This document shows positions 1 to 64,000 of a stretch of DNA of 64,000 bases, in pieces. The DNA comes from Zeimonas sediminis (GTDB lineage: Bacteria > Pseudomonadota > Gammaproteobacteria > Burkholderiales > Burkholderiaceae_E). Positions within the stretch are counted from its first letter, which is position 1. Each line of letters opens with the position of its first letter. A program made the position numbers and the translations under genes. Location: positions 2,763,671-2,827,670 of the forward strand of contig NZ_JAMQYE010000001.1 of assembly GCF_023721795.1 (NCBI RefSeq), in the 5' to 3' direction. Below the pieces are notes generated by a model. That model ran no database searches, was not told the DNA's origin, and worked only from the letters and a program-made list of their open reading frames with translations.

Positions 1-815
1 ATCCGCGCGAAGCGGGCGTAGTCGTCGATCGTGGAGACCAGGCCGCCGCCGCCGCTGTGCATCGGCACGCCCATTTGCTGGGCCAGCGCGTACTTGTCGG
101 AGAAGCCGTGCCAGAGCCGGTCCTCGGCATGGGCCCGCGCGAAGCGGCCCGCGGCGGCGTCCGGGACCGCGAAGCCGGTGTCGTTCATCCCGAGGGGTTC
201 GAACAGCGCCTCGCGCAGCGCGTCGCCCAGGCGCACGCCGGTGATGCGCTCGACGACGAGCCCCAGAACGTCGGTGGAGAAGCCGTAGAGGAACTGCGTG
301 CCCGGCTCGCAGGCCAGCGGCAGGGCCGCGAGGGTGGCCAGCACCTGGTCGGGCGAGAGCGTGGGCAGCCTGCCGTCGAGATCGACCTGCGTGGCGAGCC
401 CGCGCAGCGCGGGGTCGCGGATCTCGCCGACATAGGCGAAGCCCGAGGTGTGCCGCATCAGGTCGCGCACCGTCGGCTGGCGCGCCGGCGCCTTGCCCGA
501 GGCGAGCTTCAGGCCGGCGAGCTCGGGCAGCCAGCGCGACACCGGCTCGTCGAGCGCGAGCCGGCCCTGCTCGACCAGCATCAGCGCCAGCGCGCTGACG
601 ACCGGCTTGGTCATCGACGCGATCCGGAAGACCGCGTCCTCGCCCATCGGCGTGCCGGTCTCCGGATCGAGGACGCCGGCCGCGCGGCGCGCGAGCACCT
701 CGCCGTCGCGCTCGACGTGGACCACGGCGCCGGGGTAGTGCCGGGCGGCGATCTGCCAGTCGAGGAATCGGTCGAGAAGGGCGGTGCCCTGGCGGTGTCG
801 GTTCGCGGTGTTCAT
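1..815 (-). CDS. Serine hydrolase, class C beta-lactamase / esterase-like (C-terminus cut by window edge)
   Basis: The visible 271 residues start at an ATG whose product begins MNTANRHRQG. The catalytic signature S-M-T-K (SxxK) lies in the stretch FRIASMTKPVVSALAL, and a YGFSTDVLG segment follows where the family places its Tyr motif. A glycine-rich HSGGGGL segment lies just before the edge. This is the penicillin-binding-protein/EstB fold used for ester or lactam hydrolysis. No signal peptide is visible, so a cytoplasmic esterase-like role is more likely than antibiotic resistance. The C-terminal part lies outside the window. The substrate cannot be named. Confidence 0.85.
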   Translation of the reverse strand, partial: MNTANRHRQGTALLDRFLDWQIAARHYPGAVVHVERDGEVLARRAAGVLDPETGTPMGEDAVFRIASMTKPVVSALALMLVEQGRLALDEPVSRWLPELAGLKLASGKAPARQPTVRDLMRHTSGFAYVGEIRDPALRGLATQVDLDGRLPTLSPDQVLATLAALPLACEPGTQFLYGFSTDVLGLVVERITGVRLGDALREALFEPLGMNDTGFAVPDAAAGRFARAHAEDRLWHGFSDKYALAQQMGVPMHSGGGGLVSTIDDYARFAR

Positions 816-853
816 GGCTTCGATTATGCCCGGCGCTTCGCCGCGGCCGCGGC

Positions 854-1735
854 TCAACGCTTCGCGAACTTCAGCGTGAAGCGGTCGCTCTCGCCGATCG
901 CCAGGTACTTCTGGCGGTCCCTGTCGCCGAGGCGAAGCGCCGGCGGGAGCGTCCAGACGCCCTCGGGGTGGTCCTTCGTGTCGCGCGGATTCGCGTTGGC
1001 TTCGGACCTGCCGGCGAGGCGGAACCCGGCGCGCTCGATCAGTGCGATCGCATGGTCCTCGCGGACGTAGCCCGACTTCATCTGCGCAGCCTGGTCCAGG
1101 TCGGTGCGGCCGCGGTGGTCGACCACGCCGAGGATGCCGCCCGGCTTGAGCGCCCGGTGGAAGGCCCGCAGCGCGCCTTCGGCCTCGCCGCGCTCGATCC
1201 AGTTGTGCAGGTTGCGGAAGGTCAGCACGAAGTCGGCGCTGCCGGCCGGGGCGATCTCGTGCCGGTCCGCGTTGAACTTCGTGACGAGCACCTCGCCGTA
1301 CAGCTGCGGCTCGGCCGCGAGGCGATCGAGCAGCTTGCGGTGATCGGCCAGGTAGCGCGCCGGGGCGGTCTCGTCGCGGCTGGCGGCGATGTAGCGGCCT
1401 CGCCCGCGCAGCCAGGGGGCGAGGATCTCCATGTAGTAGCCGGCGCTTCCGGGAAGGACCTCGACGACCGTGCTGTCGCGTGCCACGCCGAAGAAGGCGA
1501 GCACCTCGGCCGGATGCCGGTGGCGGTCGCGCGCCACGTTGCGCGGGCTGCGGTGCGGCGCCGCGAGCAGGGCCTCGAAGACGGCCGGGTCGCCGCCGGC
1601 GGGATCGCTCGCGGCCCCATCGCCGCCGGCCGGGCGCGTCGCGCAGGCGCCGAGCGCGGAGACGGCCGACGCGAGCGGCAGCGCGCAGAGCGCGCGGCGC
1701 GCCGGGCAGGCAAGGGAAGAACGGGGATCGGTCAT
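854..1735 (-). CDS. Exported class I SAM methyltransferase-like lipoprotein
   Basis: The 293-residue product starts at MTDPRSSLAC. An arginine-containing hydrophobic leader ends in a lipobox-like L-G-A-C, followed by a Pro/Gly/Ala-rich linker. The rest resembles a methyltransferase fold. VVEVLPGSAGYYMEIL sits where the SAM-binding glycine motif is expected, and FVLTFRNLHNWI and LKPGGILGVVDHRG match later core strands. Proteins of the predicted-methyltransferase group COG4798 often carry such leaders. SAM is cytoplasmic, so either the fold has a non-methylating role outside the membrane or the leader is misread. It is encoded convergently to nothing and lies just downstream of no obvious partner. 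The start is supported by the leader. Confidence 0.75.
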   Translation of the reverse strand: MTDPRSSLACPARRALCALPLASAVSALGACATRPAGGDGAASDPAGGDPAVFEALLAAPHRSPRNVARDRHRHPAEVLAFFGVARDSTVVEVLPGSAGYYMEILAPWLRGRGRYIAASRDETAPARYLADHRKLLDRLAAEPQLYGEVLVTKFNADRHEIAPAGSADFVLTFRNLHNWIERGEAEGALRAFHRALKPGGILGVVDHRGRTDLDQAAQMKSGYVREDHAIALIERAGFRLAGRSEANANPRDTKDHPEGVWTLPPALRLGDRDRQKYLAIGESDRFTLKFAKR

Positions 1736-1834
1736 GTCGGGCTCGCAAAACCCCGATCCTATTGCGAACCGGCCGCGGCGCAAACCGGGTCGCCGGCGGT
1801 ATCCTTGGCCCGATCGACCCAAGGGAGGCGCCAG

Positions 1835-2611
1835 GTGAAGAAGTTGAAGAACGGCGACTACAAGGACCTCCTCGAGCCGATGGAGCTCGAGCTGAACAAC
1901 GTGGCGCGCTGGCTGCAGCACACCGGCAAGCGGATGCTGGTGGTGTTCGAGGGTCGCGACACCGCCGGCAAGGGCGGCGTGATCAACACGATCGCCGAGC
2001 GCCTCAACCCGCGGCAGGTGCGCATCGTCGCGCTGCCCAAGCCGAGCGATCGCGAGCGCACCCAGTGGTACTTCCAGCGCTACGTCGAGCACCTGCCAGC
2101 CGCGGGCGAGATGGTGCTGTTCGACCGGAGCTGGTACAACCGCGCCGGCGTCGAGAAGGTCATGGGCTTCTGCACCGACGCCGAGTACCAGCTGTTCCTG
2201 AAGCAGGCGCCGGTGTTCGAGAAGATGCTGGTCGACGACGGGATCCTGCTCTTCAAGTACTGGCTGTCGGTCGACCAGCAGTACCAGGAGGAGCGCTTCG
2301 CCGAGCGCGCCGAGGACCCGCTCAAGCGCTGGAAGCTGTCGCCGATCGACCTGAAGTCGCGCGAGGCCTACGAGGAGTACGGCCGGGCCCGCGACGCGAT
2401 GTTCGAGGCCACGCACACGAAGCACGCGCCCTGGCACGTGGTGAGATTCGACGACCAGAAGCGCGGCCGCCTGAACCTGATCCGCCACCTGCTCGACCAC
2501 GTCCCGGACTGCCGCCTGCCGATCGAGCCCTTCGAGCTGCCGCCGCTGCCGAACGAGCCGCTGAAGGAGAAGTTCCGCGGGCCGGTCAAGCCGATCGCCG
2601 AGAAGTTCTGA
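1835..2611 (+). CDS. ppk2: Polyphosphate kinase 2 family protein
   Basis: The 258-residue protein transfers phosphate between polyphosphate and nucleotides (PPK2 family). The Walker A-like loop GRDTAGKGG spans residues 40-48 and the DRSWYNR Walker B motif spans 97-103, both hallmark PPK2 features. LFKYWLSVDQQYQEERF and the lid-region arginine/lysine segment ERTQWYFQRY are also typical. The GTG start is chosen because AAGGGAGG lies just upstream and the protein begins at the family's usual point. An upstream ATG would add unrelated low-complexity sequence. The length fits a single-domain class I enzyme. Nucleotide preference (ADP, GDP or AMP) cannot be read here. Confidence 0.93.
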   Translation: MKKLKNGDYKDLLEPMELELNNVARWLQHTGKRMLVVFEGRDTAGKGGVINTIAERLNPRQVRIVALPKPSDRERTQWYFQRYVEHLPAAGEMVLFDRSWYNRAGVEKVMGFCTDAEYQLFLKQAPVFEKMLVDDGILLFKYWLSVDQQYQEERFAERAEDPLKRWKLSPIDLKSREAYEEYGRARDAMFEATHTKHAPWHVVRFDDQKRGRLNLIRHLLDHVPDCRLPIEPFELPPLPNEPLKEKFRGPVKPIAEKF

Positions 2612-2640
2612 ACCGCCGGGGCTGCGCCGGCGTCCTTCGT

Positions 2641-3768
2641 TCAGGCGCTTCCAAGGCCCGCCAGCGCCCGCTCCGGCGCGATGAACTCGCGGCCCAGCGC
2701 GGCCGCGACTGCGGGGTGGGTGACCTGCCCTGCCAGCACGTTCAGGCCGGCGCGCAATGCCGGGTCGTCGCGCAGCGCGTCGAGGCCGCGATCGGCCAGC
2801 GCGAGCGCGAGCGGTCGGGTGGCGAGGTTCAGCGCGTGGCTCGAGGTGCGCGGCACCGCGCCCGGCATGTTGGCCACGCAGTAGTGCACGATGCCGTCGA
2901 CCTCGAAGGTCGGCTCGGCGTGGGTGGTCGGCCGGGATGTCTCGAAGCAGCCGCCCTGGTCGATCGAGATGTCGACCAGCACCGAGCCGGGCTTCATCGC
3001 GGCGAGGTCGGCCCGCTTCACGAGCCGTGGCGTGGCCGCGCCGGCCACCAGAACCGCGCCGATCACCACGTCCGCCAGCCTCAGTTCCTCCTCGATCGCC
3101 GCGCGGGTCGAGGGCCGGGTCCGGATGCGGCCCGGCAGCTGGGCCTCGAGCGCGCGAAGCTTCGGCAACCCGCGGTTGACCACGGTGACCTCGGCGCCGG
3201 CGCCGGCGGCCATGCGCGCGGCCTGCGCGCCGGCCACGCCAGCGCCGAGCACGAGCACCCGCGCCGGCGGCACGCCGGTCACGCCGCCCAGTAGCAGGCC
3301 GCTGCCGCCGGCGGGGCGCATCAGCAGGTTGCCGGCGATCGTGATCGACATGCGGCCCGCGACCTCGCTCATCGGCGCGAGCAGCGGCAGCGAGCCGTCG
3401 GCGTCGACGACCGTCTCGTAGGCGATCGCGGCGCAGCCCGATGCGACCAGGCCTTCGGCCTGCCGCGGGTCCGGCGCGAGATGCAGGTAGGTGAACAGGA
3501 CGTGCCGCGGCCGCAGCATCGCGAGCTCGGAGGCCTGCGGCTCCTTCACCTTCACGATCAGCTCGGCCTGCTCGTAGACCGAGGCGGCATCGGGCAGCGC
3601 GGTGGCGCCGGCCTGTCGGTAGGCGTCGTCGCCGGCGCCGATGCCGTCGCCCGCCCGCGCTTGCACGAACACCTCGTGACCGCGCGCCACGAACTCGCGC
3701 ACCGATTCGGGGGTGAGGCCCACCCGGTACTCGTGGGTCTTGATCTCTTTCGGGACACCGACTTTCAT
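2641..3768 (-). CDS. ald: Alanine dehydrogenase
   Basis: The 375-residue enzyme interconverts L-alanine and pyruvate with [23 protein letters not shown] is the classic N-terminus. Substrate-binding R15, K75 and the catalytic H96 fall at the canonical numbers. The Rossmann segment [14 protein letters not shown] gives the NAD site, and the C-terminal [16 protein letters not shown] block is conserved. The start is fixed by GAGAGGCGAGCG just upstream. Longer in-frame starts would prepend a Pro/Ala-rich tail. It is convergent with ppk2 and divergent from srkA. It could supply pyruvate from alanine or assimilate ammonium. Confidence 0.95.
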
Positions 3769-3865
3769 CGCTCGCCTCTCGTGGGTCGCCCGGCGGCCGG
3801 CCGCGCCATCGGGATCGTAGGGGATCGGCGCCCCGGGCGAAAGCGGTCGCGCCGCCGGGCGCACG

Positions 3866-3871
3866 TAGAAT
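3866..3871 (+). promoter_or_regulatory. Candidate -10 element for a leaderless srkA transcript
   Basis: TAGAAT lies six bases before the srkA ATG. A start site 6-7 bases downstream of a -10 would fall on the ATG itself, and no Shine-Dalgarno is visible there. No good -35 hexamer is seen, so this is a suggestion only. Confidence 0.35.
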
Positions 3872-3877
3872 CCGGCG

Positions 3878-4939
3878 ATGACTTCCACCGATCCCGGCCT
3901 TCCCGGCGACGATGCCGAGGCGCCCTACGCCCGGCTCACGCCGGACCTGATGCTCGACGCGCTCGATGCGGTGGCCTTGCGCGGCGACGGCCGCTTCCTC
4001 GCGCTGAACAGCTACGAGAACCGCGTCTACCAGGTGAGCCTGGAGGACGGCCGGACGGTCGTCGCCAAGTTCTACCGGCCGGGCCGCTGGAGCGACGCGC
4101 AGATCTTCGAGGAGCACGCGTTCGCCTGCGAGCTCGCCGGCCGCGAGATCCCGGTCGTGGCGCCGATGGCGCTCGAGGCGCCCGCCGAGGGCGGTGCGCT
4201 CGTGCTGCCGGCCGGTGGCGGTGCGGCGCCCACGCTGGCGAGCTTCCAGGGCTATCGCTTCGCGGTCTACCCGAGGCGCGGCGGCCGCGCGCCGGAGCTC
4301 GACGATCCCGACACGCTCGAGCGGATCGGCCGCTTCATCGGCCGCATCCACGCGGTCGGCGCGATCGCGCCGTTCGCGCACCGGCCCGTGCTCGACATCG
4401 CGAGCTTCGGCGAGGAGCCGCGCGATTGGCTGCTCGCGCACGGCTTCGTGCCCGCCGACCTGCTGCCCGCCTGGCGCGGCATCGTCGAGCAGGCGCTCGA
4501 TGCGGTGCGCGGGGCCTTCGACCGCGCGGGCCCGGTGCGCGGAATCCGGCTGCACGGCGACTGCCACGCCGGGAACGTGCTGTGGACCGACGACGGCCCG
4601 CATTTCGTCGATTTCGACGACGCGCGCACTGGCCCGGCGGTCCAGGACCTCTGGATGCTGCTGTCGGGCGACCGCGCCTCGATGACGCGCCAGTTGTCGG
4701 ACGTGCTGGCGGGCTACGAGGATTTCGCCGACTTCGATCGCCGCGAGCTGCAGCTGGTCGAGGCCTTGCGCACGCTGCGGCTGATCCACTATTCGGCGTG
4801 GATCGCGCGGCGCTGGCACGATCCCGCCTTCCCGGCTGCGTTCCCGTGGTTCGGCACGCAGCGCTACTGGCAGGACCGGATCCTGGAACTGCGCGAGCAG
4901 GTGGCGGCGATGCAGGAGCCGGCGATCGAGTGCGGCTGA
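3878..4939 (+). CDS. srkA: Stress response kinase A (SrkA/YihE/RdoA family)
   Basis: The 353-residue cytoplasmic Ser/Thr kinase has an aminoglycoside-phosphotransferase-like fold. The catalytic loop HGDCHAGN spans residues 226-233 and the metal-binding FVDFDD spans 243-248. The ATP-binding lysine is probably K64 in VVAKFYRPGR. NSYENRVYQV near residues 44-53 is the family's nucleotide-binding strand pair. In Enterobacteria SrkA dampens stress-induced death. Here it stands alone, divergent from ald, with only about 110 bp between the two starts. The length matches the family (about 330 residues) plus a short N-terminal extension. Confidence 0.93.
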   Translation: MTSTDPGLPGDDAEAPYARLTPDLMLDALDAVALRGDGRFLALNSYENRVYQVSLEDGRTVVAKFYRPGRWSDAQIFEEHAFACELAGREIPVVAPMALEAPAEGGALVLPAGGGAAPTLASFQGYRFAVYPRRGGRAPELDDPDTLERIGRFIGRIHAVGAIAPFAHRPVLDIASFGEEPRDWLLAHGFVPADLLPAWRGIVEQALDAVRGAFDRAGPVRGIRLHGDCHAGNVLWTDDGPHFVDFDDARTGPAVQDLWMLLSGDRASMTRQLSDVLAGYEDFADFDRRELQLVEALRTLRLIHYSAWIARRWHDPAFPAAFPWFGTQRYWQDRILELREQVAAMQEPAIECG

Positions 4940-4985
4940 AATCGGCCGGCGCCGGCTGGCCCGTTACGCCTGCCTGCCGCGGGCT

Positions 4986-6194
4986 TCAGGACTTGAAGGA
5001 AACCTTCATCGCCTGAAGCCGCGTGCCGTCGGCGGCAAGGGTCGCCTGGACTTCGACCTCGCGGCCCGCCGCCAGGTCGCCGACTGCGCCCCCCTCAAAC
5101 ACCACCGCGTCGTCGTAGCCGATCGTCACGCCGCGCACGACGAAGGTGCGCGCGGTCGCGTCGAGGGCGTCGATCGTGCCGTGGAGCTCGAAGGACGAGT
5201 CCTCGCTGTCGTCGTCCTCGACCTCCACCACGGTGGCGCGCAGCACGCCGCCCTGCGCGCTGCCCTCGACCTCGACCCGGGCCGAGAGGATCACGGCCGC
5301 TTCGCCGTCCGGGAAGGCGGCTGCGCTGGCGTCGACCGGAATGCCGTCGACGCTGAATTGCCGGCTGGAGACGTAGGCGGTGACCCTGCCTTCGACCTTT
5401 GCCTGTTCGCGGTCGGGGAGCTCGGTCTCCGCCGGGGCGATCGAGACGGCGGGCCATCTGCCGCTCTCGCTGGCAGTGCGCAGCTTCGCGCGCACGATCA
5501 GGCCGGGCGCGAAGCCGGACAGCGCGTCGTCGGACAAGCCTCCGAGGTCGATGAGCAGTCCGCCGATCGACATCGTTTCCGCCGCCGGATCGATCGCGTC
5601 GATCGCGGCGCGCACCTTGAAGAGGGCGGATCCGGCGGCAGGCTCGATGCGGGTGGCCACATGGCGCCGGGCCGCGGGATCGTACTGGCCGTACACCTCG
5701 ACGACCGCGCCGACCTGAAGGCCGGCGAGTCCGCCGACGAGGCTTTCTTCGAAGACGGTGGTGGCGCCGACGCGAACCGCCTGGCCGAACACGGTCAGGG
5801 TTCCCGCCGCGGCGTCGACCGCGTCGACCGGGCCCACCAGCTCGCTGCCGATCCGGATCGAGGTCGCCGTGCCGCTCAGTCCGCCGGCATCCGGGGTCAG
5901 CGCCGACGCGTCGACCGAGGTCGTCACGCCGAGCTTCAGGTCGGCGCGGCTGCGAGGCAGGCCGTCGTCGTCGGTGATCGTGGCGGCGCTGTCGTCGAGC
6001 CGGACGCCATTGACGATGATCGAGCCGAAGCCGGTGATCGGGCCGACCACGATGGCCGATCCGGTGCCGCCGCTGTCGACGCCGCCGGCCAGGCCGGCCA
6101 GGTCGATCCCGCCGCTGCAGCCGGCCAGCAGCGCGAGCGCGAGGGCTGTCGACGCGAAGAGCCGGCGCGGTCGGGCGGTGGGTTTCCGCTGCAT
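4986..6194 (-). CDS. DUF5666-domain lipoprotein (copy 1)
   Basis: The 402-residue predicted lipoprotein has a cationic leader (MQRKPTARPRRL), a hydrophobic stretch and the lipobox L-A-G-C with Cys26. The body consists of repeated beta-rich DUF5666 units: GPITGFGSIIVNGVRLDDS near the start, then several blocks of the type V-G-x-x-V-E-V-x-G with VEVYGQYD, and an acidic EVEDDDSED segment. The start directly follows the stop of the upstream DUF6502 gene (TGACATG), so the two are co-transcribed and probably translationally coupled. A gene encoding an equal-length paralog lies on the other side of the shared regulatory region. The function is unknown; a surface or periplasmic binding or scaffold role is inferred only from the architecture. 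Confidence 0.85.
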   Translation of the reverse strand: MQRKPTARPRRLFASTALALALLAGCSGGIDLAGLAGGVDSGGTGSAIVVGPITGFGSIIVNGVRLDDSAATITDDDGLPRSRADLKLGVTTSVDASALTPDAGGLSGTATSIRIGSELVGPVDAVDAAAGTLTVFGQAVRVGATTVFEESLVGGLAGLQVGAVVEVYGQYDPAARRHVATRIEPAAGSALFKVRAAIDAIDPAAETMSIGGLLIDLGGLSDDALSGFAPGLIVRAKLRTASESGRWPAVSIAPAETELPDREQAKVEGRVTAYVSSRQFSVDGIPVDASAAAFPDGEAAVILSARVEVEGSAQGGVLRATVVEVEDDDSEDSSFELHGTIDALDATARTFVVRGVTIGYDDAVVFEGGAVGDLAAGREVEVQATLAADGTRLQAMKVSFKS

Positions 6195-6195
6195 G

Positions 6196-7077
6196 TCAGT
6201 CGTCCTCGGGTTCGTTGTCGGGGGCGACATGGCCCGCCGAGTCGTTTCGCTCGTCCATGTCGGCCTGATGGCTGTACAGCCCGATCCGGATGCGCTTGCG
6301 CGCGGGTCGACCGGCGTCGCGGTCCGCGTCGATCAGCGCCTGAAGCTGGGGCACCAATGCGGCGAGCATCGTCTTCCACTGTGTGGCGACCAGCTGCCTC
6401 GCCCTCTCGAGCGACTCGTCGGAGAGCTCGTCGGCGAAGATGGCCTGCTCGAGCTGCGAGGCCTCCCGGCCCAGCACATTGCCGACCGCAGTCGCAAGGT
6501 GGTCGCCGACGTTGCTGCCCAGGAAGTCCAGCATCCGGGCCTGGTCCTCGCTGGGCACGAAGCTGTCGCGCAGCAGCCGGACCGTGTCCGTGCCCTCGTC
6601 GAGCGCGGCGAGGCCGAGTCGGCAGAGCTCGTCGAGCAGGCTGCGCGGATGCACGTCGCGGGTCACCGATTGTGCGAGCGCCTCGAAGCTCGGCGCGGGC
6701 CCCTGCCGTTTAAGCGGCAGGGGTTCGCCGCGCGCGTCGCGCAGTAGCGGACTGCCGACCCAGCGCGTGAACACCTGCGTCGCCGGCGATCGCCTCGGCG
6801 CCGGCGGGGCGCCGGCCTGGTTGCTGATGCGGGTGACCTCGCGCCGGTTCAGGCCGGTGGCGGTGCTCACCCGGCTGATGTCTCGCGCGCCGGCGCCGGG
6901 GGGCAGTGCAGCGCGGGCCGCGCCCACATAGGCGCGCTTGAGCAGTTCCTCGGCGTCGGCGAAGGCCATGCCGCGCGCGAGGCACAGCCTGGCGATTTCC
7001 GCCATCAGCCGCTCGAGCGCGCGGTGCAGGGCCGAGTCGGCATTGCCCTCCGGATGCCCGCCCCCTGGAGTGCTCAT
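6196..7077 (-). CDS. DUF6502-family protein, possible DNA-binding regulator
   Basis: The 293-residue cytoplasmic protein has an N-terminal helical half (ERLMAEIARLCLARGMAFAD) followed by a helix-turn-helix-like segment around residues 65-88 (ISRVSTATGLNRREVTRI). It then has a second helical domain ending with charged residues. I recognise it as DUF6502-like, a family of unknown role. The HTH-like segment and its position next to a strong palindromic operator make local autoregulation plausible. It is first in a two-gene operon with a DUF5666 lipoprotein. An alternative ATG eight codons earlier (7101) is possible. The nearer ATG is preferred for its G-rich upstream sequence. Confidence 0.7.
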   Translation of the reverse strand: MSTPGGGHPEGNADSALHRALERLMAEIARLCLARGMAFADAEELLKRAYVGAARAALPPGAGARDISRVSTATGLNRREVTRISNQAGAPPAPRRSPATQVFTRWVGSPLLRDARGEPLPLKRQGPAPSFEALAQSVTRDVHPRSLLDELCRLGLAALDEGTDTVRLLRDSFVPSEDQARMLDFLGSNVGDHLATAVGNVLGREASQLEQAIFADELSDESLERARQLVATQWKTMLAALVPQLQALIDADRDAGRPARKRIRIGLYSHQADMDERNDSAGHVAPDNEPEDD

Positions 7078-7171
7078 CCGATCTGCCCCCCCGTGGGGCA
7101 TGGCGAGGCCGGCCAGCGACGGGCGGCAGCTTTTCGGCGACGAACGGTTGGCGGCAGCGAAGGCATGGGCG

Positions 7172-7201
7172 TACTATAAATGTGCAAATTGCACATTTCA
7201 A
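7172..7201. promoter_or_regulatory. Divergent promoter with perfect 21-bp palindromic operator
   Basis: Two perfect 10-bp arms (AAATGTGCAA and TTGCACATTT) separated by a single A occupy 7178-7198. On the minus strand, TTGAAA (7196-7201) and TATAGT (7173-7178) are 17 bases apart, forming a near-consensus sigma-70 promoter towards the DUF6502 operon. The palindrome fills its spacer. On the plus strand, TACTAT (7172-7177) with TTGGCG 18 bp upstream could serve the rightward DUF5666 gene. Bound protein would block both directions. The cognate regulator is not shown; the adjacent DUF6502 protein is the obvious candidate. Confidence 0.75.
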
Positions 7202-7245
7202 CTTCGAGCGTCGCTCGTGTGCCGCTCGACAACAGGGAGACGCAG

Positions 7246-8454
7246 ATGTCCCATTCATCGACTCCGGTTCGCAGGCACGGATTCAGGCTGTGCGTGATGG
7301 CGCTCGCGGTCGGGGCCCTTGCCGCGTGCGGCGGCGGCGGCGACTCCACCAGCACCGGCACTTCGCCGACGCAGTTCAAGTCGGTCTACGCCGCGGGTCC
7401 GATCTCGGGTTTCGGCTCGATCGTGGTCAACGGCGTGCATTACGACGAGAGCTCCGCGTCGGTGCGCGACGACGACGACGCCGCGCGCTCGAGCAGCGAG
7501 CTCAAGCTGGGGATGATCGCCGAGATCGTGGCCAGCGACTACCGCGTCGCCGACGGCGTGCAAGTGGCGAGCGCCAGCGAGATCGTGTTCCGGAGCCGGA
7601 TCCGAGGCCCGGTCGAGTCCACGGCCGCCGACTCGATCGTGGTGCTCGGGCAGACGATCCGGGTGAGCGCCGACACGGTGTTCGAGGAAGAGCTGGCCGG
7701 CGGGCTCGCGGCCGTCGCACCGGGCGATGTGGTCAAGGTCTACGGCATGCTCGATGCCTCGACCGGCGAGTACACCGCCACCCGTGTCGAGCGGGAGGAC
7801 GATGGCGGGTACTACGCGCTGCGCAGCGTCGTCGACTCGTACGACACCGCGTCCGGACTGCTGGTGATCGGCGGGGCCACGATCGACGTGTCGGGCGCCG
7901 AGGTGCCTGCGGGGCTGCAGGCCGGCAGTCTGGTGCGCGTGAAGCTCGAGACGACGAAGGCCGGCGCGGTATGGGTCGCGACCGAAGTCGAGTTCGACCG
8001 GCACATGGCGCGCGACAGCGATCACTCCGAAGTCGAGGGCACGATCACCGAGTTCACCTCGCCCGAGTCCTTCAGCGTGGACGGCATCCCGGTCGACGCG
8101 AGCGCCGCCAGCTTCCCGGACGGCACCGACGCGCTGGCCCGGGGGGTCCGGGTCGAGGTCGAGGGCGCGATCGTGCAGGGCGTTCTGGTGGCGACCAAGG
8201 TCGAACTCGAGGGGGACGACGATCACGACGGTGACGGCGAAGACGACAATGGCTTCGAGGTCGAGGGTGCGGTCGAGAGCGCCGACGCCGGCAGCTTCGT
8301 GGTGCGCGGCGTGACGGTCCGCCACGACGGTGCGACGCGCTTCTCCGGCGGCACCGCCGAAGCGCTGGTTGCCGGCGTGCGGGTCGAGGTCCACGCCGAG
8401 CTCGCGGCCGACGGCGTGGCCCTGATGGCCACCGAGGTCGAGTTCAAGAACTGA
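7246..8454 (+). CDS. DUF5666-domain lipoprotein (copy 2)
   Basis: The 402-residue predicted lipoprotein has its lipobox Cys at 28 (GALAAC). The AGPISGFGSIVVNGVHYDES motif follows a short linker, then repeated DUF5666 beta units and an acidic linker (DDDHDGDGEDD) near residue 325. It is the same length and plan as the leftward copy, sharing SVDGIPVDASAA near residue 280 and a closing motif ending in EVEFKN or KVSFKS. These are clearly paralogs from local duplication and inversion. The ATG is set by GGGAGA seven bases upstream; longer in-frame starts would lose the leader. The function is unknown. Confidence 0.85.
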   Translation: MSHSSTPVRRHGFRLCVMALAVGALAACGGGGDSTSTGTSPTQFKSVYAAGPISGFGSIVVNGVHYDESSASVRDDDDAARSSSELKLGMIAEIVASDYRVADGVQVASASEIVFRSRIRGPVESTAADSIVVLGQTIRVSADTVFEEELAGGLAAVAPGDVVKVYGMLDASTGEYTATRVEREDDGGYYALRSVVDSYDTASGLLVIGGATIDVSGAEVPAGLQAGSLVRVKLETTKAGAVWVATEVEFDRHMARDSDHSEVEGTITEFTSPESFSVDGIPVDASAASFPDGTDALARGVRVEVEGAIVQGVLVATKVELEGDDDHDGDGEDDNGFEVEGAVESADAGSFVVRGVTVRHDGATRFSGGTAEALVAGVRVEVHAELAADGVALMATEVEFKN

Positions 8455-8468
8455 TCAGCGGCAGCGAG

Positions 8469-8503
8469 CGGGCCGGCCAGGACTTCCGGGTCTGGTCGGC
8501 CCG
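8469..8503 (+). terminator. Candidate terminator hairpin after DUF5666 copy 2
   Basis: A 12-bp stem (CGGGCCGGCCAG with CTGGTCGGCCCG, one G-U pair) encloses an 11-base loop, followed by a short T-poor tract (GCAGTTTCCCTT). It lies right after the stop codon. The rest of the gap up to 8709 shows only a candidate -10 for the next gene. Confidence 0.5.
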
Positions 8504-8651
8504 GCAGTTTCCCTTGGTTCGGCGCGCCGCGCCACCGAGCCTCTGACGGCCGCACTGCCGCAGCCCGTAGCCTAGCACCGCCACGGCGTCGAAAGCCCCG
8601 GCGCGCGGGGCGGACTTCGCTCCTCGGCGAGACGCATCGAATTCTGGCAAA

Positions 8652-8657
8652 TACAAT
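8652..8657 (+). promoter_or_regulatory. Candidate -10 element for the SH3b gene
   Basis: TACAAT is 52 bases before the start codon in an otherwise GC-rich gap. No convincing -35 is visible. GAAGGAACC supplies the ribosome site just before the ATG. Confidence 0.35.
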
Positions 8658-8709
8658 CGGGCATTGCCCGTCCGAGACGGGTCGCCACAGATCCAGCCAG
8701 AAGGAACCG

Positions 8710-9159
8710 ATGTCCAGGACGCGAACCCTGTCCCTCACCCTCGCTCTCGCCGCCTCGCTCTTCACGCCCGCGGCGCACGCCGTCGAGATGGTCACCGTCG
8801 ACCGCGACGTGATCAACATGCGCGCGGGCCCCGGCACCGGCCACCAGGCCACCTGGCGGCTGAATCGAGGCTATCCGCTGATCGTGACCGCTCGCAAGAA
8901 CGGTTGGCTCGCGGTGCGCGACTTCGAGGACGACACCGGATGGGTGCTCGGCCGCCTCACGGCCAAGAAGCCGCACTTCATCGTCAAGAAACAGGACGTC
9001 AACATCCGCAGCGGCCCCGGCACCCGCTACAAGGTGGTCGGCAAGGCCAAGTACGGCGAGGTGCTGCGCACGCTCGAGCGGCGCAGCGGCTGGGCCAAGG
9101 TGCGCAATGCCGACGGCCTGACCGGCTGGGTCTCCCGCAAGCTGCTCTGGGGCTGGTAG
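8710..9159 (+). CDS. Secreted protein with two SH3b domains
   Basis: The 149-residue protein has a signal peptide ending about residue 24 (AAHA-VEM) and two bacterial SH3 (SH3_3) domains at about 28-83 and 91-146. Each opens with the hallmark N-[MI]-R-x-G-P-G-T (NMRAGPGTG, NIRSGPGTR) and ends with GWV. Such domains usually bind peptidoglycan or other periplasmic ligands. No catalytic domain is present, so an adaptor or envelope-sensing role is likely. It is a single-gene unit convergent with the TRAP importer genes. It is similar in plan to the YgiM/TIGR04211 group but lacks that group's C-terminal membrane segment. Confidence 0.88.
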   Translation: MSRTRTLSLTLALAASLFTPAAHAVEMVTVDRDVINMRAGPGTGHQATWRLNRGYPLIVTARKNGWLAVRDFEDDTGWVLGRLTAKKPHFIVKKQDVNIRSGPGTRYKVVGKAKYGEVLRTLERRSGWAKVRNADGLTGWVSRKLLWGW

Positions 9160-9203
9160 CCGCCCGCCGGTCGGCCATGCGCCGGCAGGCCCCGCCGGCC
9201 GGC

Positions 9204-9229
9204 GCCGCGGCGCACCGGGGCGCCGCGGC
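9204..9229. terminator. GC-rich hairpin between convergent genes
   Basis: A perfect 10-bp stem (GCCGCGGCGC and GCGCCGCGGC) with a six-base loop lies between the convergent stops at 9159 and 9242. There is no T-run on either side, so its role as a bidirectional terminator is tentative. Confidence 0.4.
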
Positions 9230-9241
9230 CTCCCGGCACCC

Positions 9242-10519
9242 TCAGCGCCCGTAGACCAGGTCGCGCAGCATCAGCGACAGGTCGGGCACGTAGGTGATCA
9301 CCATCAGGCAGCCGATGACCACCGCCACGAAGGGCAGCAGGTCGCGGATGATCTGGTCGAGAGATATTCGCGCCACCGTGCATGCCGCGAACAGGTTGAC
9401 CCCGAACGGCGGCGTGATCATGCCGAGCGCCAGGTTCACCACCATCACGATCCCGAAGTGCACCGGGTCCACGCCGAAGTGCGCGGCCACCGGCGCAAGG
9501 ATCGGCCCCAGCACGATGATCGCGGCGCTGGTCTCGATGAACATGCCGATGAAGAACAGCGCCAGGTTCACGCCGAGCAGGAACAGCGCGGGCGACTGCA
9601 GCACGGCCTCGAGCCAGTGGCCGATCGCCTCGGGCACGCCCGCGCGGGTCAGCAGGAAGGCGAACATCCCGGCGTTGGCGATGATGAACATGATCACCGC
9701 CGACGAGATCACCGACTTGCGCAGCACCCGGTACAGGTCGCTCGGCTTGATCTCGCGGTAGATGACCATGCCGACGATCAGCGCATAGAAGACCGCGACC
9801 GCGGAGGCCTCGGTCGGCGTGAAGATGCCGCCGTAGATGCCGCCCAGGATGATCACCGGCATCAGCAGCGCCCATCCGGCCTGCCAGGTGGCCGGGATCA
9901 CGCCCAGCCGGCCCTCGCCGTCGTTCTTGCCCCAGCCCTTGATCTTGCACCACACCCAGACGAAGAGCATCAGCGTGGCGGCGATGAACATGCCCGGGAC
10001 GATGCCGGCGATGAACAGTTCGCCGATCGAGATCTCGGCGCTGACGCCGTAGAGGATCATCGGGATCGACGGCGGGATCACCACGCCGAGCTCGGCGCTG
10101 GTGGCCTGCAGCGAGGCCGCGTAGGTGGGCGGGTAGCCGTGGCTCTTGAGGGCCGGGATCAGGATCGCGCCGATCGCGAAGGTGGTCGCCACCGACGAGC
10201 CCGACACCGCCGCGAAGATCATGCAGGTCAGCACGCAGGTCATCGGCAGGCCGCCCTGGATGCCGCCGACCAGGCTCTTGGCGAACTCGACCAGGCGCCG
10301 CGAGATGCCGCCCGCTTCCATCAGGTTGCCGGCCAGGATGAAGAACGGGATCGCGGCGAGCGGGAACTTGTTGATCGAGTTGAACATCTCCTTCACGGAG
10401 ATGAGCATGTGGGCATTCGAGATCTGCAGCCCGACGATCGCGGAAAGGCCGATCGAGACAGCGACGGAGATGGTCAGCGCAAAGGCGAGGACCATCGTGA
10501 CGATCATCGCGAGGGTCAT
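9242..10519 (-). CDS. dctM: TRAP transporter large permease (DctM-like)
   Basis: The 425-residue integral membrane protein has about 12 hydrophobic segments and drives ion-coupled solute import in a TRAP system. Typical stretches include AIPFFILAGNLMEAGGIS near residue 53, VSGSSVATTFAIGAILIP, and GVVIPPSIPMILYGV in the middle. It overlaps the small permease gene by four bases (ATGA), so translation is coupled. A longer in-frame reading reaches into that gene and is not used. The substrate is set by the binding protein of the same operon. Confidence 0.95.
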   Translation of the reverse strand: MTLAMIVTMVLAFALTISVAVSIGLSAIVGLQISNAHMLISVKEMFNSINKFPLAAIPFFILAGNLMEAGGISRRLVEFAKSLVGGIQGGLPMTCVLTCMIFAAVSGSSVATTFAIGAILIPALKSHGYPPTYAASLQATSAELGVVIPPSIPMILYGVSAEISIGELFIAGIVPGMFIAATLMLFVWVWCKIKGWGKNDGEGRLGVIPATWQAGWALLMPVIILGGIYGGIFTPTEASAVAVFYALIVGMVIYREIKPSDLYRVLRKSVISSAVIMFIIANAGMFAFLLTRAGVPEAIGHWLEAVLQSPALFLLGVNLALFFIGMFIETSAAIIVLGPILAPVAAHFGVDPVHFGIVMVVNLALGMITPPFGVNLFAACTVARISLDQIIRDLLPFVAVVIGCLMVITYVPDLSLMLRDLVYGR

Positions 10520-11010
10520 TGCGCGGTCTCCAGCTCGAGCCTGTGGGGGTCGACCAGCGCGCCGATCAGCCCGATGATCGAGAACACCGCGCCGACCGGC
10601 AAGGCCAGGTAGGCCCAGAACATCGACAGGCTCTCGAGCCCGGCGATGGTCTGCATGCCGCCGCGCTGGGCGTAGTCCCAGCCCCACCACAGGACGATCG
10701 CCATCAGCAGGACGCTGGCGGCGAACACGAGCCATTCGAGCATGCGACGCACCGACGGCCGGCTCCAGCGATACAGCGCGTCGACGCAGACCATCGCGCC
10801 CTGCCGGAACGCTGCGGGAATCGCGAGGAAGACCATCCAGATCAGGCTGAACCGGATCAGCACCTCGGTCCATTCGGCGGGGCTCTCGAGCACGAATCGG
10901 GTGATGATCTGGTACATGCCGAGCGAGGCGGCGACGACCATCATCGCGCAGGCCCCGAGCATGGCCAGCCCGGTGCTCAGGCGCTCGAAGCTGAGGAATG
11001 CCTGTTTCAT
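10516..11010 (-). CDS. dctQ: TRAP transporter small permease (DctQ-like)
   Basis: The 164-residue protein has four predicted membrane helices. It contains SPAEWTEVLIRFSLIWMVFL, a conserved DctQ signature, and a second helix pair ending in GAVFSIIGLIGALVD. It forms the membrane complex with the large permease, whose gene overlaps its 3' end. It sits 70 bases downstream of dctP, with a terminator-like hairpin in between. That arrangement would lower membrane-component expression relative to the binding protein. Confidence 0.93.
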   Translation of the reverse strand: MKQAFLSFERLSTGLAMLGACAMMVVAASLGMYQIITRFVLESPAEWTEVLIRFSLIWMVFLAIPAAFRQGAMVCVDALYRWSRPSVRRMLEWLVFAASVLLMAIVLWWGWDYAQRGGMQTIAGLESLSMFWAYLALPVGAVFSIIGLIGALVDPHRLELETAQ

Positions 11011-11022
11011 CGGTGAGTCACG

Positions 11023-11056
11023 AAAAAAACGCCCGCCGGCAGGGAGCTGGCGGGCG
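11023..11056 (-). terminator. Rho-independent terminator/attenuator between dctP and dctQ
   Basis: Read on the minus strand, an 11-pair stem with one mismatch (CGCCCGCCAGC with GCCGGCGGGCG) and a TCCCT loop is followed directly by seven Ts. It lies inside the operon, after dctP and before dctQM. Partial read-through would give more binding protein than permease. Confidence 0.8.
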
Positions 11057-11080
11057 TGGATTGCGCCGCGAGGCGACGGA

Positions 11081-12052
11081 TCACTTCACGTTGCGGATCT
11101 TGTCCAGCGCTTCCTTGCCGAATTCCTTCTCGAACTGGGCCATGACCGGCGCGAGCGTGGCCACGAACTTGGCCTTGTCGACGTTCTCGATCACTTCCAT
11201 GCCGCGCTTGCGCAGCTCGGCCACGCCGTTGGCGTCGTCCTTGTCGACCCGGGCGCGGTTGGCCTCGACCGCCACCTTGGCGGCGTCGAGGAAGGCCTGC
11301 TTGTCGGCTGCCGAGAGCTTGTCGAAGGCGCCCTTGTTCATCAGCATGATGGCCGGCGAGTACACGTGGCCGGTCAGCGACAGGTGCTTCTGGACCTGGT
11401 CGAACTTGGCGGCCATGATGACCGACAGCGGGTTTTCCTGGCCGTCCACGGTGCCCTGCTGCAGCGCGGTGAACACCTCGGGGAAGGCCATCGGCGTGGT
11501 CACGATGCCCAGGCCCTTGTAGGCGGCGATGTGCACCGGGTTCTCCATCGTGCGCATCTTCAGGCCCTTCAGGTCGTCGGGCGCGTTGACCGGGCGCTTG
11601 CTGTTGGTCATGTGGCGAACGCCGTTCTCGCCCCAGGCCAGCGCCTTGAAGCCCTTGGACTCGAACTTCTTCAGCAGCTCCTGGCCGATCTCGCCGTCGA
11701 GCACCTTGCGGGCGTGGGCCTTGTCGCGGAACAGGAAGGGCACGTCGAGGATCTTGGTCTCGGGCACGAAGTTCGGCACCGGGCCGGTCGAGCTGAACGC
11801 CAGCTCCTGCGTGCCGAGCTGCACCGCCTCGATGTACTCGCGCTCGCCGCCGAGAGCGCCGCTGTAGAAGGTCTGGATCTTGTAGCGGCCGTTGGTGCGC
11901 TTCTCGACTTCCTGGGCGAAGGTGTCGATCGCGACGCCCTGGTGCGAGTCCTTCGTGGTGGCGATGCTGATCCGCATCGTGGTCTGCGCCGACGCGGCAG
12001 CCATGAAGCCCATGGCGACCGCGAGGCCGAGGGTCAGTTTCGTCAGTTTCAT
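11081..12052 (-). CDS. dctP: TRAP transporter substrate-binding protein (DctP-like)
   Basis: The 323-residue periplasmic protein starts with a clear signal peptide (MKLTKLTLGLAVAMGFMAAA) cleaved after about residue 22. FYSGALGGEREYIEAVQLGT and the conserved KMRTMENP segment, whose arginine holds the ligand carboxylate in characterised members, support a carboxylate substrate. GTVDGQENPLSVI is the usual hinge block. It is the first gene of dctPQM. I cannot tell which organic acid it binds. GGGAGA seven bases before the ATG and the leader fix the start. Confidence 0.95.
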   Translation of the reverse strand: MKLTKLTLGLAVAMGFMAAASAQTTMRISIATTKDSHQGVAIDTFAQEVEKRTNGRYKIQTFYSGALGGEREYIEAVQLGTQELAFSSTGPVPNFVPETKILDVPFLFRDKAHARKVLDGEIGQELLKKFESKGFKALAWGENGVRHMTNSKRPVNAPDDLKGLKMRTMENPVHIAAYKGLGIVTTPMAFPEVFTALQQGTVDGQENPLSVIMAAKFDQVQKHLSLTGHVYSPAIMLMNKGAFDKLSAADKQAFLDAAKVAVEANRARVDKDDANGVAELRKRGMEVIENVDKAKFVATLAPVMAQFEKEFGKEALDKIRNVK

Positions 12053-12121
12053 AGATGTCTCCCGAGACGTGGAGGATTTTCGGACGGTCGCGCCGACCGG
12101 CCGGGTTGTTGGCAGACCGCG

Positions 12122-12127
12122 ATTGTA
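12122..12127 (-). promoter_or_regulatory. Candidate -10 of the dctPQM promoter
   Basis: On the minus strand TACAAT is preceded at 17 bases by TGACGA, a weak -35. The inferred transcript would have a leader of about 60 bases containing a GC-rich hairpin before the dctP ribosome site. Confidence 0.45.
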
Positions 12128-12147
12128 GGGAATTCCGGCGTGCGTCG

Positions 12148-13227
12148 TCAGAAGACCCGACGGAACCAGAGCATCGACAGCAGCGCCGACAGCACCGCGA
12201 GCGCTGCGCCGGCTGCGGAGAATAGCGCCGTGACCTCGGTTTCGCGCGTTTCCAGCACGACGCGCGTGGTCAGCGACTCGTAGACCTTCTTCAGGTCCTC
12301 GGCGGTGCCGGCGTAGAAATACTCGCCGCGCGTGATGTCGGCGATGCCCTTGAGCGTCTCCTCGTCGAGTCGCACCCGCATCGACCAGCCCTCGCCGATC
12401 AGGATCTCGCCGTTGGGCGTGCCGATGCCGACCGTGTAGACGCGCACGCCGCGCTCGGCGGTCATCCAGGCCGACGCGATCGGGTCCGGACCGGTCGTGG
12501 TCTGGCCGTCGGTGAGCAGGATGATCACCGCGGACTGGTAGGAGCCGGCCGGGACCGGCTGGGGCGGCGACTTCGCGGTTTCGGCGGCACCGGGCGCGCC
12601 CAGCGGCCGTCCGCGATCGAGCGGGGCCGCGCGCGCCGCCGGCCCGGAGGCCGACGGCCGCGGGTCCTGCTTGCGCAGGTCGAACTCGACGTCCGGGAAG
12701 ATCGTCTTCAGCGACACGAGCAGGCCGCTGCCGACCGCCGTGCCGCGCTGGTACTCGAAGCGCTCCAGGGCGGCGAGCAGGTCCTCGCGGCTCTGCGTGG
12801 GCGGTTGCACCAGCGCGGCCGCGCCACCGAAGGTCACGATCCCGATCCGCGTGCTGCGGGGCTGCTCGTCGATGAAGGCGCGCGCGGCCGCCTGCGCGGC
12901 GGCCATCCGGGTCGGCTCGACATCGTCGGCGCGCATGCTGCCGGACACGTCCATCGCCAGGATCACGGTCTCGTGGGCCGACGGCAGCGTGAGGACCGCG
13001 GTCGGCCTCGCGACGGCGACCAGCATCGCGGCGATCGCGAGCAGGAACAGCGCCGGCGGCAGGTGCCGGCGGATCGCCTGGCCGCCGGACATCGCCTCGC
13101 GCACCAGGCCCAGCCCCGCATAGCGGATCGCGGCGCGGCTGCGCCGGCGCAACAGCCAGACGTAGAGCGCCACCAGCAGCGGCAGCACTGCGAGCGCGGG
13201 CAGCAGCTCGGGCCACAGGAACTTCAT
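12148..13227 (-). CDS. VWA-domain membrane protein (BatA-like)
   Basis: The 359-residue protein has two N-terminal membrane helices (about 5-25 and 57-75). A von Willebrand A domain follows with the metal site D-V-S-G-S at residues 93-97, then a C-terminal helix at about 335-355. A basic, proline-rich insert (about residues 175-210) interrupts the VWA domain. It is the last gene of a four-gene operon with a DUF58 protein, a MoxR ATPase and a membrane serine protease. It overlaps the DUF58 gene by four bases. MoxR/VWA pairs act as chaperone-like complexes. The client here is unknown. Confidence 0.9.
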   Translation of the reverse strand: MKFLWPELLPALAVLPLLVALYVWLLRRRSRAAIRYAGLGLVREAMSGGQAIRRHLPPALFLLAIAAMLVAVARPTAVLTLPSAHETVILAMDVSGSMRADDVEPTRMAAAQAAARAFIDEQPRSTRIGIVTFGGAAALVQPPTQSREDLLAALERFEYQRGTAVGSGLLVSLKTIFPDVEFDLRKQDPRPSASGPAARAAPLDRGRPLGAPGAAETAKSPPQPVPAGSYQSAVIILLTDGQTTTGPDPIASAWMTAERGVRVYTVGIGTPNGEILIGEGWSMRVRLDEETLKGIADITRGEYFYAGTAEDLKKVYESLTTRVVLETRETEVTALFSAAGAALAVLSALLSMLWFRRVF

Positions 13228-14184
13228 CGCGCGCCCCCCGCAGCCAGCCGGTTGCGCAGCCGCCGCAACCGAACGAAGCGCAGCACCGACCCCGCCAGGT
13301 CGTCGTCGGTCGCCAGCTCGAGCACGTCGGTGCCCGCGCGCGCGAAGGCCTCCTCGAGCGCCGCCTCGCGCCGGGCGGCCGCCTCGGCGAAGCGCATGCG
13401 AAAGCCGCGGTCGTGCGTGTCGACCAGCAACTGCTCGCCGGTCTCGGCGTCCTGGATGGTGACGATGCCGAGGTCGGGCAGCTCGCGTTCGAGCGGGTCG
13501 ACGAGCCGCACCGCCACGGTTTCGTGCCGGATCGACAGCCTGCCCAGCGCGGCTTCCCAGCCGGGCAGGCTCTGGAAATCGGAAACGACGAACACGAGCG
13601 AGCGGCGCCGCATCGCGTCGGCGGCGCGGCCGAGGAGCTCGGCGAGGTCGGTCGGGTGCGGCCGCGAAGGCGGCGGTCGGGTCGCGATCCGGTGCAGCAG
13701 GGCGAGCACCTGCTGCCTGCCGCCGCGCGCCGGCAGCACCGCCTCGACGCCGGCGCCGTAGAGCACCGCGCCGATGCGGTTGCCCTGGCGGGCCAGCAGC
13801 CGCGCGAGCACCGCGGTGAAGTCGCGCGCGACCGCGAGCTTGCTGGTCGGTCCGGAGCCGAAGTCGATCGACGCGCTCAGGTCGACCAGGAACCAGGCGT
13901 CGATCTCGCGCGATTCGATGAACTGCCGCACGTAGGGGGTGTCGAGCCGCGCGGTCACGTTCCAGTCGATGTGCCGCACGTCGTCGTGGTGCTGGTACTC
14001 GCGCAAGTCTGCCAGGTCCATGCCGGCGCCGCGGAACAGCGTCCGGTAATCGCCCTGCAACTGGCCGTCGAGCCGGCGCATCACGGTCCACTCGAGGCGG
14101 CGCAGGATCGCCTCGGCCTCGCCGCGCGGGGCGGCGGGGCGCGGGGCAGGGCCACCCATGGGCACGGCGGGGCGGCCCGCCGGT

Positions 14185-14210
<26 letters not shown>
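13224..14210 (-). CDS. DUF58-domain protein (MoxR-associated)
   Basis: The 328-residue cytoplasmic protein contains the DUF58 core: DLREYQHHDDVRHIDWNVTA near residues 68-87, then WFLVDLSASIDFG, a VWA-like strand with a degenerate metal site. GNRIGAVLYGAGVEAVLPAR and LVFVVSDFQS follow. It acts with MoxR ATPases in an uncharacterised assembly or maturation process. Its start lies 26 bases inside the moxR end, so expression is coupled. An N-terminal Pro/Gly-rich tail of about 30 residues is unusual, and the true start could be at the internal Met18. Confidence 0.9.
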
Positions 14211-15231
<1,021 letters not shown>

Positions 15232-15237
15232 CGCGGT

Positions 15238-16251
15238 TCAGAATGGCGACATGCCGACCGACATCGCGGCCGTCTCGATCGGCACCGCGAAGCCGATGCC
15301 GACGAAGACCCGCTGCTCGGTGGGGTTCATGATCGCGGTGACGATGCCGACGACTTCGCCGTCGGCGGTGACCAGCGGTCCGCCCGAGTTGCCGGGATTG
15401 GCGGCGGCGTCGAACTGGATCAGGTTGGTCAGCAAGCGCTTGCCCTCCGGCGAGCGGAACTCCCGGCGCAGGCCGGACACGACGCCGGCGGTGACCGTGG
15501 GGCCGATCCCGAACGGGAAGCCGACCGCCACGACGTGCGCGCCGACCGCGAGGTCGCGGGTCGAGGTCATCGTGGCGGGCTTGAGGTCGTCGGGGATCGA
15601 GACCGCGCGCAGCACGGCGAGGTCCTGCTCGGGCTCGAGCGCGATCACCCGCGCGTCGGACGAGTGACCGTCGAAGAACTCGACCCGGATCCGCTCGGCG
15701 CCCGCCACCACGTGGAGGTTGGTCAGGATCGTGCCGTTGTCGACGATCACGACGCCGCTGCCGACGTTGCCCTCCGCTTCGTCGTTGCCGGCCGATTCGG
15801 CGTCGAGCGCGCGCACGCGCACGACCGACGGCGCGATGATCTCCCATGCCCTGGCGGCGGGCGGGACCGGCGGCCGGCTCTCGAGCGCGTGGGTCACCGC
15901 GGCGTCGATGTCGCGCTGGGTGAGCGGCGGCGCCACCAGCGCGCGCACGGTCAGCGCGGCGACTGCGACGACCAGCGCGCCCGTGGCGAGCATGCGCAGC
16001 GAGGCGGCGTGGCGGGCGATTCTCGCCCGCAGGCGCGAAGGCGCGGCTTGGCTGGCGTCGGCTTCCGCGGGCCGGACGCTGGCGTCGGCGGGACGAGGGC
16101 CCGCCGGGCCCTGCAGGGAAGCGGGCGCCGGCCGGCCTGGCGTGGCTCGCGGGGGCGCCGGGTTCCCGGACGCGCGACCGGGCGCGTCCTGCGGGCGGGC
16201 CCCGACAGGATGGACGCGGCTCGAGCGGCTGTAGAGAGGGACCCTGCGCAT
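15238..16251 (-). CDS. Membrane-anchored trypsin-like serine protease (S1C/HtrA-like, no PDZ)
   Basis: The 337-residue protein has a long Pro/Ala-rich cytoplasmic tail (about residues 1-80), one membrane helix (about 86-108) and a periplasmic trypsin-like domain. The catalytic triad is visible as H180 (TNLHVVAG), D210 (EPEQDLAVLR) and S289 (NPGNSGGPL). No PDZ domain follows, unlike DegP/DegS. It opens the operon with moxR, the DUF58 gene and the VWA gene, which suggests envelope quality control coupled to the AAA+/VWA machine. The start is the first Met of the frame; the unusual tail makes a later start possible. Confidence 0.9.
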   Translation of the reverse strand: MRRVPLYSRSSRVHPVGARPQDAPGRASGNPAPPRATPGRPAPASLQGPAGPRPADASVRPAEADASQAAPSRLRARIARHAASLRMLATGALVVAVAALTVRALVAPPLTQRDIDAAVTHALESRPPVPPAARAWEIIAPSVVRVRALDAESAGNDEAEGNVGSGVVIVDNGTILTNLHVVAGAERIRVEFFDGHSSDARVIALEPEQDLAVLRAVSIPDDLKPATMTSTRDLAVGAHVVAVGFPFGIGPTVTAGVVSGLRREFRSPEGKRLLTNLIQFDAAANPGNSGGPLVTADGEVVGIVTAIMNPTEQRVFVGIGFAVPIETAAMSVGMSPF

Positions 16252-16364
16252 GCGCGGACGACTCCGTTTGTCCGGCGATCGCGTTCAACTTAGCACGGAG
16301 TGCCGTCGCCGGCGAGGGTGGCCCGGCGCCGCCGCGGGTCGCTCCCGGCACCCGGCCCCTCGCC

Positions 16365-16370
16365 TACAAT
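16365..16370 (+). promoter_or_regulatory. Candidate -10 for the cupin gene
   Basis: TACAAT in CGCCTACAATCGAG lies 34 bases before the cupin ATG, in the gap between divergent genes. The -35 region is poor. GGGGAAGCC supplies the ribosome site. Confidence 0.4.
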
Positions 16371-16403
16371 CGAGAGTTTGACGAGCCACCGGGGAAGCCA
16401 GCG

Positions 16404-16928
16404 ATGAGTGCCATGCCGAACGACGAGAAACGGGTCGCCTACCGTCACCCGCAGCCGGCGGAATCGCCGCCCGAGCTGGTCGTGCCCGACGCGATCCCGA
16501 AGGACGAGCGGATCTGGGTGCCGGTCGACGACAACGTCTGGTTCCGGCCGCTGTGCATGTCGGCCTCGAGGGGCTACTGGATGAACCTGCTGCGGGTGCG
16601 CAAGGCCGGCGTGCTGTCGCGCCACCGGCATCCGCAGCCGGTCCACGGCTTCGTGCTGAAGGGCGAGTGGCGCTACCTCGAGCACGACTGGGTCGCCCGG
16701 GAGGGCGGCTACGTCTACGAGGCGCCCGGCGAGACCCACACGCTGGTGGTCGAGCCGCACGTCGAGGAGATGATCACCTTCTTCCAGGTCAACGGCGCGA
16801 TGATCTACTTGGACCCCGACGGCAACACGACCGGCTACGACGACGTCTTCACCCGGATCGCGAAGTGCAGGGCCCACTACGAGAAGGTCGGCCTGGGCGC
16901 CGGCTACATCGACCAGTTCATCCGCTGA
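16404..16928 (+). CDS. Cupin protein, 2,4'-dihydroxyacetophenone dioxygenase family
   Basis: The 174-residue single-domain cupin has HRHPQPVHGFVLKG, giving the first metal motif (H74, H76, and H81 in place of the usual Glu), and GGYVYEAPGETHTL, giving H112. Its length and the closing Tyr/Asp-rich block (YLDPDGNTTGYDDVF) match the family that includes the C-C cleaving 2,4'-dihydroxyacetophenone dioxygenase. Many members are uncharacterised, so the substrate is not assigned. A sulfur transporter gene starts 10 bases downstream, implying co-transcription. Confidence 0.8.
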   Translation: MSAMPNDEKRVAYRHPQPAESPPELVVPDAIPKDERIWVPVDDNVWFRPLCMSASRGYWMNLLRVRKAGVLSRHRHPQPVHGFVLKGEWRYLEHDWVAREGGYVYEAPGETHTLVVEPHVEEMITFFQVNGAMIYLDPDGNTTGYDDVFTRIAKCRAHYEKVGLGAGYIDQFIR

Positions 16929-16938
16929 GCGAGCCGGC

Positions 16939-17406
16939 ATGGAAGCGCTTTTCCCCCTGGGCGTCGGCCACTACCTGGCCGGCGGCCTGATCATCGGCCT
17001 GGGCGTGTCGCTGCTGTTCCTGACCACCGGCCTGATCGGCGGCATGAGCACCGTGTTCACGTCGACCTGGTCCTTCGTGTCCAGGCTGCCGTTCTTTTCG
17101 CAGCCGCGCTTCGTCGACAGCCGCGCCTGGCGGCTGGTCTACGCGGCCGGCCTGGTCCTCGGCGCGGCCGCCTGGTTCCTGCTTGCCGGCCACGACGACG
17201 GCTATCGCGTCTCGATCCCCTGGTGGCAGCTCGCGGTGGGCGGCTTCGTCGCCGGATTCGGCGCGCGGATGTCCAATGGCTGCACCTCGGGCCACGGCAT
17301 CTGCGGCATGGGCTCGCTTCAGCTGCCCTCGATGCTGGCGGTGCTGACCTTCCTCGCCACCGCGATGGTCACCGCGCGGCTGGTGCTGATGTTCGGCGGG
17401 CGTTGA
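16939..17406 (+). CDS. YeeE/YedE-type sulfur-compound transporter, first half
   Basis: The 155-residue membrane protein has about four hydrophobic segments and the diagnostic SNGCTSGHGICG motif (Cys115, Cys122). In YeeE the corresponding cysteines pass thiosulfate through the membrane. Full-length YeeE has two such halves in one chain. Here the halves are separate genes, as in the PmpA/PmpB arrangement of other proteobacteria. The second half begins 28 bases downstream. A role in importing thiosulfate or a related sulfur species is inferred from the family. Confidence 0.9.
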   Translation: MEALFPLGVGHYLAGGLIIGLGVSLLFLTTGLIGGMSTVFTSTWSFVSRLPFFSQPRFVDSRAWRLVYAAGLVLGAAAWFLLAGHDDGYRVSIPWWQLAVGGFVAGFGARMSNGCTSGHGICGMGSLQLPSMLAVLTFLATAMVTARLVLMFGGR

Positions 17407-17434
17407 GCGCCGCGACGACCATGAGGAGAACCCT

Positions 17435-17848
17435 GTGAAACCGATGGGATGGCTGATGGTGCTGGCGAGCGGCGCGCTGTTCGGCTTCGGCCTCGCGCTC
17501 GCCACGATGATCCGGCCCGAGGTCGTGCTTTCCTTCCTGCGCTTCCAGGACTTCGGCCTGCTGCTCGTGCTGGGCGGGGCGGTCGTGGTGACCTTCCTGG
17601 CCTATCGATTCGGGCCCAGGCTGCTTGCCAGGCCGCTGTTCGGCGCGTCGTTCGGCAAGCATCCGTCCGAGCTGAACCGCAACACGATAGTCGGGGCGGC
17701 GATCTTCGGCGTGGGCTGGGGAATCTCTGGGGTCTGCCCGGGCCCGGCGATCGCCGGGCTGGGCGCGGGGCAATGGGAGCTGCTGATCGCGGTCGCCGCC
17801 ATGCTGGCCGGCGCCTGGGTGCACGGCCGGCTCGCCGGCGGGAAGTGA
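17435..17848 (+). CDS. YeeE/YedE-type sulfur-compound transporter, second half
   Basis: The 137-residue membrane protein has a GWGISGVCPGPA motif with Cys101, the second-half signature of YeeE-like transporters. FGFGLALATMIRPEVVLSFL at the start is typical of DUF6691/PmpB-like halves. AGGAGAACC gives the ribosome site. It must assemble with the preceding half to form the pore. The gene is convergent with a DUF2189 gene. Confidence 0.9.
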   Translation: MKPMGWLMVLASGALFGFGLALATMIRPEVVLSFLRFQDFGLLLVLGGAVVVTFLAYRFGPRLLARPLFGASFGKHPSELNRNTIVGAAIFGVGWGISGVCPGPAIAGLGAGQWELLIAVAAMLAGAWVHGRLAGGK

Positions 17849-17894
17849 CGAGGAGCCCGGCAGCGGGCCCGAGCGCTCCGCGGCCGGGTCGCGC

Positions 17895-18707
17895 CTACCG
17901 GATCAGCGCGCGGTAGGCGTGCCAGGTAGCGTGCCCGATCAGCGGGGCGGTGACGATCAGCAGCCAGTACCAGAACACCAGGCTCACGCCGATGATCGCG
18001 ACGATCAGCAGGGCCCACAGGTAGACCGGGCCCGGGTTGGTGGCGAGCGCGCGCGCGCTCGAGAAGATCGACATCATCGTGTCGGTCCGGCGGTCGAGCA
18101 TCAGCGGCACCGACACCACCGAGATAGCGAAGACCAGCGACGCGAACACGAAGCCGACCGCGGTCCACAGCAGCACGAACTCGATGTTGGTCGGCGACAC
18201 GATCTGCGCGATCATGCTCTTCATCGTCGGGAACTCGGTGGTCGAGGCGAGCGCGAACAGCACCACCGACACGCGCGCCCAGACGATCATCAGGAAGGTG
18301 AGGATCGCCGCGAAAAAGCCGATCGCCCCGACGTTGCGCTTCCAGCAGGTCAGCGACCCGAGCAGGTCGAGCCGCTCGCCGCGCTCGTTCTGGCGGGAGA
18401 GTTCGTACAGCCCGGCGCAGACGAAGGGGCCTAGCAGGAAGAAGCCCGCGGTCAGGCCCATCGTCATCTGCCAGCGAGTCTCGTAGATCGTGGCGATCGC
18501 CGCGCCCATCAACGCGAAGACCAGGCCGTAGAAGGCGCCGCGAAAGCGGGTGTCGACGAAGTCGCGCCAGCCGGCGGCGAGCCACTGCAGCGGCGCGCCG
18601 AGCGGCACGCCGGAGGCGACCGGGATCGGCGGCGGGGGCGCAGCGGAAGACTGCCCGCTGGCCGCGGGCTCGACGGCGCGCATCGACGGATCGTTCAAGT
18701 CGGTCAT
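17895..18707 (-). CDS. DUF2189 integral membrane protein
   Basis: The 270-residue protein has a soluble Pro/Ala-rich N-terminus (about 45 residues) and six predicted helices. LQWLAAGWRDFVDTRFRGAF, the KRNVGAIGFFAAILTFLMIV region and a C-terminal VFWYWLLIVTAPLIGHATWH are characteristic of DUF2189. The role is unknown, though these are often near respiratory or heme-copper oxidase genes. The start follows GAGGAGACC. It is divergent from the DUF2254 gene across 150 bp. Confidence 0.88.
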   Translation of the reverse strand: MTDLNDPSMRAVEPAASGQSSAAPPPPIPVASGVPLGAPLQWLAAGWRDFVDTRFRGAFYGLVFALMGAAIATIYETRWQMTMGLTAGFFLLGPFVCAGLYELSRQNERGERLDLLGSLTCWKRNVGAIGFFAAILTFLMIVWARVSVVLFALASTTEFPTMKSMIAQIVSPTNIEFVLLWTAVGFVFASLVFAISVVSVPLMLDRRTDTMMSIFSSARALATNPGPVYLWALLIVAIIGVSLVFWYWLLIVTAPLIGHATWHAYRALIR

Positions 18708-18858
18708 GGTCGGTCTCCTCTCGCTGGGCTGCCGATTCGGGACTGCAGTCGCTTCGGCTATCGGCATATCTTCGCACCGGCGCGCCGGGCATGGAAGCCG
18801 GACCGCCTGCATCGCCTGTATCGTATGCACCCGGGACGTCCGGAATGGGGAGGCGCCG

Positions 18859-20151
18859 ATGGCGCGGATCGCGTCGCGCTGGCAATGGCTGCTCGAGACG
18901 ATGGTCCGCAAGCTGTGGTTCCGGGCCTCGCTGTTCTCGGTGTTCGCGGTGGCGACCGCGCTGATCGCGCCCTTCGCGGGCGCGCGCATCCCGGCGCGCT
19001 GGTCGTCCCTGATCGGCGCCGATGCGATCGACAACGTGCTCGGGATCATCGCGTCGAGCATGCTCACGGTGACGATCTTCTCGCTGACGACGATGGTCTC
19101 GGCCTACGCGTCGGCCGCGTCGACCGTGACGCCGCGGGCCACCCGGCTGCTGGTCGAGGACTCGACCTCGCAGAACGCGATGTCGACCTTCCTCGGCGCC
19201 TTCCTCTTCAGCCTGGTCGGCATCATCGCGCTGAGCACGGGGGTCTACGGCGACAGCGGCCGGGTCGTGCTGTTCGGCGCGACGATCGTCGTCATCGCGC
19301 TGATCGTGCTCACGCTGTTGCGCTGGATCTCCCACCTTTCCACGCTGGGCCGGATGGGCGACACGATCGACCGGGTCGAGCGCGCGGCGCGCAGTGCGCT
19401 CGCCGACCGGATCGCCCTGCCGTGCCTGGGCGGCACGCCGTTCGTCGAGCGGCCCGCGTCGGCCAAGCCGGTGCGCGGCCACGCGATCGGCTACGTGCAG
19501 CACGTCGACATGAACGCGCTGCAGGCCGCGGCGGGCGACGGCGGCGTCTGGCTCGCGGCCCTGCCCGGGGCGTTCGTGCACCCGTCGCGCCCGCTGGCAT
19601 GGACCGACTTCGACGACGACGCGCGGCGCGAGGCGGTTCGGGCGGCCTTCACCGTGGGCGACGCCCGGACCTTCGACCAGGATCCGCGCTTCGGCCTGAT
19701 CGTGCTCTCCGAGATCGCCTCGCGCGCGCTGTCGCCGGCGGTCAACGACCCCGGCACCGCGATCGACGTCCTCGGCACCGGGGTGAGGGTCCTGCACGGC
19801 TGGTGCGAGGAGCGGGGGCGCGGCGACGAAGGCGATCGCGGCGGCGCCGCCTCGCCGCCCTACCCGAGCGTCCGCGTTCCGCGCCTCTCGACCGACGACC
19901 TGTTCGAGGACCTGTTCGCTCCGATCGCGCGCGAGGGGGCCGGCGTGATCGAGGTCGGCATCCGGCTGCAGAAGTCGCTGGCGCTGCTGGCCGACTCCGG
20001 GGGCAAGGACGTCCGCCGCGCGGCGAGCAGGATGTCGGCGATCGCGCTCGATCACGCGAACCGGGCGCTCGCGCGCGAGGCCGACCGGCAGCGGCTGGCC
20101 GAGCTGGCGGACCGGACCGGGCTCTCCCGGGCGGAGCACCTGCGCGGATAG
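18859..20151 (+). CDS. DUF2254 membrane protein
   Basis: The 430-residue protein has an N-terminal block of four helices (about residues 20-165) with IDNVLGIIASSMLTVTIFSL and SAASTVTPRATRLLVEDSTS, both typical of DUF2254. A large soluble C-terminal region follows, containing GYVQHVDMNAL and ALSPAVNDPGTA. The ATG is preceded by GGGGAGG. Longer in-frame readings overlap the divergent DUF2189 gene and are rejected. A small-ion channel or mechanosensor role has been suggested for this class, but nothing in the sequence proves it. Confidence 0.88.
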   Translation: MARIASRWQWLLETMVRKLWFRASLFSVFAVATALIAPFAGARIPARWSSLIGADAIDNVLGIIASSMLTVTIFSLTTMVSAYASAASTVTPRATRLLVEDSTSQNAMSTFLGAFLFSLVGIIALSTGVYGDSGRVVLFGATIVVIALIVLTLLRWISHLSTLGRMGDTIDRVERAARSALADRIALPCLGGTPFVERPASAKPVRGHAIGYVQHVDMNALQAAAGDGGVWLAALPGAFVHPSRPLAWTDFDDDARREAVRAAFTVGDARTFDQDPRFGLIVLSEIASRALSPAVNDPGTAIDVLGTGVRVLHGWCEERGRGDEGDRGGAASPPYPSVRVPRLSTDDLFEDLFAPIAREGAGVIEVGIRLQKSLALLADSGGKDVRRAASRMSAIALDHANRALAREADRQRLAELADRTGLSRAEHLRG

Positions 20152-20157
20152 TTTTAC

Positions 20158-20169
20158 TTGTTGAAACAA
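20158..20169. promoter_or_regulatory. Small dyad (TTGTTGAAACAA) before the cyclase operon
   Basis: Five-base inverted arms separated by GA lie just after the DUF2254 stop, about 190 bases before the cyclase gene. A TTGACA hexamer occurs at 20218-20223 without a good -10. An operator is possible but weakly supported. The rest of this 204-base gap shows nothing clear. Confidence 0.25.
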
Positions 20170-20355
20170 CCTGTCCGGTCACGCCTGGCGACCGGCGGCG
20201 CGGGCGGCCCGACCTGCTTGACATGGGCGGGTACCGGGTGAAAGGATCGGGCATCCGCGCCGGCCCGGCAGCCGGGCGCCCGGCGCGGTCCGCCACAGTT
20301 TCCAGGAACGAAACAAGATCGGCGCCGAAGGCGGCGCGCCGGCGCGAGGATCGAC

Positions 20356-21411
20356 ATGAGCACCAGTCCGCGATGGAAGCAGCGCCCCCCGGGATCCAAC
20401 TGGGGCGACTTCGGGCCCGACGACCAGCGGGGCCGCCTCAACCTGATCACGCCCGAGAAGGTGCGCCAGGGGGTGGCGGAGGTCCGCGAGGGGCTCAGCT
20501 TCTGCCTGAGCCTGCCGCTGGACTACCCCGGCGGCAACGTGCTGAACCCGCGGCGCCATCCGCCCACGATCCGGCCCACGCTGCGCAACGGCCGGCCGAA
20601 CATGAACTACCGCCTCTTCGTGGACAACGAGGCGCAGACCGACGTCGTCAGCGACGACCTCGCGATCCTGCACCTGCAGTACTCGACGCAGTGGGACAGC
20701 CTCGCGCACGTCGGCCAGATGTTCGACGCCGACGGCGACGGCGTGCCCGAGGCGGTCTACTACAACGGCTACCGCGCCGGGCAGGACATCGTGGGTCCGG
20801 AATCGGCGGAGGACGCCGGGATCGGCGAAGGGCGCGCGGCGCGCTCCACCTCGTCGGCCAACGCGCTGGGCATCGAGAACATGGCCGCGAGCTGCGTGCA
20901 GGGCAGGGCCGTGATGATCGACCTGCGCGCGCACTACGGCGACGAGCGCACGCTGGTCGGCTACGAGCAGCTGATGCGAGTGATCGAGGCGGACCGGATC
21001 GAGGTCGAGAGCGGCGACATGGTCTGCCTGCACACCGGATTCGCGGACCGGCTGCTGCAGATGGACCGCAAGCCCGACGCCGCCGTGACGGACCGGCTGT
21101 GCGCGGTGCTCGACGGCCGCGACGCCCGGCTTCTGCAGTGGATCACCGATTCCGGGCTGTCGGTGCTGGTCGCGGACAACTACGCGGTCGAGGCGCATCC
21201 GGCGGCCTCGCACATGGGCTGCTGCTCGACGCTGCCGCTGCACGAGCACTGCCTGTTCAAGCTCGGCATCCATCTCGGCGAGATCTGGCACCTCACGCCC
21301 CTGGCCGACTGGCTGCGGGCCAATGGCCGCTCGCGCTTCCTGCTGACCGCGCCGCCGCTGCGGCTGCCAGGGGCGGTCGGCTCGCCGGCGACGCCGGTCG
21401 CCACGGTCTGA
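20356..21411 (+). CDS. Cyclase-family (kynurenine formamidase-like) metal hydrolase
   Basis: The 351-residue protein has the family motif STQWDSLAHVG (residues 110-120), in which D114 and H118 correspond to metal-binding positions. An N-terminal SNWGDFGPDDQRGRLNLIT block and a conserved MGCC-LPLHEHCL region follow. Members hydrolyse cyclic or N-formyl amide bonds, or act on isatin-type rings. The substrate is unknown. The stop overlaps the next ATG by one base (TGATG), so it is the first gene of a five-gene operon with a thiolase-like pair and AtuA. The long form (over 330 residues) is distinct from short kynurenine formamidases. Confidence 0.85.
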   Translation: MSTSPRWKQRPPGSNWGDFGPDDQRGRLNLITPEKVRQGVAEVREGLSFCLSLPLDYPGGNVLNPRRHPPTIRPTLRNGRPNMNYRLFVDNEAQTDVVSDDLAILHLQYSTQWDSLAHVGQMFDADGDGVPEAVYYNGYRAGQDIVGPESAEDAGIGEGRAARSTSSANALGIENMAASCVQGRAVMIDLRAHYGDERTLVGYEQLMRVIEADRIEVESGDMVCLHTGFADRLLQMDRKPDAAVTDRLCAVLDGRDARLLQWITDSGLSVLVADNYAVEAHPAASHMGCCSTLPLHEHCLFKLGIHLGEIWHLTPLADWLRANGRSRFLLTAPPLRLPGAVGSPATPVATV

Positions 21412-22547
21412 TGAGCTTCCTGGTCGGCTCGGGGCTGACCCGATACGGCCGGCACGACGGCCGCAGCACGCTCGACCTGATGTCCGAGGCGGCCGCGCTC
21501 GCGCTGGCCGACGCGGAGCTGGAGCGGGGCGACGTCGACGCGCTGGTCTGCGGCTATTCCACGACGATGCCGCACATCATGCTGGCGACCGTGTTCGCCG
21601 AGCATTTCGGGCTGCGGCCGTCCTACGCGCACGCGATGCAGATGGGCGGCGCGACCGGCTTCGGCCTGGTCATGCTGGCGCACCTGCTGGTGGAGTCGGG
21701 CGCGGCGCGCCGCGTGCTCGTGGTGGGCGGCGAGAACCGGATGACCGGGCAGAGCCGCGACTCGGCGATCCAGGTGCTCGCGCAGACCGGACACCCGGTG
21801 TACGAGGTGCCGCTGGGGCCGACGATCCCGGCCTACTACGGCCTGGTCGCCTCCCGCTACATGCACGAGTTCGGCACCGACGAGGCAGGCCTGGCCGAGC
21901 TGGCGGTGCTGATGCGGCGCAACGCCGGCCGCCACGCCGGCGCGCAGTTCCGCGATCCGATCACCGTGCGCGAGGTGCTCGATTCCCGGCCGATCGCCTC
22001 GCCGCTGAAGATGCTGGACTGCTGCCCGGTGTCGGACGGCGGCTGCGCCGTCGTCGTCGCCGGCGAGCCGGTCGGCGGCAAGCCGGTGCGGATCGCCGCG
22101 GCCGCCCAGCACCACGGCGCGCAACACGTCAGCGCCGCACCTTCGCTGATCGGGTTCGGCGCCGGGCGCTGCGCGCATCGCGCGCTGGGCCAGGCCGGGC
22201 GCGAGCTGGCCGACGTCGAGCTGGCTGCGATCTACGACAGCTTCACGATCACGCTGACGATCCTGCTCGAGGAGATCGGCCTGGCGCCGCGCGGGGCCGC
22301 CGGGCGGCTGGCCGCGGACGGGCACTTCGATCGCGACGGCCCGATGCCGCTCAACCTGCACGGCGGGCTGCTGTCCTACGGCCACTGCGGCGTCGCCGGC
22401 GCGATGGCGCACCTGGCCGAGGCCCACCTGCAGATGACCGGCCGCGCGTCCGAGCGGCAGGTGCGGCGGGCCGGCACCGCGCTGCTGCACGGCGACGGCG
22501 GCGTGATGTCCTCGCACGTGAGCCTGGTCATGGAGGCACTCCAGTGA
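21411..22547 (+). CDS. Thiolase-like protein lacking catalytic cysteines, DUF35 partner
   Basis: The 378-residue thiolase-fold protein belongs to the SCP2/lipid-transfer group. Where thiolases carry the nucleophilic Cys it reads QMGGATG (residues 77-83). The C-terminal Cys motif is replaced by LLHGDGGVMSS. The histidine-bearing block is conserved as NLHGGLLSYGHCGVAGA. Such cysteine-less thiolase-like proteins that pair with DUF35 proteins include retro-aldolases of the Ltp2 type. The next gene encodes exactly such a DUF35 protein and overlaps it by four bases. A C-C cleaving or forming CoA-ester lyase role is therefore more likely than true thiolysis. Confidence 0.85.
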   Translation: MSFLVGSGLTRYGRHDGRSTLDLMSEAAALALADAELERGDVDALVCGYSTTMPHIMLATVFAEHFGLRPSYAHAMQMGGATGFGLVMLAHLLVESGAARRVLVVGGENRMTGQSRDSAIQVLAQTGHPVYEVPLGPTIPAYYGLVASRYMHEFGTDEAGLAELAVLMRRNAGRHAGAQFRDPITVREVLDSRPIASPLKMLDCCPVSDGGCAVVVAGEPVGGKPVRIAAAAQHHGAQHVSAAPSLIGFGAGRCAHRALGQAGRELADVELAAIYDSFTITLTILLEEIGLAPRGAAGRLAADGHFDRDGPMPLNLHGGLLSYGHCGVAGAMAHLAEAHLQMTGRASERQVRRAGTALLHGDGGVMSSHVSLVMEALQ

Positions 22548-22912
22548 GCGGGCAGCCGGGCGCGCCGGCCGACTGGACCCGCGGCGGCGAGGGCATCGCC
22601 TTCCAGCAGTGCGGCGACTGCGAAAGCGTGTGGTACTTCAGGCGCGACTTCTGCCCCGCCTGCGGCGCGAGCCGGCTGCGCGAGCGCGCGTCGCGGGGCC
22701 ACGGCACGGTGCACGCTGTCACGCTGGTGCATCGCGCGCCCAGCGACGAGTTCCGCGCGCTCGCGCCGTACCTGGTGGTGCTGGTCGACGTCGACGAGGG
22801 ATTCCGGATGATGGCCCACGGCGAGCCCGGGCTGGCGATCGGCGATCGGGTGCGATGCGGGCTCCGGCAGTTGGCAGGGCGCGTGCTGCCGTATTTCGGG
22901 AAGGCAGCCTGA
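22544..22912 (+). CDS. Zn-ribbon/OB-fold DUF35 protein
   Basis: The 122-residue protein starts at GTG inside the end of the thiolase-like gene (GTGA overlap). A rubredoxin-like zinc ribbon is formed by C23, C26, C37 and C40 (CGDC and CPAC). An OB-fold follows with VHAVTLVHRAPSDEF and a short C-terminal VLPYFGK. In characterised pairs DUF35 subunits bind acyl-CoA and are required for the partner's activity. The tight coupling argues for a heteromer with the preceding protein. Confidence 0.9.
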   Translation: MSGQPGAPADWTRGGEGIAFQQCGDCESVWYFRRDFCPACGASRLRERASRGHGTVHAVTLVHRAPSDEFRALAPYLVVLVDVDEGFRMMAHGEPGLAIGDRVRCGLRQLAGRVLPYFGKAA

Positions 22913-22975
22913 CGAAGTGCGTGCCGCGCCCGCTGTGCGGGCGGGAGTCGGGGCGATCGATCCAGGAGGAACGGC

Positions 22976-24331
22976 ATGAGCAAGACGCTTCGTATAGGTT
23001 CCGGTTCCGCCTGGTGGGGCGACCGAATCGAGCCGGCCGCGCTGAACGCCGAGCAGGGCGACCTCGACTACCTTTGCTTCGAGACGATGGCCGAGGCCAC
23101 CGTGTCGGCGGCGCAGGTGAGGGCCCGCCGGGACCCCTCTTTCCCGGGCTACGACACCTGGCTCGACGACCGGATGCGCGCCGTGCTGCCCGCGTGCATG
23201 CGGCGCGGCACGCGGATCGTGTCCAACCAGGGATGGATCAACCCGGACGGCGCCGCGCAGCGCATCGTCCACTGGCTGCGCGAGCTCGGGTTCAGGGGTG
23301 TCCGGGTGGCGGCGGTCAACGGCAGCCTGATCACCGACCGGGTGCTCCAGCTCGCCGACCGGATCCTGGAGAACGGCGAGCCCACGTCGACGCTCGCGCC
23401 GACGCTGATCTCGGCCGAGGCCTATCTCGGCGCCGAGCCGATCGTCGAGGCCTTGCGTGCCGGCGCGCAGATCGTGGTGACCGGTCGCGTCGCCGATCCG
23501 TCGATCTTCATGGCGCCGATGATGCACGAGTTCGGCTGGGATCCGCTCGACCACGTGAAGCTCGGCGCCGGCAGCGGGATCGGCCACCTGCTGGAGTGCG
23601 GCGCCCAGGTGACCGGCGGCTATTTCGCCGATCCGGGCTTCAAGGAGGTGCCAGAGCCGTGGAACTTCGCGTTCCCGATCGCCGAGGTGGCGCCCGACGG
23701 AAGCGCGGTCATCAGCAAGGTCGCCGGCACCGGCGGGGCGGTCACGCTGCAGACGGTCAAGGAACAGATGCTCTACGAGGTGCACGACCCGGCCGGCTAC
23801 ATCACGCCCGACGTGATCGTCGACTTCACGACCGCCCGGCTCGAGCAGCTCGGCCCGGATCGCGTGCGCGTGTCCGGCATCGGCGGCAAGCCGCGCACGC
23901 CGACGCTGAAGGTGTCGATCGGCTGCACCGAGGGCTTCATCGGCGAGGACATGTTCTTCTACGCGGGGCCTGGCGCAATGCGCCGCGCCAGGCTTGCGAA
24001 GCGGATCCTCGAGGAGCGCTTCAGGATCGTGAACCTTCGGGCCGACGAGATCCGCATCGACTTCCTGGGCCTGAACGCGATCCACGGCGAGGCGACCCCG
24101 GCCGACGCGCCGGAGCCCTACGAGGTTGCCGTGCGGGTGGCCGCGCGCACGCGGACCCGCGAGGAAGCCAACAAGGTGGGCCGCGAGGTCGACGGGATGG
24201 CGGTGTCGGGCGTGGCGCACACCGGGAAGCGGGTGCCCCACCAGGACCGCGTCCGCGAAGTGATCGGCGTCTGGTCTTCGCTGGCGCCGCGCGAGGCGGT
24301 GCCCGCCTCGGTCAACTACTTCGAGAGCTGA
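22976..24331 (+). CDS. AtuA-family protein (DUF1446)
   Basis: The 451-residue protein matches AtuA of the acyclic terpene utilisation cluster. Supporting segments are LRIGSGSAWWGDRIEPAALN at the start, LDYLCFETMAEATVS, IVSNQGWINPDGAA, VVTGRVADPSIFMAP and RTREEANKVGREVDGM. The biochemical function of AtuA is not settled. It is usually encoded with acyl-CoA enzymes. AGGAGGAAC precedes the ATG. The 63-base gap from the DUF35 gene and the two-base gap to the next gene suggest one operon. The full citronellol set (AtuC/AtuF carboxylase) is absent here, so terpene degradation is not implied. Confidence 0.9.
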   Translation: MSKTLRIGSGSAWWGDRIEPAALNAEQGDLDYLCFETMAEATVSAAQVRARRDPSFPGYDTWLDDRMRAVLPACMRRGTRIVSNQGWINPDGAAQRIVHWLRELGFRGVRVAAVNGSLITDRVLQLADRILENGEPTSTLAPTLISAEAYLGAEPIVEALRAGAQIVVTGRVADPSIFMAPMMHEFGWDPLDHVKLGAGSGIGHLLECGAQVTGGYFADPGFKEVPEPWNFAFPIAEVAPDGSAVISKVAGTGGAVTLQTVKEQMLYEVHDPAGYITPDVIVDFTTARLEQLGPDRVRVSGIGGKPRTPTLKVSIGCTEGFIGEDMFFYAGPGAMRRARLAKRILEERFRIVNLRADEIRIDFLGLNAIHGEATPADAPEPYEVAVRVAARTRTREEANKVGREVDGMAVSGVAHTGKRVPHQDRVREVIGVWSSLAPREAVPASVNYFES

Positions 24332-24333
24332 TC

Positions 24334-24678
24334 ATGCGAGTGCAGCTTCAACGCGTGGCCCACGCGCGCTCGGGCGACAAGGGAAACACGTCGAACATCT
24401 CGGTGTTCGCCTATGCGCCCGAGTTCTACCCGTTGCTGAAGGAGCAGCTGACCGCCGAGCGCTTCAAGGCCTTCTACCGGGGCGCGATCAAGGGGGAGGT
24501 GCTGCGCTACGAGGTCGACAACCTGGAAGCGCTGAACTTCGTGGCCCACGGCGCGCTGGGCGGCGGCGTTTCGCGCAGCCTGTGCCTGGACAACTACGGC
24601 AAGGCGCTGTCGGCGGCGATCCTCGGCTTCGAGATCGACGTGCCCGACTCGCTGGCGGACCGTCTCCGCGGCGCCTGA
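24334..24678 (+). CDS. AtuA-associated small protein
   Basis: The 114-residue protein corresponds to the AtuA-associated C-terminal domain, encoded here as a separate gene. It carries the hallmark HARSGDKGNTSNISVFAY (residues 9-26) and GALGGGVSRSLCLDNYGK. In many genomes this domain is fused to AtuA or sits immediately after it. Two bases separate it from the atuA-like stop, so the two proteins are almost certainly made together and likely form a complex. Confidence 0.9.
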   Translation: MRVQLQRVAHARSGDKGNTSNISVFAYAPEFYPLLKEQLTAERFKAFYRGAIKGEVLRYEVDNLEALNFVAHGALGGGVSRSLCLDNYGKALSAAILGFEIDVPDSLADRLRGA

Positions 24679-24694
24679 CCGGCCTCGCGACCGC

Positions 24695-25186
24695 TCAGCT
24701 GCCGCCTCCCAGCGGCAGCGCCGTCTTGTAGCGCACCTGCTTCAGCGCGAAGCTCGACCGGATGCTGGCCACGCCCGGGATCTTTGCCAGGTGGTCGACG
24801 ATGAAGCGCTCGAGCGACTGCATGTCCGGAACGACCACCCGCAGCAGGTAGTCCGAGTCGCCGGTCATCAGGTAGCACTCCATCACCTCCGGGTGCTCGC
24901 TGACCCGCTGCTCGAAGGTCTCGAGCGCGTCCTTGCGCTGCCGCTCGAGGCTCACCGAGATGAACACGTTGACCGACAGCCCGAGCGCCAGTGGGTCGCA
25001 CAGCGCCACGTAGCCGCGGATCAGCCCGCGCTTCTCGAGCGCCTTGACGCGGGCCAGGCAGGGCGAGGGCGAAAGGTTGACCCGGCGCGCCAGTTCGACG
25101 TTGGTCAGGCGGCCGTCTTCCTGCAGCGCGGCCAGGATGCGGAGGTCGATCGCATCGAGCGAGGCGGTCTGGGATCGATTCGGCAT
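24695..25186 (-). CDS. Lrp/AsnC-family transcriptional regulator
   Basis: The 163-residue regulator has an N-terminal winged helix ([20 protein letters not shown], then [14 protein letters not shown] as recognition helix). A C-terminal RAM/ACT domain follows, with [20 protein letters not shown] and the dimer-forming VRYKTALPL end. The start is MPNRSQ, because longer readings run into the opposite gene. It is divergent from the stand-alone 2-oxoacid dehydrogenase E1 gene, with repeated ATTCGG motifs in between. In Pseudomonas putida the Lrp-type MdeR controls an adjacent E1 homolog (MdeB), which suggests the same logic, probably responding to an amino acid. Confidence 0.92.
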
Positions 25187-25273
25187 TTCATTCCGGAAAG
25201 GTCGTCGTTGCCGGAATTCTATGCCGCGACAACCCGAATGCGGACGGATATTCGGCATCCGATTCGGCCGAAT
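25178..25273. promoter_or_regulatory. Array of ATTCGG/CCGAAT half-sites, candidate Lrp operator
   Basis: ATTCGG or its complement occurs at 25178, 25234 (CCGAAT), 25250, 25262 and 25268 (CCGAAT). The last two form the perfect palindrome GATTCGGCCGAATC at 25261-25274. Near-matches ATTCCGG and CCGGAAT lie at 25190 and 25211. Several helically spaced half-sites between divergent genes are typical of Lrp octamer wrapping. A TACAGT at 25280-25285 may be the E1 gene's -10. Confidence 0.55.
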
Positions 25274-25373
25274 CTGCAATACAGTGTGCTTCGATACGCC
25301 GCTAGAGCCGCCTCGCCCCGCCAGGCTCGCGGCGAGCGCCGGCCCCACGCACCGGCGGCACCGGAGCACGACC

Positions 25374-28289
25374 ATGACCGACCTTTCCGCCCAGAACTGG
25401 CTGCCGCAGACCCAGGGCGTTTCCGAACCGCCCCGCGTCGACGAGCCGGCTGTCGACGTCGACCCCACCGAGACCTCCGAGTGGATCGAGGCGCTCGACA
25501 CGCTGATCGCCACGCAGGGCCCCGAGCGCGCGAAGTACCTGCTCGACCGCCTTGCGCAGCACGCGCGCGCGCAGCAGGTCGGCTGGAAGCCGTCACTGGT
25601 CACGCCCTACCGGAACACGATCCCGGTCGGCGAGCAGCCGCGCTTTCCCGGCGATCTCGACATCGAGCAGCGGATCGCGGCGATCGTGCGCTGGAACGCG
25701 CTGGCGATGGTGGTGCGGGCCAACAAGGCGTACGGCGAGCTGGGCGGCCACATCTCGAGCTACGCGTCGGCGGCCGACCTGTTCGAGGTGGGCTTCAATC
25801 ACTTCTTCCGCGCGCGCGGCGAGCAGCACGGCGGCGATCTCGTCTTCTTCCAGCCGCACTCCGCGCCGGGCGTCTACGCCCGCGCCTACCTGGAGGGCCG
25901 GCTGCCCGAGTCGGCGCTCGAGCACTACCGACAGGAAGTCAGCGCCGCGAAGAAGGGCCTGCAGGGGCTGTCCTCGTACCCGCACCCGTGGCTGATGCCG
26001 GACTTCTGGCAGTTCCCGACCGGATCGATGGGCATCGGCCCGATCTCGGCGATCTACCAGGCGCGCTTCATGCGCTACATGGAGCATCGCGGGCTGCTCG
26101 CCGCCAGCGACCGCAAGGTTTGGGGCTTCTTCGGCGACGGCGAGATGGACGAGCCCGAGTCGATCGGCGCGCTGGCGCTTGCCGCGCGCGAGCGGCTCGA
26201 CAACCTGGTCTTCGTCATCAACTGCAACCTGCAGCGGCTCGACGGGCCGGTCCGCGGCAATGGCCGGATCATCGACGAGCTGGAAGGCGTGTTCACCGGC
26301 GCCGGCTGGAACGTGGTCAAGGTGGTCTGGGGCTCGGACTGGGACGCGCTGTTCGAGCGCGACCGCGCGCAGGCGCTGCTGCGCGCCTTCGCCGACACCG
26401 TCGACGGCGAGTTCCAGACGCTTTCGTCGAAGGACGGCCGCTACAACCGCGAGCGTTTCTTCGGGCAGTCGCCCGAGCTGGCCGCGCTGGTCGAGGCGAT
26501 GACCGACGCCGAGATCGACCGGCTGCACCGCGGCGGCCACGACATCGTCAAGGTTCACGCGGCCTTCCGCGCGGCGGTCGCGCATCGCGGCCAGCCGACC
26601 GTGATCCTGGCCAAGACGATGAAGGGCTACGGCATGGGCTCGGCCGGCCAGGGCCGGATGACCACGCACCAGCAGAAGAAGCTCGACCCCGACGCGGTGC
26701 TCGCCTACCGCGACCGCTTCTCGCTGCCCCTGACCGACGAGCAGGCGTTGTCGCTGGCCTTCTACCGGCCCGGCGACGACAGCGACGAGATGCGCTACCT
26801 GCAGAAGCAGCGCGCCAGGCTCGGCGGCTACCTGCCGGCGCGGCGCAGTGACTGCGCCCAGGTGCCGGTGCCGCCGGTCGGCCGTTACGCCGGCTTCGCG
26901 CTGGCCGCCGACGGCAAGGAGATGTCGACGACGATGGCCTTCGTGCGGATGCTCGGCCAGTTGCTGAAGGACCCGGCGCTGGGCCCCCGCATCGTGCCGA
27001 TCGTGGCCGACGAGGCGCGCACCTTCGGCATGGCCAACCTGTTCCGGCAGGTCGGCATCTATTCGCCGCACGGCCAGCGCTACGAGCCCGAGGACGCCGG
27101 CTCGATGCTCTACTACCGCGAGGACGTCTGCGGCCAGATCCTCGAGGAGGGCATCACCGAGGCCGGCGCGCTGTCCTCGTGGACCGCCGCCGCCACCTCG
27201 TACTCGACGCACGGGCAGCCGATGCTGCCCTTCTACATCTACTACTCGATCTTCGGCTTCCAGCGGGTCGGCGACCTGATCTGGGCCGCCGCCGACCAGC
27301 GCCCGCGCGGCTTCCTGATCGGGGCGACCTCGGGCCGCACCACGCTGGCCGGCGAGGGCCTGCAGCACCAGGACGGCTCCAGCCACCTGCACGCGATGAC
27401 GGTGCCCAACTGCAAGGCCTGGGATCCGGCCTTCGCCGGCGAACTGGCGGTCATCGTCGACGCCGGCATGCGCGAGATGCTGGTCGAGCAGCGCGACGTG
27501 TTCCACTACGTCACGGTTGGCAACGAGAACTACGCGCAGCCGAGCCTGCCGGGCCTGTCGCAGGGCGGCGACGGGACTGGCATCGAGGTCGATCCGGTGG
27601 TGCGCGAGGGCATCCTGCGCGGCATGTACCGCTTCCGGGCGGCCGGTGCCGGCGGGGAGGCCGGGACTGGCGCCGCCGGCGCCGCAGCGGCTCCCGCCGG
27701 CGGCGGTCGCCGCCGCTCTAAGCCCGCGGCGCCGCGGGTCCAGCTGCTCGGCGCCGGCGCGATCCTGCGCGAGGCGATCGGGGCCGCCGAGCTGCTCGAA
27801 GCGATCGGCATCGCGGCCGACATCTGGAGCGTGACCAGCTTCTCCGAGCTCGCGCGCGACGGCATGAGCGCCGAGCGGAGGCATCGGCTGGCCCTCGCGG
27901 GAAGTGCGTCCGGCGATGTCGGCGCGGCACGGCCGGCCGACGCAGCAGCCGCCGCCGCCGCCGCGGGCGGCGCCTGCTGGGTGCAGCACTGCCTCGCCGG
28001 TACCGACGGGCCGATCGTCGCCGCCACCGACTACGTGCGGCTGGTTCCCGAGAGCATCCGGGCCTGGCTGCCGGAAGGCCGCCGCTACGTCACCCTGGGC
28101 ACCGACGGCTTCGGGCGCAGCGACGCCCGGGCGCGGCTGCGGGAATTCTTCGAGGTCGACGCGAAGGCGATCGCGTGGGCGGCCGTGGTCGCGCTGTGCG
28201 ACGAGGGTGTCCTGACCCGCGAGCAGGCGGCCGAGGCGGCGAGTCGCTGGAACGTGGCCGGCGAGGCGGCCGACCCCTGGACTGTGTGA
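25374..28289 (+). CDS. Homodimeric 2-oxoacid dehydrogenase E1 (AceE/MdeB-like), stand-alone
   Basis: The 971-residue thiamine-diphosphate enzyme decarboxylates pyruvate or 2-oxobutyrate and passes the acyl group to E2. The TPP motif [13 protein letters not shown] begins near residue 250, ending in [21 protein letters not shown] and [20 protein letters not shown] are typical AceE blocks. E. coli AceE has 887 residues. The excess here includes two low-complexity inserts: Gly/Ala-rich at about 755-785, and an Ala-rich stretch at about 840-866. No aceF or lpd is nearby. With a divergent Lrp regulator and a threonine ammonia-lyase gene downstream, 2-oxobutyrate is a likely substrate, as proposed for MdeB. 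Pyruvate cannot be excluded. Confidence 0.9.
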
Positions 28290-28377
28290 ATCCGCCTCGG
28301 CGGACGGCGGCCTTGCTTTCGCCGATACCGGCGCCCGGCGGCTCCCGTTCCCGGTAGCCAGCCGCGGCGGTCCGCGC

Positions 28378-28383
28378 CAGAAT
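28378..28383 (+). promoter_or_regulatory. Candidate -10 for a leaderless threonine ammonia-lyase transcript
   Basis: CAGAAT ends six bases before the ATG, the same spacing as seen at srkA, and no Shine-Dalgarno precedes the start. Transcription could begin at the start codon, in addition to read-through from the E1 gene 100 bases upstream. Confidence 0.3.
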
Positions 28384-28389
28384 GTCCCG

Positions 28390-29589
28390 ATGATCGATTT
28401 CGCCGACATCGAAGCCGCCGCCGGCCGCATCCGCGGCCAGGTGGTCGAGACCCCCTGCCTGCTGTCGCGGATCCTGTCCGACATCACCGGCGCGCAGGTC
28501 TTCCTGAAGTTCGAGAACCTGCAGTTCACCGCGTCCTTCAAGGAGCGCGGCGCGTTGAACCGGCTGTCGCAGCTCGACGAAGCGCAGCGCCTCCGCGGCG
28601 TGATCGCGGTGTCGGCCGGCAACCACGCGCAGGGCGTGGCCTGGCACGCGAAGCGGCTCGGCATTCCCGCCACGATCGTGATGCCGCGCTTCACGCCCGG
28701 CGTCAAGGTGATGCGCACCCGCGAGTTCGGCGCCGAGGTGGTGCTGCACGGCGAGCGCTTCGACGACGCGCGCGAGCAGGGCCTGAGGCTGGCCGCCGAG
28801 CGCGGGCTCACGATGATCGACCCCTTCGACGACGACCTGATCATCGCCGGGCAGGGCACGATAGGCATCGAGATGCTGCGCGCCCAGCCGGAACTCGACG
28901 AACTGGTCGTGCCGATCGGTGGGGGCGGGCTGATCGGCGGGATCGCCACCGCCGCCAGGCACCTGAAGCCGGGCATCCGGGTCACCGGCGTGCAGACCGA
29001 GCGCTTCGCGCTGGTCTACGACGCGATAAAGGGCACTCGCCACGAGGTCGGCGCCGGTTCGATCGCCGAGGGCATCGCGGTCAACCGGCTCGGCGAGCGC
29101 ACGCTGCCGATCATCCGCGAGCGGGTCGACGACGTCGTGCTGGTCGGCGAAGGCGACATCGAGCAGGCGATCCTGCTGTTGCTGGAGGTCGAGAAGACGG
29201 TCGTCGAAGGCGCGGGCGCCGCTGGCCTGGCGGCCCTGCTGCGGCACCCGGACCGCTTCCGCGGCCGGCGCGTGGGCCTGGTGCTGTGCGGCGGCAACAT
29301 CGATCCGCTGCTGCTCGCGTCGATCATCGAGCGCGGCATGGTGCGCACCGGTCGGCTCGCCAGGCTCTACGTGGACATCCGCGACGTGCCCGGCGCGTTG
29401 TCCCACGTCACCGGCATCCTCGCCGAGGAGCAGGCCAACATCGAGCAGATCCGGCACGAGCGGGCCTTCGGCAGCGTGGGCTCGCAACGCGTCGAGGTGG
29501 AGATCGTGGTGCAGACGCGCGGGCCGGAGCACGTGCAGGCGCTGCTGGCGCGGCTGGCGGAGGCGGGGTTCGCGGCGCGGACCGGGTAG
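28390..29589 (+). CDS. Threonine ammonia-lyase (catabolic type, C-terminal ACT-like domain)
   Basis: The 399-residue PLP enzyme converts L-threonine to 2-oxobutyrate and ammonia. The PLP lysine is K51 in [30 protein letters not shown] and the phosphate-binding glycine loop [10 protein letters not shown] (about 175-184) are diagnostic. Residues from about 325 ([19 protein letters not shown]) form a single ACT-like regulatory domain, as in the about 400-residue degradative/TIGR01127-type enzymes rather than the 500-residue biosynthetic IlvA. It lies 100 bases after the E1 gene on the same strand, giving a two-step threonine to propionyl-CoA module. Confidence 0.93.
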
Positions 29590-29600
29590 CGCGCTCTCGC

Positions 29601-29628
29601 GCTCGGCGCTCGGCGCTCGGCGCTCGGC
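29601..29628. repeat. Four tandem copies of a 7-bp unit (GCTCGGC)
   Basis: Four exact GCTCGGC units follow the threonine ammonia-lyase stop. The flanking bases GCTCTCGC and GCCCGC look like decayed units. Slippage of a GC-rich spacer is enough to explain it. Confidence 0.9.
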
Positions 29629-29633
29629 GCCCG

Positions 29634-29848
29634 CGGCTGTGCCGGGAGGCGGGGACCCGGGTGCGGGTGCGCTGTCGCCTTCGGCGAAACGCTTGGTCGC
29701 GCGGGCGTTCAGCCCCGTCGCGGACCCCAACTCGCCGGCCCTTCGGGCCGGCTCAGACAAGGGTCCGCTCTCGCTGCGCTCGCCGGGTCTTCACTGCGCT
29801 CCCGCGCCAGCGCACAAGCACCCGGGCCCCCGCCTCCCGGCGCAGCCG
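29634..29848 (+). repeat. About 215-bp palindromic element, left copy
   Basis: Terminal arms of 31 bases (29634-29664 and 29818-29848) pair with one A-C mismatch and one G-U. Inside is a core shared with the inverted copy 190 bases to the right: GTCGCCTTCGGCGAAACGCT and CCGGGTCTTCACTGCGCTCC segments. An inner stem (GCGGACCC at 29720-29727 with GGGTCCGC at 29761-29768) encloses an 8-bp hairpin, GCCGGCCC-TTC-GGGCCGGC (29734-29752). No protein is encoded. It is either a small non-autonomous mobile element or a structured RNA. The 186-base stretch to the right copy shows no gene or clear motif. Confidence 0.85.
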
Positions 29849-30034
29849 CTGGATTCGGTGGCGTTCGGGAGCCGGAACGGCTCGGACGGCACGACGTCGC
29901 TGGGTCTCGAGTCGCTCGCCGCGCTTTCGCGTCCGCTTATGCTCTCGCCGTCGCCATTCCCGTCGCCTTCGGCCCAGTCACGATTCGTCGCGGCCTCGAG
30001 GGTGGTCTGCGGCCTCGTCGCGCTCCAGTCTCCA

Positions 30035-30248
30035 GCGACCGGGGCGGGGCTCGGCTTTCCGGGCGCGTGTGCGCTGGCGCGGGAGCGCAGTGAAGACCCG
30101 GCGAGCGCAGCGAGAGCCGGCCCACTGTTCGAGGGAGCGAAGCGACCGAGTTTGGGCCGGCGACGGGGCCGAACGCCCGCGCGACCAAGCGTTTCGCCGA
30201 AGGCGACAGCGCGCCCGCGCCCGGAAAGCCGAGCCCCGCCCCGGTCGC
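30035..30248 (-). repeat. About 214-bp palindromic element, right copy (inverted)
   Basis: Perfect 33-bp terminal inverted repeats (30035-30067 and 30216-30248) flank a core that, read on the minus strand, matches the left copy over about 110 of 148 bases. The terminal arms are unrelated in sequence to those of the left copy, yet pair with each other. The inner stem is GCCGGCCCA (30116-30124) with TGGGCCGGC (30153-30161), a paired variant of the left copy's stem. It ends about 40 bases before the putative hbd -10. Confidence 0.85.
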
Positions 30249-30288
30249 GGGCGCAAGCCGCCACCGAAGAACCACTCTCGAGGCCCGA

Positions 30289-30294
30289 TAGAAT
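30289..30294 (+). promoter_or_regulatory. Candidate -10 for the hbd gene
   Basis: TAGAAT lies 38 bases before the start codon and 40 bases after the palindromic element. The -35 position (GAAGAA) is weak. Confidence 0.4.
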
Positions 30295-30332
30295 CCCCCC
30301 ATCTCCAACGCAACGACATGAAGGACCCCGAA

Positions 30333-31187
30333 ATGAGCATCCAGACCGTCGGCATCATCGGCGCCGGCACCATGGGCAACGGCATCGCGCAGGCCTGCGC
30401 GGTGGCCGGCATCGACGCGATCATGCAGGACATCAGCGACGCGGCGATCGAGAAAGGCCTGAAGACCGTGTCCGGCTCGCTCGACCGACTGGTCAAGAAG
30501 GGCTCGATCGACGAGGTCCGCAAGCTCGAGGTGCTGTCGCGGATCAGGGCCACGACCAATCCCGAGGACCTGGGCGCGGCCGACCTGATCATCGAGGCGG
30601 CCACCGAGAACGAGGCGCTCAAGGTCAAGATCCTGCAGAACGTCTCGGGCATCGCGAAGCCCGGGGCGATCGTGGCCACCAACACCTCGTCGATCTCGAT
30701 CACCCGGCTGGCCAATGCCACCCACCATCCGGACCGCTTCGTCGGGATGCACTTCTTCAACCCGGTGCCGGTGATGGCGCTGGTGGAGATCATCCGCGGG
30801 CTGCGCACCTCCGAGGAGACGGTGGCCACGGTCACCGAGCTGGCCGAGCGGCTCGGCAAGACCCCGATCGGCGTGAAGAATAGCGCCGGCTTCGTGGTCA
30901 ACCGGATCCTGTGCCCGATGATCAACGAGGCGATCTTCGCGCTGCAGGAGGGGCTGGCCAGCGCAGAGGAGATCGATGCCGGCATGAAGCTGGGCTGCAA
31001 TCACCCGATCGGCCCGCTCGCGCTGTGCGACCTGATCGGACTCGACGTCGAGCTGGCGGTCATGGAAGTGCTGTACGACAACTTCAACGACCCGAAGTAC
31101 CGGCCTGCGCCGCTGCTGCGCGAGATGGTCGATGCCGGGATGCTGGGCCGAAAGACCGGCCGCGGCTTCTACGACTACTCGAAGTGA
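30333..31187 (+). CDS. hbd: 3-hydroxybutyryl-CoA dehydrogenase
   Basis: The 284-residue NAD(P)-dependent enzyme oxidises or forms 3-hydroxyacyl-CoA. The Rossmann signature [13 protein letters not shown] (GxGxxG at 10-15) is followed by the catalytic-dyad block HFFNPVPVM with H140, then [14 protein letters not shown]. The C-terminus [13 protein letters not shown] is typical of the short Hbd/PaaH type. The start is chosen at MSIQTV because AAGGA is properly spaced. An ATG 15 bases upstream has no ribosome site. It stands alone, convergent with the Crp gene. It could serve butyrate, PHB or phenylacetate metabolism. Confidence 0.94.
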
Positions 31188-31194
31188 CACGCCC

Positions 31195-31218
31195 GGGCCC
31201 GACCCTTGCGGCGGGCCC
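31195..31218. terminator. Hairpin between convergent hbd and crp-like genes
   Basis: A seven-base stem (GGGCCCG and CGGGCCC) with a ten-base loop lies just after the hbd stop. There is no T-run. It is a possible bidirectional terminator. Confidence 0.35.
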
Positions 31219-31255
31219 CGGCTCGATCACCGGCGCGGGGCGGCGACCCCGCTGC

Positions 31256-31933
31256 TCATTCCTCGAAGGTGCGCAGCTCGTCCAGGGACAGGACGGTGAC
31301 CGACCCGTACTCCACGGTCAGCAGGCCGCGCCGCGATAGCAGCTGCAGCGCCTGGTTCACCCGCTGGCGCGACAGCCCGGTCAGGAAGCCCAACTCGCCC
31401 TGCGAGATCTCCAGCCTGGGCCCCAGTTCCGGGTAGAGCAGTGGGTTGAACATCTGCGCCAGGCAGCGGGCGACGCGCGCGTCGGGGCCGAGCAGCCGGT
31501 CGGACTCCAGCGTTGCGATCAGCTGGCCGAGCCGCTCGTTCAGCTGCATCAGCAGGTAGCGGTTGAACGGGATGCTGGAGTCCAGCAGCCACTGGAAGGT
31601 GGCGCGCGGCATCAGCGCGATCCGGCTGTCGCGCAGCGCGATCGCGTCGTAGCGGCGGGGCTCGTCCTTCAGCAGCGAGCCCTCGCCGAACCAGCCCCCG
31701 GGCGGCACGCCGATGAAGGTCACCGACTTGCCGTCGGCGGACACGCTGCTGATCTTGACCAGGCCGTCGACCACGCCGAACCAGTGCTCGATCGGCTCGC
31801 CCTTGCGGCAGACGAAGGCGCCGGCCGGCACGGTCCGCTCGATCAGGTCGCGGCGAACCCGTTCCTGCTGCGGCGCGTCGAGCTGCCGCATCCACGGCGA
31901 CAGGCCGAGCAGGTCGTCGAGCGATCGTGCCAC
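31256..31933 (-). CDS. Crp/Fnr-family transcriptional regulator
   Basis: The 225-residue regulator has a cyclic-nucleotide-like effector domain (VPAGAFVCRKGEPIEHWFGV, GGWFGEGSLLKDEPRRYDA) and a C-terminal winged helix with LEISQGELGFLTGLSRQRVN. No N-terminal cysteine cluster for an Fe-S site is seen, so it is not FNR-like. A full cAMP-contact set cannot be confirmed. It is divergent from the ABC importer operon with a dyad between, which makes that operon its likely target. Confidence 0.92.
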   Translation of the reverse strand: MARSLDDLLGLSPWMRQLDAPQQERVRRDLIERTVPAGAFVCRKGEPIEHWFGVVDGLVKISSVSADGKSVTFIGVPPGGWFGEGSLLKDEPRRYDAIALRDSRIALMPRATFQWLLDSSIPFNRYLLMQLNERLGQLIATLESDRLLGPDARVARCLAQMFNPLLYPELGPRLEISQGELGFLTGLSRQRVNQALQLLSRRGLLTVEYGSVTVLSLDELRTFEE

Positions 31934-31957
31934 CGGCGGATTTCCTTTGCCCCGAAG

Positions 31958-31977
31958 TTTGTCAAACGGACGACAAC
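31958..31977. promoter_or_regulatory. Overlapping dyads between crp-like gene and importer operon
   Basis: GTTTG-T-CAAAC (31958-31968) overlaps TTGTC-N8-GACAA (31960-31977). TATACC at 31979-31984 could be a rightward -10. The dyad would suit a dimeric regulator such as the adjacent Crp/Fnr protein, but it does not match the classical Crp or Fnr sites. Confidence 0.4.
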
Positions 31978-32065
31978 TATACCGGCTGGGCTGGCTTAGA
32001 CTAAGCTAGTGCCGGGGCCGCCGCGGGCGGCTCCAGACCTCGATCACGAGGCGGAGGAGGAGACA

Positions 32066-32860
32066 TTGGCTAGCGAATCGGCGCCGATCCTGCAGGCGCG
32101 CGACATCTCGCTCAGGTTCGGCGGCGTGCAGGCCCTGACCGAGGTCGGCTTCGAAGTCCGGCCCGGCGAGTTGTTCTCGATCATCGGGCCCAACGGCGCC
32201 GGCAAGACCTCGATGCTCAACTGCATCTCGGGGCGCTATTCGCCGACCAGCGGAAGCGTGTGGTTCAAGGGGCAGGACATCACCCGCCTCACGCCCAACC
32301 AGCGGGCCACGCTGGGGCTCGGGCGCACCTTCCAGAACCTGGCGCTGTTCAGTCACATGACCGTGCTCGACAACATCATGGTCGGGCGCCATCACCTGCT
32401 CAAGAACAACTTCCTGACCGGCGGCCTCTACTGGTTCGGCGGCGCGCAGCGCGAGGAGCTCGAGCATCGCCGGCACGTCGAGGACATCATCGACTTCCTC
32501 GAGATCAGCCACATCCGCAAGGCGGTCGCCGGCACGCTGTCCTACGGCCTGCGCAAGCGGGTCGAACTGGCGCGCGCGGTCGCGGTCAAGCCGGACCTGA
32601 TCCTGCTCGACGAGCCGATGGCCGGCATGAACCTCGAGGAAAAGGAGGACATGGCCCGCTACATCGTCGACCTCAACGAGGAGTGGGGGATGACGGTCAT
32701 CATGATCGAGCACGACATGGGCGTGGTCATGGACATCTCCCACCGGGTCATCGTGCTGGACTTCGGCCGGAAGATCGCCGACGGCCTGCCCGACGAGATC
32801 ATGAACAACGAGCACGTCAAGCGCGCCTACCTGGGCGTGGAAGACGACGAGGCCGCCTGA
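32066..32860 (+). CDS. Branched-chain-type ABC importer ATPase (LivG-like)
   Basis: The 264-residue ATPase has Walker A GPNGAGKT (41-48), the Q-loop in GRTFQNLALF, the signature LSYGLRKRVELARA and Walker B LILLDEPMAGMN. The RTFQNLALFSHMTVLDN block is typical of LivG. The TTG start is chosen because GGAGGAGGAG lies four bases upstream. A GTG 57 bases earlier would add a non-conserved tail. It is the first gene of the importer operon, and its stop overlaps the acyl-CoA synthetase start (TGATG). Confidence 0.93.
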   Translation: MASESAPILQARDISLRFGGVQALTEVGFEVRPGELFSIIGPNGAGKTSMLNCISGRYSPTSGSVWFKGQDITRLTPNQRATLGLGRTFQNLALFSHMTVLDNIMVGRHHLLKNNFLTGGLYWFGGAQREELEHRRHVEDIIDFLEISHIRKAVAGTLSYGLRKRVELARAVAVKPDLILLDEPMAGMNLEEKEDMARYIVDLNEEWGMTVIMIEHDMGVVMDISHRVIVLDFGRKIADGLPDEIMNNEHVKRAYLGVEDDEAA

Positions 32861-34818
32861 TGCAAGCCGAGCACGGCGACGTCGCCCGTCACGACACCCT
32901 TCCGAAGCTGCTGCTGAACAACGCCGAGCGGTGGCCCGGCGAGGTCGCGATGCGCGAGAAGGAATTCGGCATCTGGAACGAGTTCACCTGGGCCGACTAC
33001 CGCGACCGGGTCAAGGAGATCGCGCTCGGATTGATCGCGCTGGGCGTCAGGCGCGGCGAGGTCGTCAGCTACATCGGCAAGAACCGGCCCGAGATGGTCT
33101 GGAGCGAGGTCGCGATCCACGCGGTCGGCTGCATGTCGCTCGGCGTCTACCACGATGCGATGCCCCAGGAGGTCGCCTACCTGGTCGACTACGCCGAGGT
33201 GCGGGTCGTGCTTGCCGAGGACGAGGAGCAGGTCGACAAGCTGCTCGAGGTCGCCGAGAACTCGAAGAGCATCGAGAAGATCGTCTACTTCGACCCGCGG
33301 GGCATGCGCAAGTACAGCGACCCGCGCCTGGTGGGCTGGGACGAGCTCAAGGCGATGGCCGCCGCGCTGGAGGCCCGCGAGCCCTCGCGCTTCGCCGATG
33401 AGGTCGCGCTCGGCAAGGCCGAGGACGTCGCCATTCTCTGCACCACCTCGGGCACCACCTCCAATCCCAAGCTGGCGATGCTGCAGGCGGGGCCCTTCCT
33501 CGGCCACTGCGCGGCCTACCTCGAGGTCGACCCGAAGCTGCCCACCGACAACTACGTGTCGGTGCTGCCGCTGCCCTGGATCATGGAGCAGATCTACGCG
33601 GTGGCCCAGCCGCTGATCTCGCGGATCACGGTCAACTTCGTCGAGGAGCCCGAGACGATGATGGCCGACCTGCGCGAGATCGGGCCCACCTTCGTGCTGC
33701 TCGCGCCTCGCGTCTGGGAGCAGATCGCGGCCGACGTGCGCGCCCGCATGATGGACGCCACGCGCTTCAAGCAGAAGATGTTCGAGCTGGGCATGAAGCT
33801 CGGCCTGCAGGCGCTGGACCAGAAGCGCCGCTCCTGGCTCGCCGAGCTGATCCTGTTCCGGCCGCTGCGCGACCGGCTCGGCTTCACCTTCCTGAAGTCG
33901 GCCGCCACCGGCGGAGCGGCGCTCGGCCCCGAGACCTTCCGCTTCTTCCAGGCGATGGGCGTGCCGCTGCGCCAGATCTACGGCCAGACCGAGCTCGCCG
34001 GCGCCTACACGATCCACCGGCCCGACGACGTCGACTTCGACACCGTGGGCCTGCCCTTCGGCAACACCGAGCTTCGCATCGACCAGCCCGACCGGAACGG
34101 CGTGGGCGAGATCGTCGCGCGCACCTCGGGCATGTTCCTCGGCTTCTACCGCAACGAGGAGGCCACGAAGGCCGACGTCCGCGAGGGCTGGATGTACACC
34201 GGCGACGCCGGCTACATCAAGAAGGAGAACGGCCACCTGGTCGTGATCGACCGGGTCAAGGACCTCGCCACGACGTCCACCGGCACCCGCTTCTCGCCAC
34301 AGTTCATCGAGAACAAGCTGAAGTTCTCGCCGTTCATCGCCGAGGCGGTCATCCTCGGCCACGACCGGCCGTACCTGGCCGCGATCGTCTGCATCCGCTA
34401 CTCGATCGTTTCGAAGTGGGCCGAGCAGCGCAGCATCGCGTTCACCAACTACACCAGCCTGTCGTCGAGGCCCGAGGTCTACCGGCTGCTGCGCGAAGAG
34501 GTCGAGAAGGTCAACGCCACGCTGCCGGAGCCGCAGCGGGTGCGCAAGTTCGTGCTTCTCTACAAGGAGCTCGACGCCGACGACGGCGAGCTCACCCGCA
34601 CCCGCAAGGTCCGGCGCAACGTGATCGCCGACAAGTACGCGGACATCATCGACGCGATCTACGGCGACACGCCGATGGTGCACGTCGACACGGTCATCCG
34701 TTTCCAGGACGGCACCACGTCGCGGATCCAGACCGACCTGGTGGTCGAGAAGCTGCTCGAAACCGGCGCCGCCGGACCCGCGGCCGCGCAGGCCGGGCCC
34801 GCCGAGCGGGCCGCGTAG
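32860..34818 (+). CDS. AMP-dependent acyl-CoA synthetase within the importer operon
   Basis: The 652-residue adenylate-forming enzyme activates a carboxylic acid to its CoA thioester. The P-loop reads CTTSGTTSNPK (about 193-203), with Ser in place of the usual Gly and no following glycine. IYGQTELAGAYTIH, GWMYTGDAGYIKKENGHLVV and the RVKDLATTSTGTRFSPQFIE hinge are intact. The length suits long-chain or related bulky acyl groups. It is sandwiched between the LivG- and LivH-like genes, so the acid is probably activated as it enters. The C-terminus has an Ala/Pro-rich tail. Confidence 0.92.
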   Translation: MQAEHGDVARHDTLPKLLLNNAERWPGEVAMREKEFGIWNEFTWADYRDRVKEIALGLIALGVRRGEVVSYIGKNRPEMVWSEVAIHAVGCMSLGVYHDAMPQEVAYLVDYAEVRVVLAEDEEQVDKLLEVAENSKSIEKIVYFDPRGMRKYSDPRLVGWDELKAMAAALEAREPSRFADEVALGKAEDVAILCTTSGTTSNPKLAMLQAGPFLGHCAAYLEVDPKLPTDNYVSVLPLPWIMEQIYAVAQPLISRITVNFVEEPETMMADLREIGPTFVLLAPRVWEQIAADVRARMMDATRFKQKMFELGMKLGLQALDQKRRSWLAELILFRPLRDRLGFTFLKSAATGGAALGPETFRFFQAMGVPLRQIYGQTELAGAYTIHRPDDVDFDTVGLPFGNTELRIDQPDRNGVGEIVARTSGMFLGFYRNEEATKADVREGWMYTGDAGYIKKENGHLVVIDRVKDLATTSTGTRFSPQFIENKLKFSPFIAEAVILGHDRPYLAAIVCIRYSIVSKWAEQRSIAFTNYTSLSSRPEVYRLLREEVEKVNATLPEPQRVRKFVLLYKELDADDGELTRTRKVRRNVIADKYADIIDAIYGDTPMVHVDTVIRFQDGTTSRIQTDLVVEKLLETGAAGPAAAQAGPAERAA

Positions 34819-34829
34819 GAAGGGAAACC

Positions 34830-35723
34830 ATGAACACCGATCTCCTGCTCCAGCTGATCGTCAACGGCGTGATCATCGGCACGCTGTACGGCGTGGTGGC
34901 GATGTGCTTCGTGCTGATCTACAAGTCGACGCAGATCGTGAACTTCGCACAGGGCGAGTTCCTGCTGGTCGGCGCGTGGACCTGCTGGTGGCTGCTCACC
35001 AGCATGGAGGTGCCGTTCTGGCTGGGCTTCCCGATCACGCTGGCCTTCATGGCCGTGTTCGGCGTGCTGCTGCAGGTGATCGTGCTCAGGCCGCTGATCG
35101 GCGAGCCGATCATCTCGGTGATCATGGTCACGATCGGCCTGTCGATCTTCTTCCAGGCGATGATGAAGTGGATGTTCGGCGTGTGGGCGAAGCCCTTCCC
35201 CGAGGTCTTCGCGGCCAAGTCGGTGAACGTGCTCGGCCTGAACGTGCAGACGCCCTACATCATGTCGATGGCGATCTCGCTGGTGATCATGGCCGGCTTC
35301 GCCTGGTTCTTCAAGTTCTCGCGCATGGGGCTGGCGATGCGCGCCACCGCCTTCAACCAGCAGGTCGCGCAGAGCCTCGGCATCTCGGTCAAGACGGTGT
35401 TCGCGGCGGCCTGGGCGATCTCGGCGGTCGTCTCGGCGCTGGCCGGCGTGGTCGTCGGCATGGTCAACGGAGTGTCCTCGGCGCTGTCCTTCTTCGGGAT
35501 CAAGGTCTTCCCGGCGGTGATCCTCGGCGGGCTGGACTCGATCGTCGGCGCGATCGTCGGCGGGCTGATCATCGGCGTGCTCGAGAACCTGGCCGAGTTC
35601 GTCGACAGCCAGTACCTGAACCTCGGCAACCTGTACACGGTGGCGCCCTTCTACGCGCTGATCGTGATCCTGATGATCAAGCCCTACGGCCTGTTCGGCA
35701 CGAAGCAGATCGAGAGGATCTGA
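34830..35723 (+). CDS. Branched-chain-type ABC importer permease (LivH-like)
   Basis: The 297-residue permease has about eight helices. It contains NGVIIGTLYGVVAMCFVLIY at the start, TQIVNFAQGEFLLVGA (the Liv permease hallmark), RATAFNQQVAQSLGIS and GGLDSIVGAIVGGLIIGVLE. AGGAAGGG precedes the ATG. It pairs with the LivM-like permease, whose gene starts five bases downstream. Confidence 0.95.
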   Translation: MNTDLLLQLIVNGVIIGTLYGVVAMCFVLIYKSTQIVNFAQGEFLLVGAWTCWWLLTSMEVPFWLGFPITLAFMAVFGVLLQVIVLRPLIGEPIISVIMVTIGLSIFFQAMMKWMFGVWAKPFPEVFAAKSVNVLGLNVQTPYIMSMAISLVIMAGFAWFFKFSRMGLAMRATAFNQQVAQSLGISVKTVFAAAWAISAVVSALAGVVVGMVNGVSSALSFFGIKVFPAVILGGLDSIVGAIVGGLIIGVLENLAEFVDSQYLNLGNLYTVAPFYALIVILMIKPYGLFGTKQIERI

Positions 35724-35727
35724 AGGC

Positions 35728-36813
35728 ATGGCGACCACCTCTTCCGCGCTGATCCCCTGCGGGCAGTTCAAGACCAGCTACCGCAAGGACACGACGATCT
35801 TCCCGACGCCGGCCTCGCGCGCCTTCGCGATCGCGGCGGTGATCCTGCTGTGCATCGCGCCGCTGAAGATCGGCGGCACCGAGCTGCTGAGCCCATACCA
35901 GCTGAACCTGCTGATCCAGATCGGCTACTACGGCATCGCGGCGCTGGGCCTGAACATCCTGGTCGGCTTCACCGGCCAGATCTCGCTGGGCCATGCCGCC
36001 TTCTTCGGCTTCGGCGCCTTCGCCTCGGCGTGGCTCAACAACAAGTGGGGCGTGCCGGTGTTCTGGGCGATCCCGCTAGCCGGCGTGATGACCACGCTCG
36101 TCGGCATGCTGTTCGGCATCCCGGCCGCCCGGATCAAGGGTCTCTACCTGGCGATCGCCACCTTTGCCGCCCAGTTCATTCTCGAGGACTTCTTCGCCCG
36201 GGCCGACTGGTTCACCGGCGGCTCCTCGGGCACGATCGCGCAGTCGTTCAGCATCTTCGGCTACGAGATCACCGGCGACCGCCACTACTTCTACGTGGTG
36301 CTGACCTACGTCGTCGTGCTCTACCTGGTCGGTGCGAACCTGCTGCGCAGCCGCGACGGGCGCGCCTTCGTGGCGGTGCGCGACCACTACCTGTCGGCCG
36401 AGATCATGGGCATCAACCTGACCAAGTACAGGGTGCTGTCCTTCGGTATCGCGGCCTTCTATGCCGGCGTCGGCGGCGCGCTGTTCGGGCACTACCTGAG
36501 CTTCGTTTCTGCCGAGTCGTTCACGATCCTGCTGTCGATCCAGTTCCTGGGGATGATCATCATCGGCGGCATGGGCAGCGTGATGGGCACGCTGATGGGC
36601 ACCGCCTTCATGGTGCTGCTGCCCGAGACGATCCAGGCCGTGTCCCAGTCGGCCGGCGCCTTCTTCCCGGCGCTCACCGACGGCATCGCCTTCCTCAAGG
36701 AGGGCGCGATCGGACTGGCCATCGTGCTGTTCCTGATCTTCGAGCCCGACGGGCTGGCCCACCGCTGGAAGATGATCAAGGCCTACTGGAAGCTCTACCC
36801 GTTCTCGTACTAG
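35728..36813 (+). CDS. Branched-chain-type ABC importer permease (LivM-like)
   Basis: The 361-residue permease has a soluble N-terminus (about 30 residues) and then about nine helices. LGLNILVGFTGQISLGHAAF and AAFYAGVGGALFGHYLSFVS are LivM hallmarks, and IIIGGMGSVMGTLMGTAFMV is the inter-helix EAA-like block. It completes the channel with the LivH-like partner. Its final residues are Tyr/Phe-rich. Confidence 0.95.
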   Translation: MATTSSALIPCGQFKTSYRKDTTIFPTPASRAFAIAAVILLCIAPLKIGGTELLSPYQLNLLIQIGYYGIAALGLNILVGFTGQISLGHAAFFGFGAFASAWLNNKWGVPVFWAIPLAGVMTTLVGMLFGIPAARIKGLYLAIATFAAQFILEDFFARADWFTGGSSGTIAQSFSIFGYEITGDRHYFYVVLTYVVVLYLVGANLLRSRDGRAFVAVRDHYLSAEIMGINLTKYRVLSFGIAAFYAGVGGALFGHYLSFVSAESFTILLSIQFLGMIIIGGMGSVMGTLMGTAFMVLLPETIQAVSQSAGAFFPALTDGIAFLKEGAIGLAIVLFLIFEPDGLAHRWKMIKAYWKLYPFSY

Positions 36814-36910
36814 CCGGGCTCCGCCCACGCAGGCGGCGGCGAAAAGGAGGAAGCAGTCCATGAAATCCGGTCCCACCACCGACACAGCGACCTACAAGAG
36901 GAGACACACC

Positions 36911-38152
36911 ATGAAGACCACCGTTTTCGCCGCCGCGGCCGCCGCGCTGGCGCTCGGCGCCGGCGGCGCCTCGGCCGCCGACCCGCTCTTCGTCGGCGCC
37001 CTCGTCGACTACACCGGGCCCACCTCCGACGTGGGCAAGGTCTACGGGCAGGGCGTGGCCGACGCGCTCGCCTGGATCAACAAGCAGGGCGGCGTGGCCG
37101 GTCGCCAGCTGAAGTTCGAGGTCGTCGACTACAGCTACAACGCGCCGCGCGCGATCGCCACCTACAAGAAGTGGGTGGGCACCGACAAGGCGATCGCGAT
37201 CCAGGGCTGGGGCACGGCCGACACCGAGGCGCTGGTCGGCTTCCTCGCCAACGACAAGGTGCCCTACTACTCGGCCTCGTATTCGGGCCACCTGACCGAC
37301 CCGACCGGCAAGGGCCCGAAGGGCGCCAAGCCCGCTCCGTACAACTTCTTCTACGGCCCCTCGTACACCGACGGCTGCCGCGCGCTGGTGCAGTGGGCGG
37401 CCGGCGACGCCAAGCAGAAGGGCATCGCCAAGCCCAAGTTCGTGCACATGGGCGACAACCATCCGTTCCCGAACGCGCCCAAGGCGGCCTGCGGCGAGTA
37501 CGCGCAGGAGCTCGGCTTCGAGGTGATGCCGGCGATCCAGTATTCGCTGCGCCCCGGCGACTTCAAGGCCCAGTGCCTGAGCCTCAAGGATTCCGGCGCG
37601 CAGTACGCGTTCCTGGCCAACACCGGCGGCTCGACGATCTCCCTGCTGAAGTCCTGCGAGACGGTCGGCGTGAAGACGCAGTTCCTCGGCAACGTCTGGG
37701 CGATGGACGAGAACGCGCTGAAGACCGCGGGCGACGCGGCCGACGGCGTGATGTTCGTGGTCGGCGGCGCCGACTGGAAGTCCGACGCGCCGGGCATGAA
37801 GACCGTGCGCGAGATCTCGAAGATCTCCGATGCGTCGGGCAACGAGTACCGGGCCGTCCACTACATGCGCGGCATCTGCTCGGTCTTCTACATGCGCGAC
37901 GCGATGGCGGCCTCGGCCAAGATGAACGGCGGCATCACCGGCCCGAACATCAAGGCGGCCATGGAGCAGATGAAGGACCACGTGCCGGCCGAGCTGCAGG
38001 GCGTGTGCATCCCGTCGACCTGGACTGCCGAGGACCACCGCGGCACCACCAAGGTCTTCATCTACCGCGCCAACTCGAAGGGCGGCCAGCAGTCGATCTC
38101 GAAGGCCGGCGAGGCGGACATCCCGCGCAAGCCCGAGTGGCTCGGGTGGTAA
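36911..38152 (+). CDS. Branched-chain-type ABC importer substrate-binding protein
   Basis: The 413-residue periplasmic protein has an alanine-rich signal peptide cleaved after about residue 22 (GGASA-AD). FVGALVDYTGPTSDVGKVYG opens the Peripla_BP_6 domain, and LKFEVVDYSYNAPRAIATYK and AIQGWGTADTEALVGFLAND follow. It differs from amino-acid-binding LivJ in the ligand pocket region, so a non-amino-acid ligand is possible. Two start sites are possible: an ATG at 36860 with AAGGAGG upstream, and this ATG with AAGAGGAGA. The second gives a normal signal peptide and is preferred. Confidence 0.92.
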   Translation: MKTTVFAAAAAALALGAGGASAADPLFVGALVDYTGPTSDVGKVYGQGVADALAWINKQGGVAGRQLKFEVVDYSYNAPRAIATYKKWVGTDKAIAIQGWGTADTEALVGFLANDKVPYYSASYSGHLTDPTGKGPKGAKPAPYNFFYGPSYTDGCRALVQWAAGDAKQKGIAKPKFVHMGDNHPFPNAPKAACGEYAQELGFEVMPAIQYSLRPGDFKAQCLSLKDSGAQYAFLANTGGSTISLLKSCETVGVKTQFLGNVWAMDENALKTAGDAADGVMFVVGGADWKSDAPGMKTVREISKISDASGNEYRAVHYMRGICSVFYMRDAMAASAKMNGGITGPNIKAAMEQMKDHVPAELQGVCIPSTWTAEDHRGTTKVFIYRANSKGGQQSISKAGEADIPRKPEWLGW

Positions 38153-38164
38153 GCAGCCGGCGCG

Positions 38165-38194
38165 CCCCCTCTTCCCGCGCGGAAGAGGGGGTCT
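38165..38194 (+). terminator. Perfect 11-bp hairpin between binding-protein and LivF-like genes
   Basis: CCCCCTCTTCC (38165-38175) pairs with GGAAGAGGGGG (38181-38191) around a CGCGC loop, followed by TCTT. It lies inside the operon. Partial termination would raise binding protein over the downstream ATPase, or the hairpin could shield the upstream mRNA end. Confidence 0.65.
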
Positions 38195-38219
38195 TGCGGA
38201 CAGCAGCGGAGTAGCACGC

Positions 38220-39086
38220 ATGGCGCAAGCCGAATCCGCCGTGGCCGACGCGGCCCCGGCAGAAGCCGTGGCGGCCGGGAAGAAGGCCGCCGCGAAGCCC
38301 CCTATCCTGACGGTCAACAACATCGAGGTCGTCTACGACGAGGTGATCCTCGTGCTGCGCGGCGTCAGCCTGGAGGTGCCCGAGGGCGAGATCGTCGCGC
38401 TGCTCGGGCCCAACGGCGCCGGCAAGTCGACCACGCTGAAGGCGATCTCGGGGCTGCTGCGCACCGAGGACGGCGAGGTCACCCGCGGCAACGTCAGCTT
38501 CATGGGCGAGGACATCGCCAACATGGCGCCCGAGGACATCGTGCGCAAGGGCATCTTCCAGGTCATGGAGGGGCGCCGGATCGTCGAGGACATGACGGTC
38601 GTCGAGAACCTGCGGCTCGGCGCGTACACGCGCCGCGACAACGGGATCAAGCGCGACCTCGACATGGTGTTCGACTTCTTCCCGAGGCTGCGCGAGCGCA
38701 CCGGCCTGGCCGGCTACCTGTCGGGCGGCGAGCAGCAGATGCTCGCGATCAGCCGCGCGCTGATGGCCAGGCCGAAGATGATTCTGCTCGATGAGCCGTC
38801 GATGGGCCTGTCGCCGCTGCTGGTCAAGGAGGTCTTCGACATCATCCGGCAGCTGAACAAGGAGCTCGGGATCACGATCCTGCTTGTCGAGCAGAACGCG
38901 CGGATGGCGCTGAAGGCGGCCAGCTATGGCTACATCATGGAGTCCGGGAAGATCGTCCTGGACGGCCCGCAGGAAGACCTGATCAACAACGAGGACGTCA
39001 AGGAATTCTACCTGGGCGGCGGCGAGCACGAGCGCAAGTCGTTCAAGAACCTGAAGTCCTACAAGCGGCGCAAGCGCTGGCTTTGA
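38220..39086 (+). CDS. Branched-chain-type ABC importer ATPase (LivF-like)
   Basis: The 288-residue ATPase has Walker A LLGPNGAGKS (61-70), the signature YLSGGEQQMLAISRAL and Walker B MILLDEPSMGLSPL. An N-terminal Ala/Lys-rich extension (about 27 residues) precedes the usual LivF start, and a basic C-terminal tail (KRRKRWL) follows. It is the second ATPase of the importer. The gene is followed after 25 bases by the PaaK-like gene. Confidence 0.94.
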   Translation: MAQAESAVADAAPAEAVAAGKKAAAKPPILTVNNIEVVYDEVILVLRGVSLEVPEGEIVALLGPNGAGKSTTLKAISGLLRTEDGEVTRGNVSFMGEDIANMAPEDIVRKGIFQVMEGRRIVEDMTVVENLRLGAYTRRDNGIKRDLDMVFDFFPRLRERTGLAGYLSGGEQQMLAISRALMARPKMILLDEPSMGLSPLLVKEVFDIIRQLNKELGITILLVEQNARMALKAASYGYIMESGKIVLDGPQEDLINNEDVKEFYLGGGEHERKSFKNLKSYKRRKRWL

Positions 39087-39111
39087 GCGCCGTGCGCGAG
39101 CGGATCACGTG

Positions 39112-40371
39112 ATGACCCAGCACTACGACGAACTCGAGACCCGTTCGGCCGAGGCGCGCGAAGGCGCATTGATGGCGCGGCTGCCGGGCCTGGTCGCGCA
39201 CGCCACGGCCAGGGCGCGAGGCTGGCGCGAGCGGCTCGCCGGCGTGGACCCGCGCGAGATCGATTCGCGCAAGGCGCTGGCGCGCCTGCCTGTGCTGCGC
39301 AAGGGCGACCTGAAGGCGCTGCAGGAGGCCGACCCGCCCTTCGGCGGCTTCGTCACCCTGGAGCCGGGGCGGCTCGGGCGCCTGTTCATGTCGCCGGGGC
39401 CGATCTTCGACCCAGAGGGGGCGGGCGACGACCCGTGGCGGGTCGCGCGCGCGCTGCACGCCGCCGGCATCCGCGCCGGCCACGTGGTGCAGAACTGTTT
39501 CGGCTACCACCTGACGCCTGGCGCCTGGATGGTCGACGGCGGCGCCCGCAAGCTGGGCTGCGCGGTGATCCCGGCCGGCATCGGCAACACCGAGCAGCAG
39601 ATCGACCTGATCCGCACGCTCAGGCCCGATGCCTACGTCGGCACGCCTTCGTTCCTGAGGATCATCGTCGAGAAGGCGCGCGAGCTGGGCCTCGACATCT
39701 CGAACCTGAAGCGCGCGCTGGTCGCGGCCGAGGCGCTGCCGCCGAGCCTGCGCGGCTGGTTCCGCGAGCAGGGCATCGAGACCGTGCTGCAGTGGTACGG
39801 CACGGCAGACCTCGGCATGGTGGCCTACGAGTCCGAGGCGATGGAGGGCATGATCCTCGACGAGGACCTGATCCTCGAGATCGTGCGGCCCGGCACCGGC
39901 GATCCGGTGCCCGACGGCGAGGTCGGCGAGATCGTCGTCACCAGCTTCAACCCGGTCTACCCGATGATCCGCTTCGGAACCGGCGACCTGTCGGCCGTGA
40001 TGCGCGGACCTTCGCCCTGCGGCCGCACCAACGTGCGCATTCGCGGCTGGCTCGGCCGCGCCGACCAGACCACCAAGGTGCGCGGCATGTTCGTTCACCC
40101 CGGCCAGGTCCAGCAGATCGTGCAGCGCCATCCGGGCGTGGCGCGCGCGCGGCTGGTCGTCGAGGGCGAGATGGCCAACGACCGGATGACGCTCAGGTGC
40201 GAAGCCGACGACGCTGCGGTGGCCGCGGCCGGCGGCGGCGACGCGCTGGCGGCGGCGCTCGCCGAGTCGGTGCGCGAGGTGACCAAGCTGCGCGGCGAGG
40301 TCGCGCTGGTGGCTCCCGGCAGCCTGCCCAACGACGGCAAGGTGATCGAGGACGCGCGCAAGTACGATTGA
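39112..40371 (+). CDS. Phenylacetate-CoA ligase-like (PaaK) protein with degenerate P-loop
   Basis: The 419-residue adenylate-forming-fold protein resembles PaaK. Supporting segments are LARLPVLRKGDLKALQ near the start, QWYGTADLGMVAYES near residue 230, GEIVVTSFNPVYPMIRFGTG and the hinge RGMFVHPGQVQQIVQRHP. Where PaaK has the TSGTTGKP nucleotide loop this protein reads FMSPGPIFDPEG, so ATP binding may be altered. A GTG one codon upstream is an alternative start. Its place right after livF, in a cluster already encoding one acyl-CoA synthetase, suggests a role on the imported acid. Confidence 0.85.
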   Translation: MTQHYDELETRSAEAREGALMARLPGLVAHATARARGWRERLAGVDPREIDSRKALARLPVLRKGDLKALQEADPPFGGFVTLEPGRLGRLFMSPGPIFDPEGAGDDPWRVARALHAAGIRAGHVVQNCFGYHLTPGAWMVDGGARKLGCAVIPAGIGNTEQQIDLIRTLRPDAYVGTPSFLRIIVEKARELGLDISNLKRALVAAEALPPSLRGWFREQGIETVLQWYGTADLGMVAYESEAMEGMILDEDLILEIVRPGTGDPVPDGEVGEIVVTSFNPVYPMIRFGTGDLSAVMRGPSPCGRTNVRIRGWLGRADQTTKVRGMFVHPGQVQQIVQRHPGVARARLVVEGEMANDRMTLRCEADDAAVAAAGGGDALAAALAESVREVTKLRGEVALVAPGSLPNDGKVIEDARKYD

Positions 40372-40453
40372 CCGGCCGGGGCAGCCCTGCCGGCGCGCCG
40401 GCGCCGCCATCGCGCGGCGGCGCCGGCTTCTCTCCGATTCCAGCGAGGCAGCG

Positions 40454-41356
40454 ATGTTCGAGAAGGATCTCCTGAACGGCCACCGGATCCTGGTGACCGG
40501 CGGCGGCACCGGCCTGGGCCGGGCGATGAGCGAGCGCTTCCTGCAACTGGGCGCGAACGTCGTCATCTGCGGCCGCCGCAAGGCGGTGCTCGACGAGGCC
40601 GCCGCGCAGATGATGCGCGAGCACGGCGGCGAGGTCCGGACCTTCGGCCTCGACATCCGCGACGCGCAGGCGGTCGAGGCGATGGTCGACGAGATCTTCG
40701 CCGAGCGCCCGCTGACCGGCCTGGTCAACAACGCGGCCGGCAACTTCATCAGCCCGACCGAGGCGCTTTCCTCGCGCGCCTTCGACGCGATCGCGAACAT
40801 CGTCTTCCACGGCACCTTCTACGTGACCAACGCGGTGGGCCGGCACTGGATCGACGAGGCGCGGCGCGCCGGCGGCTGGAAGCCGGGCATGCCGATGAAC
40901 TCGGTGATGTCGATCATCGTCACCTGGGTCGAGAACGGCGGGCCCTTCGTCGTGCCGTCCGCGATGAGCAAGGCCGGCATCGCGGCGATGACCCGCTCGC
41001 TCGCAACCGAGTGGGCGCGCTACGGCATCCGGCTCAACGCGGTCGGCCCCGGGGAGATCCCGACCGAGGGCATGAGCAAGCGGCTGAACCCGGGAGAGGA
41101 GCCGGGCGCGCGCTCGCGAGCGATGAACCCGATGCGCAGGCCGGGCAGCATGGCCGAGCTGCAGAACCTGGCCGCCTTCCTGATGTCGGGCGGCTGCGAC
41201 TGGCTGACCGGCCAACTGATCTTCATGGACGGCGGCAACTACCTGGCCAACGGCGGCAACTTCTACCCGCTGCGCGACTGGACGGAGGACCAGTGGCGCG
41301 AGGCGCGCGAGCGGATCGAGGCGCAGAACGCGAGGGACCGCTCGCAGCGGGGCTAG
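40454..41356 (+). CDS. SDR oxidoreductase, 2,4-dienoyl-CoA reductase-like
   Basis: The 300-residue short-chain dehydrogenase has a cofactor loop VTGGGTGLG (14-22) and the NNAAGNFI block. The active-site region is PFVVPSAMSKAG (S169, K173), matching mitochondrial-type 2,4-dienoyl-CoA reductases rather than the classic YxxxK. The conserved dienoyl-reductase tyrosine aligns with W158. The C-terminus (GQLIFMDGGNYLANGGNFY) also fits that group. It probably reduces an unsaturated acyl-CoA with NADPH. It closes the importer cluster, 82 bases after the PaaK-like gene. Confidence 0.88.
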   Translation: MFEKDLLNGHRILVTGGGTGLGRAMSERFLQLGANVVICGRRKAVLDEAAAQMMREHGGEVRTFGLDIRDAQAVEAMVDEIFAERPLTGLVNNAAGNFISPTEALSSRAFDAIANIVFHGTFYVTNAVGRHWIDEARRAGGWKPGMPMNSVMSIIVTWVENGGPFVVPSAMSKAGIAAMTRSLATEWARYGIRLNAVGPGEIPTEGMSKRLNPGEEPGARSRAMNPMRRPGSMAELQNLAAFLMSGGCDWLTGQLIFMDGGNYLANGGNFYPLRDWTEDQWREARERIEAQNARDRSQRG

Positions 41357-41362
41357 CGCAAG

Positions 41363-41920
41363 TCAGCGCCCCGGATCGGCCGGCGTGCGGTCGCCCGGGC
41401 CGAGGTCGCGCTGCATCATCACCGTGTCCAGCCAGCGGTCGAACTTCCAGCCGGTGCTGCGCAGCACGCCCGCGAAGCGGAAGCCGCAGGCGGCGTGCAG
41501 GCCGATCGAGCCGGTGTTCCGGCTGTCGCCGATCACCGCGACCATCTGCCGCAGGCCGGCCGCCTCGCAGCGCGCGACCAGCTCGCCGAGCAGGCGCTTG
41601 CCGGCCCCGCGGCGCTGTGCGCCCGGATCGATGTAGATCGAGTTCTCCACCGTGAAGCGATAGGCGGGGCGCAGCCGGAAGTAGTTCGCGTAGGCATAGC
41701 CGACGACCCGCTCGCGGCCCGCCTCGGTGCTGACCGCCACCAGGTACGGGAAACCGTTGCGCAGCACGTCGGCGCGGCGGCGCATCATCTCGACCAGGTC
41801 GGGCGGTTCCAGCTCGAAGGAGCCGCCGCCGTGGCGCACGTGGTGGGCGTAGATCGCCTGGATCGCGCCGAGGTCGTCGTCGTGGCTGTCGCGTATCTCG
41901 AGGCTGACGAACTGGTTCAT
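41363..41920 (-). CDS. GNAT N-acetyltransferase (phosphinothricin acetyltransferase-like)
   Basis: The 185-residue acetyltransferase has the acetyl-CoA-binding motif A IDPGAQRRGAGKRLLGEL (about 112-129). The subfamily start IRDSHDDDLGAIQAIYAHHV and ASIGLH/GCGFRF-like blocks match PAT-type enzymes. These acetylate small amines such as methionine sulfoximine-like compounds. It is the last gene of the long leftward cluster, 22 bases after the MBL gene. Its link to leucine catabolism is unclear. Confidence 0.9.
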   Translation of the reverse strand: MNQFVSLEIRDSHDDDLGAIQAIYAHHVRHGGGSFELEPPDLVEMMRRRADVLRNGFPYLVAVSTEAGRERVVGYAYANYFRLRPAYRFTVENSIYIDPGAQRRGAGKRLLGELVARCEAAGLRQMVAVIGDSRNTGSIGLHAACGFRFAGVLRSTGWKFDRWLDTVMMQRDLGPGDRTPADPGR

Positions 41921-41942
41921 CGTGGTCTCGCGGGAAGACGGC

Positions 41943-42866
41943 TCAGGCGGCGCTCGCGTCGATCAGCCAGCCGGCATCCTCGGCCAGCTGCCCTTGCGCC
42001 ACCAGTTGGGAGATCGTGTCGCGGATCGCGCGGTCGGGGCTCAGCCCGAGCCGGTGCGCCGCGTGCCGCGGGATCGACGCGACCCGGAAGCGCTCGACGA
42101 AGCGCTCGGTCTCGATCCGCTCCAGGTCCAGCATCAGGTACTTGATCAGCACCTTCAGGCCGTGCCTCGGCTGCCGCGTGGGGTCCTCGCGCAGCGCCTC
42201 CAGCCGGGAGAAGGCGGTCCGCAGCGCGGCGCCGACGTCGCCGAAGGCAGGGCCGTGGCCGGGCAGCACCAGGTCCACGTCGAGCGTCGCGATCAGTTCC
42301 AGGATCGCCTGCTGCTCGTCGAAGCCCGACTCGCCTTCGAGTTCGGGGAAGATCACGCCGAAGCCGTTCTCCCACAGCGCATCGGCCGAGATCAGCAGCC
42401 GTGCCTCCGGGCAGTGGAAGACCAGGCTTTTCGGGTCGTGGCCGGGGGCGGCGTGCGCGCGCCAGCGCAGCCCGCCCATGACCAGCTCGTCGCCGGGCGA
42501 GATGCCGCCCTGCGCCTGGAAGCGGTCGCATCGCTGGCCTGTTGCGGCGAATGTAAGCGCCTGCTCATCCCACTGTGCCACGTCTTCGACGCTGGCCTCG
42601 GGCACCAGGATCCGGGCGCCGAAGGTTTCGGCCAGAAGCCGGTTGCCGCCGCAGTGGTCCGAGTGCAGGTGGGTGTTGACGATCGTCGCGAGCCGGCTGC
42701 CGGTCTGCTCGAGCAGGCGCCCGACGATCGCCGCGGTCATCGGCGCGTGCTTGACGTAGCCGGTGTCGACGACGGTGGCCTCCCCGCCGTCGACCAGGAA
42801 GACCTGGTTCGACGACAGCCAGTCGCGCTCGACGAAGCGCACCGTGTCCGGAAGGCCGGCGATCAT
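41943..42866 (-). CDS. MBL-fold metallo-hydrolase
   Basis: The 307-residue metallo-beta-lactamase-fold protein has the metal motif THLHSDH (H66, H68, D70, H71), a GHDPKSLVFHCPEA block and LPGHGP. The C-terminal helical domain (HAAHRLGLSPDRAIRDTISQ) fits thioesterase or glyoxalase II-like relatives. CoA-thioester or thiol-ester hydrolysis is plausible given the neighbours, but unproven. It overlaps the DUF1289 gene by four bases. Confidence 0.9.
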   Translation of the reverse strand: MIAGLPDTVRFVERDWLSSNQVFLVDGGEATVVDTGYVKHAPMTAAIVGRLLEQTGSRLATIVNTHLHSDHCGGNRLLAETFGARILVPEASVEDVAQWDEQALTFAATGQRCDRFQAQGGISPGDELVMGGLRWRAHAAPGHDPKSLVFHCPEARLLISADALWENGFGVIFPELEGESGFDEQQAILELIATLDVDLVLPGHGPAFGDVGAALRTAFSRLEALREDPTRQPRHGLKVLIKYLMLDLERIETERFVERFRVASIPRHAAHRLGLSPDRAIRDTISQLVAQGQLAEDAGWLIDASAA

Positions 42867-43168
42867 CGTCGCTCGCGCTCCGAGGCGGACTCGCGCGCCG
42901 CGGCGCTCGTCTTCGCGGTCCCGGCCTCGGCCGCCTTCGCCTCGCGGCGCTCGGCGATCAGCCGCCAGACCTCGACCCGCTGCTCGGGCGTCATCGCTCC
43001 CCAGCTCGCGATCTCGTCGATCGTGCGCTGGCAACCGACGCACAGGCCGTCGTCGGGGTCGATCCGGCACACCGAGATGCAGGGCGAGCGGGTGCGCCCG
43101 GCGAAGGCCGGGCGCGGCGCCGCCGGGTTCGCTTCGGCCGTCTCGTTCGACCGGTGCTTCCGGCTCAT
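42863..43168 (-). CDS. DUF1289 small cysteine-rich protein
   Basis: The 101-residue protein has four cysteines in the DUF1289 pattern (SPCISVC and DGLCVGCQRT: C30, C34, C43, C46), suggesting metal or Fe-S binding. The tail is Ala/Glu/Lys-rich. It overlaps the HMG-CoA lyase stop and the MBL start by four bases each, so translation is coupled. The function is unknown, though such proteins are often encoded with CoA or redox enzymes. Confidence 0.88.
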   Translation of the reverse strand: MSRKHRSNETAEANPAAPRPAFAGRTRSPCISVCRIDPDDGLCVGCQRTIDEIASWGAMTPEQRVEVWRLIAERREAKAAEAGTAKTSAAARESASERERR

Positions 43169-44094
43169 TGCGCCCCGGCTTCTTCTTGCGCGGCCCGCTT
43201 CGCCGCCAGCGCGTTGCCCGCGCGCGAGTTGCTGCGCCGGCCGAGTTGCGCCGAGATCCACTGCCCGGCGTCGACCAGCGCGCCGAGATCGAGCCCGGTC
43301 TCGATGCCGAGCCCGTGCAGCAGGTAGACGACGTCCTCGGTCGCCACGTTGCCGGTGGCGCCGCGCGCGAACGGGCAGCCGCCGAGGCCGGCGATCGAGG
43401 TGTCGAAGCGGTGGATGCCGACCTGCAGGCTGGCGAGCACGTTCGCAACGGCCTGGCCGTAGGTGTCGTGGTAGTGACCCGAGATCGCGTCGGCCGGGAC
43501 CTCGCGCAGCACCGCCTCGAGCACCCGCTGCACCTGGGCGGCGTTGGCCACACCGATCGTGTCGGCGATGCCGATCTCGTGGCAGCCGAGGTCGCGGAAG
43601 CGCCGGGTGACGTCGACGACCGACTCGACCGGCACCTCGCCCTGGTAGGGGCAGCCGTAGGCGACCGACACCGCGGCGCGCAGGCGGATCCCGTTGGCGA
43701 GCGCCGCCTCGGCCACCGGCCGGAACCGCTCGATGCTCTCGGCGATCGAGCAGTTGATGTTGCGCTGGGAGAAGGCCTCGCTGGCGGCGCCGAAGATGAC
43801 GACCTCCTGGGCGCCGGCGGCGAGCGCGCCCTCGAAGCCCTTCATGTTGGGGGTGAGCACCGAGATCAGGCTGCCGGCGGGCCGGGAGATCCGCGCCATC
43901 ACGTCGGCCGCGTCGGCCATCTGCGGCACCCACTTCGGCGACACGAAGGAGGTCGCCTCGAGTTGGCGAACGCCGGCGGTGAGCAGGCGCTCACACAGTT
44001 CGACCTTCACGTCGGTCGACACCGGCTGCTTTTCGTTTTGCAGCCCGTCGCGCGGGCCGACTTCGGTGATCAGGACTTTCGCGGGCAGCTTCAT
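43165..44094 (-). CDS. liuE: Hydroxymethylglutaryl-CoA lyase
   Basis: The 309-residue enzyme splits HMG-CoA into acetyl-CoA and acetoacetate, the last step of leucine breakdown. EVGPRDGLQNEKQPV (11-25) supplies the metal and catalytic residues (R15, D16). The HYHDTYGQAVANVLAS metal ligands and the GLGGCPFARGATGN loop with catalytic C240 are present. The length is normal. It lies in the liu cluster downstream of mccA, with an about 80-base gap that breaks the otherwise tight series. Confidence 0.96.
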   Translation of the reverse strand: MKLPAKVLITEVGPRDGLQNEKQPVSTDVKVELCERLLTAGVRQLEATSFVSPKWVPQMADAADVMARISRPAGSLISVLTPNMKGFEGALAAGAQEVVIFGAASEAFSQRNINCSIAESIERFRPVAEAALANGIRLRAAVSVAYGCPYQGEVPVESVVDVTRRFRDLGCHEIGIADTIGVANAAQVQRVLEAVLREVPADAISGHYHDTYGQAVANVLASLQVGIHRFDTSIAGLGGCPFARGATGNVATEDVVYLLHGLGIETGLDLGALVDAGQWISAQLGRRSNSRAGNALAAKRAAQEEAGAQ

Positions 44095-44176
44095 CGGTTC
44101 TCGGATCCCGGGTCGTCAGTGTTCGATATACGCATTGTGCCGGCAGCCGGGCGGCTCGGCCGCCTTGCCCATGCCT

Positions 44177-45106
44177 TCAGTATCCGCGGCGCCTGTCGAC
44201 GAGGCCGCTGACCGGCTCGCCGCGCTCGAGCGCCTCGATCTTGGCGGCGACCTGCCGGGCCGAGACCTCGGGCAGGGTGACCGCCGAGACGTGCGGCGTC
44301 ATCCGGATCCGGGGATGGCCCCAGAACGGATGCGCGGCCGGCAGCGGCTCCTCGCGGAACACGTCGAGGGTGGCGCCGGCCAGCCGCCCGGAGTCGGCGG
44401 CCGCGAGCAGGGCCTCGTCGACGACCAGTCCGCCGCGCGCGACGTTGACCAGCCAGGCGCCCTGCGGCAGCCAACCCAGTCGCTCGGCATCGAACAGGTC
44501 GCGGGTGTCGGGGGTGAGCGGGGCGAGCAGCACCAGCACCCGGCATCCTTCGAGGAAGGCGCGCAGCCCGTGCCGGTCGTCGAAGCACTCGACGCCGTCG
44601 ATCGCCTTCGGCGAGCGGGAAAAGCCGCGTACCGGGTAGCCGAGCGCCGCGAAGGCCCGCGCGACCTGCTCGCCGAGCACGCCCAGGCCGAACACGCCGA
44701 TCGGCAGTTCCTCGCGTCGCAGCGACCGGAGTTCCTCCCACCGGCGCTCGCGCTGCAGGGCTTCGTAGTCGTTCACGCGGCGCTGCACGCGCAGCACCTC
44801 GTGCAGGCAGTACTCGACCATCTGCTCGGCCATGCCGGCGTCCTCGAGCCGCACGATCGGCAGCGCGGACGGCAGGTCCGGATGGCGAAGCAGGTGATCG
44901 ACGCCGGCGCCGGCGCTGAACAGCGCCCTGAGCCTGGTCTGGCCGCCGAAGAAGCCGGGCTCCGGGTACCAGCTCACCGCGTAGTCGGCCGGCTCGGCGC
45001 CGGGGCGCCAGCCTTCGACGCTGGCCGCGGGCAGCAGCTGCGACAGCGCGGCGCACCAGCGCTCGCGCGCCTCGGCTTCGGGGTGGGCGATCGAGATGCG
45101 GAGCAT
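44177..45106 (-). CDS. D-2-hydroxyacid dehydrogenase, glyoxylate/hydroxypyruvate reductase A-like
   Basis: The 309-residue NAD(P)-dependent enzyme resembles GhrA. The cofactor fold is GVFGLGVLGEQVARAF. The catalytic Arg, Glu and His lie in NVARGGLVVDEA, FREEPLPAAHPFW and RMTPHVSAVT. It would reduce glyoxylate or hydroxypyruvate, or oxidise a branched 2-hydroxyacid. It is located five bases downstream of mccA, so it is transcribed with leucine genes. An activity on leucine-derived 2-hydroxy- or 2-oxoacids is a possibility. Its TTG/ATG context is weak; the ATG given matches the family start. Confidence 0.9.
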   Translation of the reverse strand: MLRISIAHPEAEARERWCAALSQLLPAASVEGWRPGAEPADYAVSWYPEPGFFGGQTRLRALFSAGAGVDHLLRHPDLPSALPIVRLEDAGMAEQMVEYCLHEVLRVQRRVNDYEALQRERRWEELRSLRREELPIGVFGLGVLGEQVARAFAALGYPVRGFSRSPKAIDGVECFDDRHGLRAFLEGCRVLVLLAPLTPDTRDLFDAERLGWLPQGAWLVNVARGGLVVDEALLAAADSGRLAGATLDVFREEPLPAAHPFWGHPRIRMTPHVSAVTLPEVSARQVAAKIEALERGEPVSGLVDRRRGY

Positions 45107-45111
45107 CGTGC

Positions 45112-47196
<2,085 letters not shown>

Positions 47197-47197
47197 G

Positions 47198-47998
47198 TCA
47201 CTGCGTCTCCCGGCCCGTGGCCCACGACGGCTTGCGTTTCTCGAAGAAGGCGGCGATGCCCTCCTGACCCTCGGCCGAGGCGCGCACCGCGGCGATGCGG
47301 CGGGCGGTCTCGTCGGTCAGGGCGTCGTCGACCGGACGGCCCGTCACGTCGCGGATCAGCCGCTTGGCTTCCCGCAGCGCCGAAGGCCCGGCCTGCAACA
47401 GGTTGGCGAGCAGCGCATCGATCGCGGCGTCGAGCTCCTCGGCAGGGTGGACGTCGTGCAGCATGCCGATCCGAGCGGCGCGCTCCGCGTCGAACACCTC
47501 CGCGGTCAGGAACCAGCGGCGCGCCTGCGGTTCGCCGATCCGCGCGATCACGAAGGGGCTGATCATCGCCGGGATCAGCCCGAGCTTGACCTCCGACAGG
47601 CAGAACTTCGCGCCCGGGCTGCCGATCGCAATGTCGCAGGCGGCGACCAGCCCCATCGCGCCGGCGAATGCCGGGCCGTGGACCCGGGCGACGACCGGCT
47701 TGGGGCTCTCGTGGATCGTGCGGAACAGGCGGGCGAGCCTGCGCGAGTCCTCGAAGGCCTCTTCCGGGCTCATCTCGCGCGCGCGCTTCATCCAGTTCAG
47801 GTCGCCGCCTGCGCAGAAGGCGCTGCCGCGACCGCCCAGCACGATCGCGCGGACCGCGTCGTCGTCGATCGCCTGCGCGAACGCTGCGGTCAGCTCGCCG
47901 ATCAGCGTGTCGTTCATCGCGTTGCGCAGGTCGGGCCGGTTCAGCCAGATGCGGGCGACGCCGCCGGCGTTCTCGGTCTCGATGGTCTCGTAGCTCAT
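47198..47998 (-). CDS. liuC: Enoyl-CoA hydratase, 3-methylglutaconyl-CoA hydratase type
   Basis: The 266-residue crotonase-fold enzyme has oxyanion-hole segments RGSAFCAGGDLNWMK and VHGPAFAGAMGLVAACDIAI. The catalytic region (AKFCLSEVKLGLIPAMISPF) contains the conserved Glu. Placed between mccB and mccA, it should hydrate 3-methylglutaconyl-CoA to HMG-CoA. The ATG lies 61 bases after the mccB stop. Confidence 0.94.
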   Translation of the reverse strand: MSYETIETENAGGVARIWLNRPDLRNAMNDTLIGELTAAFAQAIDDDAVRAIVLGGRGSAFCAGGDLNWMKRAREMSPEEAFEDSRRLARLFRTIHESPKPVVARVHGPAFAGAMGLVAACDIAIGSPGAKFCLSEVKLGLIPAMISPFVIARIGEPQARRWFLTAEVFDAERAARIGMLHDVHPAEELDAAIDALLANLLQAGPSALREAKRLIRDVTGRPVDDALTDETARRIAAVRASAEGQEGIAAFFEKRKPSWATGRETQ

Positions 47999-48059
47999 GG
48001 TCGGTCCGGGTCGTTCGGTGCGCGGCGCGCCGGGAGATGGGCGGCGCGCCGCGGGCCGC

Positions 48060-49667
48060 TCAGATGCGGAACACGCCGAAGCGCGTTTCCGGGATCGGCG
48101 CGTTCAGCGCGGCCGACAGGCCCAGCGCCAGCACGCGGCGCGTGTCGGCCGGGTCGATGACGCCATCGTCCCACAGGCGCGCGGTGGCGTAGTAGGGATG
48201 CCCCTGGCGCTCGTACTGGTCGCGGATCGGCGCCTTGAAGGCTTCTTCCTCCTCGGGGCTCCAGCTGCCGCCGCGCGCCTCGATGCCGTCGCGCCGCACC
48301 GTGGCCAGCACCGAAGCGGCCTGCTCGCCGCCCATCACGCTGATCCGCGCGTTGGGCCACATCCACAGGAAGCGCGGCGAGTAGGCGCGGCCGCACATGC
48401 CGTAGTTGCCGGCGCCGAAGGAGCCGCCGATGATCACGGTGAACTTCGGCACCTGCGCGCAGGCCACCGCGGTGACCAGCTTCGCGCCGGCGCGCGCAAT
48501 GCCCTCGTTCTCGTACTTGCGGCCCACCATGAAGCCGGTGATGTTCTGCAGGAAGACGAGCGGGATCTTCCGTTGCGCGCACAGTTCGATGAAGTGCGCG
48601 CCCTTGTTGGCCGATTCCGAGAACAGGATGCCGTTGTTCGCCACGATGCCCACCGGCATGCCGTGGATCCGCGCGAAGCCGGTGACCAGCGTGGTGCCGT
48701 AGCGGGCCTTGAACTCGTCGAACTCGGAGCCGTCGACGATGCGCGCGATCACCTCGCGCACGTCCCAGGGCTTGCGGGTGTCGGTGGGAATGACGCCGTA
48801 GAGCTCCTCGGCCGCGTAGGCCGGCTCGACCGGGTCGCGCAGGTCGAGCTGCTCCGGCTTGCGGCGATTGAGGTTGGCGACCACGCGGCGGGCCAGCGCC
48901 AGCGCGTGCGCGTCGTTCTGCGCGAGGTGATCGGCCACCCCGGAGAGCCGCGTGTGGACGTCGCCGCCGCCGAGGTCCTCGGCGCTGACCACCTCGCCGG
49001 TGGCCGCCTTCACCAGCGGCGGGCCGCCGAGGAAGATCGTGCCCTGCTCCTTCACGATGATCGCCTCGTCGCTCATCGCCGGCACGTAGGCGCCGCCCGC
49101 GGTGCACGAGCCCATCACCACCGCGATCTGCGGGATGCCCTGGGCCGACATCGTGGCCTGGTTGTAGAAGATGCGGCCGAAGTGCTCGCGGTCGGGGAAC
49201 ACCTCGTCCTGGTTGGGCAGGTTGGCGCCGCCCGAGTCGACCAGGTAGATGCAGGGCAGCCTGTTCTCGCGGGCCACTTCCTGCGCGCGCAGGTGCTTCT
49301 TGACGGTCATCGGGTAGTAGGTCCCGCCCTTGACCGTGGCGTCGTTGCACACGACCAGGCACTCGGTGCCCGACACCCGGCCGATGCCGGTGATGATCCC
49401 CGCCGCCGGCGCGTCGCCGTCGTACATGCCGTGGGCGGCCATCGGCGAGAGCTCGAGGAAGGGCGAGCCGGGATCGAGCAGCAGCTGCACCCGGTCGCGC
49501 GGCAGCAGCTTGCCGCGCGCCACGTGCTTCGCGCGGGCCGCCTCGCCGCCGCCCTCGGCGGTCCTGGCGAGCCGGACGTGAAGGTCGCCGACCAGCACGC
49601 GCATCGCCTGCGCGTTGGACTGGAACTGCTCGTCGCGGGGATTCAGCTTGGTCTCGATCTTGGCCAT
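48060..49667 (-). CDS. mccB: Methylcrotonyl-CoA carboxylase, carboxyltransferase beta subunit
   Basis: The 535-residue subunit starts [10 protein letters not shown] and carries the acyl-CoA carboxyltransferase fold. [19 protein letters not shown] and [17 protein letters not shown] line the active site, and [20 protein letters not shown] forms the second oxyanion region. This combination is specific to MccB. It has the typical length. A longer in-frame reading runs into the upstream acyl-CoA dehydrogenase gene and is rejected. Confidence 0.96.
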
Positions 49668-49714
49668 CTGGCTTCCGTTCGTGTCTGGGTCGGTGTCGGG
49701 GCTGCCGGGCGGGG

Positions 49715-50857
49715 TCAGCCGCCCTGGTTCGCCAGCGCCCGCCCGATCAGGATGCGCTGGATGTCGCTGGTGCCCTCGTAGATCTGGCACACGCGCACGT
49801 CGCGCCAGATCCGCTCCACCGGGTAGTCGCTCACGTAGCCGTAGCCGCCGTGGATCTGGATCGCGTCGGAGCAGACCTTCTCGGCCATCTCCGAGGCGAA
49901 CAGCTTGGCCATCGCGGCCTCCTTCAGGCAGGGCCTGCCGGCGTCCTTCAGCGAGGCCGCGTGCAGGATCAGCTGGCGGGCCGCCTCGATGCGGGTGGCC
50001 ATGTCGGCCAGTCGGAAGTTCACCGCCTGGTGGTCGAAGATCGGCTGGCCGAACGCGATGCGCTCCTTCGAATAGGCCAGCGCCGCCTCGAAGGCCGCGC
50101 GGGCCATGCCGACCGACTGCGACGCGATGCCGATGCGCCCGCCCTCGAGCCCCGACAGCGCGATCCGGTAGCCCTGGCCCTCGTCGCCGATCATGTTCGC
50201 GGCCGGCACCCGGCAGTTCTCGAACACGATCTGCGCGGTGTCCGACGCATGCTGGCCGACCTTGTCCTCGAGCCGCGCCACGACGTAGCCCGGCGCATCG
50301 GTCGGCACCAGGAAGGCCGAGATGCCGCGCTTGCCGGCCTCGCGGTCGGTGACCGCCATCACGATCGCCACGTTCGCGTGCTTGCCCGAGGTGATGAACT
50401 GCTTGACGCCGTTCAGAACCCAGTGGTCGCCGTCGCGCACGGCGGTGGTCCTCAGGCCCGAGGCCTCGGAACCGACCTGCGGCTCGGTAAGGCAGAAGGC
50501 GCCGAGCATTTCGCCCGATGCGAGCGGCCGCAGCCACTGGTCCTTCTGCGCGTCGCTGCCGAAGGCCATCAGGATCGAGCACACCGGGCAGTTGTTGACC
50601 GACACGACCGTGCTGGTCGCGCCGTCGCCGGCGGCGATCTCCTCGAGCACGATCGCGAGCGACCGGTAGTCGAGGCCCGCGCCGCCCCACTGCTCGGGCA
50701 CCGCCACGCCGTAGCAGCCGAGCGCCGCCAGGCCCTTCAGCGCGTCGGCCGGGAAGGTGCAATCGCGGTCCCAGGCGGCCGCGTGCGGCGCGACCTGCTC
50801 GCGCACGAACTCGCGAACCGCGTCGCGGATCATCGTCTGGTCTTCGTTCAGGATCAT
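49715..50857 (-). CDS. Acyl-CoA dehydrogenase
   Basis: The 380-residue FAD enzyme carries the catalytic Glu361 in YEGTSDIQR, the position used by short- and medium-chain dehydrogenases rather than the IVD position. [15 protein letters not shown] and [13 protein letters not shown] are standard FAD-binding blocks. It differs from the isovaleryl-CoA dehydrogenase encoded further upstream. It may act on 2-methylbutyryl-, isobutyryl- or butyryl-CoA. It is part of the liu cluster, 47 bases upstream of mccB. Confidence 0.93.
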
Positions 50858-50906
50858 CGCAAGTGCAAGCTCAAGCTATGGCCGCGCAGTGGATTCATTC
50901 ACACGT

Positions 50907-51584
50907 TCACCAGGCGAGCGACTGGCCGCGGTAGTCGAGGAAGCTGCCGCCCGGCCAGGCCATCGGGTCGCCGATGACCCGCCGCATGCCGGCCACGCTG
51001 TCCTCGACCGCCACGTCGGCGTTCGGCCCGCCCATGTCGGTTCGCACCCAGCCCGGGTGCAGCGCCAGCACGCGCACGCCGGTGGGCGAGAGCTCGGCGT
51101 GCGCGAGCTTGGCCACCATGTTCTCGGCGGCCTTCGACACCCTGTACAGCATGCCGTAGCTGGCGCCGGCCTCGGAGATCGAGCCCATGCGGCTCGACAG
51201 GATGGCCAGCGTGCCGCGCGCCGGCGCCAGAAGCGGCCCCACGATCGGGATGAAGCGCATCGGCGCGAGCACGTTGGTCCGCATCACCAGCTCGAACTCC
51301 TCGTCGGTCGGCGGCTTCTGCAGGCTGCTGGTGCGCGGGCCGTAGACGCCCGCGTTGACCACCACCACGTCGAGCCGCTCGCCGTCGAGCTGCCAGGCCA
51401 CGCCGGCCAGCTCGCTCGCGTCGAGCACGTCGAGCTTCAGCGTGTTGGCGCCCATGTCGCGCAGCTTCAGGCGATCGGGCTCGCTGCGGTGCGTGGCGTG
51501 CACCGTCCAGCCGGCCGCCAGGTATTGCCTGGCGAACTCCAGCCCGATGCCGCGCGAGGCGCCGAGGATCAGGGCCGAGGGCAT
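50907..51584 (-). CDS. SDR family oxidoreductase
   Basis: The 225-residue short-chain dehydrogenase has LILGASRGIGLEFARQYLAA for the cofactor, VVVNAGVYGPRTS and the catalytic YRVSK (YxxxK). The length and N-A-G-V-Y signature resemble CsgA/sniffer-type SDRs. It lies 14 bases after the thiolase stop, in the leucine cluster. The substrate is unknown; a 3-oxo or carbonyl compound is likely. Confidence 0.9.
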   Translation of the reverse strand: MPSALILGASRGIGLEFARQYLAAGWTVHATHRSEPDRLKLRDMGANTLKLDVLDASELAGVAWQLDGERLDVVVVNAGVYGPRTSSLQKPPTDEEFELVMRTNVLAPMRFIPIVGPLLAPARGTLAILSSRMGSISEAGASYGMLYRVSKAAENMVAKLAHAELSPTGVRVLALHPGWVRTDMGGPNADVAVEDSVAGMRRVIGDPMAWPGGSFLDYRGQSLAW

Positions 51585-51598
51585 GCGCGCGCGCCCCC

Positions 51599-52795
51599 TC
51601 AGACCAGCTCGACGGCCAGCGCGGTGGCCTCGCCGCCGCCGATGCACAGCGACGCGATGCCGCGCTTGCCGCCTCGCTTGCGCAGCGCGCCGATCAGCGT
51701 GACGATCAGCCGCGCGCCGGACGCGCCGATCGGGTGGCCCAGCGCGACCGCGCCGCCGTTCACGTTCACCTTGTCGTGCGGCAGGCCGTGCTCCTTCATT
51801 GCCGCCATCGCCACGACCGCGAAGGCTTCGTTGATCTCGTACAGGTCGACGTCCTTCGTGGACCAGCCGGTCTTCGCGTAAAGCTTCTGGATCGCGCCGA
51901 CCGGGGCGGTGGTGAACCACTGCGGCTCTTGCGAATGCGTGGCGTGGCCGACGACCTTCGCGATCGGCTTCAGTCCGAGCTTCTTGGCGGTGGACTCGCG
52001 CATCATGACCATGGCCGCCGCGCCGTCGGAGATCGACGAAGAGGTCGCTGCGGTCACCGTGCCGTCCTTGCGGAAGGCCGGCTTGAGCTGCGGGATCTTG
52101 TCCGGGTTGGCCTTGAACGGCGACTCGTCCTTGTCGATGACCACGTCGCCCTTGCGACCCGACACGGTCACTGGCGCGATCTCCCACGAGAAGGAGCCGT
52201 CGCTGTTGGCGGCCACCGCGCGGCGGGTCGACTCGATCGCGTAGGCGTCCTGCTCCTCGCGGGAGAACGTGTACTTGCCCGCGCAGTCCTCGGCGAACTG
52301 GCCCATCGACTTGCCGCCGCCGTTGGGCGTCTTCTCGTAGGCGTCTTCCAGTCCGTCGTAGGCCATGTGGTCGAACAGCGTGCCGTGGCCGTAGCGGTAG
52401 CCGCCGCGGCCCTTGAGCATCATGTAGGGCGCGTTGCTCATGCTCTCCATGCCGCCGGCCACGACGATGTCCTGGCTGCCGGCCATCAGCAGGTCGTGCG
52501 CGAACATCGCGGCCTTCATGCCGGAGCCGCACACCTTGTTGATGGTCGTCGCGCCGGTGGCCATCGGCAGCCCGGCGCCGAGCGTGGCCTGGCGCGCCGG
52601 GGCCTGGCCCTGGCCGGCGGGGAGCACGCAGCCCATGATCACTTCCTGGACCTGCTCGGGCTTCAGGCCGGCGCGCTCGACCGCCGCCTTGATCGCGATG
52701 CTGCCGAGCTGGTGGCCGGCCAGGCCGGACAACTCGCCCATCATGGCGCCGATCGGCGTGCGGGCGACGGAAACGATGACGACGGGATCGCTCAT
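51599..52795 (-). CDS. Acetyl-CoA C-acetyltransferase
   Basis: The 398-residue thiolase is fully equipped: nucleophile C89 in INKVCGSGMK, His in NGGAVALGHPIGASG and C384 in CIGGGEATA. The length and motifs match AtoB/PhaA-type enzymes. In this cluster it would cleave acetoacetyl-CoA arising from leucine, or make it for PHB. The start overlaps the aceK stop by four bases, so its translation depends on aceK. No acetoacetate CoA-transferase is encoded nearby. Confidence 0.94.
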   Translation of the reverse strand: MSDPVVIVSVARTPIGAMMGELSGLAGHQLGSIAIKAAVERAGLKPEQVQEVIMGCVLPAGQGQAPARQATLGAGLPMATGATTINKVCGSGMKAAMFAHDLLMAGSQDIVVAGGMESMSNAPYMMLKGRGGYRYGHGTLFDHMAYDGLEDAYEKTPNGGGKSMGQFAEDCAGKYTFSREEQDAYAIESTRRAVAANSDGSFSWEIAPVTVSGRKGDVVIDKDESPFKANPDKIPQLKPAFRKDGTVTAATSSSISDGAAAMVMMRESTAKKLGLKPIAKVVGHATHSQEPQWFTTAPVGAIQKLYAKTGWSTKDVDLYEINEAFAVVAMAAMKEHGLPHDKVNVNGGAVALGHPIGASGARLIVTLIGALRKRGGKRGIASLCIGGGEATALAVELV

Positions 52796-54696
52796 GTGAG
52801 ACTCCTGGAAACGGGTTCGGTTGAGGGTTCGGCGGAGGGCGTCGACCCGGGGTCGACGCTCGCGCCGGCTTCGGCCAGCCGATGCCTGAAGCGCAGCGCA
52901 TCGGGATAGGGAAACACGTCTTCGAGCAGGCCCGCCCGCACCCGCCGCTGCCGCAGCTGCCAGTACTCCGGCTCGAGCAGGTCGGCGTGGTGGGCCATGA
53001 ACGCCTTGCGCACCCGCGGATCGCCCAGCAGGAAGGTGCCGAACTCCTCGGGGAACACGTCGTTGGCGGCGACCGGGTACCAGGGTTCGGAGGCCATCTC
53101 GTCCTCGGGGGTGCGCGGCTCGGGGATCCGGCGGAAGTTGCAGTCGGTCAGGTAGGCGACCTCGTCGTAATCGTAGAACACGACGCGGCCCTGGCGGGTG
53201 ACGCCGAAGTTCTTGTACAGCATGTCGCCGGGGAAGATGTTCGCGGCGACCATTTCCTTGATCGCCTGCCCGTACTCGACGACCGAGCGCTCGCGCTCGG
53301 CGTCGTCGGCGCGCTCGAGGTGCAGGTTCAGCGGCACCATCCGCCGCTCGATGTAGAGGTGGCGTATCACGATCGCGTCGCCGTCGTCCTCGATCAGCGA
53401 GGGCGCGCTGTCGAGCAGCTCCCGCATCAGCTGCGGGTCGATGCGCGACTTCGGGAAGGGCACGTCCGAGTATTCCCAGGTGTCGGCCATGCGGCCCACG
53501 CGGTCGTGGAACTTGACCAGCTGGTAGCGCTGCTGGATGTACTCCCGGCTCATGTCCTTCTTGCGCTTGTCCCGGATCAGCTTGAACACGTACGGGAAGG
53601 AGGGCAGCGTGAACACCAGCATCACCAGGCCCTTGATGCCGGGCGCTAGCACGAAGCGGTCGTGCGAATTGTGCAGGTGCTGCAGCAGGTCGCGGTAGAA
53701 GAGGGTCTTGCCCTGCTTGGCGAGCCCGAGCATCGTGTACAGCTCCGACTCGGGCTTGGTCGGCATCAGCGTCTTCAGGAAGCGCACCCAGGCCGACGGC
53801 ACGTCCATGTCGACCATGAAGTAGGCGCGCGAGAAGTTGAACAGCGCCTCGATGCGGTCGCTGCCGGTCAGCAGCGCGTCGAGATAGAGCCGGCCCTGCG
53901 AATCGCGCAGGATCGGGATCGCGAAGGGCTCGATCTCGCCGTCGTTGACGAAGCGGCCGATCAGGTAGGCGCCCTTGTTGCGGAAGAACAGGCCGCGCAG
54001 CACCTGCAGCTGGCAGTCGGCGACCGGTTCGGCGCTGCCCGGCAGGCGGGCGCGCAGCGCCTGCAGCACCAGTTGCAGGTCGCGGCCGATGTCCACGAAG
54101 GGGCAGGCGAAGCCGAGGTCGACGATCATCCTGCGCAGCGCGGCCTCCCAGCCCTCGGTGAGCGGGTAGTAGACCCGGTACGAGGGCGGCTCGGAGTCCA
54201 GGTAGTCGGTCGCCACCGCCGGGCGCACGAAGATGTACGCGTTGTGGAAGTAGGCGCGGTGCAGCAGCTTCGCGCAGACCGAGTTGAAGAAGGTCTCGGC
54301 GAGCTCGGGCTGGCGGTGCTCGGCGAGCAGCGCCACGTACTCGCGCCTGACCCGCTGCCAGAGCGGCTCCTGCGCCGCGGCCGGGCCGTGGCCGGCGCGC
54401 GCGGGTGCCTGGCCGGACGCGGCTTCGTCGGCGCCCGACACCGCGCCGAACTCGTTCTCGATCCGCGCCGCCGCCTCGCGCACCCTCAGGTCGTAGAACG
54501 CGATCCGCTCGCTCGCGAGCCGGCGGATGCCGTGCCAGTCGCCGCGTTCGAACCGGGCCTTGGCCTGCTGGGCGTTGTAGCGGAACAGCCCGTAGTGGCG
54601 GTCGAAGCCGGCCAGGATCGCCCGCGCGATCGCGGCCGGCAGCGCGGCGTCGGGCGCGGCGTCTGGCGCGCCCGGGGCTTCGACGACGGCGTTCAT
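52792..54696 (-). CDS. aceK: Isocitrate dehydrogenase kinase/phosphatase
   Basis: The 634-residue bifunctional enzyme phosphorylates and dephosphorylates isocitrate dehydrogenase, switching carbon between the TCA cycle and the glyoxylate bypass. ILAGFDRHYGLFRYNAQQA opens the AceK family. The kinase core shows FVLAPGIKGLVMLVFTLPSF (ATP loop), VVFYDYDEVAYLTDCNFR (catalytic Asp region) and EPWYPVAANDVFPEEFGTF. The length fits, apart from an Ala/Gly insert near residue 85. It lies inside the leucine operon between ivd and thiolase, not beside aceBA. Confidence 0.95.
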   Translation of the reverse strand: MNAVVEAPGAPDAAPDAALPAAIARAILAGFDRHYGLFRYNAQQAKARFERGDWHGIRRLASERIAFYDLRVREAAARIENEFGAVSGADEAASGQAPARAGHGPAAAQEPLWQRVRREYVALLAEHRQPELAETFFNSVCAKLLHRAYFHNAYIFVRPAVATDYLDSEPPSYRVYYPLTEGWEAALRRMIVDLGFACPFVDIGRDLQLVLQALRARLPGSAEPVADCQLQVLRGLFFRNKGAYLIGRFVNDGEIEPFAIPILRDSQGRLYLDALLTGSDRIEALFNFSRAYFMVDMDVPSAWVRFLKTLMPTKPESELYTMLGLAKQGKTLFYRDLLQHLHNSHDRFVLAPGIKGLVMLVFTLPSFPYVFKLIRDKRKKDMSREYIQQRYQLVKFHDRVGRMADTWEYSDVPFPKSRIDPQLMRELLDSAPSLIEDDGDAIVIRHLYIERRMVPLNLHLERADDAERERSVVEYGQAIKEMVAANIFPGDMLYKNFGVTRQGRVVFYDYDEVAYLTDCNFRRIPEPRTPEDEMASEPWYPVAANDVFPEEFGTFLLGDPRVRKAFMAHHADLLEPEYWQLRQRRVRAGLLEDVFPYPDALRFRHRLAEAGASVDPGSTPSAEPSTEPVSRSLT

Positions 54697-54754
54697 CTCG
54701 GCGTGCTCGCGGCGGCTACGGCGGTGGCGTGCGGGACGGCGCGCGACCGGCCGT

Positions 54755-55966
54755 TCAGCGGGTCTCGCCGAACAGCTCGCGGCCGATCAGCATCCGGCGG
54801 ATCTCCGAGGTGCCCGCGCCGATCTCGTAGAGCTTGGCGTCGCGCCACAGCCTGCCGGTCGGGTAGTCGTTGATGTAGCCGTTGCCGCCCAGGCACTGGA
54901 TCGCCTCGCCGGCCATCCAGGTGGCCTTCTCGGCAGCGAACAGGATCGCGCCGGCGGCGTCCTTGCGCAGGCTGCGCACGTCGACCTTGCCCTCGCGCGA
55001 GCGGTCGCACTGCTTGCCCACCTCGTAGACGTAGGCGCGGGTGGCCATCATCGTGCTGTACATGTCGGCGAGCTTGCCCTGCATCAGCTGGAACTCGCCG
55101 ATCGGCTGGCCGAACTGCTTGCGCTCGTGCACGTAGGGCACGACGACGTCCATGCAGGCCGACATGATCCCGAGCGGGCCGCCCGACAGCACCGCGCGCT
55201 CGAAGTCCAGCCCGCTCATCAGCACGTTGACGCCGCGGCCCACGCCGGTCAGCGGGTCCTCGCCGAAGCCGCCCAGCACGTTCTCGGCCGGCACCTCGCA
55301 GTCCTGGAACACCAGCTCGCCGGTGTGGCTGCCGCGCATGCCGAGCTTGTCGAGCTTCTGCGCCACCGAGAAGCCCTTGAAGCCCTTCTCGATCAGGAAG
55401 GCGGTGATGCCGCGCGGGCCGGCCTCGATGTCGTTCTTCGCGTAGACCACCAGCACGTCGGCGTCCGGGCCGTTGGTGATCCACATCTTCGAGCCGTTGA
55501 GGATCCAGCGGTCGCCGCGGAAGTCGGCGCGCAGCTTCATCGACACCACGTCCGAGCCGGCATTGGGCTCGGACATCGCGAGCGCGCCGACCCACTCGCC
55601 CGACACCAGCTTCGGCAGGTACTTGCTCTTCTGCTCGGCGGTGCCGTTGCGGTTGATCTGGTTCACGCACAGGTTGGAGTGCGCGCCGTAAGACAGTCCG
55701 ACCGAGGCCGAGCCGCGCGAGATCTCCTCCATGGCCACGATGTGCGCCAGGTAGCCCATGTCGGTGCCGCCGTACTCCTCGGGCACCGTCATGCCGAGCA
55801 CGCCGAGCTCGCCGAACTTGCGCCACAGGTCCATCGGGAACTGGTCGCTGCGGTCGATCTCGTTGGCGCGCGGCGTGATCTCGTTCGCCGTGAACTGCTG
55901 CAGCGAGTCGCGCAGCATCGCGATGTCCTCGCCGAGATCGAACTGCAGTCCGGGTATCGTCACCAT
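54755..55966 (-). CDS. ivd: Isovaleryl-CoA dehydrogenase
   Basis: The 403-residue FAD enzyme oxidises isovaleryl-CoA to 3-methylcrotonyl-CoA, the first committed step of leucine acyl-CoA breakdown. The catalytic glutamate sits at the IVD-specific position, E256 in [11 protein letters not shown]. At the usual acyl-CoA dehydrogenase position there is G ([11 protein letters not shown]). [14 protein letters not shown] and [14 protein letters not shown] are typical. It is the second gene of the LiuR-controlled transcript. Confidence 0.96.
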
Positions 55967-56003
55967 GGGGTCGTTCTCCTTGCCTGTTCCTGGTCGGTTC
56001 GCG

Positions 56004-56489
56004 TCATCCCTGGATGCCGTCGCGGTCGCGCACGGTCATCAGCGTTCCGGTCATCGTCGCGATCAGCTTGCGGGTCCCGTCGTCCCGGATCGCCCAGGCC
56101 TCGCCCTCCGCAACCGTGATCGTACGCCCGGCCTTGCGGACGCGGCCGATCAGCCTGAACTCGCGACCGGCGCCCGGGGCGAGCAGGTTGAGCTTGTATT
56201 CGACGGTCAGCACGCCGGCGTCCTGCGGCATCAGCGAATACGCCGCGAAGCCGCAGGCCGAATCGAGCGCGGCCCCGACGATGCCCGCGTGAGCGAAGCC
56301 GTGCTGCTGCGCGATGTCGGGGCGGAACGGCAGCGCGATCTCCGCGCGACCGGGCTCTATCCGTTCCAGCCGGGCGCCGATCAGGCGCATCGCCGCCTGC
56401 CGGTCGAAGCTTGTCCGGACCCGGGCGGCGGCGGCGGCGAAATCGGCGGCGGGCGGGATGTCGGCCTGCCCGGCGAAGGCTTGCTGCAT
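56004..56489 (-). CDS. Hotdog-fold thioesterase (PaaI-like)
   Basis: The 161-residue protein has the hotdog motif [20 protein letters not shown] (about 65-84), with the conserved His/Gly and acidic residue in the central helix. [11 protein letters not shown] and a closing [12 protein letters not shown] complete the fold. It probably hydrolyses short or branched acyl-CoA and is the first gene behind the LiuR box. AGGAGGAAC sets the start. An earlier in-frame start would lie before the ribosome site. Confidence 0.88.
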
Positions 56490-56509
56490 CGGGACGTTCC
56501 TCCTGACTC

Positions 56510-56538
56510 GCAATAGTTTACGTTAACGTAAACGTCAT
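56510..56538 (-). promoter_or_regulatory. Promoter with perfect 18-bp LiuR-type palindrome
   Basis: GTTTACGTTAACGTAAAC (56516-56533) is its own reverse complement. Read leftward, ATGACG (56533-56538) and TATTGC (56510-56515) are 17 bases apart, so the palindrome fills the spacer. It would control the thioesterase-ivd-aceK-mcc transcript. The promoter overlaps the liuR stop codon. The motif agrees with the TTTACGT/ACGTAAA core known for MerR-type LiuR regulators. Confidence 0.8.
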
Positions 56539-56921
56539 TTGCGAAGTTCGGCGAGCAATCCGCGGGCGCGGGCCTCGTGCGTCTCGATTTCGGCCAGGGT
56601 TTCCTCGAGGTCGCGAAGTTGCTGCTCGAGGGTGCGGCGGTGGCGGGCCAGCACCGCCAGGAAGCGTTCGAGCTGCGCGACCGTGTCCGACGGCGAGTCG
56701 TACATGTCGATCAGGTCGCGGATCTCGGACAGCGACAGGCCGAGCCGCTTGCCTCGCAGCGTGAGCTTCAGCCGGGTGCGGTCGCGCTGCGAGTAGACCC
56801 GCTGGCGTCCGCCGGTGCCGGCGCGCTCGGGGGCGAGCAGCCCCTGGTCCTCGTAGAACCGGATCGTCCTGGGGGTGACGTCGAACTCCCGGGCCAGCTC
56901 GCTGATCGTGTAGGTCGCCAT
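56535..56921 (-). CDS. liuR: MerR-family regulator of leucine/isovalerate catabolism (LiuR)
   Basis: The 128-residue regulator has a MerR winged helix (TISELAREFDVTPRTIRFYE) followed by the GLLAPERAGTGGRQRVYSQR wing. A long C-terminal coiled coil (about 75-125) replaces a metal-binding loop. There is no cysteine, so a metal effector is unlikely. Its place at the head of a leucine gene cluster and palindromes on both flanks identify LiuR. It probably represses until a branched acyl-CoA is present. Confidence 0.93.
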   Translation of the reverse strand: MATYTISELAREFDVTPRTIRFYEDQGLLAPERAGTGGRQRVYSQRDRTRLKLTLRGKRLGLSLSEIRDLIDMYDSPSDTVAQLERFLAVLARHRRTLEQQLRDLEETLAEIETHEARARGLLAELRK

Positions 56922-56941
56922 CCGCGGATCATCGTCGACAC

Positions 56942-56957
56942 TTTACGTAAACGTCAA
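56942..56957 (-). promoter_or_regulatory. Second LiuR-type box upstream of liuR
   Basis: TTTACGTAAACGTCAA (plus strand) matches the other box in its half-sites ACGT and flanking TTT/CAA, with one asymmetric base per arm. Read leftward it begins TTGACG, which can act as the -35 of liuR. This suggests autoregulation. It is 20 bases before the liuR ATG. Confidence 0.7.
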
Positions 56958-57019
56958 CTCGACCTTGGGGCGCCGCAGGGTGCGTGCGATCGGTGCGGCG
57001 GGCCGCCGTGGCGGCGCGG

Positions 57020-57964
57020 TCAGGCGCGGACCGGCGTGATCGCCACCTGCTCCCGCAGCCGGCGCACCTCGGCCGGGTCGCACAGTGCGGTGCCCGGGTT
57101 CAGCAGGGCGGCGGCGCCGGCGGCCATGCCGGTCCGGAAGGCATCGTCGAGGGGCTCGCCGCCCGCCATGCCGAACACGAGGCCGGCCAGGAAGGCGTCG
57201 CCCGCGCCCACCGTGGTGGCCACCTGCACCGCCAGCGGCGCGGCACGCAGGACCGCGCCAGCGGTCACGAGCAGCGCGCCCTCCGGGCCCATCGACAGCG
57301 CGACGATCTCCGCCTGGCCCTCGGCCACGATCCGGCGCGCGGCCGCGACCCGCTCGGCCTCGGTGCCGAGGGGCTGGCCGCTCAGCTCGCGAAGCTCGCG
57401 CAGGCTGGGCTTGACGAGGTGCACGCCCCCGCGCAGCGCCTCGGCGAGCGGCGCGCCCGAGGCATCGACCACCGCCCGGCTTCCCGCGTCGCGTGCCCGT
57501 CGCGCGACCTGCGCATGCAGGTCGACCGGCGCACCGGGCGGAAGGCTGCCGCTGGCCACCACGTAGCCGCCGGGCACGGCGAACCGGTCGACCGCGTCCA
57601 GGCAGGCCCGCCACTCCCGTGCGGCCAGCTCCGGGCCGGGCAGCACGAAGCGGAACTCGCGGCCGGTGGCGTTCTCCAGGACGGAGAAGCTCTCGCGCGT
57701 TTCGCCGGCGATGTCGATCCGCTCGCCGGGCACGCCCTCCTGCTCGAGCAGGCGCGCGAGGCGCTCGCCGGTCGCGCCGCCGGCCGGGTAGAGGGCGAGG
57801 CAGTCGGCGCCCAGCCGATGGAGCACGCGCGCCACGTTGATGCCGCCGCCGCCCGGGTCGAAGCGGGCGGCGCTGCATCGCAGCTTGTGGGTGTCCCGGA
57901 CGACGTCGGTCGACGTCGACAGGTCGAGCGCCGGGTTCGGCGTGACGGTGAGGATCCGGGTCAT
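57020..57964 (-). CDS. pfkB: 6-phosphofructokinase 2-like (PfkB family) sugar kinase
   Basis: The 314-residue ribokinase-fold enzyme starts MTRILTVTPNPALDLST. FDPGGGGINVARVLHRLG is the substrate-binding PfkB-2 motif, distinct from the GGKGINV of 1-phosphofructokinases. The C-terminal catalytic TTVGAGDAFLAG has D256. It phosphorylates fructose-6-phosphate or a related sugar phosphate; tagatose-6-phosphate is also possible. The gene is 34 bases after the SMUG1-like gene, probably in one transcript. Confidence 0.9.
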   Translation of the reverse strand: MTRILTVTPNPALDLSTSTDVVRDTHKLRCSAARFDPGGGGINVARVLHRLGADCLALYPAGGATGERLARLLEQEGVPGERIDIAGETRESFSVLENATGREFRFVLPGPELAAREWRACLDAVDRFAVPGGYVVASGSLPPGAPVDLHAQVARRARDAGSRAVVDASGAPLAEALRGGVHLVKPSLRELRELSGQPLGTEAERVAAARRIVAEGQAEIVALSMGPEGALLVTAGAVLRAAPLAVQVATTVGAGDAFLAGLVFGMAGGEPLDDAFRTGMAAGAAALLNPGTALCDPAEVRRLREQVAITPVRA

Positions 57965-57998
57965 CGGCGCGAGCCGCCTGCCTGTCGGGGGCCGCGCG

Positions 57999-58838
57999 TC
58001 AGCCGAACACGCCGAGTTCGCCGAGCCGCCGGTCGACCGCCGGGGCCCATCCGCGGTTGGCGGCCGGCGAGGCCGGGCTCGGGTGCAGGATCGTGTCGAT
58101 GCGTGGCGGGTGCGCCGGTGCCGGAGGTCCGTTCCCCGCATCCGTGTCCACTGGTGCGTCGGCGAGCGCCGCACCGGCCCGCTTCATCGCCCAGCCGCCG
58201 ATGCCGATCAGCCAGTCGGGCCGCAGCGCCGCGAGCGCGGCGCGCAGGTGGGCATCGCAGGCGCGCAGCAGCGGGGCGAGTTCGGCGGCGGGCAGCTTGT
58301 CGGGCGTCAGGTTGCGGCCCGATTCCTCGAGGAACACCAGCGGGCAGTAGTTCAGCACGAAGCAATCGGCGAAGAAGCGCTCGGCGCTGCCGAAGCGCTC
58401 GGCCGCCCAGCCCCACAGCCGCCGGCCGCTGACCTCGGACCGCTGGCAGCCGAAGCCCTCGATCGGGCGCTTCGGGTGCTCGGCCGCGGGCCTCGCGATC
58501 GGCGCCTCGATGCCCATCCAGTCGCGGACCGCCGCCACCTCGCCGAAGGGCACGCCGGTCTGCATCATGCCGAAGGGCCCGGGGTTCATGCCGAGGAAGA
58601 CCACGCGCCGGCGGCCGTCGCCGTATCGGCGCAGGTAAGCCTCGTGGCCGGCCCACGCATAGTCGAGCGGGTCGTAGACGTGGTTGACCGGCGCCGAGAA
58701 GCGCATCGCGTCGACCTCGGCCCGCAAGGCCAGCGCCGCCTCGACCAGGCGATCGGCGGTGGACGATGGCGCCCCCGAAGCTGGCGCCGAGGCGCAGGGT
58801 GCCGGGGTGGAAACGGAAACGGAGCAGGCGCGGGACAT
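57999..58838 (-). CDS. Uracil-DNA glycosylase superfamily protein, SMUG1-like
   Basis: The 279-residue protein has the SMUG1-type motif 1 LGMNPGPFGMMQTGVPFGEV and motif 2 HPSPASPAANRGW. An intermediate SGRRLWGWAAERFG segment is also conserved. It should remove uracil or oxidised pyrimidines from DNA. N-terminal Ser/Ala/Pro-rich sequence (about 35 residues) makes the start uncertain. The ATG chosen lies after a terminator for the upstream gene. Confidence 0.88.
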   Translation of the reverse strand: MSRACSVSVSTPAPCASAPASGAPSSTADRLVEAALALRAEVDAMRFSAPVNHVYDPLDYAWAGHEAYLRRYGDGRRRVVFLGMNPGPFGMMQTGVPFGEVAAVRDWMGIEAPIARPAAEHPKRPIEGFGCQRSEVSGRRLWGWAAERFGSAERFFADCFVLNYCPLVFLEESGRNLTPDKLPAAELAPLLRACDAHLRAALAALRPDWLIGIGGWAMKRAGAALADAPVDTDAGNGPPAPAHPPRIDTILHPSPASPAANRGWAPAVDRRLGELGVFG

Positions 58839-58864
58839 GGCGGAGGGGATCGGGCGGCGAGCGC

Positions 58865-58897
58865 AAAAGAAAGGGGCGCGGATGTCGACCGCGCCCC
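58865..58897 (-). terminator. Rho-independent terminator after the RidA-like gene
   Basis: On the minus strand GGGGCGCGG pairs perfectly with CCGCGCCCC around a seven-base loop, followed by TTTCTTTT. It lies between the RidA-like gene and the SMUG1-like gene and would stop leftward transcription. The remaining gap (58898-59109) shows nothing else. Confidence 0.8.
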
Positions 58898-59109
58898 CGT
58901 GAGCCGCGAGTGGCGGCTGCCTCTCCTCGAGCGATGCCGGCTGCCGATGCCGGGTCGTTTCGGCCCGGTGGTGGTCGGTCATGCGCGAACCGCTGTCGGA
59001 ATCGGCGGCGCCGGACGGGCCGGCGCCTCGGGGAAAGACTAATCCCGTCGGGCGGGCCCGGTCAAGGCGTGACGGGCCCGACCGGCATGACGCGCGCGAG
59101 CGGGCGCGA

Positions 59110-59907
59110 TCAGTCGATGACCAGTTCGCGCCGAACGCAGCGCGCGTCGATCTCGAACTCGAGCTCCTGCACCGGCGGCCGGCACGGGTGCCAGTGCAGG
59201 CCCAGCGAAAGCAACCCGCGCGGCGCGAACTGGCTGGCGAGCAGCGGCCCGATCTCGTGCTCGGTGTAGACCTGGAACGCGGTCAGCGCGCGCCAGTCGC
59301 CGCCCAGCAGGCCGCAGCGACGCTGCAGCACGTCGAGCACGAAGGCGGCCTTCTTTTCGAGGCCTTCCCGCGAGCGGTCGCCGCGGGCCACGATGCCGTC
59401 GGGAAAGGCGGTGCCCTCGGCCCACTCGGCGTAGCCGGCCAGCACGAAGTTGCGCGGCCCCGGCGCGCGTTCGGAGTGGTCGGAGGTGGTCAGCAGGCCC
59501 GCCTGAGCCGCGGACGTGGGCACCGTGTAGCAGAAGGCGTGGAACACCGGCTCGGCCGGCGGCTCGTGCACCGGGCAGACGTTGCTGCGCGCGACCGGAT
59601 TGCCGTCCTGGCGCACCAGGCCCCAGCGCCGCAGCGTGCCGACCCAGGCCGCGTTGAAGTCGGCGAAGCCGGCGAAGGACCAGGGCTCGGGCGACCTGAG
59701 TTCGGCGGCGCACAGCGCGGTCTGCGGGCGTCCGTGCTCGCGGAGGTGGGCGGCGACGGCCTCGAATCCTGCCGCGACCGGCAGGGGCCTGGCGAAGCGC
59801 GCGCGAACGATCTCGAAGCCCGGCAGGGCGACCACGCCCGACGAGAAGGGCATCCCGCCGGGAAGGTATGCGTAGTCGCTTCCGGTGGAATTGTGTAAGG
59901 TTGCCAA
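59110..59907 (-). CDS. RidA/YjgF-like two-part protein of unknown function
   Basis: The 265-residue protein (with a TTG start) has an N-terminal half that I do not recognise, including two WSFAGFADFNAAW-like aromatic stretches. Its C-terminal half resembles a RidA fold: FVLAGYAEWAEGTAFPDG, GLEKKAAFVLDVLQRRCG, LTAFQVYTEHEIG and VQELEFEIDARCVRREL. RidA relatives deaminate enamines or imines, and some long forms act on 2-aminomuconates. The normal RidA arginine is not clearly placed. GGGAGAAAG precedes the TTG; an ATG at 59853 (MPFSSG) is the alternative. The gene is divergent from quinone oxidoreductase. Confidence 0.6.
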   Translation of the reverse strand: MATLHNSTGSDYAYLPGGMPFSSGVVALPGFEIVRARFARPLPVAAGFEAVAAHLREHGRPQTALCAAELRSPEPWSFAGFADFNAAWVGTLRRWGLVRQDGNPVARSNVCPVHEPPAEPVFHAFCYTVPTSAAQAGLLTTSDHSERAPGPRNFVLAGYAEWAEGTAFPDGIVARGDRSREGLEKKAAFVLDVLQRRCGLLGGDWRALTAFQVYTEHEIGPLLASQFAPRGLLSLGLHWHPCRPPVQELEFEIDARCVRRELVID

Positions 59908-60015
59908 CTTCTTTCTCCCGGCCGTTGTCGGCGCCGCTCCGCAAGAGCGTCCCGCTCCCACTATGAGCGAGCGGGTGAGCAGCCGCAAGCCCGAACGAAC
60001 AGGAACGAGACGCGA

Positions 60016-61023
60016 ATGACCGACCTTCCCCAGACCATGCGTTACATCGACCACGGCGCCGGCGGCGAGCCGGAGGTCCTGAAGCCGGCCCAGGGGCCGG
60101 TGCCGTCGCCGCAAGCAGGCGAGGTGCTGATCCGTGTGGCCTATGCCGGCGTCAACCGGCCCGACGTGCTGCAGCGGCAGGCGAAGTACCCGCCGCCGCC
60201 GGGCGCGTCGCCCTACATCGGCCTGGAGGTCTCGGGCGAGGTGGTGGCGCTGGGCCAGGGCGTCACGAAGTGGCGGGTCGGCGACCGGCTGTGCGCGCTG
60301 GTGAACGGCGGCGGCTACGCCGAGTACGTGACCGCGCCCGAGGGCCAGGCCCTGCCGGTCCCGAAGGGCCTGTCGATGCTGCAGGCGGCCGCGATCCCGG
60401 AGAACTACTTCACCGTGTGGACCAACGTCTTCGAGCGCGGGCGCCTGGCCGCCGGCGAGACCTTCCTGGTGCACGGCGGGTCCTCGGGCATCGGCCTGAC
60501 CGCGATCCAGCTGGCGCACGCGCGCGGCGCCACCGTCTACACCACGGTCGGCAACCAGGAGAAGGCGAAGGTCTGCCGCGAGCTGGGCGCGGCCGCCGCG
60601 ATCAACTACCGCGAGCAGGACTTCGTCGAGGAGATCGCCCGGCTGACCGACGGCCGGGGCGTGGACCTGATCCTGGACATGGTGGGCGGCGACTACATCG
60701 GCCGGAACCTGAAGTGCCTGGCGCTCGACGGCCGCCTGGTGCAGATCGCCTACCTGCAGTCGCCGAAGGTCGAGGTCGACTGGACGACGCTGATGACCCG
60801 CCGCCTGACCTTCACCGGCTCCACGCTGCGCCCCCGCAGCGCCGCCGACAAGGCCGCGATCGCCGATGCGCTGAAGGCCGAGGTCTGGCCACTGCTCGAG
60901 CAGGGCCGCGCGCTGCCGGTGATCCACAAGGTGTTTCCGCTCGCCGAGGCCGCTGCCGCCCACGCGCTGATGGAGTCGTCGGTTCACATCGGCAAGATCA
61001 TGCTCGAGGTGACCGGCGGCTGA
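60016..61023 (+). CDS. NAD(P)H quinone oxidoreductase, PIG3-type
   Basis: The 335-residue zinc-free MDR-superfamily enzyme has VAYAGVNRPDVLQRQAKYPP near the start, GSSGIGLTAIQLAHARGATV for the NADPH fold, and AGVN/ENYFTVW blocks. The C-terminus VHIGKIMLEV is typical of the TIGR02824 (PIG3) group, which reduces quinones with NADPH. No zinc-binding Cys/His set is present. It is a single gene, convergent with rodA. Confidence 0.93.
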   Translation: MTDLPQTMRYIDHGAGGEPEVLKPAQGPVPSPQAGEVLIRVAYAGVNRPDVLQRQAKYPPPPGASPYIGLEVSGEVVALGQGVTKWRVGDRLCALVNGGGYAEYVTAPEGQALPVPKGLSMLQAAAIPENYFTVWTNVFERGRLAAGETFLVHGGSSGIGLTAIQLAHARGATVYTTVGNQEKAKVCRELGAAAAINYREQDFVEEIARLTDGRGVDLILDMVGGDYIGRNLKCLALDGRLVQIAYLQSPKVEVDWTTLMTRRLTFTGSTLRPRSAADKAAIADALKAEVWPLLEQGRALPVIHKVFPLAEAAAAHALMESSVHIGKIMLEVTGG

Positions 61024-61059
61024 CGCCGTCGCGCGGCGGCCGCGGGCTGCGGCTGCCGC

Positions 61060-62172
61060 TCAGGACTGCACCAGCCGGCGCTGCCGGCTGATGCTCATCA
61101 GCATGCCGAGCCCGAGGCCGAGCGTGACCATGGCCGTGCCGCCGTACGACATCATGGGCAGCGGCACGCCGACCACCGGAAGGACCCCGATCACCATGCC
61201 GATGTTCACGAAGGCGTAGGTGAAGAAGATCAGCGTGAGCGCGCCGGCCAGCAGCCGCGCGAACAGCGTCGCGCCATTGGCCGCGATGACCAGGCCGCGG
61301 CCGATCACGATCAGGTAGACCAGCATCAGTACCAGGTTCCCGACCAGGCCGAACTCCTCGGCGTAGACCGCCAGGATGAAGTCGGTCGTGCGCTCGGGCA
61401 CGAACTCGAGATGGGCCTGGGTGCCGTCCATCCATCCCTTGCCCCAGGTGCCGCCCGAGCCCACCGCGATCGTCGACTGGATGATGTGGAAGCCCTTGCC
61501 CAGCGGGTCCGAGGTCGGGTCGAGCAGCATCATCACCCGCTGCCTCTGGTAGTCGTGCATGACCATCCAGAGCAGGGGCAGGGCCGCGATCCCGGCGACG
61601 AGCCCGCCGCCGATCACCCGCCAGGGCAGGCCGGCGAAGAAGATCACGTAGGCGCCTGCCGCGGCCACCAGCAGCGAGGTGCCGAGGTCGGGCTGGCGGG
61701 CGATCAGCAGCACCGGCGCGAGCAGCAGCACCGCGGCGATCGCGAAGTCGTACCAGCGTCGGGCGCCTTCGCGCTTCTGGAACCACCAGGCGAGCATCAG
61801 CGGCATCGCGATCTTCATCAGCTCGGACGGCTGTATCCGGGTGACGCCCAGGTCCAGCCAGCGGCGCGCCCCCTTGGCCACGTCGCCGAACAGCGCCACC
61901 GCGATCAGCAGCGCGACGGCCGCGACGTACAGCGGGACCGCGGCGCGCATGATCCAGGACAGCGGCAGGCAGGCCGCGGCCCACATCACGACGAAGGCGA
62001 GCGACAGGTTGCGCGCGTGCGCGAGCATCCGGCCGTCGTAGTCGATCGCCGCCGAGTACATCGTCACCAGGCTAATGCCGACGAGCAGCGCGAGCCCGAC
62101 CAGCAGCGGCCCGTCGAAGACCAGCACCCACGGCTTGATCCGGGCGGTCAGCGGCGTGTTCTCGTGGATCAT
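61060..62172 (-). CDS. rodA: Rod shape-determining protein RodA (peptidoglycan glycosyltransferase)
   Basis: The 370-residue SEDS glycosyltransferase has about ten helices. FLARQPDLGTSLLVAAAGAY-like sequence (ARQPDLGTSLLV), FIIQSTIAVGSGG (HIIQSTIAVGSGG) and PERTTDFILAVYAEEFGLVG are SEDS hallmarks, the last containing the catalytic Asp of the extracellular loop. It works with PBP2 in side-wall synthesis. Its gene overlaps mrdA by four bases (ATGA), giving stoichiometric expression. Confidence 0.96.
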   Translation of the reverse strand: MIHENTPLTARIKPWVLVFDGPLLVGLALLVGISLVTMYSAAIDYDGRMLAHARNLSLAFVVMWAAACLPLSWIMRAAVPLYVAAVALLIAVALFGDVAKGARRWLDLGVTRIQPSELMKIAMPLMLAWWFQKREGARRWYDFAIAAVLLLAPVLLIARQPDLGTSLLVAAAGAYVIFFAGLPWRVIGGGLVAGIAALPLLWMVMHDYQRQRVMMLLDPTSDPLGKGFHIIQSTIAVGSGGTWGKGWMDGTQAHLEFVPERTTDFILAVYAEEFGLVGNLVLMLVYLIVIGRGLVIAANGATLFARLLAGALTLIFFTYAFVNIGMVIGVLPVVGVPLPMMSYGGTAMVTLGLGLGMLMSISRQRRLVQS

Positions 62173-64000
62173 CGGGGTTCTGCCTCGGCGGGGTCCACGG
62201 TCTCGGGCTCCAGGCTGACCGGCACGTCGCGGATCTCGGCCTCGTCGGGGAGCGGCGGCAGCGCGCCGGGCGGGAAGTCCTGCGGCAACTGGCCCAGCAG
62301 GTAGTAGTCGAGCACCCTGCGCACGAGCGGTGCGGCGGCCTGCGCGCCGAAGCCGCCGTTCTCGACGATCGCCGCCACCGCGATCCGCGGCGCGTCGGCG
62401 GGCGCGAACGCGACGAACAGCGAGTGGTCGCGGTGCCGCTCGTCGATCTTCTTCGCGTCGTAGCGCTCGCCCTGCTTGATGCCGATCACCTGCGACGTGC
62501 CGGTCTTGCCGGCGACCGGATAGGGGGCGTTGCCGAACACGTGGCGCCCGGTGCCCGAGCGGTTCACCTCGATCATCGCCGAGCGGACCAGCTCGAGGTG
62601 CGCCGGGCGGACCGGGATCCGGTGCTTCTCGACGGCGCCCGGCTGCCGGCGCTCGCGCGTGTTCGGATTCTCGATCGTTCGCACCACGTGGGGCCGCATC
62701 ACGACGCCGCCGCCGGCCAGCGTGGCGGTGGCGTGCGCGAGCTGCAGGATCGTGAACGCGTTGTAGCCCTGGCCGATGCCGATCGACGGCGTCTCGCCGG
62801 GATGCCAGCGCTGCTTGTAGCGGCGCATCTTCCAGTCGGTGGAAGGCAGGATGCCGGCGGTTTCGTGCTCCAGGTCGATGCCGGTCAGCTGGCCGAAGCC
62901 CCAGGGCTTCATCAGGTCGTGCAGCTTGTCGACGCCGATCTCGTAGGCGAGCTTGTAGTAGTAGGTGTCGCTCGACACCACGATCGACTTGCGCAGGTCG
63001 ACGATGCCATGCCCGCCGGGCCGGGAGTCGCGGAAGCGGTGGTTGCCCAGCTGGAAGTAGCCGGGGTCGACGATCGTGTCGCCCGGCTTGCGAAGTCCTT
63101 CGCCCAGGGTCGCCAGCGCGATGAAGGGCTTGTAGGTCGATCCCGGCGGGTAGGCGCCGCGCAGCGGCCGGTTCAGCAGCGGCAGGTCGGGGTTCTCGTT
63201 CAGCGACTGCCAGGTCTGGGTGTCGATGCCGTCGATGAACAGGTTGGGATCGAACGAGGGGCTGGAGACGAGCGCGAGCACGTCGCCGGTGGCCGGCTCG
63301 ATCGCCACCATTGCGCCGCGACGGCCTGCGTAAAGGTCCTCGGCCAGCTTCTGCAGGCGGATGTCGATCGACAGGTACAGGTTCGAGCCCGGCGTCGGCG
63401 GCGTCTGCGACAGGGTCCGCACCACCCGGCCGCCGGCCGAGACCTCGACCTCCTCGGTGCCCGGCTTGCCGTGCAGCTCGCGCTCGTAGGACAGCTCGAC
63501 ACCGACCTTGCCGATGTGCGTCGAGCCGGAGTACACCGAGGCGAGTTCCTTCTCCTCCAGCTTGCGCTTGTCGTCGGGCGAGATCCGGCCGATGTAGCCG
63601 AGCACGTGGGCAGCGGTCTCGCCGAGCGGATAGTGCCGGAACAGCCGGGCGCGGATCTCGACGCCCGGGAAGCGGTAGCGCTGCACCGCCAGCCGCGCGA
63701 CCTCGTCGTCGGTGAGGCGCGTCTTCAGCGGCAGGCTGTCGGCCCTGCGGTTCTCGTCGGCCAGCCGCTTGAAGCGCTTGCGCTCGAGCGGCGTGATCTC
63801 GACGATCTCGGTCAGCGCGTCGATCGTCGCGTCGAGTTTCGCGTAGCCGATCTGCTTGGGCGAGAGCTCCAGCGTGTAGGCCGACACGTTCTCGGCCAGC
63901 AACACCCCGTTGCGGTCGTAGATCAGCCCGCGCGAGGGCGCCACCGGAAGCAGCGCGATCCGGTTCTCCTCGGCCTGCGCGTGGAAGTCCTCGTAGCGAT
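62169..64000 (-). CDS. mrdA: Penicillin-binding protein 2 (N-terminus cut by window edge)
   Basis: About 610 residues are visible, lacking only the N-terminal cytoplasmic/membrane start. The dimerisation domain (SRGLIYDRNGVLLAENV) is followed by the transpeptidase domain with SxxK as STYK (serine codon at 63138-63140), then SSDTYYYKL and KTGTSQV. It crosslinks side-wall peptidoglycan with RodA as partner. The C-terminus ends in a Pro/Glu-rich tail (PVSLEPETVDPAEAEPR). Upstream mreBCD is expected beyond the edge but not seen. Confidence 0.96.
   Translation of the reverse strand, partial: RYEDFHAQAEENRIALLPVAPSRGLIYDRNGVLLAENVSAYTLELSPKQIGYAKLDATIDALTEIVEITPLERKRFKRLADENRRADSLPLKTRLTDDEVARLAVQRYRFPGVEIRARLFRHYPLGETAAHVLGYIGRISPDDKRKLEEKELASVYSGSTHIGKVGVELSYERELHGKPGTEEVEVSAGGRVVRTLSQTPPTPGSNLYLSIDIRLQKLAEDLYAGRRGAMVAIEPATGDVLALVSSPSFDPNLFIDGIDTQTWQSLNENPDLPLLNRPLRGAYPPGSTYKPFIALATLGEGLRKPGDTIVDPGYFQLGNHRFRDSRPGGHGIVDLRKSIVVSSDTYYYKLAYEIGVDKLHDLMKPWGFGQLTGIDLEHETAGILPSTDWKMRRYKQRWHPGETPSIGIGQGYNAFTILQLAHATATLAGGGVVMRPHVVRTIENPNTRERRQPGAVEKHRIPVRPAHLELVRSAMIEVNRSGTGRHVFGNAPYPVAGKTGTSQVIGIKQGERYDAKKIDERHRDHSLFVAFAPADAPRIAVAAIVENGGFGAQAAAPLVRRVLDYYLLGQLPQDFPPGALPPLPDEAEIRDVPVSLEPETVDPAEAEPR

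Follow-up and report, generated by a model that had tools for sequence, protein, structure and literature searches.

Paired palindromic repeats with a common structured core and largely locus-specific arms at gene ends of Zeimonas

INTRODUCTION

REPINs are described as short extragenic hairpins that are dispersed as inverted doublets with a spacer and are proposed to be units (PMC3116915). In quasipalindrome correction, imperfect inverted repeats are made perfect by copying from arm to arm (PMC8604942, PMC7202029, PMC3820800), and template switching is reported to homogenise the arms of inverted repeats (PMC8604942). In C. elegans, inverted repeats that are long and nearly perfect are reported to show signs of active maintenance (PMC1803023), and the enterobacterial RU elements are presented as MITE-like, small, non-coding intergenic mobile repeats (PMC2229807, PMC2759123).

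Here we describe a pair of palindromes from Zeimonas sediminis (genome G000 of our set), found in a window of 64,000 nucleotides, by which we mean the whole stretch of DNA that was analysed (contig NZ_JAMQYE010000001.1, positions 2,763,671 to 2,827,670). The pair is part of a genuine family of structured repeats, found sporadically throughout the class, whose organisation is closest to that of REPINs. As in the published outline of REPINs (PMC3116915), the elements are non-coding, extragenic and hairpin-forming, and they are dispersed as inverted doublets with a spacer. Unlike REPINs, the halves are about 215 bp long, with a multi-helix core and largely locus-specific arms, which evolve in concert and may contain copies of host flank. 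Also unlike REPINs, the two genomes that are richest in the element, Z. sediminis and Zeimonas arvi CC-CFT501 (G007), gave no match to the Y1 transposase domain (PF01797). The central module common to the copies comprises 54 positions, far more than a REP. The accounts of quasipalindrome correction that we consulted deal with individual, mostly short repeats, whereas here arms of 30-190 bp flank a conserved core at dozens of sites. The nematode repeats involve homologous gene pairs, and the consulted part of that report does not mention a dispersed structured core. Being small, non-coding and intergenic, the elements resemble RU elements as these are summarised. RU-type elements have ends that their copies share, whereas here it is the ends that vary.

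RESULTS

Two oppositely oriented palindromes in the window

The window contains two palindromes, at 29633-29849 and 30035-30248, that are oppositely oriented and have a common core and different arms. The pair, which the initial annotation had picked out, is genuine. Upstream, a plus-strand open reading frame (28390..29589) encodes a threonine dehydratase-like protein with PALP and ACT domains (PF00291, PF01842), and its stop codon lies 5' of the left copy. Downstream, a plus-strand open reading frame (30333..31187) carries 3-hydroxyacyl-CoA dehydrogenase domains according to a domain search.

The left copy is in sense orientation on the plus strand. It consists of an outer locus-specific arm (29633..29664), a structured core (29665..29817) and an inner arm (29818..29849) that is complementary to 29633-29664 except for a few positions. 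The edges of the core are formed by a two-base mismatch and a short GTGCGCTG/CAGCGCAC helix. Within the core, a central module of the form AACTCG-hairpin-CTCAGACA (29718..29771, plus strand; contig positions 2793388-2793441 in covariance model R1) lies within a covarying outer helix. A spacer (29850..30034, no strand) separates the left copy from the right copy, whose sense strand is the minus strand: inner arm 30035..30067, core 30068..30215, central module 30113..30163 (model R1 hit at 2793783-2793833) and outer locus-specific arm 30216..30248. As inverted repeats, the left copy has 46-nt arms (29633-29678 / 29804-29849, score 31), of which the outer 32 nt are locus-specific, and the right copy has arms at 30035-30080 / 30203-30248, of which the outer 33 bp (30035-30067 / 30216-30248) are perfectly complementary. 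The two copies match each other in inverted orientation over 108 and 93 nt at 84% identity. The spacer has a homologous sequence in Z. arvi; spacers of other pairs, compared by eye, are unlike it save for a short motif next to the arm.

That the palindromes exceed chance is borne out by a scan of the 64-kb window for inverted repeats (score at least 18, loop up to 500), in which all four rows obtained are the pair itself or cross-matches between its copies, so that these are the sole strong inverted repeats there. When 400 kb of the Z. sediminis genome picked around known copies was added, 18 of 18 rows (score at least 20, loop up to 260) contained an element or joined two copies, one row being an element with a collapsed core. 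Against dinucleotide shuffles, the RNA fold z-scores of the two window copies are -11.8 and -9.3. The suggestion that no protein is encoded also holds: long mechanical open reading frames cross the region, yet gene calls based on GC frame leave it empty.

A dispersed family with a common central module

Searching with the right copy by blastn gave 12 long copies in Z. sediminis, long matches in 10 of the 18 genomes of the genus, and short matches only in nine more of the 101 genomes searched. The core is thus neither restricted to this locus nor tied to one set of arms, the two outcomes that would have spoken for a simple local duplication. The pattern AACTC N(6-36) CAGACA matched 27 times in Z. 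sediminis compared with once for the reversed control, and 21 of the 27 matches were taken as members because the hairpin was present. Copies outside the subtype of the window share the central module AACTC-hairpin-CTCAGACA within an outer helix. From 21 modules we built covariance model R1, with 54 positions. At E<=0.01 it found 33 hits in Z. sediminis (32 strong and one near E 0.008), 30 in Z. arvi and 21 in genome G004, where 9 of the 21 are weak, near E 0.008. These nine hits are nearly equal (26.3 bits) and suggest another related repeat in that genome.

Model R1 has hits at E<=1e-4 in 25 of 74 genomes from the family, in 19 of 399 from the order and in 16 of 369 from the class. Counted by genera, with the own genus included, the central module occurs in 12 of 159 sampled in the order and 12 of 272 in the class. 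Among 12 distant members that were checked, five carry arms of 27-43 nt (L293, L295 and three of G028) and seven show weak symmetry alone (scores 9-17). Pairs of the same architecture are present in another family of the class (G668). Many distant members of the order (L166, L167, L169, L171-L174, L181, L183, L184, L186) have a T-rich TTACTTTCTTTGCTTCGCCAAAGAAAGTAA-like hairpin, which lies on the 5' side and replaces the private arms. A single exact match of a 19-nt core pattern outside the genus, in one of 31 stretches, comes from Rhodopseudomonas palustris (L264) and is possibly due to chance.

Searches for the T-rich hairpin and for sequence strings of the wider family in an open-access library gave no paper, and among the titles and abstract openings that general queries of this library listed, none describes the family. 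Rfam gave no matches in 20 loci, and for 29500-30400 one match at E 0.21, below the threshold of its family. A plasmid or phage origin was considered and dropped, as one type-I core had no blastn match in plasmid or phage collections. A search for PF01797 (Y1/RAYT) found none in Z. sediminis, Z. arvi or G004; 3 of 18 genomes of the genus have it at E<=0.001, two of them over the cut-off, and each of the three has zero or one model hit. Contigs of draft genomes often begin or end in or beside elements (G008 C3, C31, C37; G006 C62, C168, C170, C226; G013 C31, C37). Because contigs break there, copy numbers in draft genomes are lower bounds and are probably under-counted.

Pairing and placement at gene ends

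Cores of the halves measure about 125-150 nt, and the spacer between facing halves is roughly 100-200 bp. All 23 pairs of neighbours less than 700 bp apart are in +/- order (11 in Z. sediminis, 9 in Z. arvi and 3 in G004), and no other order occurs. Of 62 copies examined in Z. sediminis and Z. arvi, 61 have a called outer gene. This gene reads toward the copy in 53 of the 61, and 51 of these 53 genes end 14-105 bp from the arm. The eight exceptions are four halves of pairs, including the right copy of the window, and four single copies. The gene context of the 61 copies is convergent in 40, co-directional in 21 and divergent in none. In 464 kb of background, gaps of 40-900 bp are convergent in 24/200 and divergent in 40/200, and gaps of at least 300 bp in 8/30 each; in reading this comparison, the gene calls come from a simple GC-frame method, copies of the two species are partly orthologous, and some background gaps contain elements. 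Where a pair separates two co-directional genes, its second half lies ahead of the following gene with its orientation reversed.

The block between two neighbouring pairs is inverted in Z. arvi relative to Z. sediminis (L131:15175-16889, G000 C1 about 1195175-1196889, against L194:3669-1957, G007 C1), the outcome expected of recombination between inverted copies.

Structure of the core and the folding strand

The central helices of the core covary strongly. In the 21 modules, paired cells make up 89.3%, two-sided changes are found at 13 of the 15 base pairs, and 89 cells are changed on both sides compared with a mean of 35.8 in shuffles and 13-28 in slid structures; these figures are inflated, since the modules were chosen by pairing. 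Only four cells are G.U. The core subtype may differ between the halves of one pair, as at 982448 and 982812.

The types of loop and of mismatch suggest that the molecule that folds is the antisense strand. The fetched loci, which overlap and include distant genomes, contain 95 distinct central modules, 89 of them with a triloop. This triloop is GNA on the antisense strand in 65, GNA on the sense strand in 5 and neither in 19, with a C-G closing pair in 85. An extraordinary stability is reported for DNA mini-hairpins whose loop is GNA (PMC4686876). By eye, the antisense strand has tandem GA/AG in the internal loops of the core. In the outer 26 arm positions of 59 copies from Z. sediminis and Z. 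arvi, A.C mismatches outnumber G.T on the sense strand by 22 to 4, drawn from 47 mismatches in 1533 pairs (binomial by hand about 0.0005, two-sided, with copies treated as independent although orthologs are not). For 25 elements of other genomes the numbers are 14 and 7, and for G028 alone 0 and 2. An excess of A.C over G.T is evidence against selection acting on an RNA of the sense strand; it favours processes on the antisense strand, whether folding, transcription or damage. On the other hand, the mismatch at the junction of core and arm is purine-purine on the sense strand (by eye), which counts against a fold of the antisense strand only.

Two altered copies were noticed. The second half beside 157350 of Z. 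arvi C1 (L198:1787-1979) has kept its arms and outer core while another hairpin has taken the place of the central module, so that the core looks modular. At L115:15658-15777 (G000 C1 about 1475658-1475777), an internal deletion has collapsed the core to 42 nt and the 39-nt arms persist.

Arms are largely private to each locus

In Z. sediminis and Z. arvi, 60 of the 62 copies have an inverted repeat with a score of at least 22, and the arms of 55 of these 60 are 30-46 nt long; in type-I copies this length includes the terminal helix of the core itself, about 8-14 nt. The arms in the group of G004 are mostly 100-200 nt, with two sites at about 40 or fewer. Of 12 G004 cores parsed from 13 modules, five share one sequence and another three are a single base away from it; the arms of these eight copies measure 103-190 nt and mostly fail to match one another. 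Among the 12 outer flanks (100 nt each) from G004, three pairs match at E<=1e-4: one at 88% over 95 nt (sites 335543 and 2064530), one at 80% over 45 nt and one over 19 nt. For 150 random pairs of non-orthologous arms from Z. sediminis, the mean identity is 0.564, compared with 0.518 for shuffled arms. Two Z. sediminis pairs located 2 kb apart between different genes are 86.7% alike over 524 and 538 bp; their right halves have common arms, and in the left halves the cores are near-identical and the arms differ. These data show that the arms are largely private to each locus. The initial proposal of a shared core with unshared arms, the reverse of what is usual for transposon ends, therefore stands across the genome and the genus, except at a few sites where the arms are related.

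Arms diverge between species and stay self-complementary

Sixteen pairs of orthologous copies from Z. sediminis and Z. arvi were compared. Their cores are 87.5% identical and the 60 bp beside the inner arm 71%, and their left arms agree at 79% of aligned positions (67% relative to the longer length). Complementarity of the arms within a copy amounts to 94.0% and 95.1%. Of 542 arm columns, 408 are the same, 92 are changed on both sides, 26 on one side and 16 otherwise; as the arms were delimited by complementarity, both the within-copy percentages and the ratio of two-sided to one-sided changes are biased toward a concerted reading. Adding four doubtful pairs gives 112 two-sided, 30 one-sided and 20 other columns of 652. 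Four ortholog pairs had been dropped from the 16-pair count. Three of them (982812/64294, 1194728/139069, 1421363/315511) have short or rearranged arms; in 49716/44254 the Z. arvi pair is 1,178 bp apart and consists, by eye, of a separate element upstream of a host gene and a coreless remnant. Uncorrected drift of more than 20% in each arm should have produced many more mismatches than are observed, so complementarity is kept while the arms drift like spacer. The arms are thus shown to diverge about as fast as spacer DNA and yet to remain self-complementary, changing on both sides.

An arm copied from a host gene end

At a gene with a MaoC domain in G004, the outer arm starts inside the gene and takes in 50 nt of the coding end and the stop codon. 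The inner arm is an inverted copy of this sequence, matching at 39 of 47 aligned coding positions and then at 139 of 140 positions beyond, and the stop codon TAG reads TGG in the copy. The coding end is conserved in G013, G008 and G005, which identifies the outer copy as the original. Since the inner arm is a decayed inverted copy of the gene end, host flank was the source of the arm at this locus. The arms that G005 has here are different and intergenic, and there too the last 15 nt of the gene are mirrored with one mismatch. Flank copying was therefore seen at one locus in two genomes with long arms (G004, G005); this analysis uses only the hand-checked MaoC locus, as automatic alignment of arms to open reading frames overran into unrelated or partner sequence. 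No arm reaching a coding end was found in Z. sediminis and Z. arvi, bar two doubtful cases of 3 and 6 nt. In G014 both halves are absent from the MaoC locus and the gene end is fused to the former spacer, which looks like a deletion across the palindrome.

Presence and absence at orthologous sites

At the site of the left window copy Z. arvi has a copy with changed arms, and the right copy is represented there by a small hairpin that shares its outer 14 bp and lacks a core. Reading the window locus by eye down to the next gene in eight relatives (G002, G004, G005, G008, G010, G011, G013, G015), we found no element; G014, where the contig ends early, G017 and G003 were left out of this comparison. 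At the surE locus, an 851-bp stretch of G004 that includes a pair is lacking in G013. G014, G005 and G015 likewise have no pair there, and G008 keeps the right half at a contig edge. As G008 has this half, G013 probably lost the pair. Judged from these comparisons of sequence, both gain and loss of elements are possible.

In G005 about 11 kb lie beside a copy (L260:1527-12529, contig C4), and G004 has only the element pair at this locus. An autonomous element with cargo between its halves was rejected as an explanation, since the translated open reading frames make the 11 kb look like a type I restriction-modification island.

DISCUSSION

Our interpretation is that these are REPIN-like paired repeats in which template-switch copying, promoted by the folded core, keeps rewriting the arms, and we give this reading a probability of roughly one half. 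When a replication fork meets the core, the antisense strand, with its C(GNA)G loops and tandem G.A mismatches, would fold, and the nascent strand would switch template within the core hairpin. Copying would run inward, the outer flank being copied into the inner flank, the direction seen at the MaoC locus in G004 and G005. Repeated copying could lengthen the arms and re-equalise them after mutation, which would leave them free in sequence, self-complementary and private to each locus. The core itself might be kept by selection or by conversion among copies and might spread through some activity acting in trans; it would persist at gene ends because insertions are tolerated there. Template switching in bacteria is usually described for much shorter repeats. 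Open-ended copying also does not account for the narrow range of arm lengths in Z. sediminis and Z. arvi, where 55 of 60 fall within 30-46 nt.

Among the other explanations, an RNA element at mRNA 3' ends (a terminator, a stabiliser or an RNase III substrate), whose arms stay paired through compensatory mutation, survives best, although we consider it unlikely. The placement and orientation of the copies behind stop codons (53/61), the strong covariation of the core and the very stable folds of the window copies would all be expected of such an element. However, A.C mismatches exceed G.T on the sense strand, which is the reverse of wobble tolerance, and the core helices contain few G.U pairs. 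No terminator-like site was found in 29560-30340 (0.5 in shuffles), and none of the 62 copies has TTTTT in the 60 nt after the inner arm. Furthermore, arms copy coding sequence, and between co-directional genes the second half stands in front of the next gene in the other orientation.

It is improbable that the elements are conventional non-autonomous transposons (MITEs), of which a transposase inserts the whole arm-core-arm unit or the pair and whose arms then drift. Such insertion would suit the two neighbouring Z. sediminis pairs that are alike between different genes and have right halves with common arms, the surE-site pair of G004 that is missing in four relatives, and the identical cores at several G004 sites, some of them with related arms. 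Against it, the ends are mostly not conserved between copies, and drift alone would not preserve the complementarity of the arms. Target-site duplications, which the initial annotation had proposed to look for, were not established: two junctions inspected by eye have short shared words, none of them convincing. A transposase was not found either, in a search limited to PF01797.

Very improbable is a third scenario, in which long palindromes were there first and cores inserted into their centres, which would make the arms the targets. The small hairpin that Z. arvi has at the right-copy site, with the 14 outer bp and no core, and, by eye, the coreless remnant at a second Z. arvi site might be taken for such targets. 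We read these small hairpins as deletion remnants, because part of the inner arm is missing and a collapsed core of 42 nt exists elsewhere. Pre-existing targets are disfavoured since the 464 kb scanned contain no long palindrome without at least a collapsed core, and the arms differ between orthologs. Membership among the REP/REPIN elements driven by a RAYT, still less credible despite the inverted, extragenic, hairpin-forming doublets, was rejected because PF01797 had no match in Z. sediminis or Z. arvi, and it does not fit halves of about 215 bp with private arms.

Within the template-switch reading, a more far-reaching version is possible but doubtful: the element may be one that writes palindromes, the folding of its core making the replisome copy host sequence, coding ends included, inverted to the other side. 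If this were true, the two arms would stay matched as long as the core is intact, and the terminal repeats would be a product of the core, made anew at each locus, and not a signal for moving. Long palindromes are usually unstable in bacteria. Here, dozens of them persist at gene ends, many in pairs, with arms that are renewed. The family would thus be a natural record of template-switch copying, in which direction, tract length and rate may be read between close species, and it would be a repeat family whose terminal repeats look like an effect rather than a cause.
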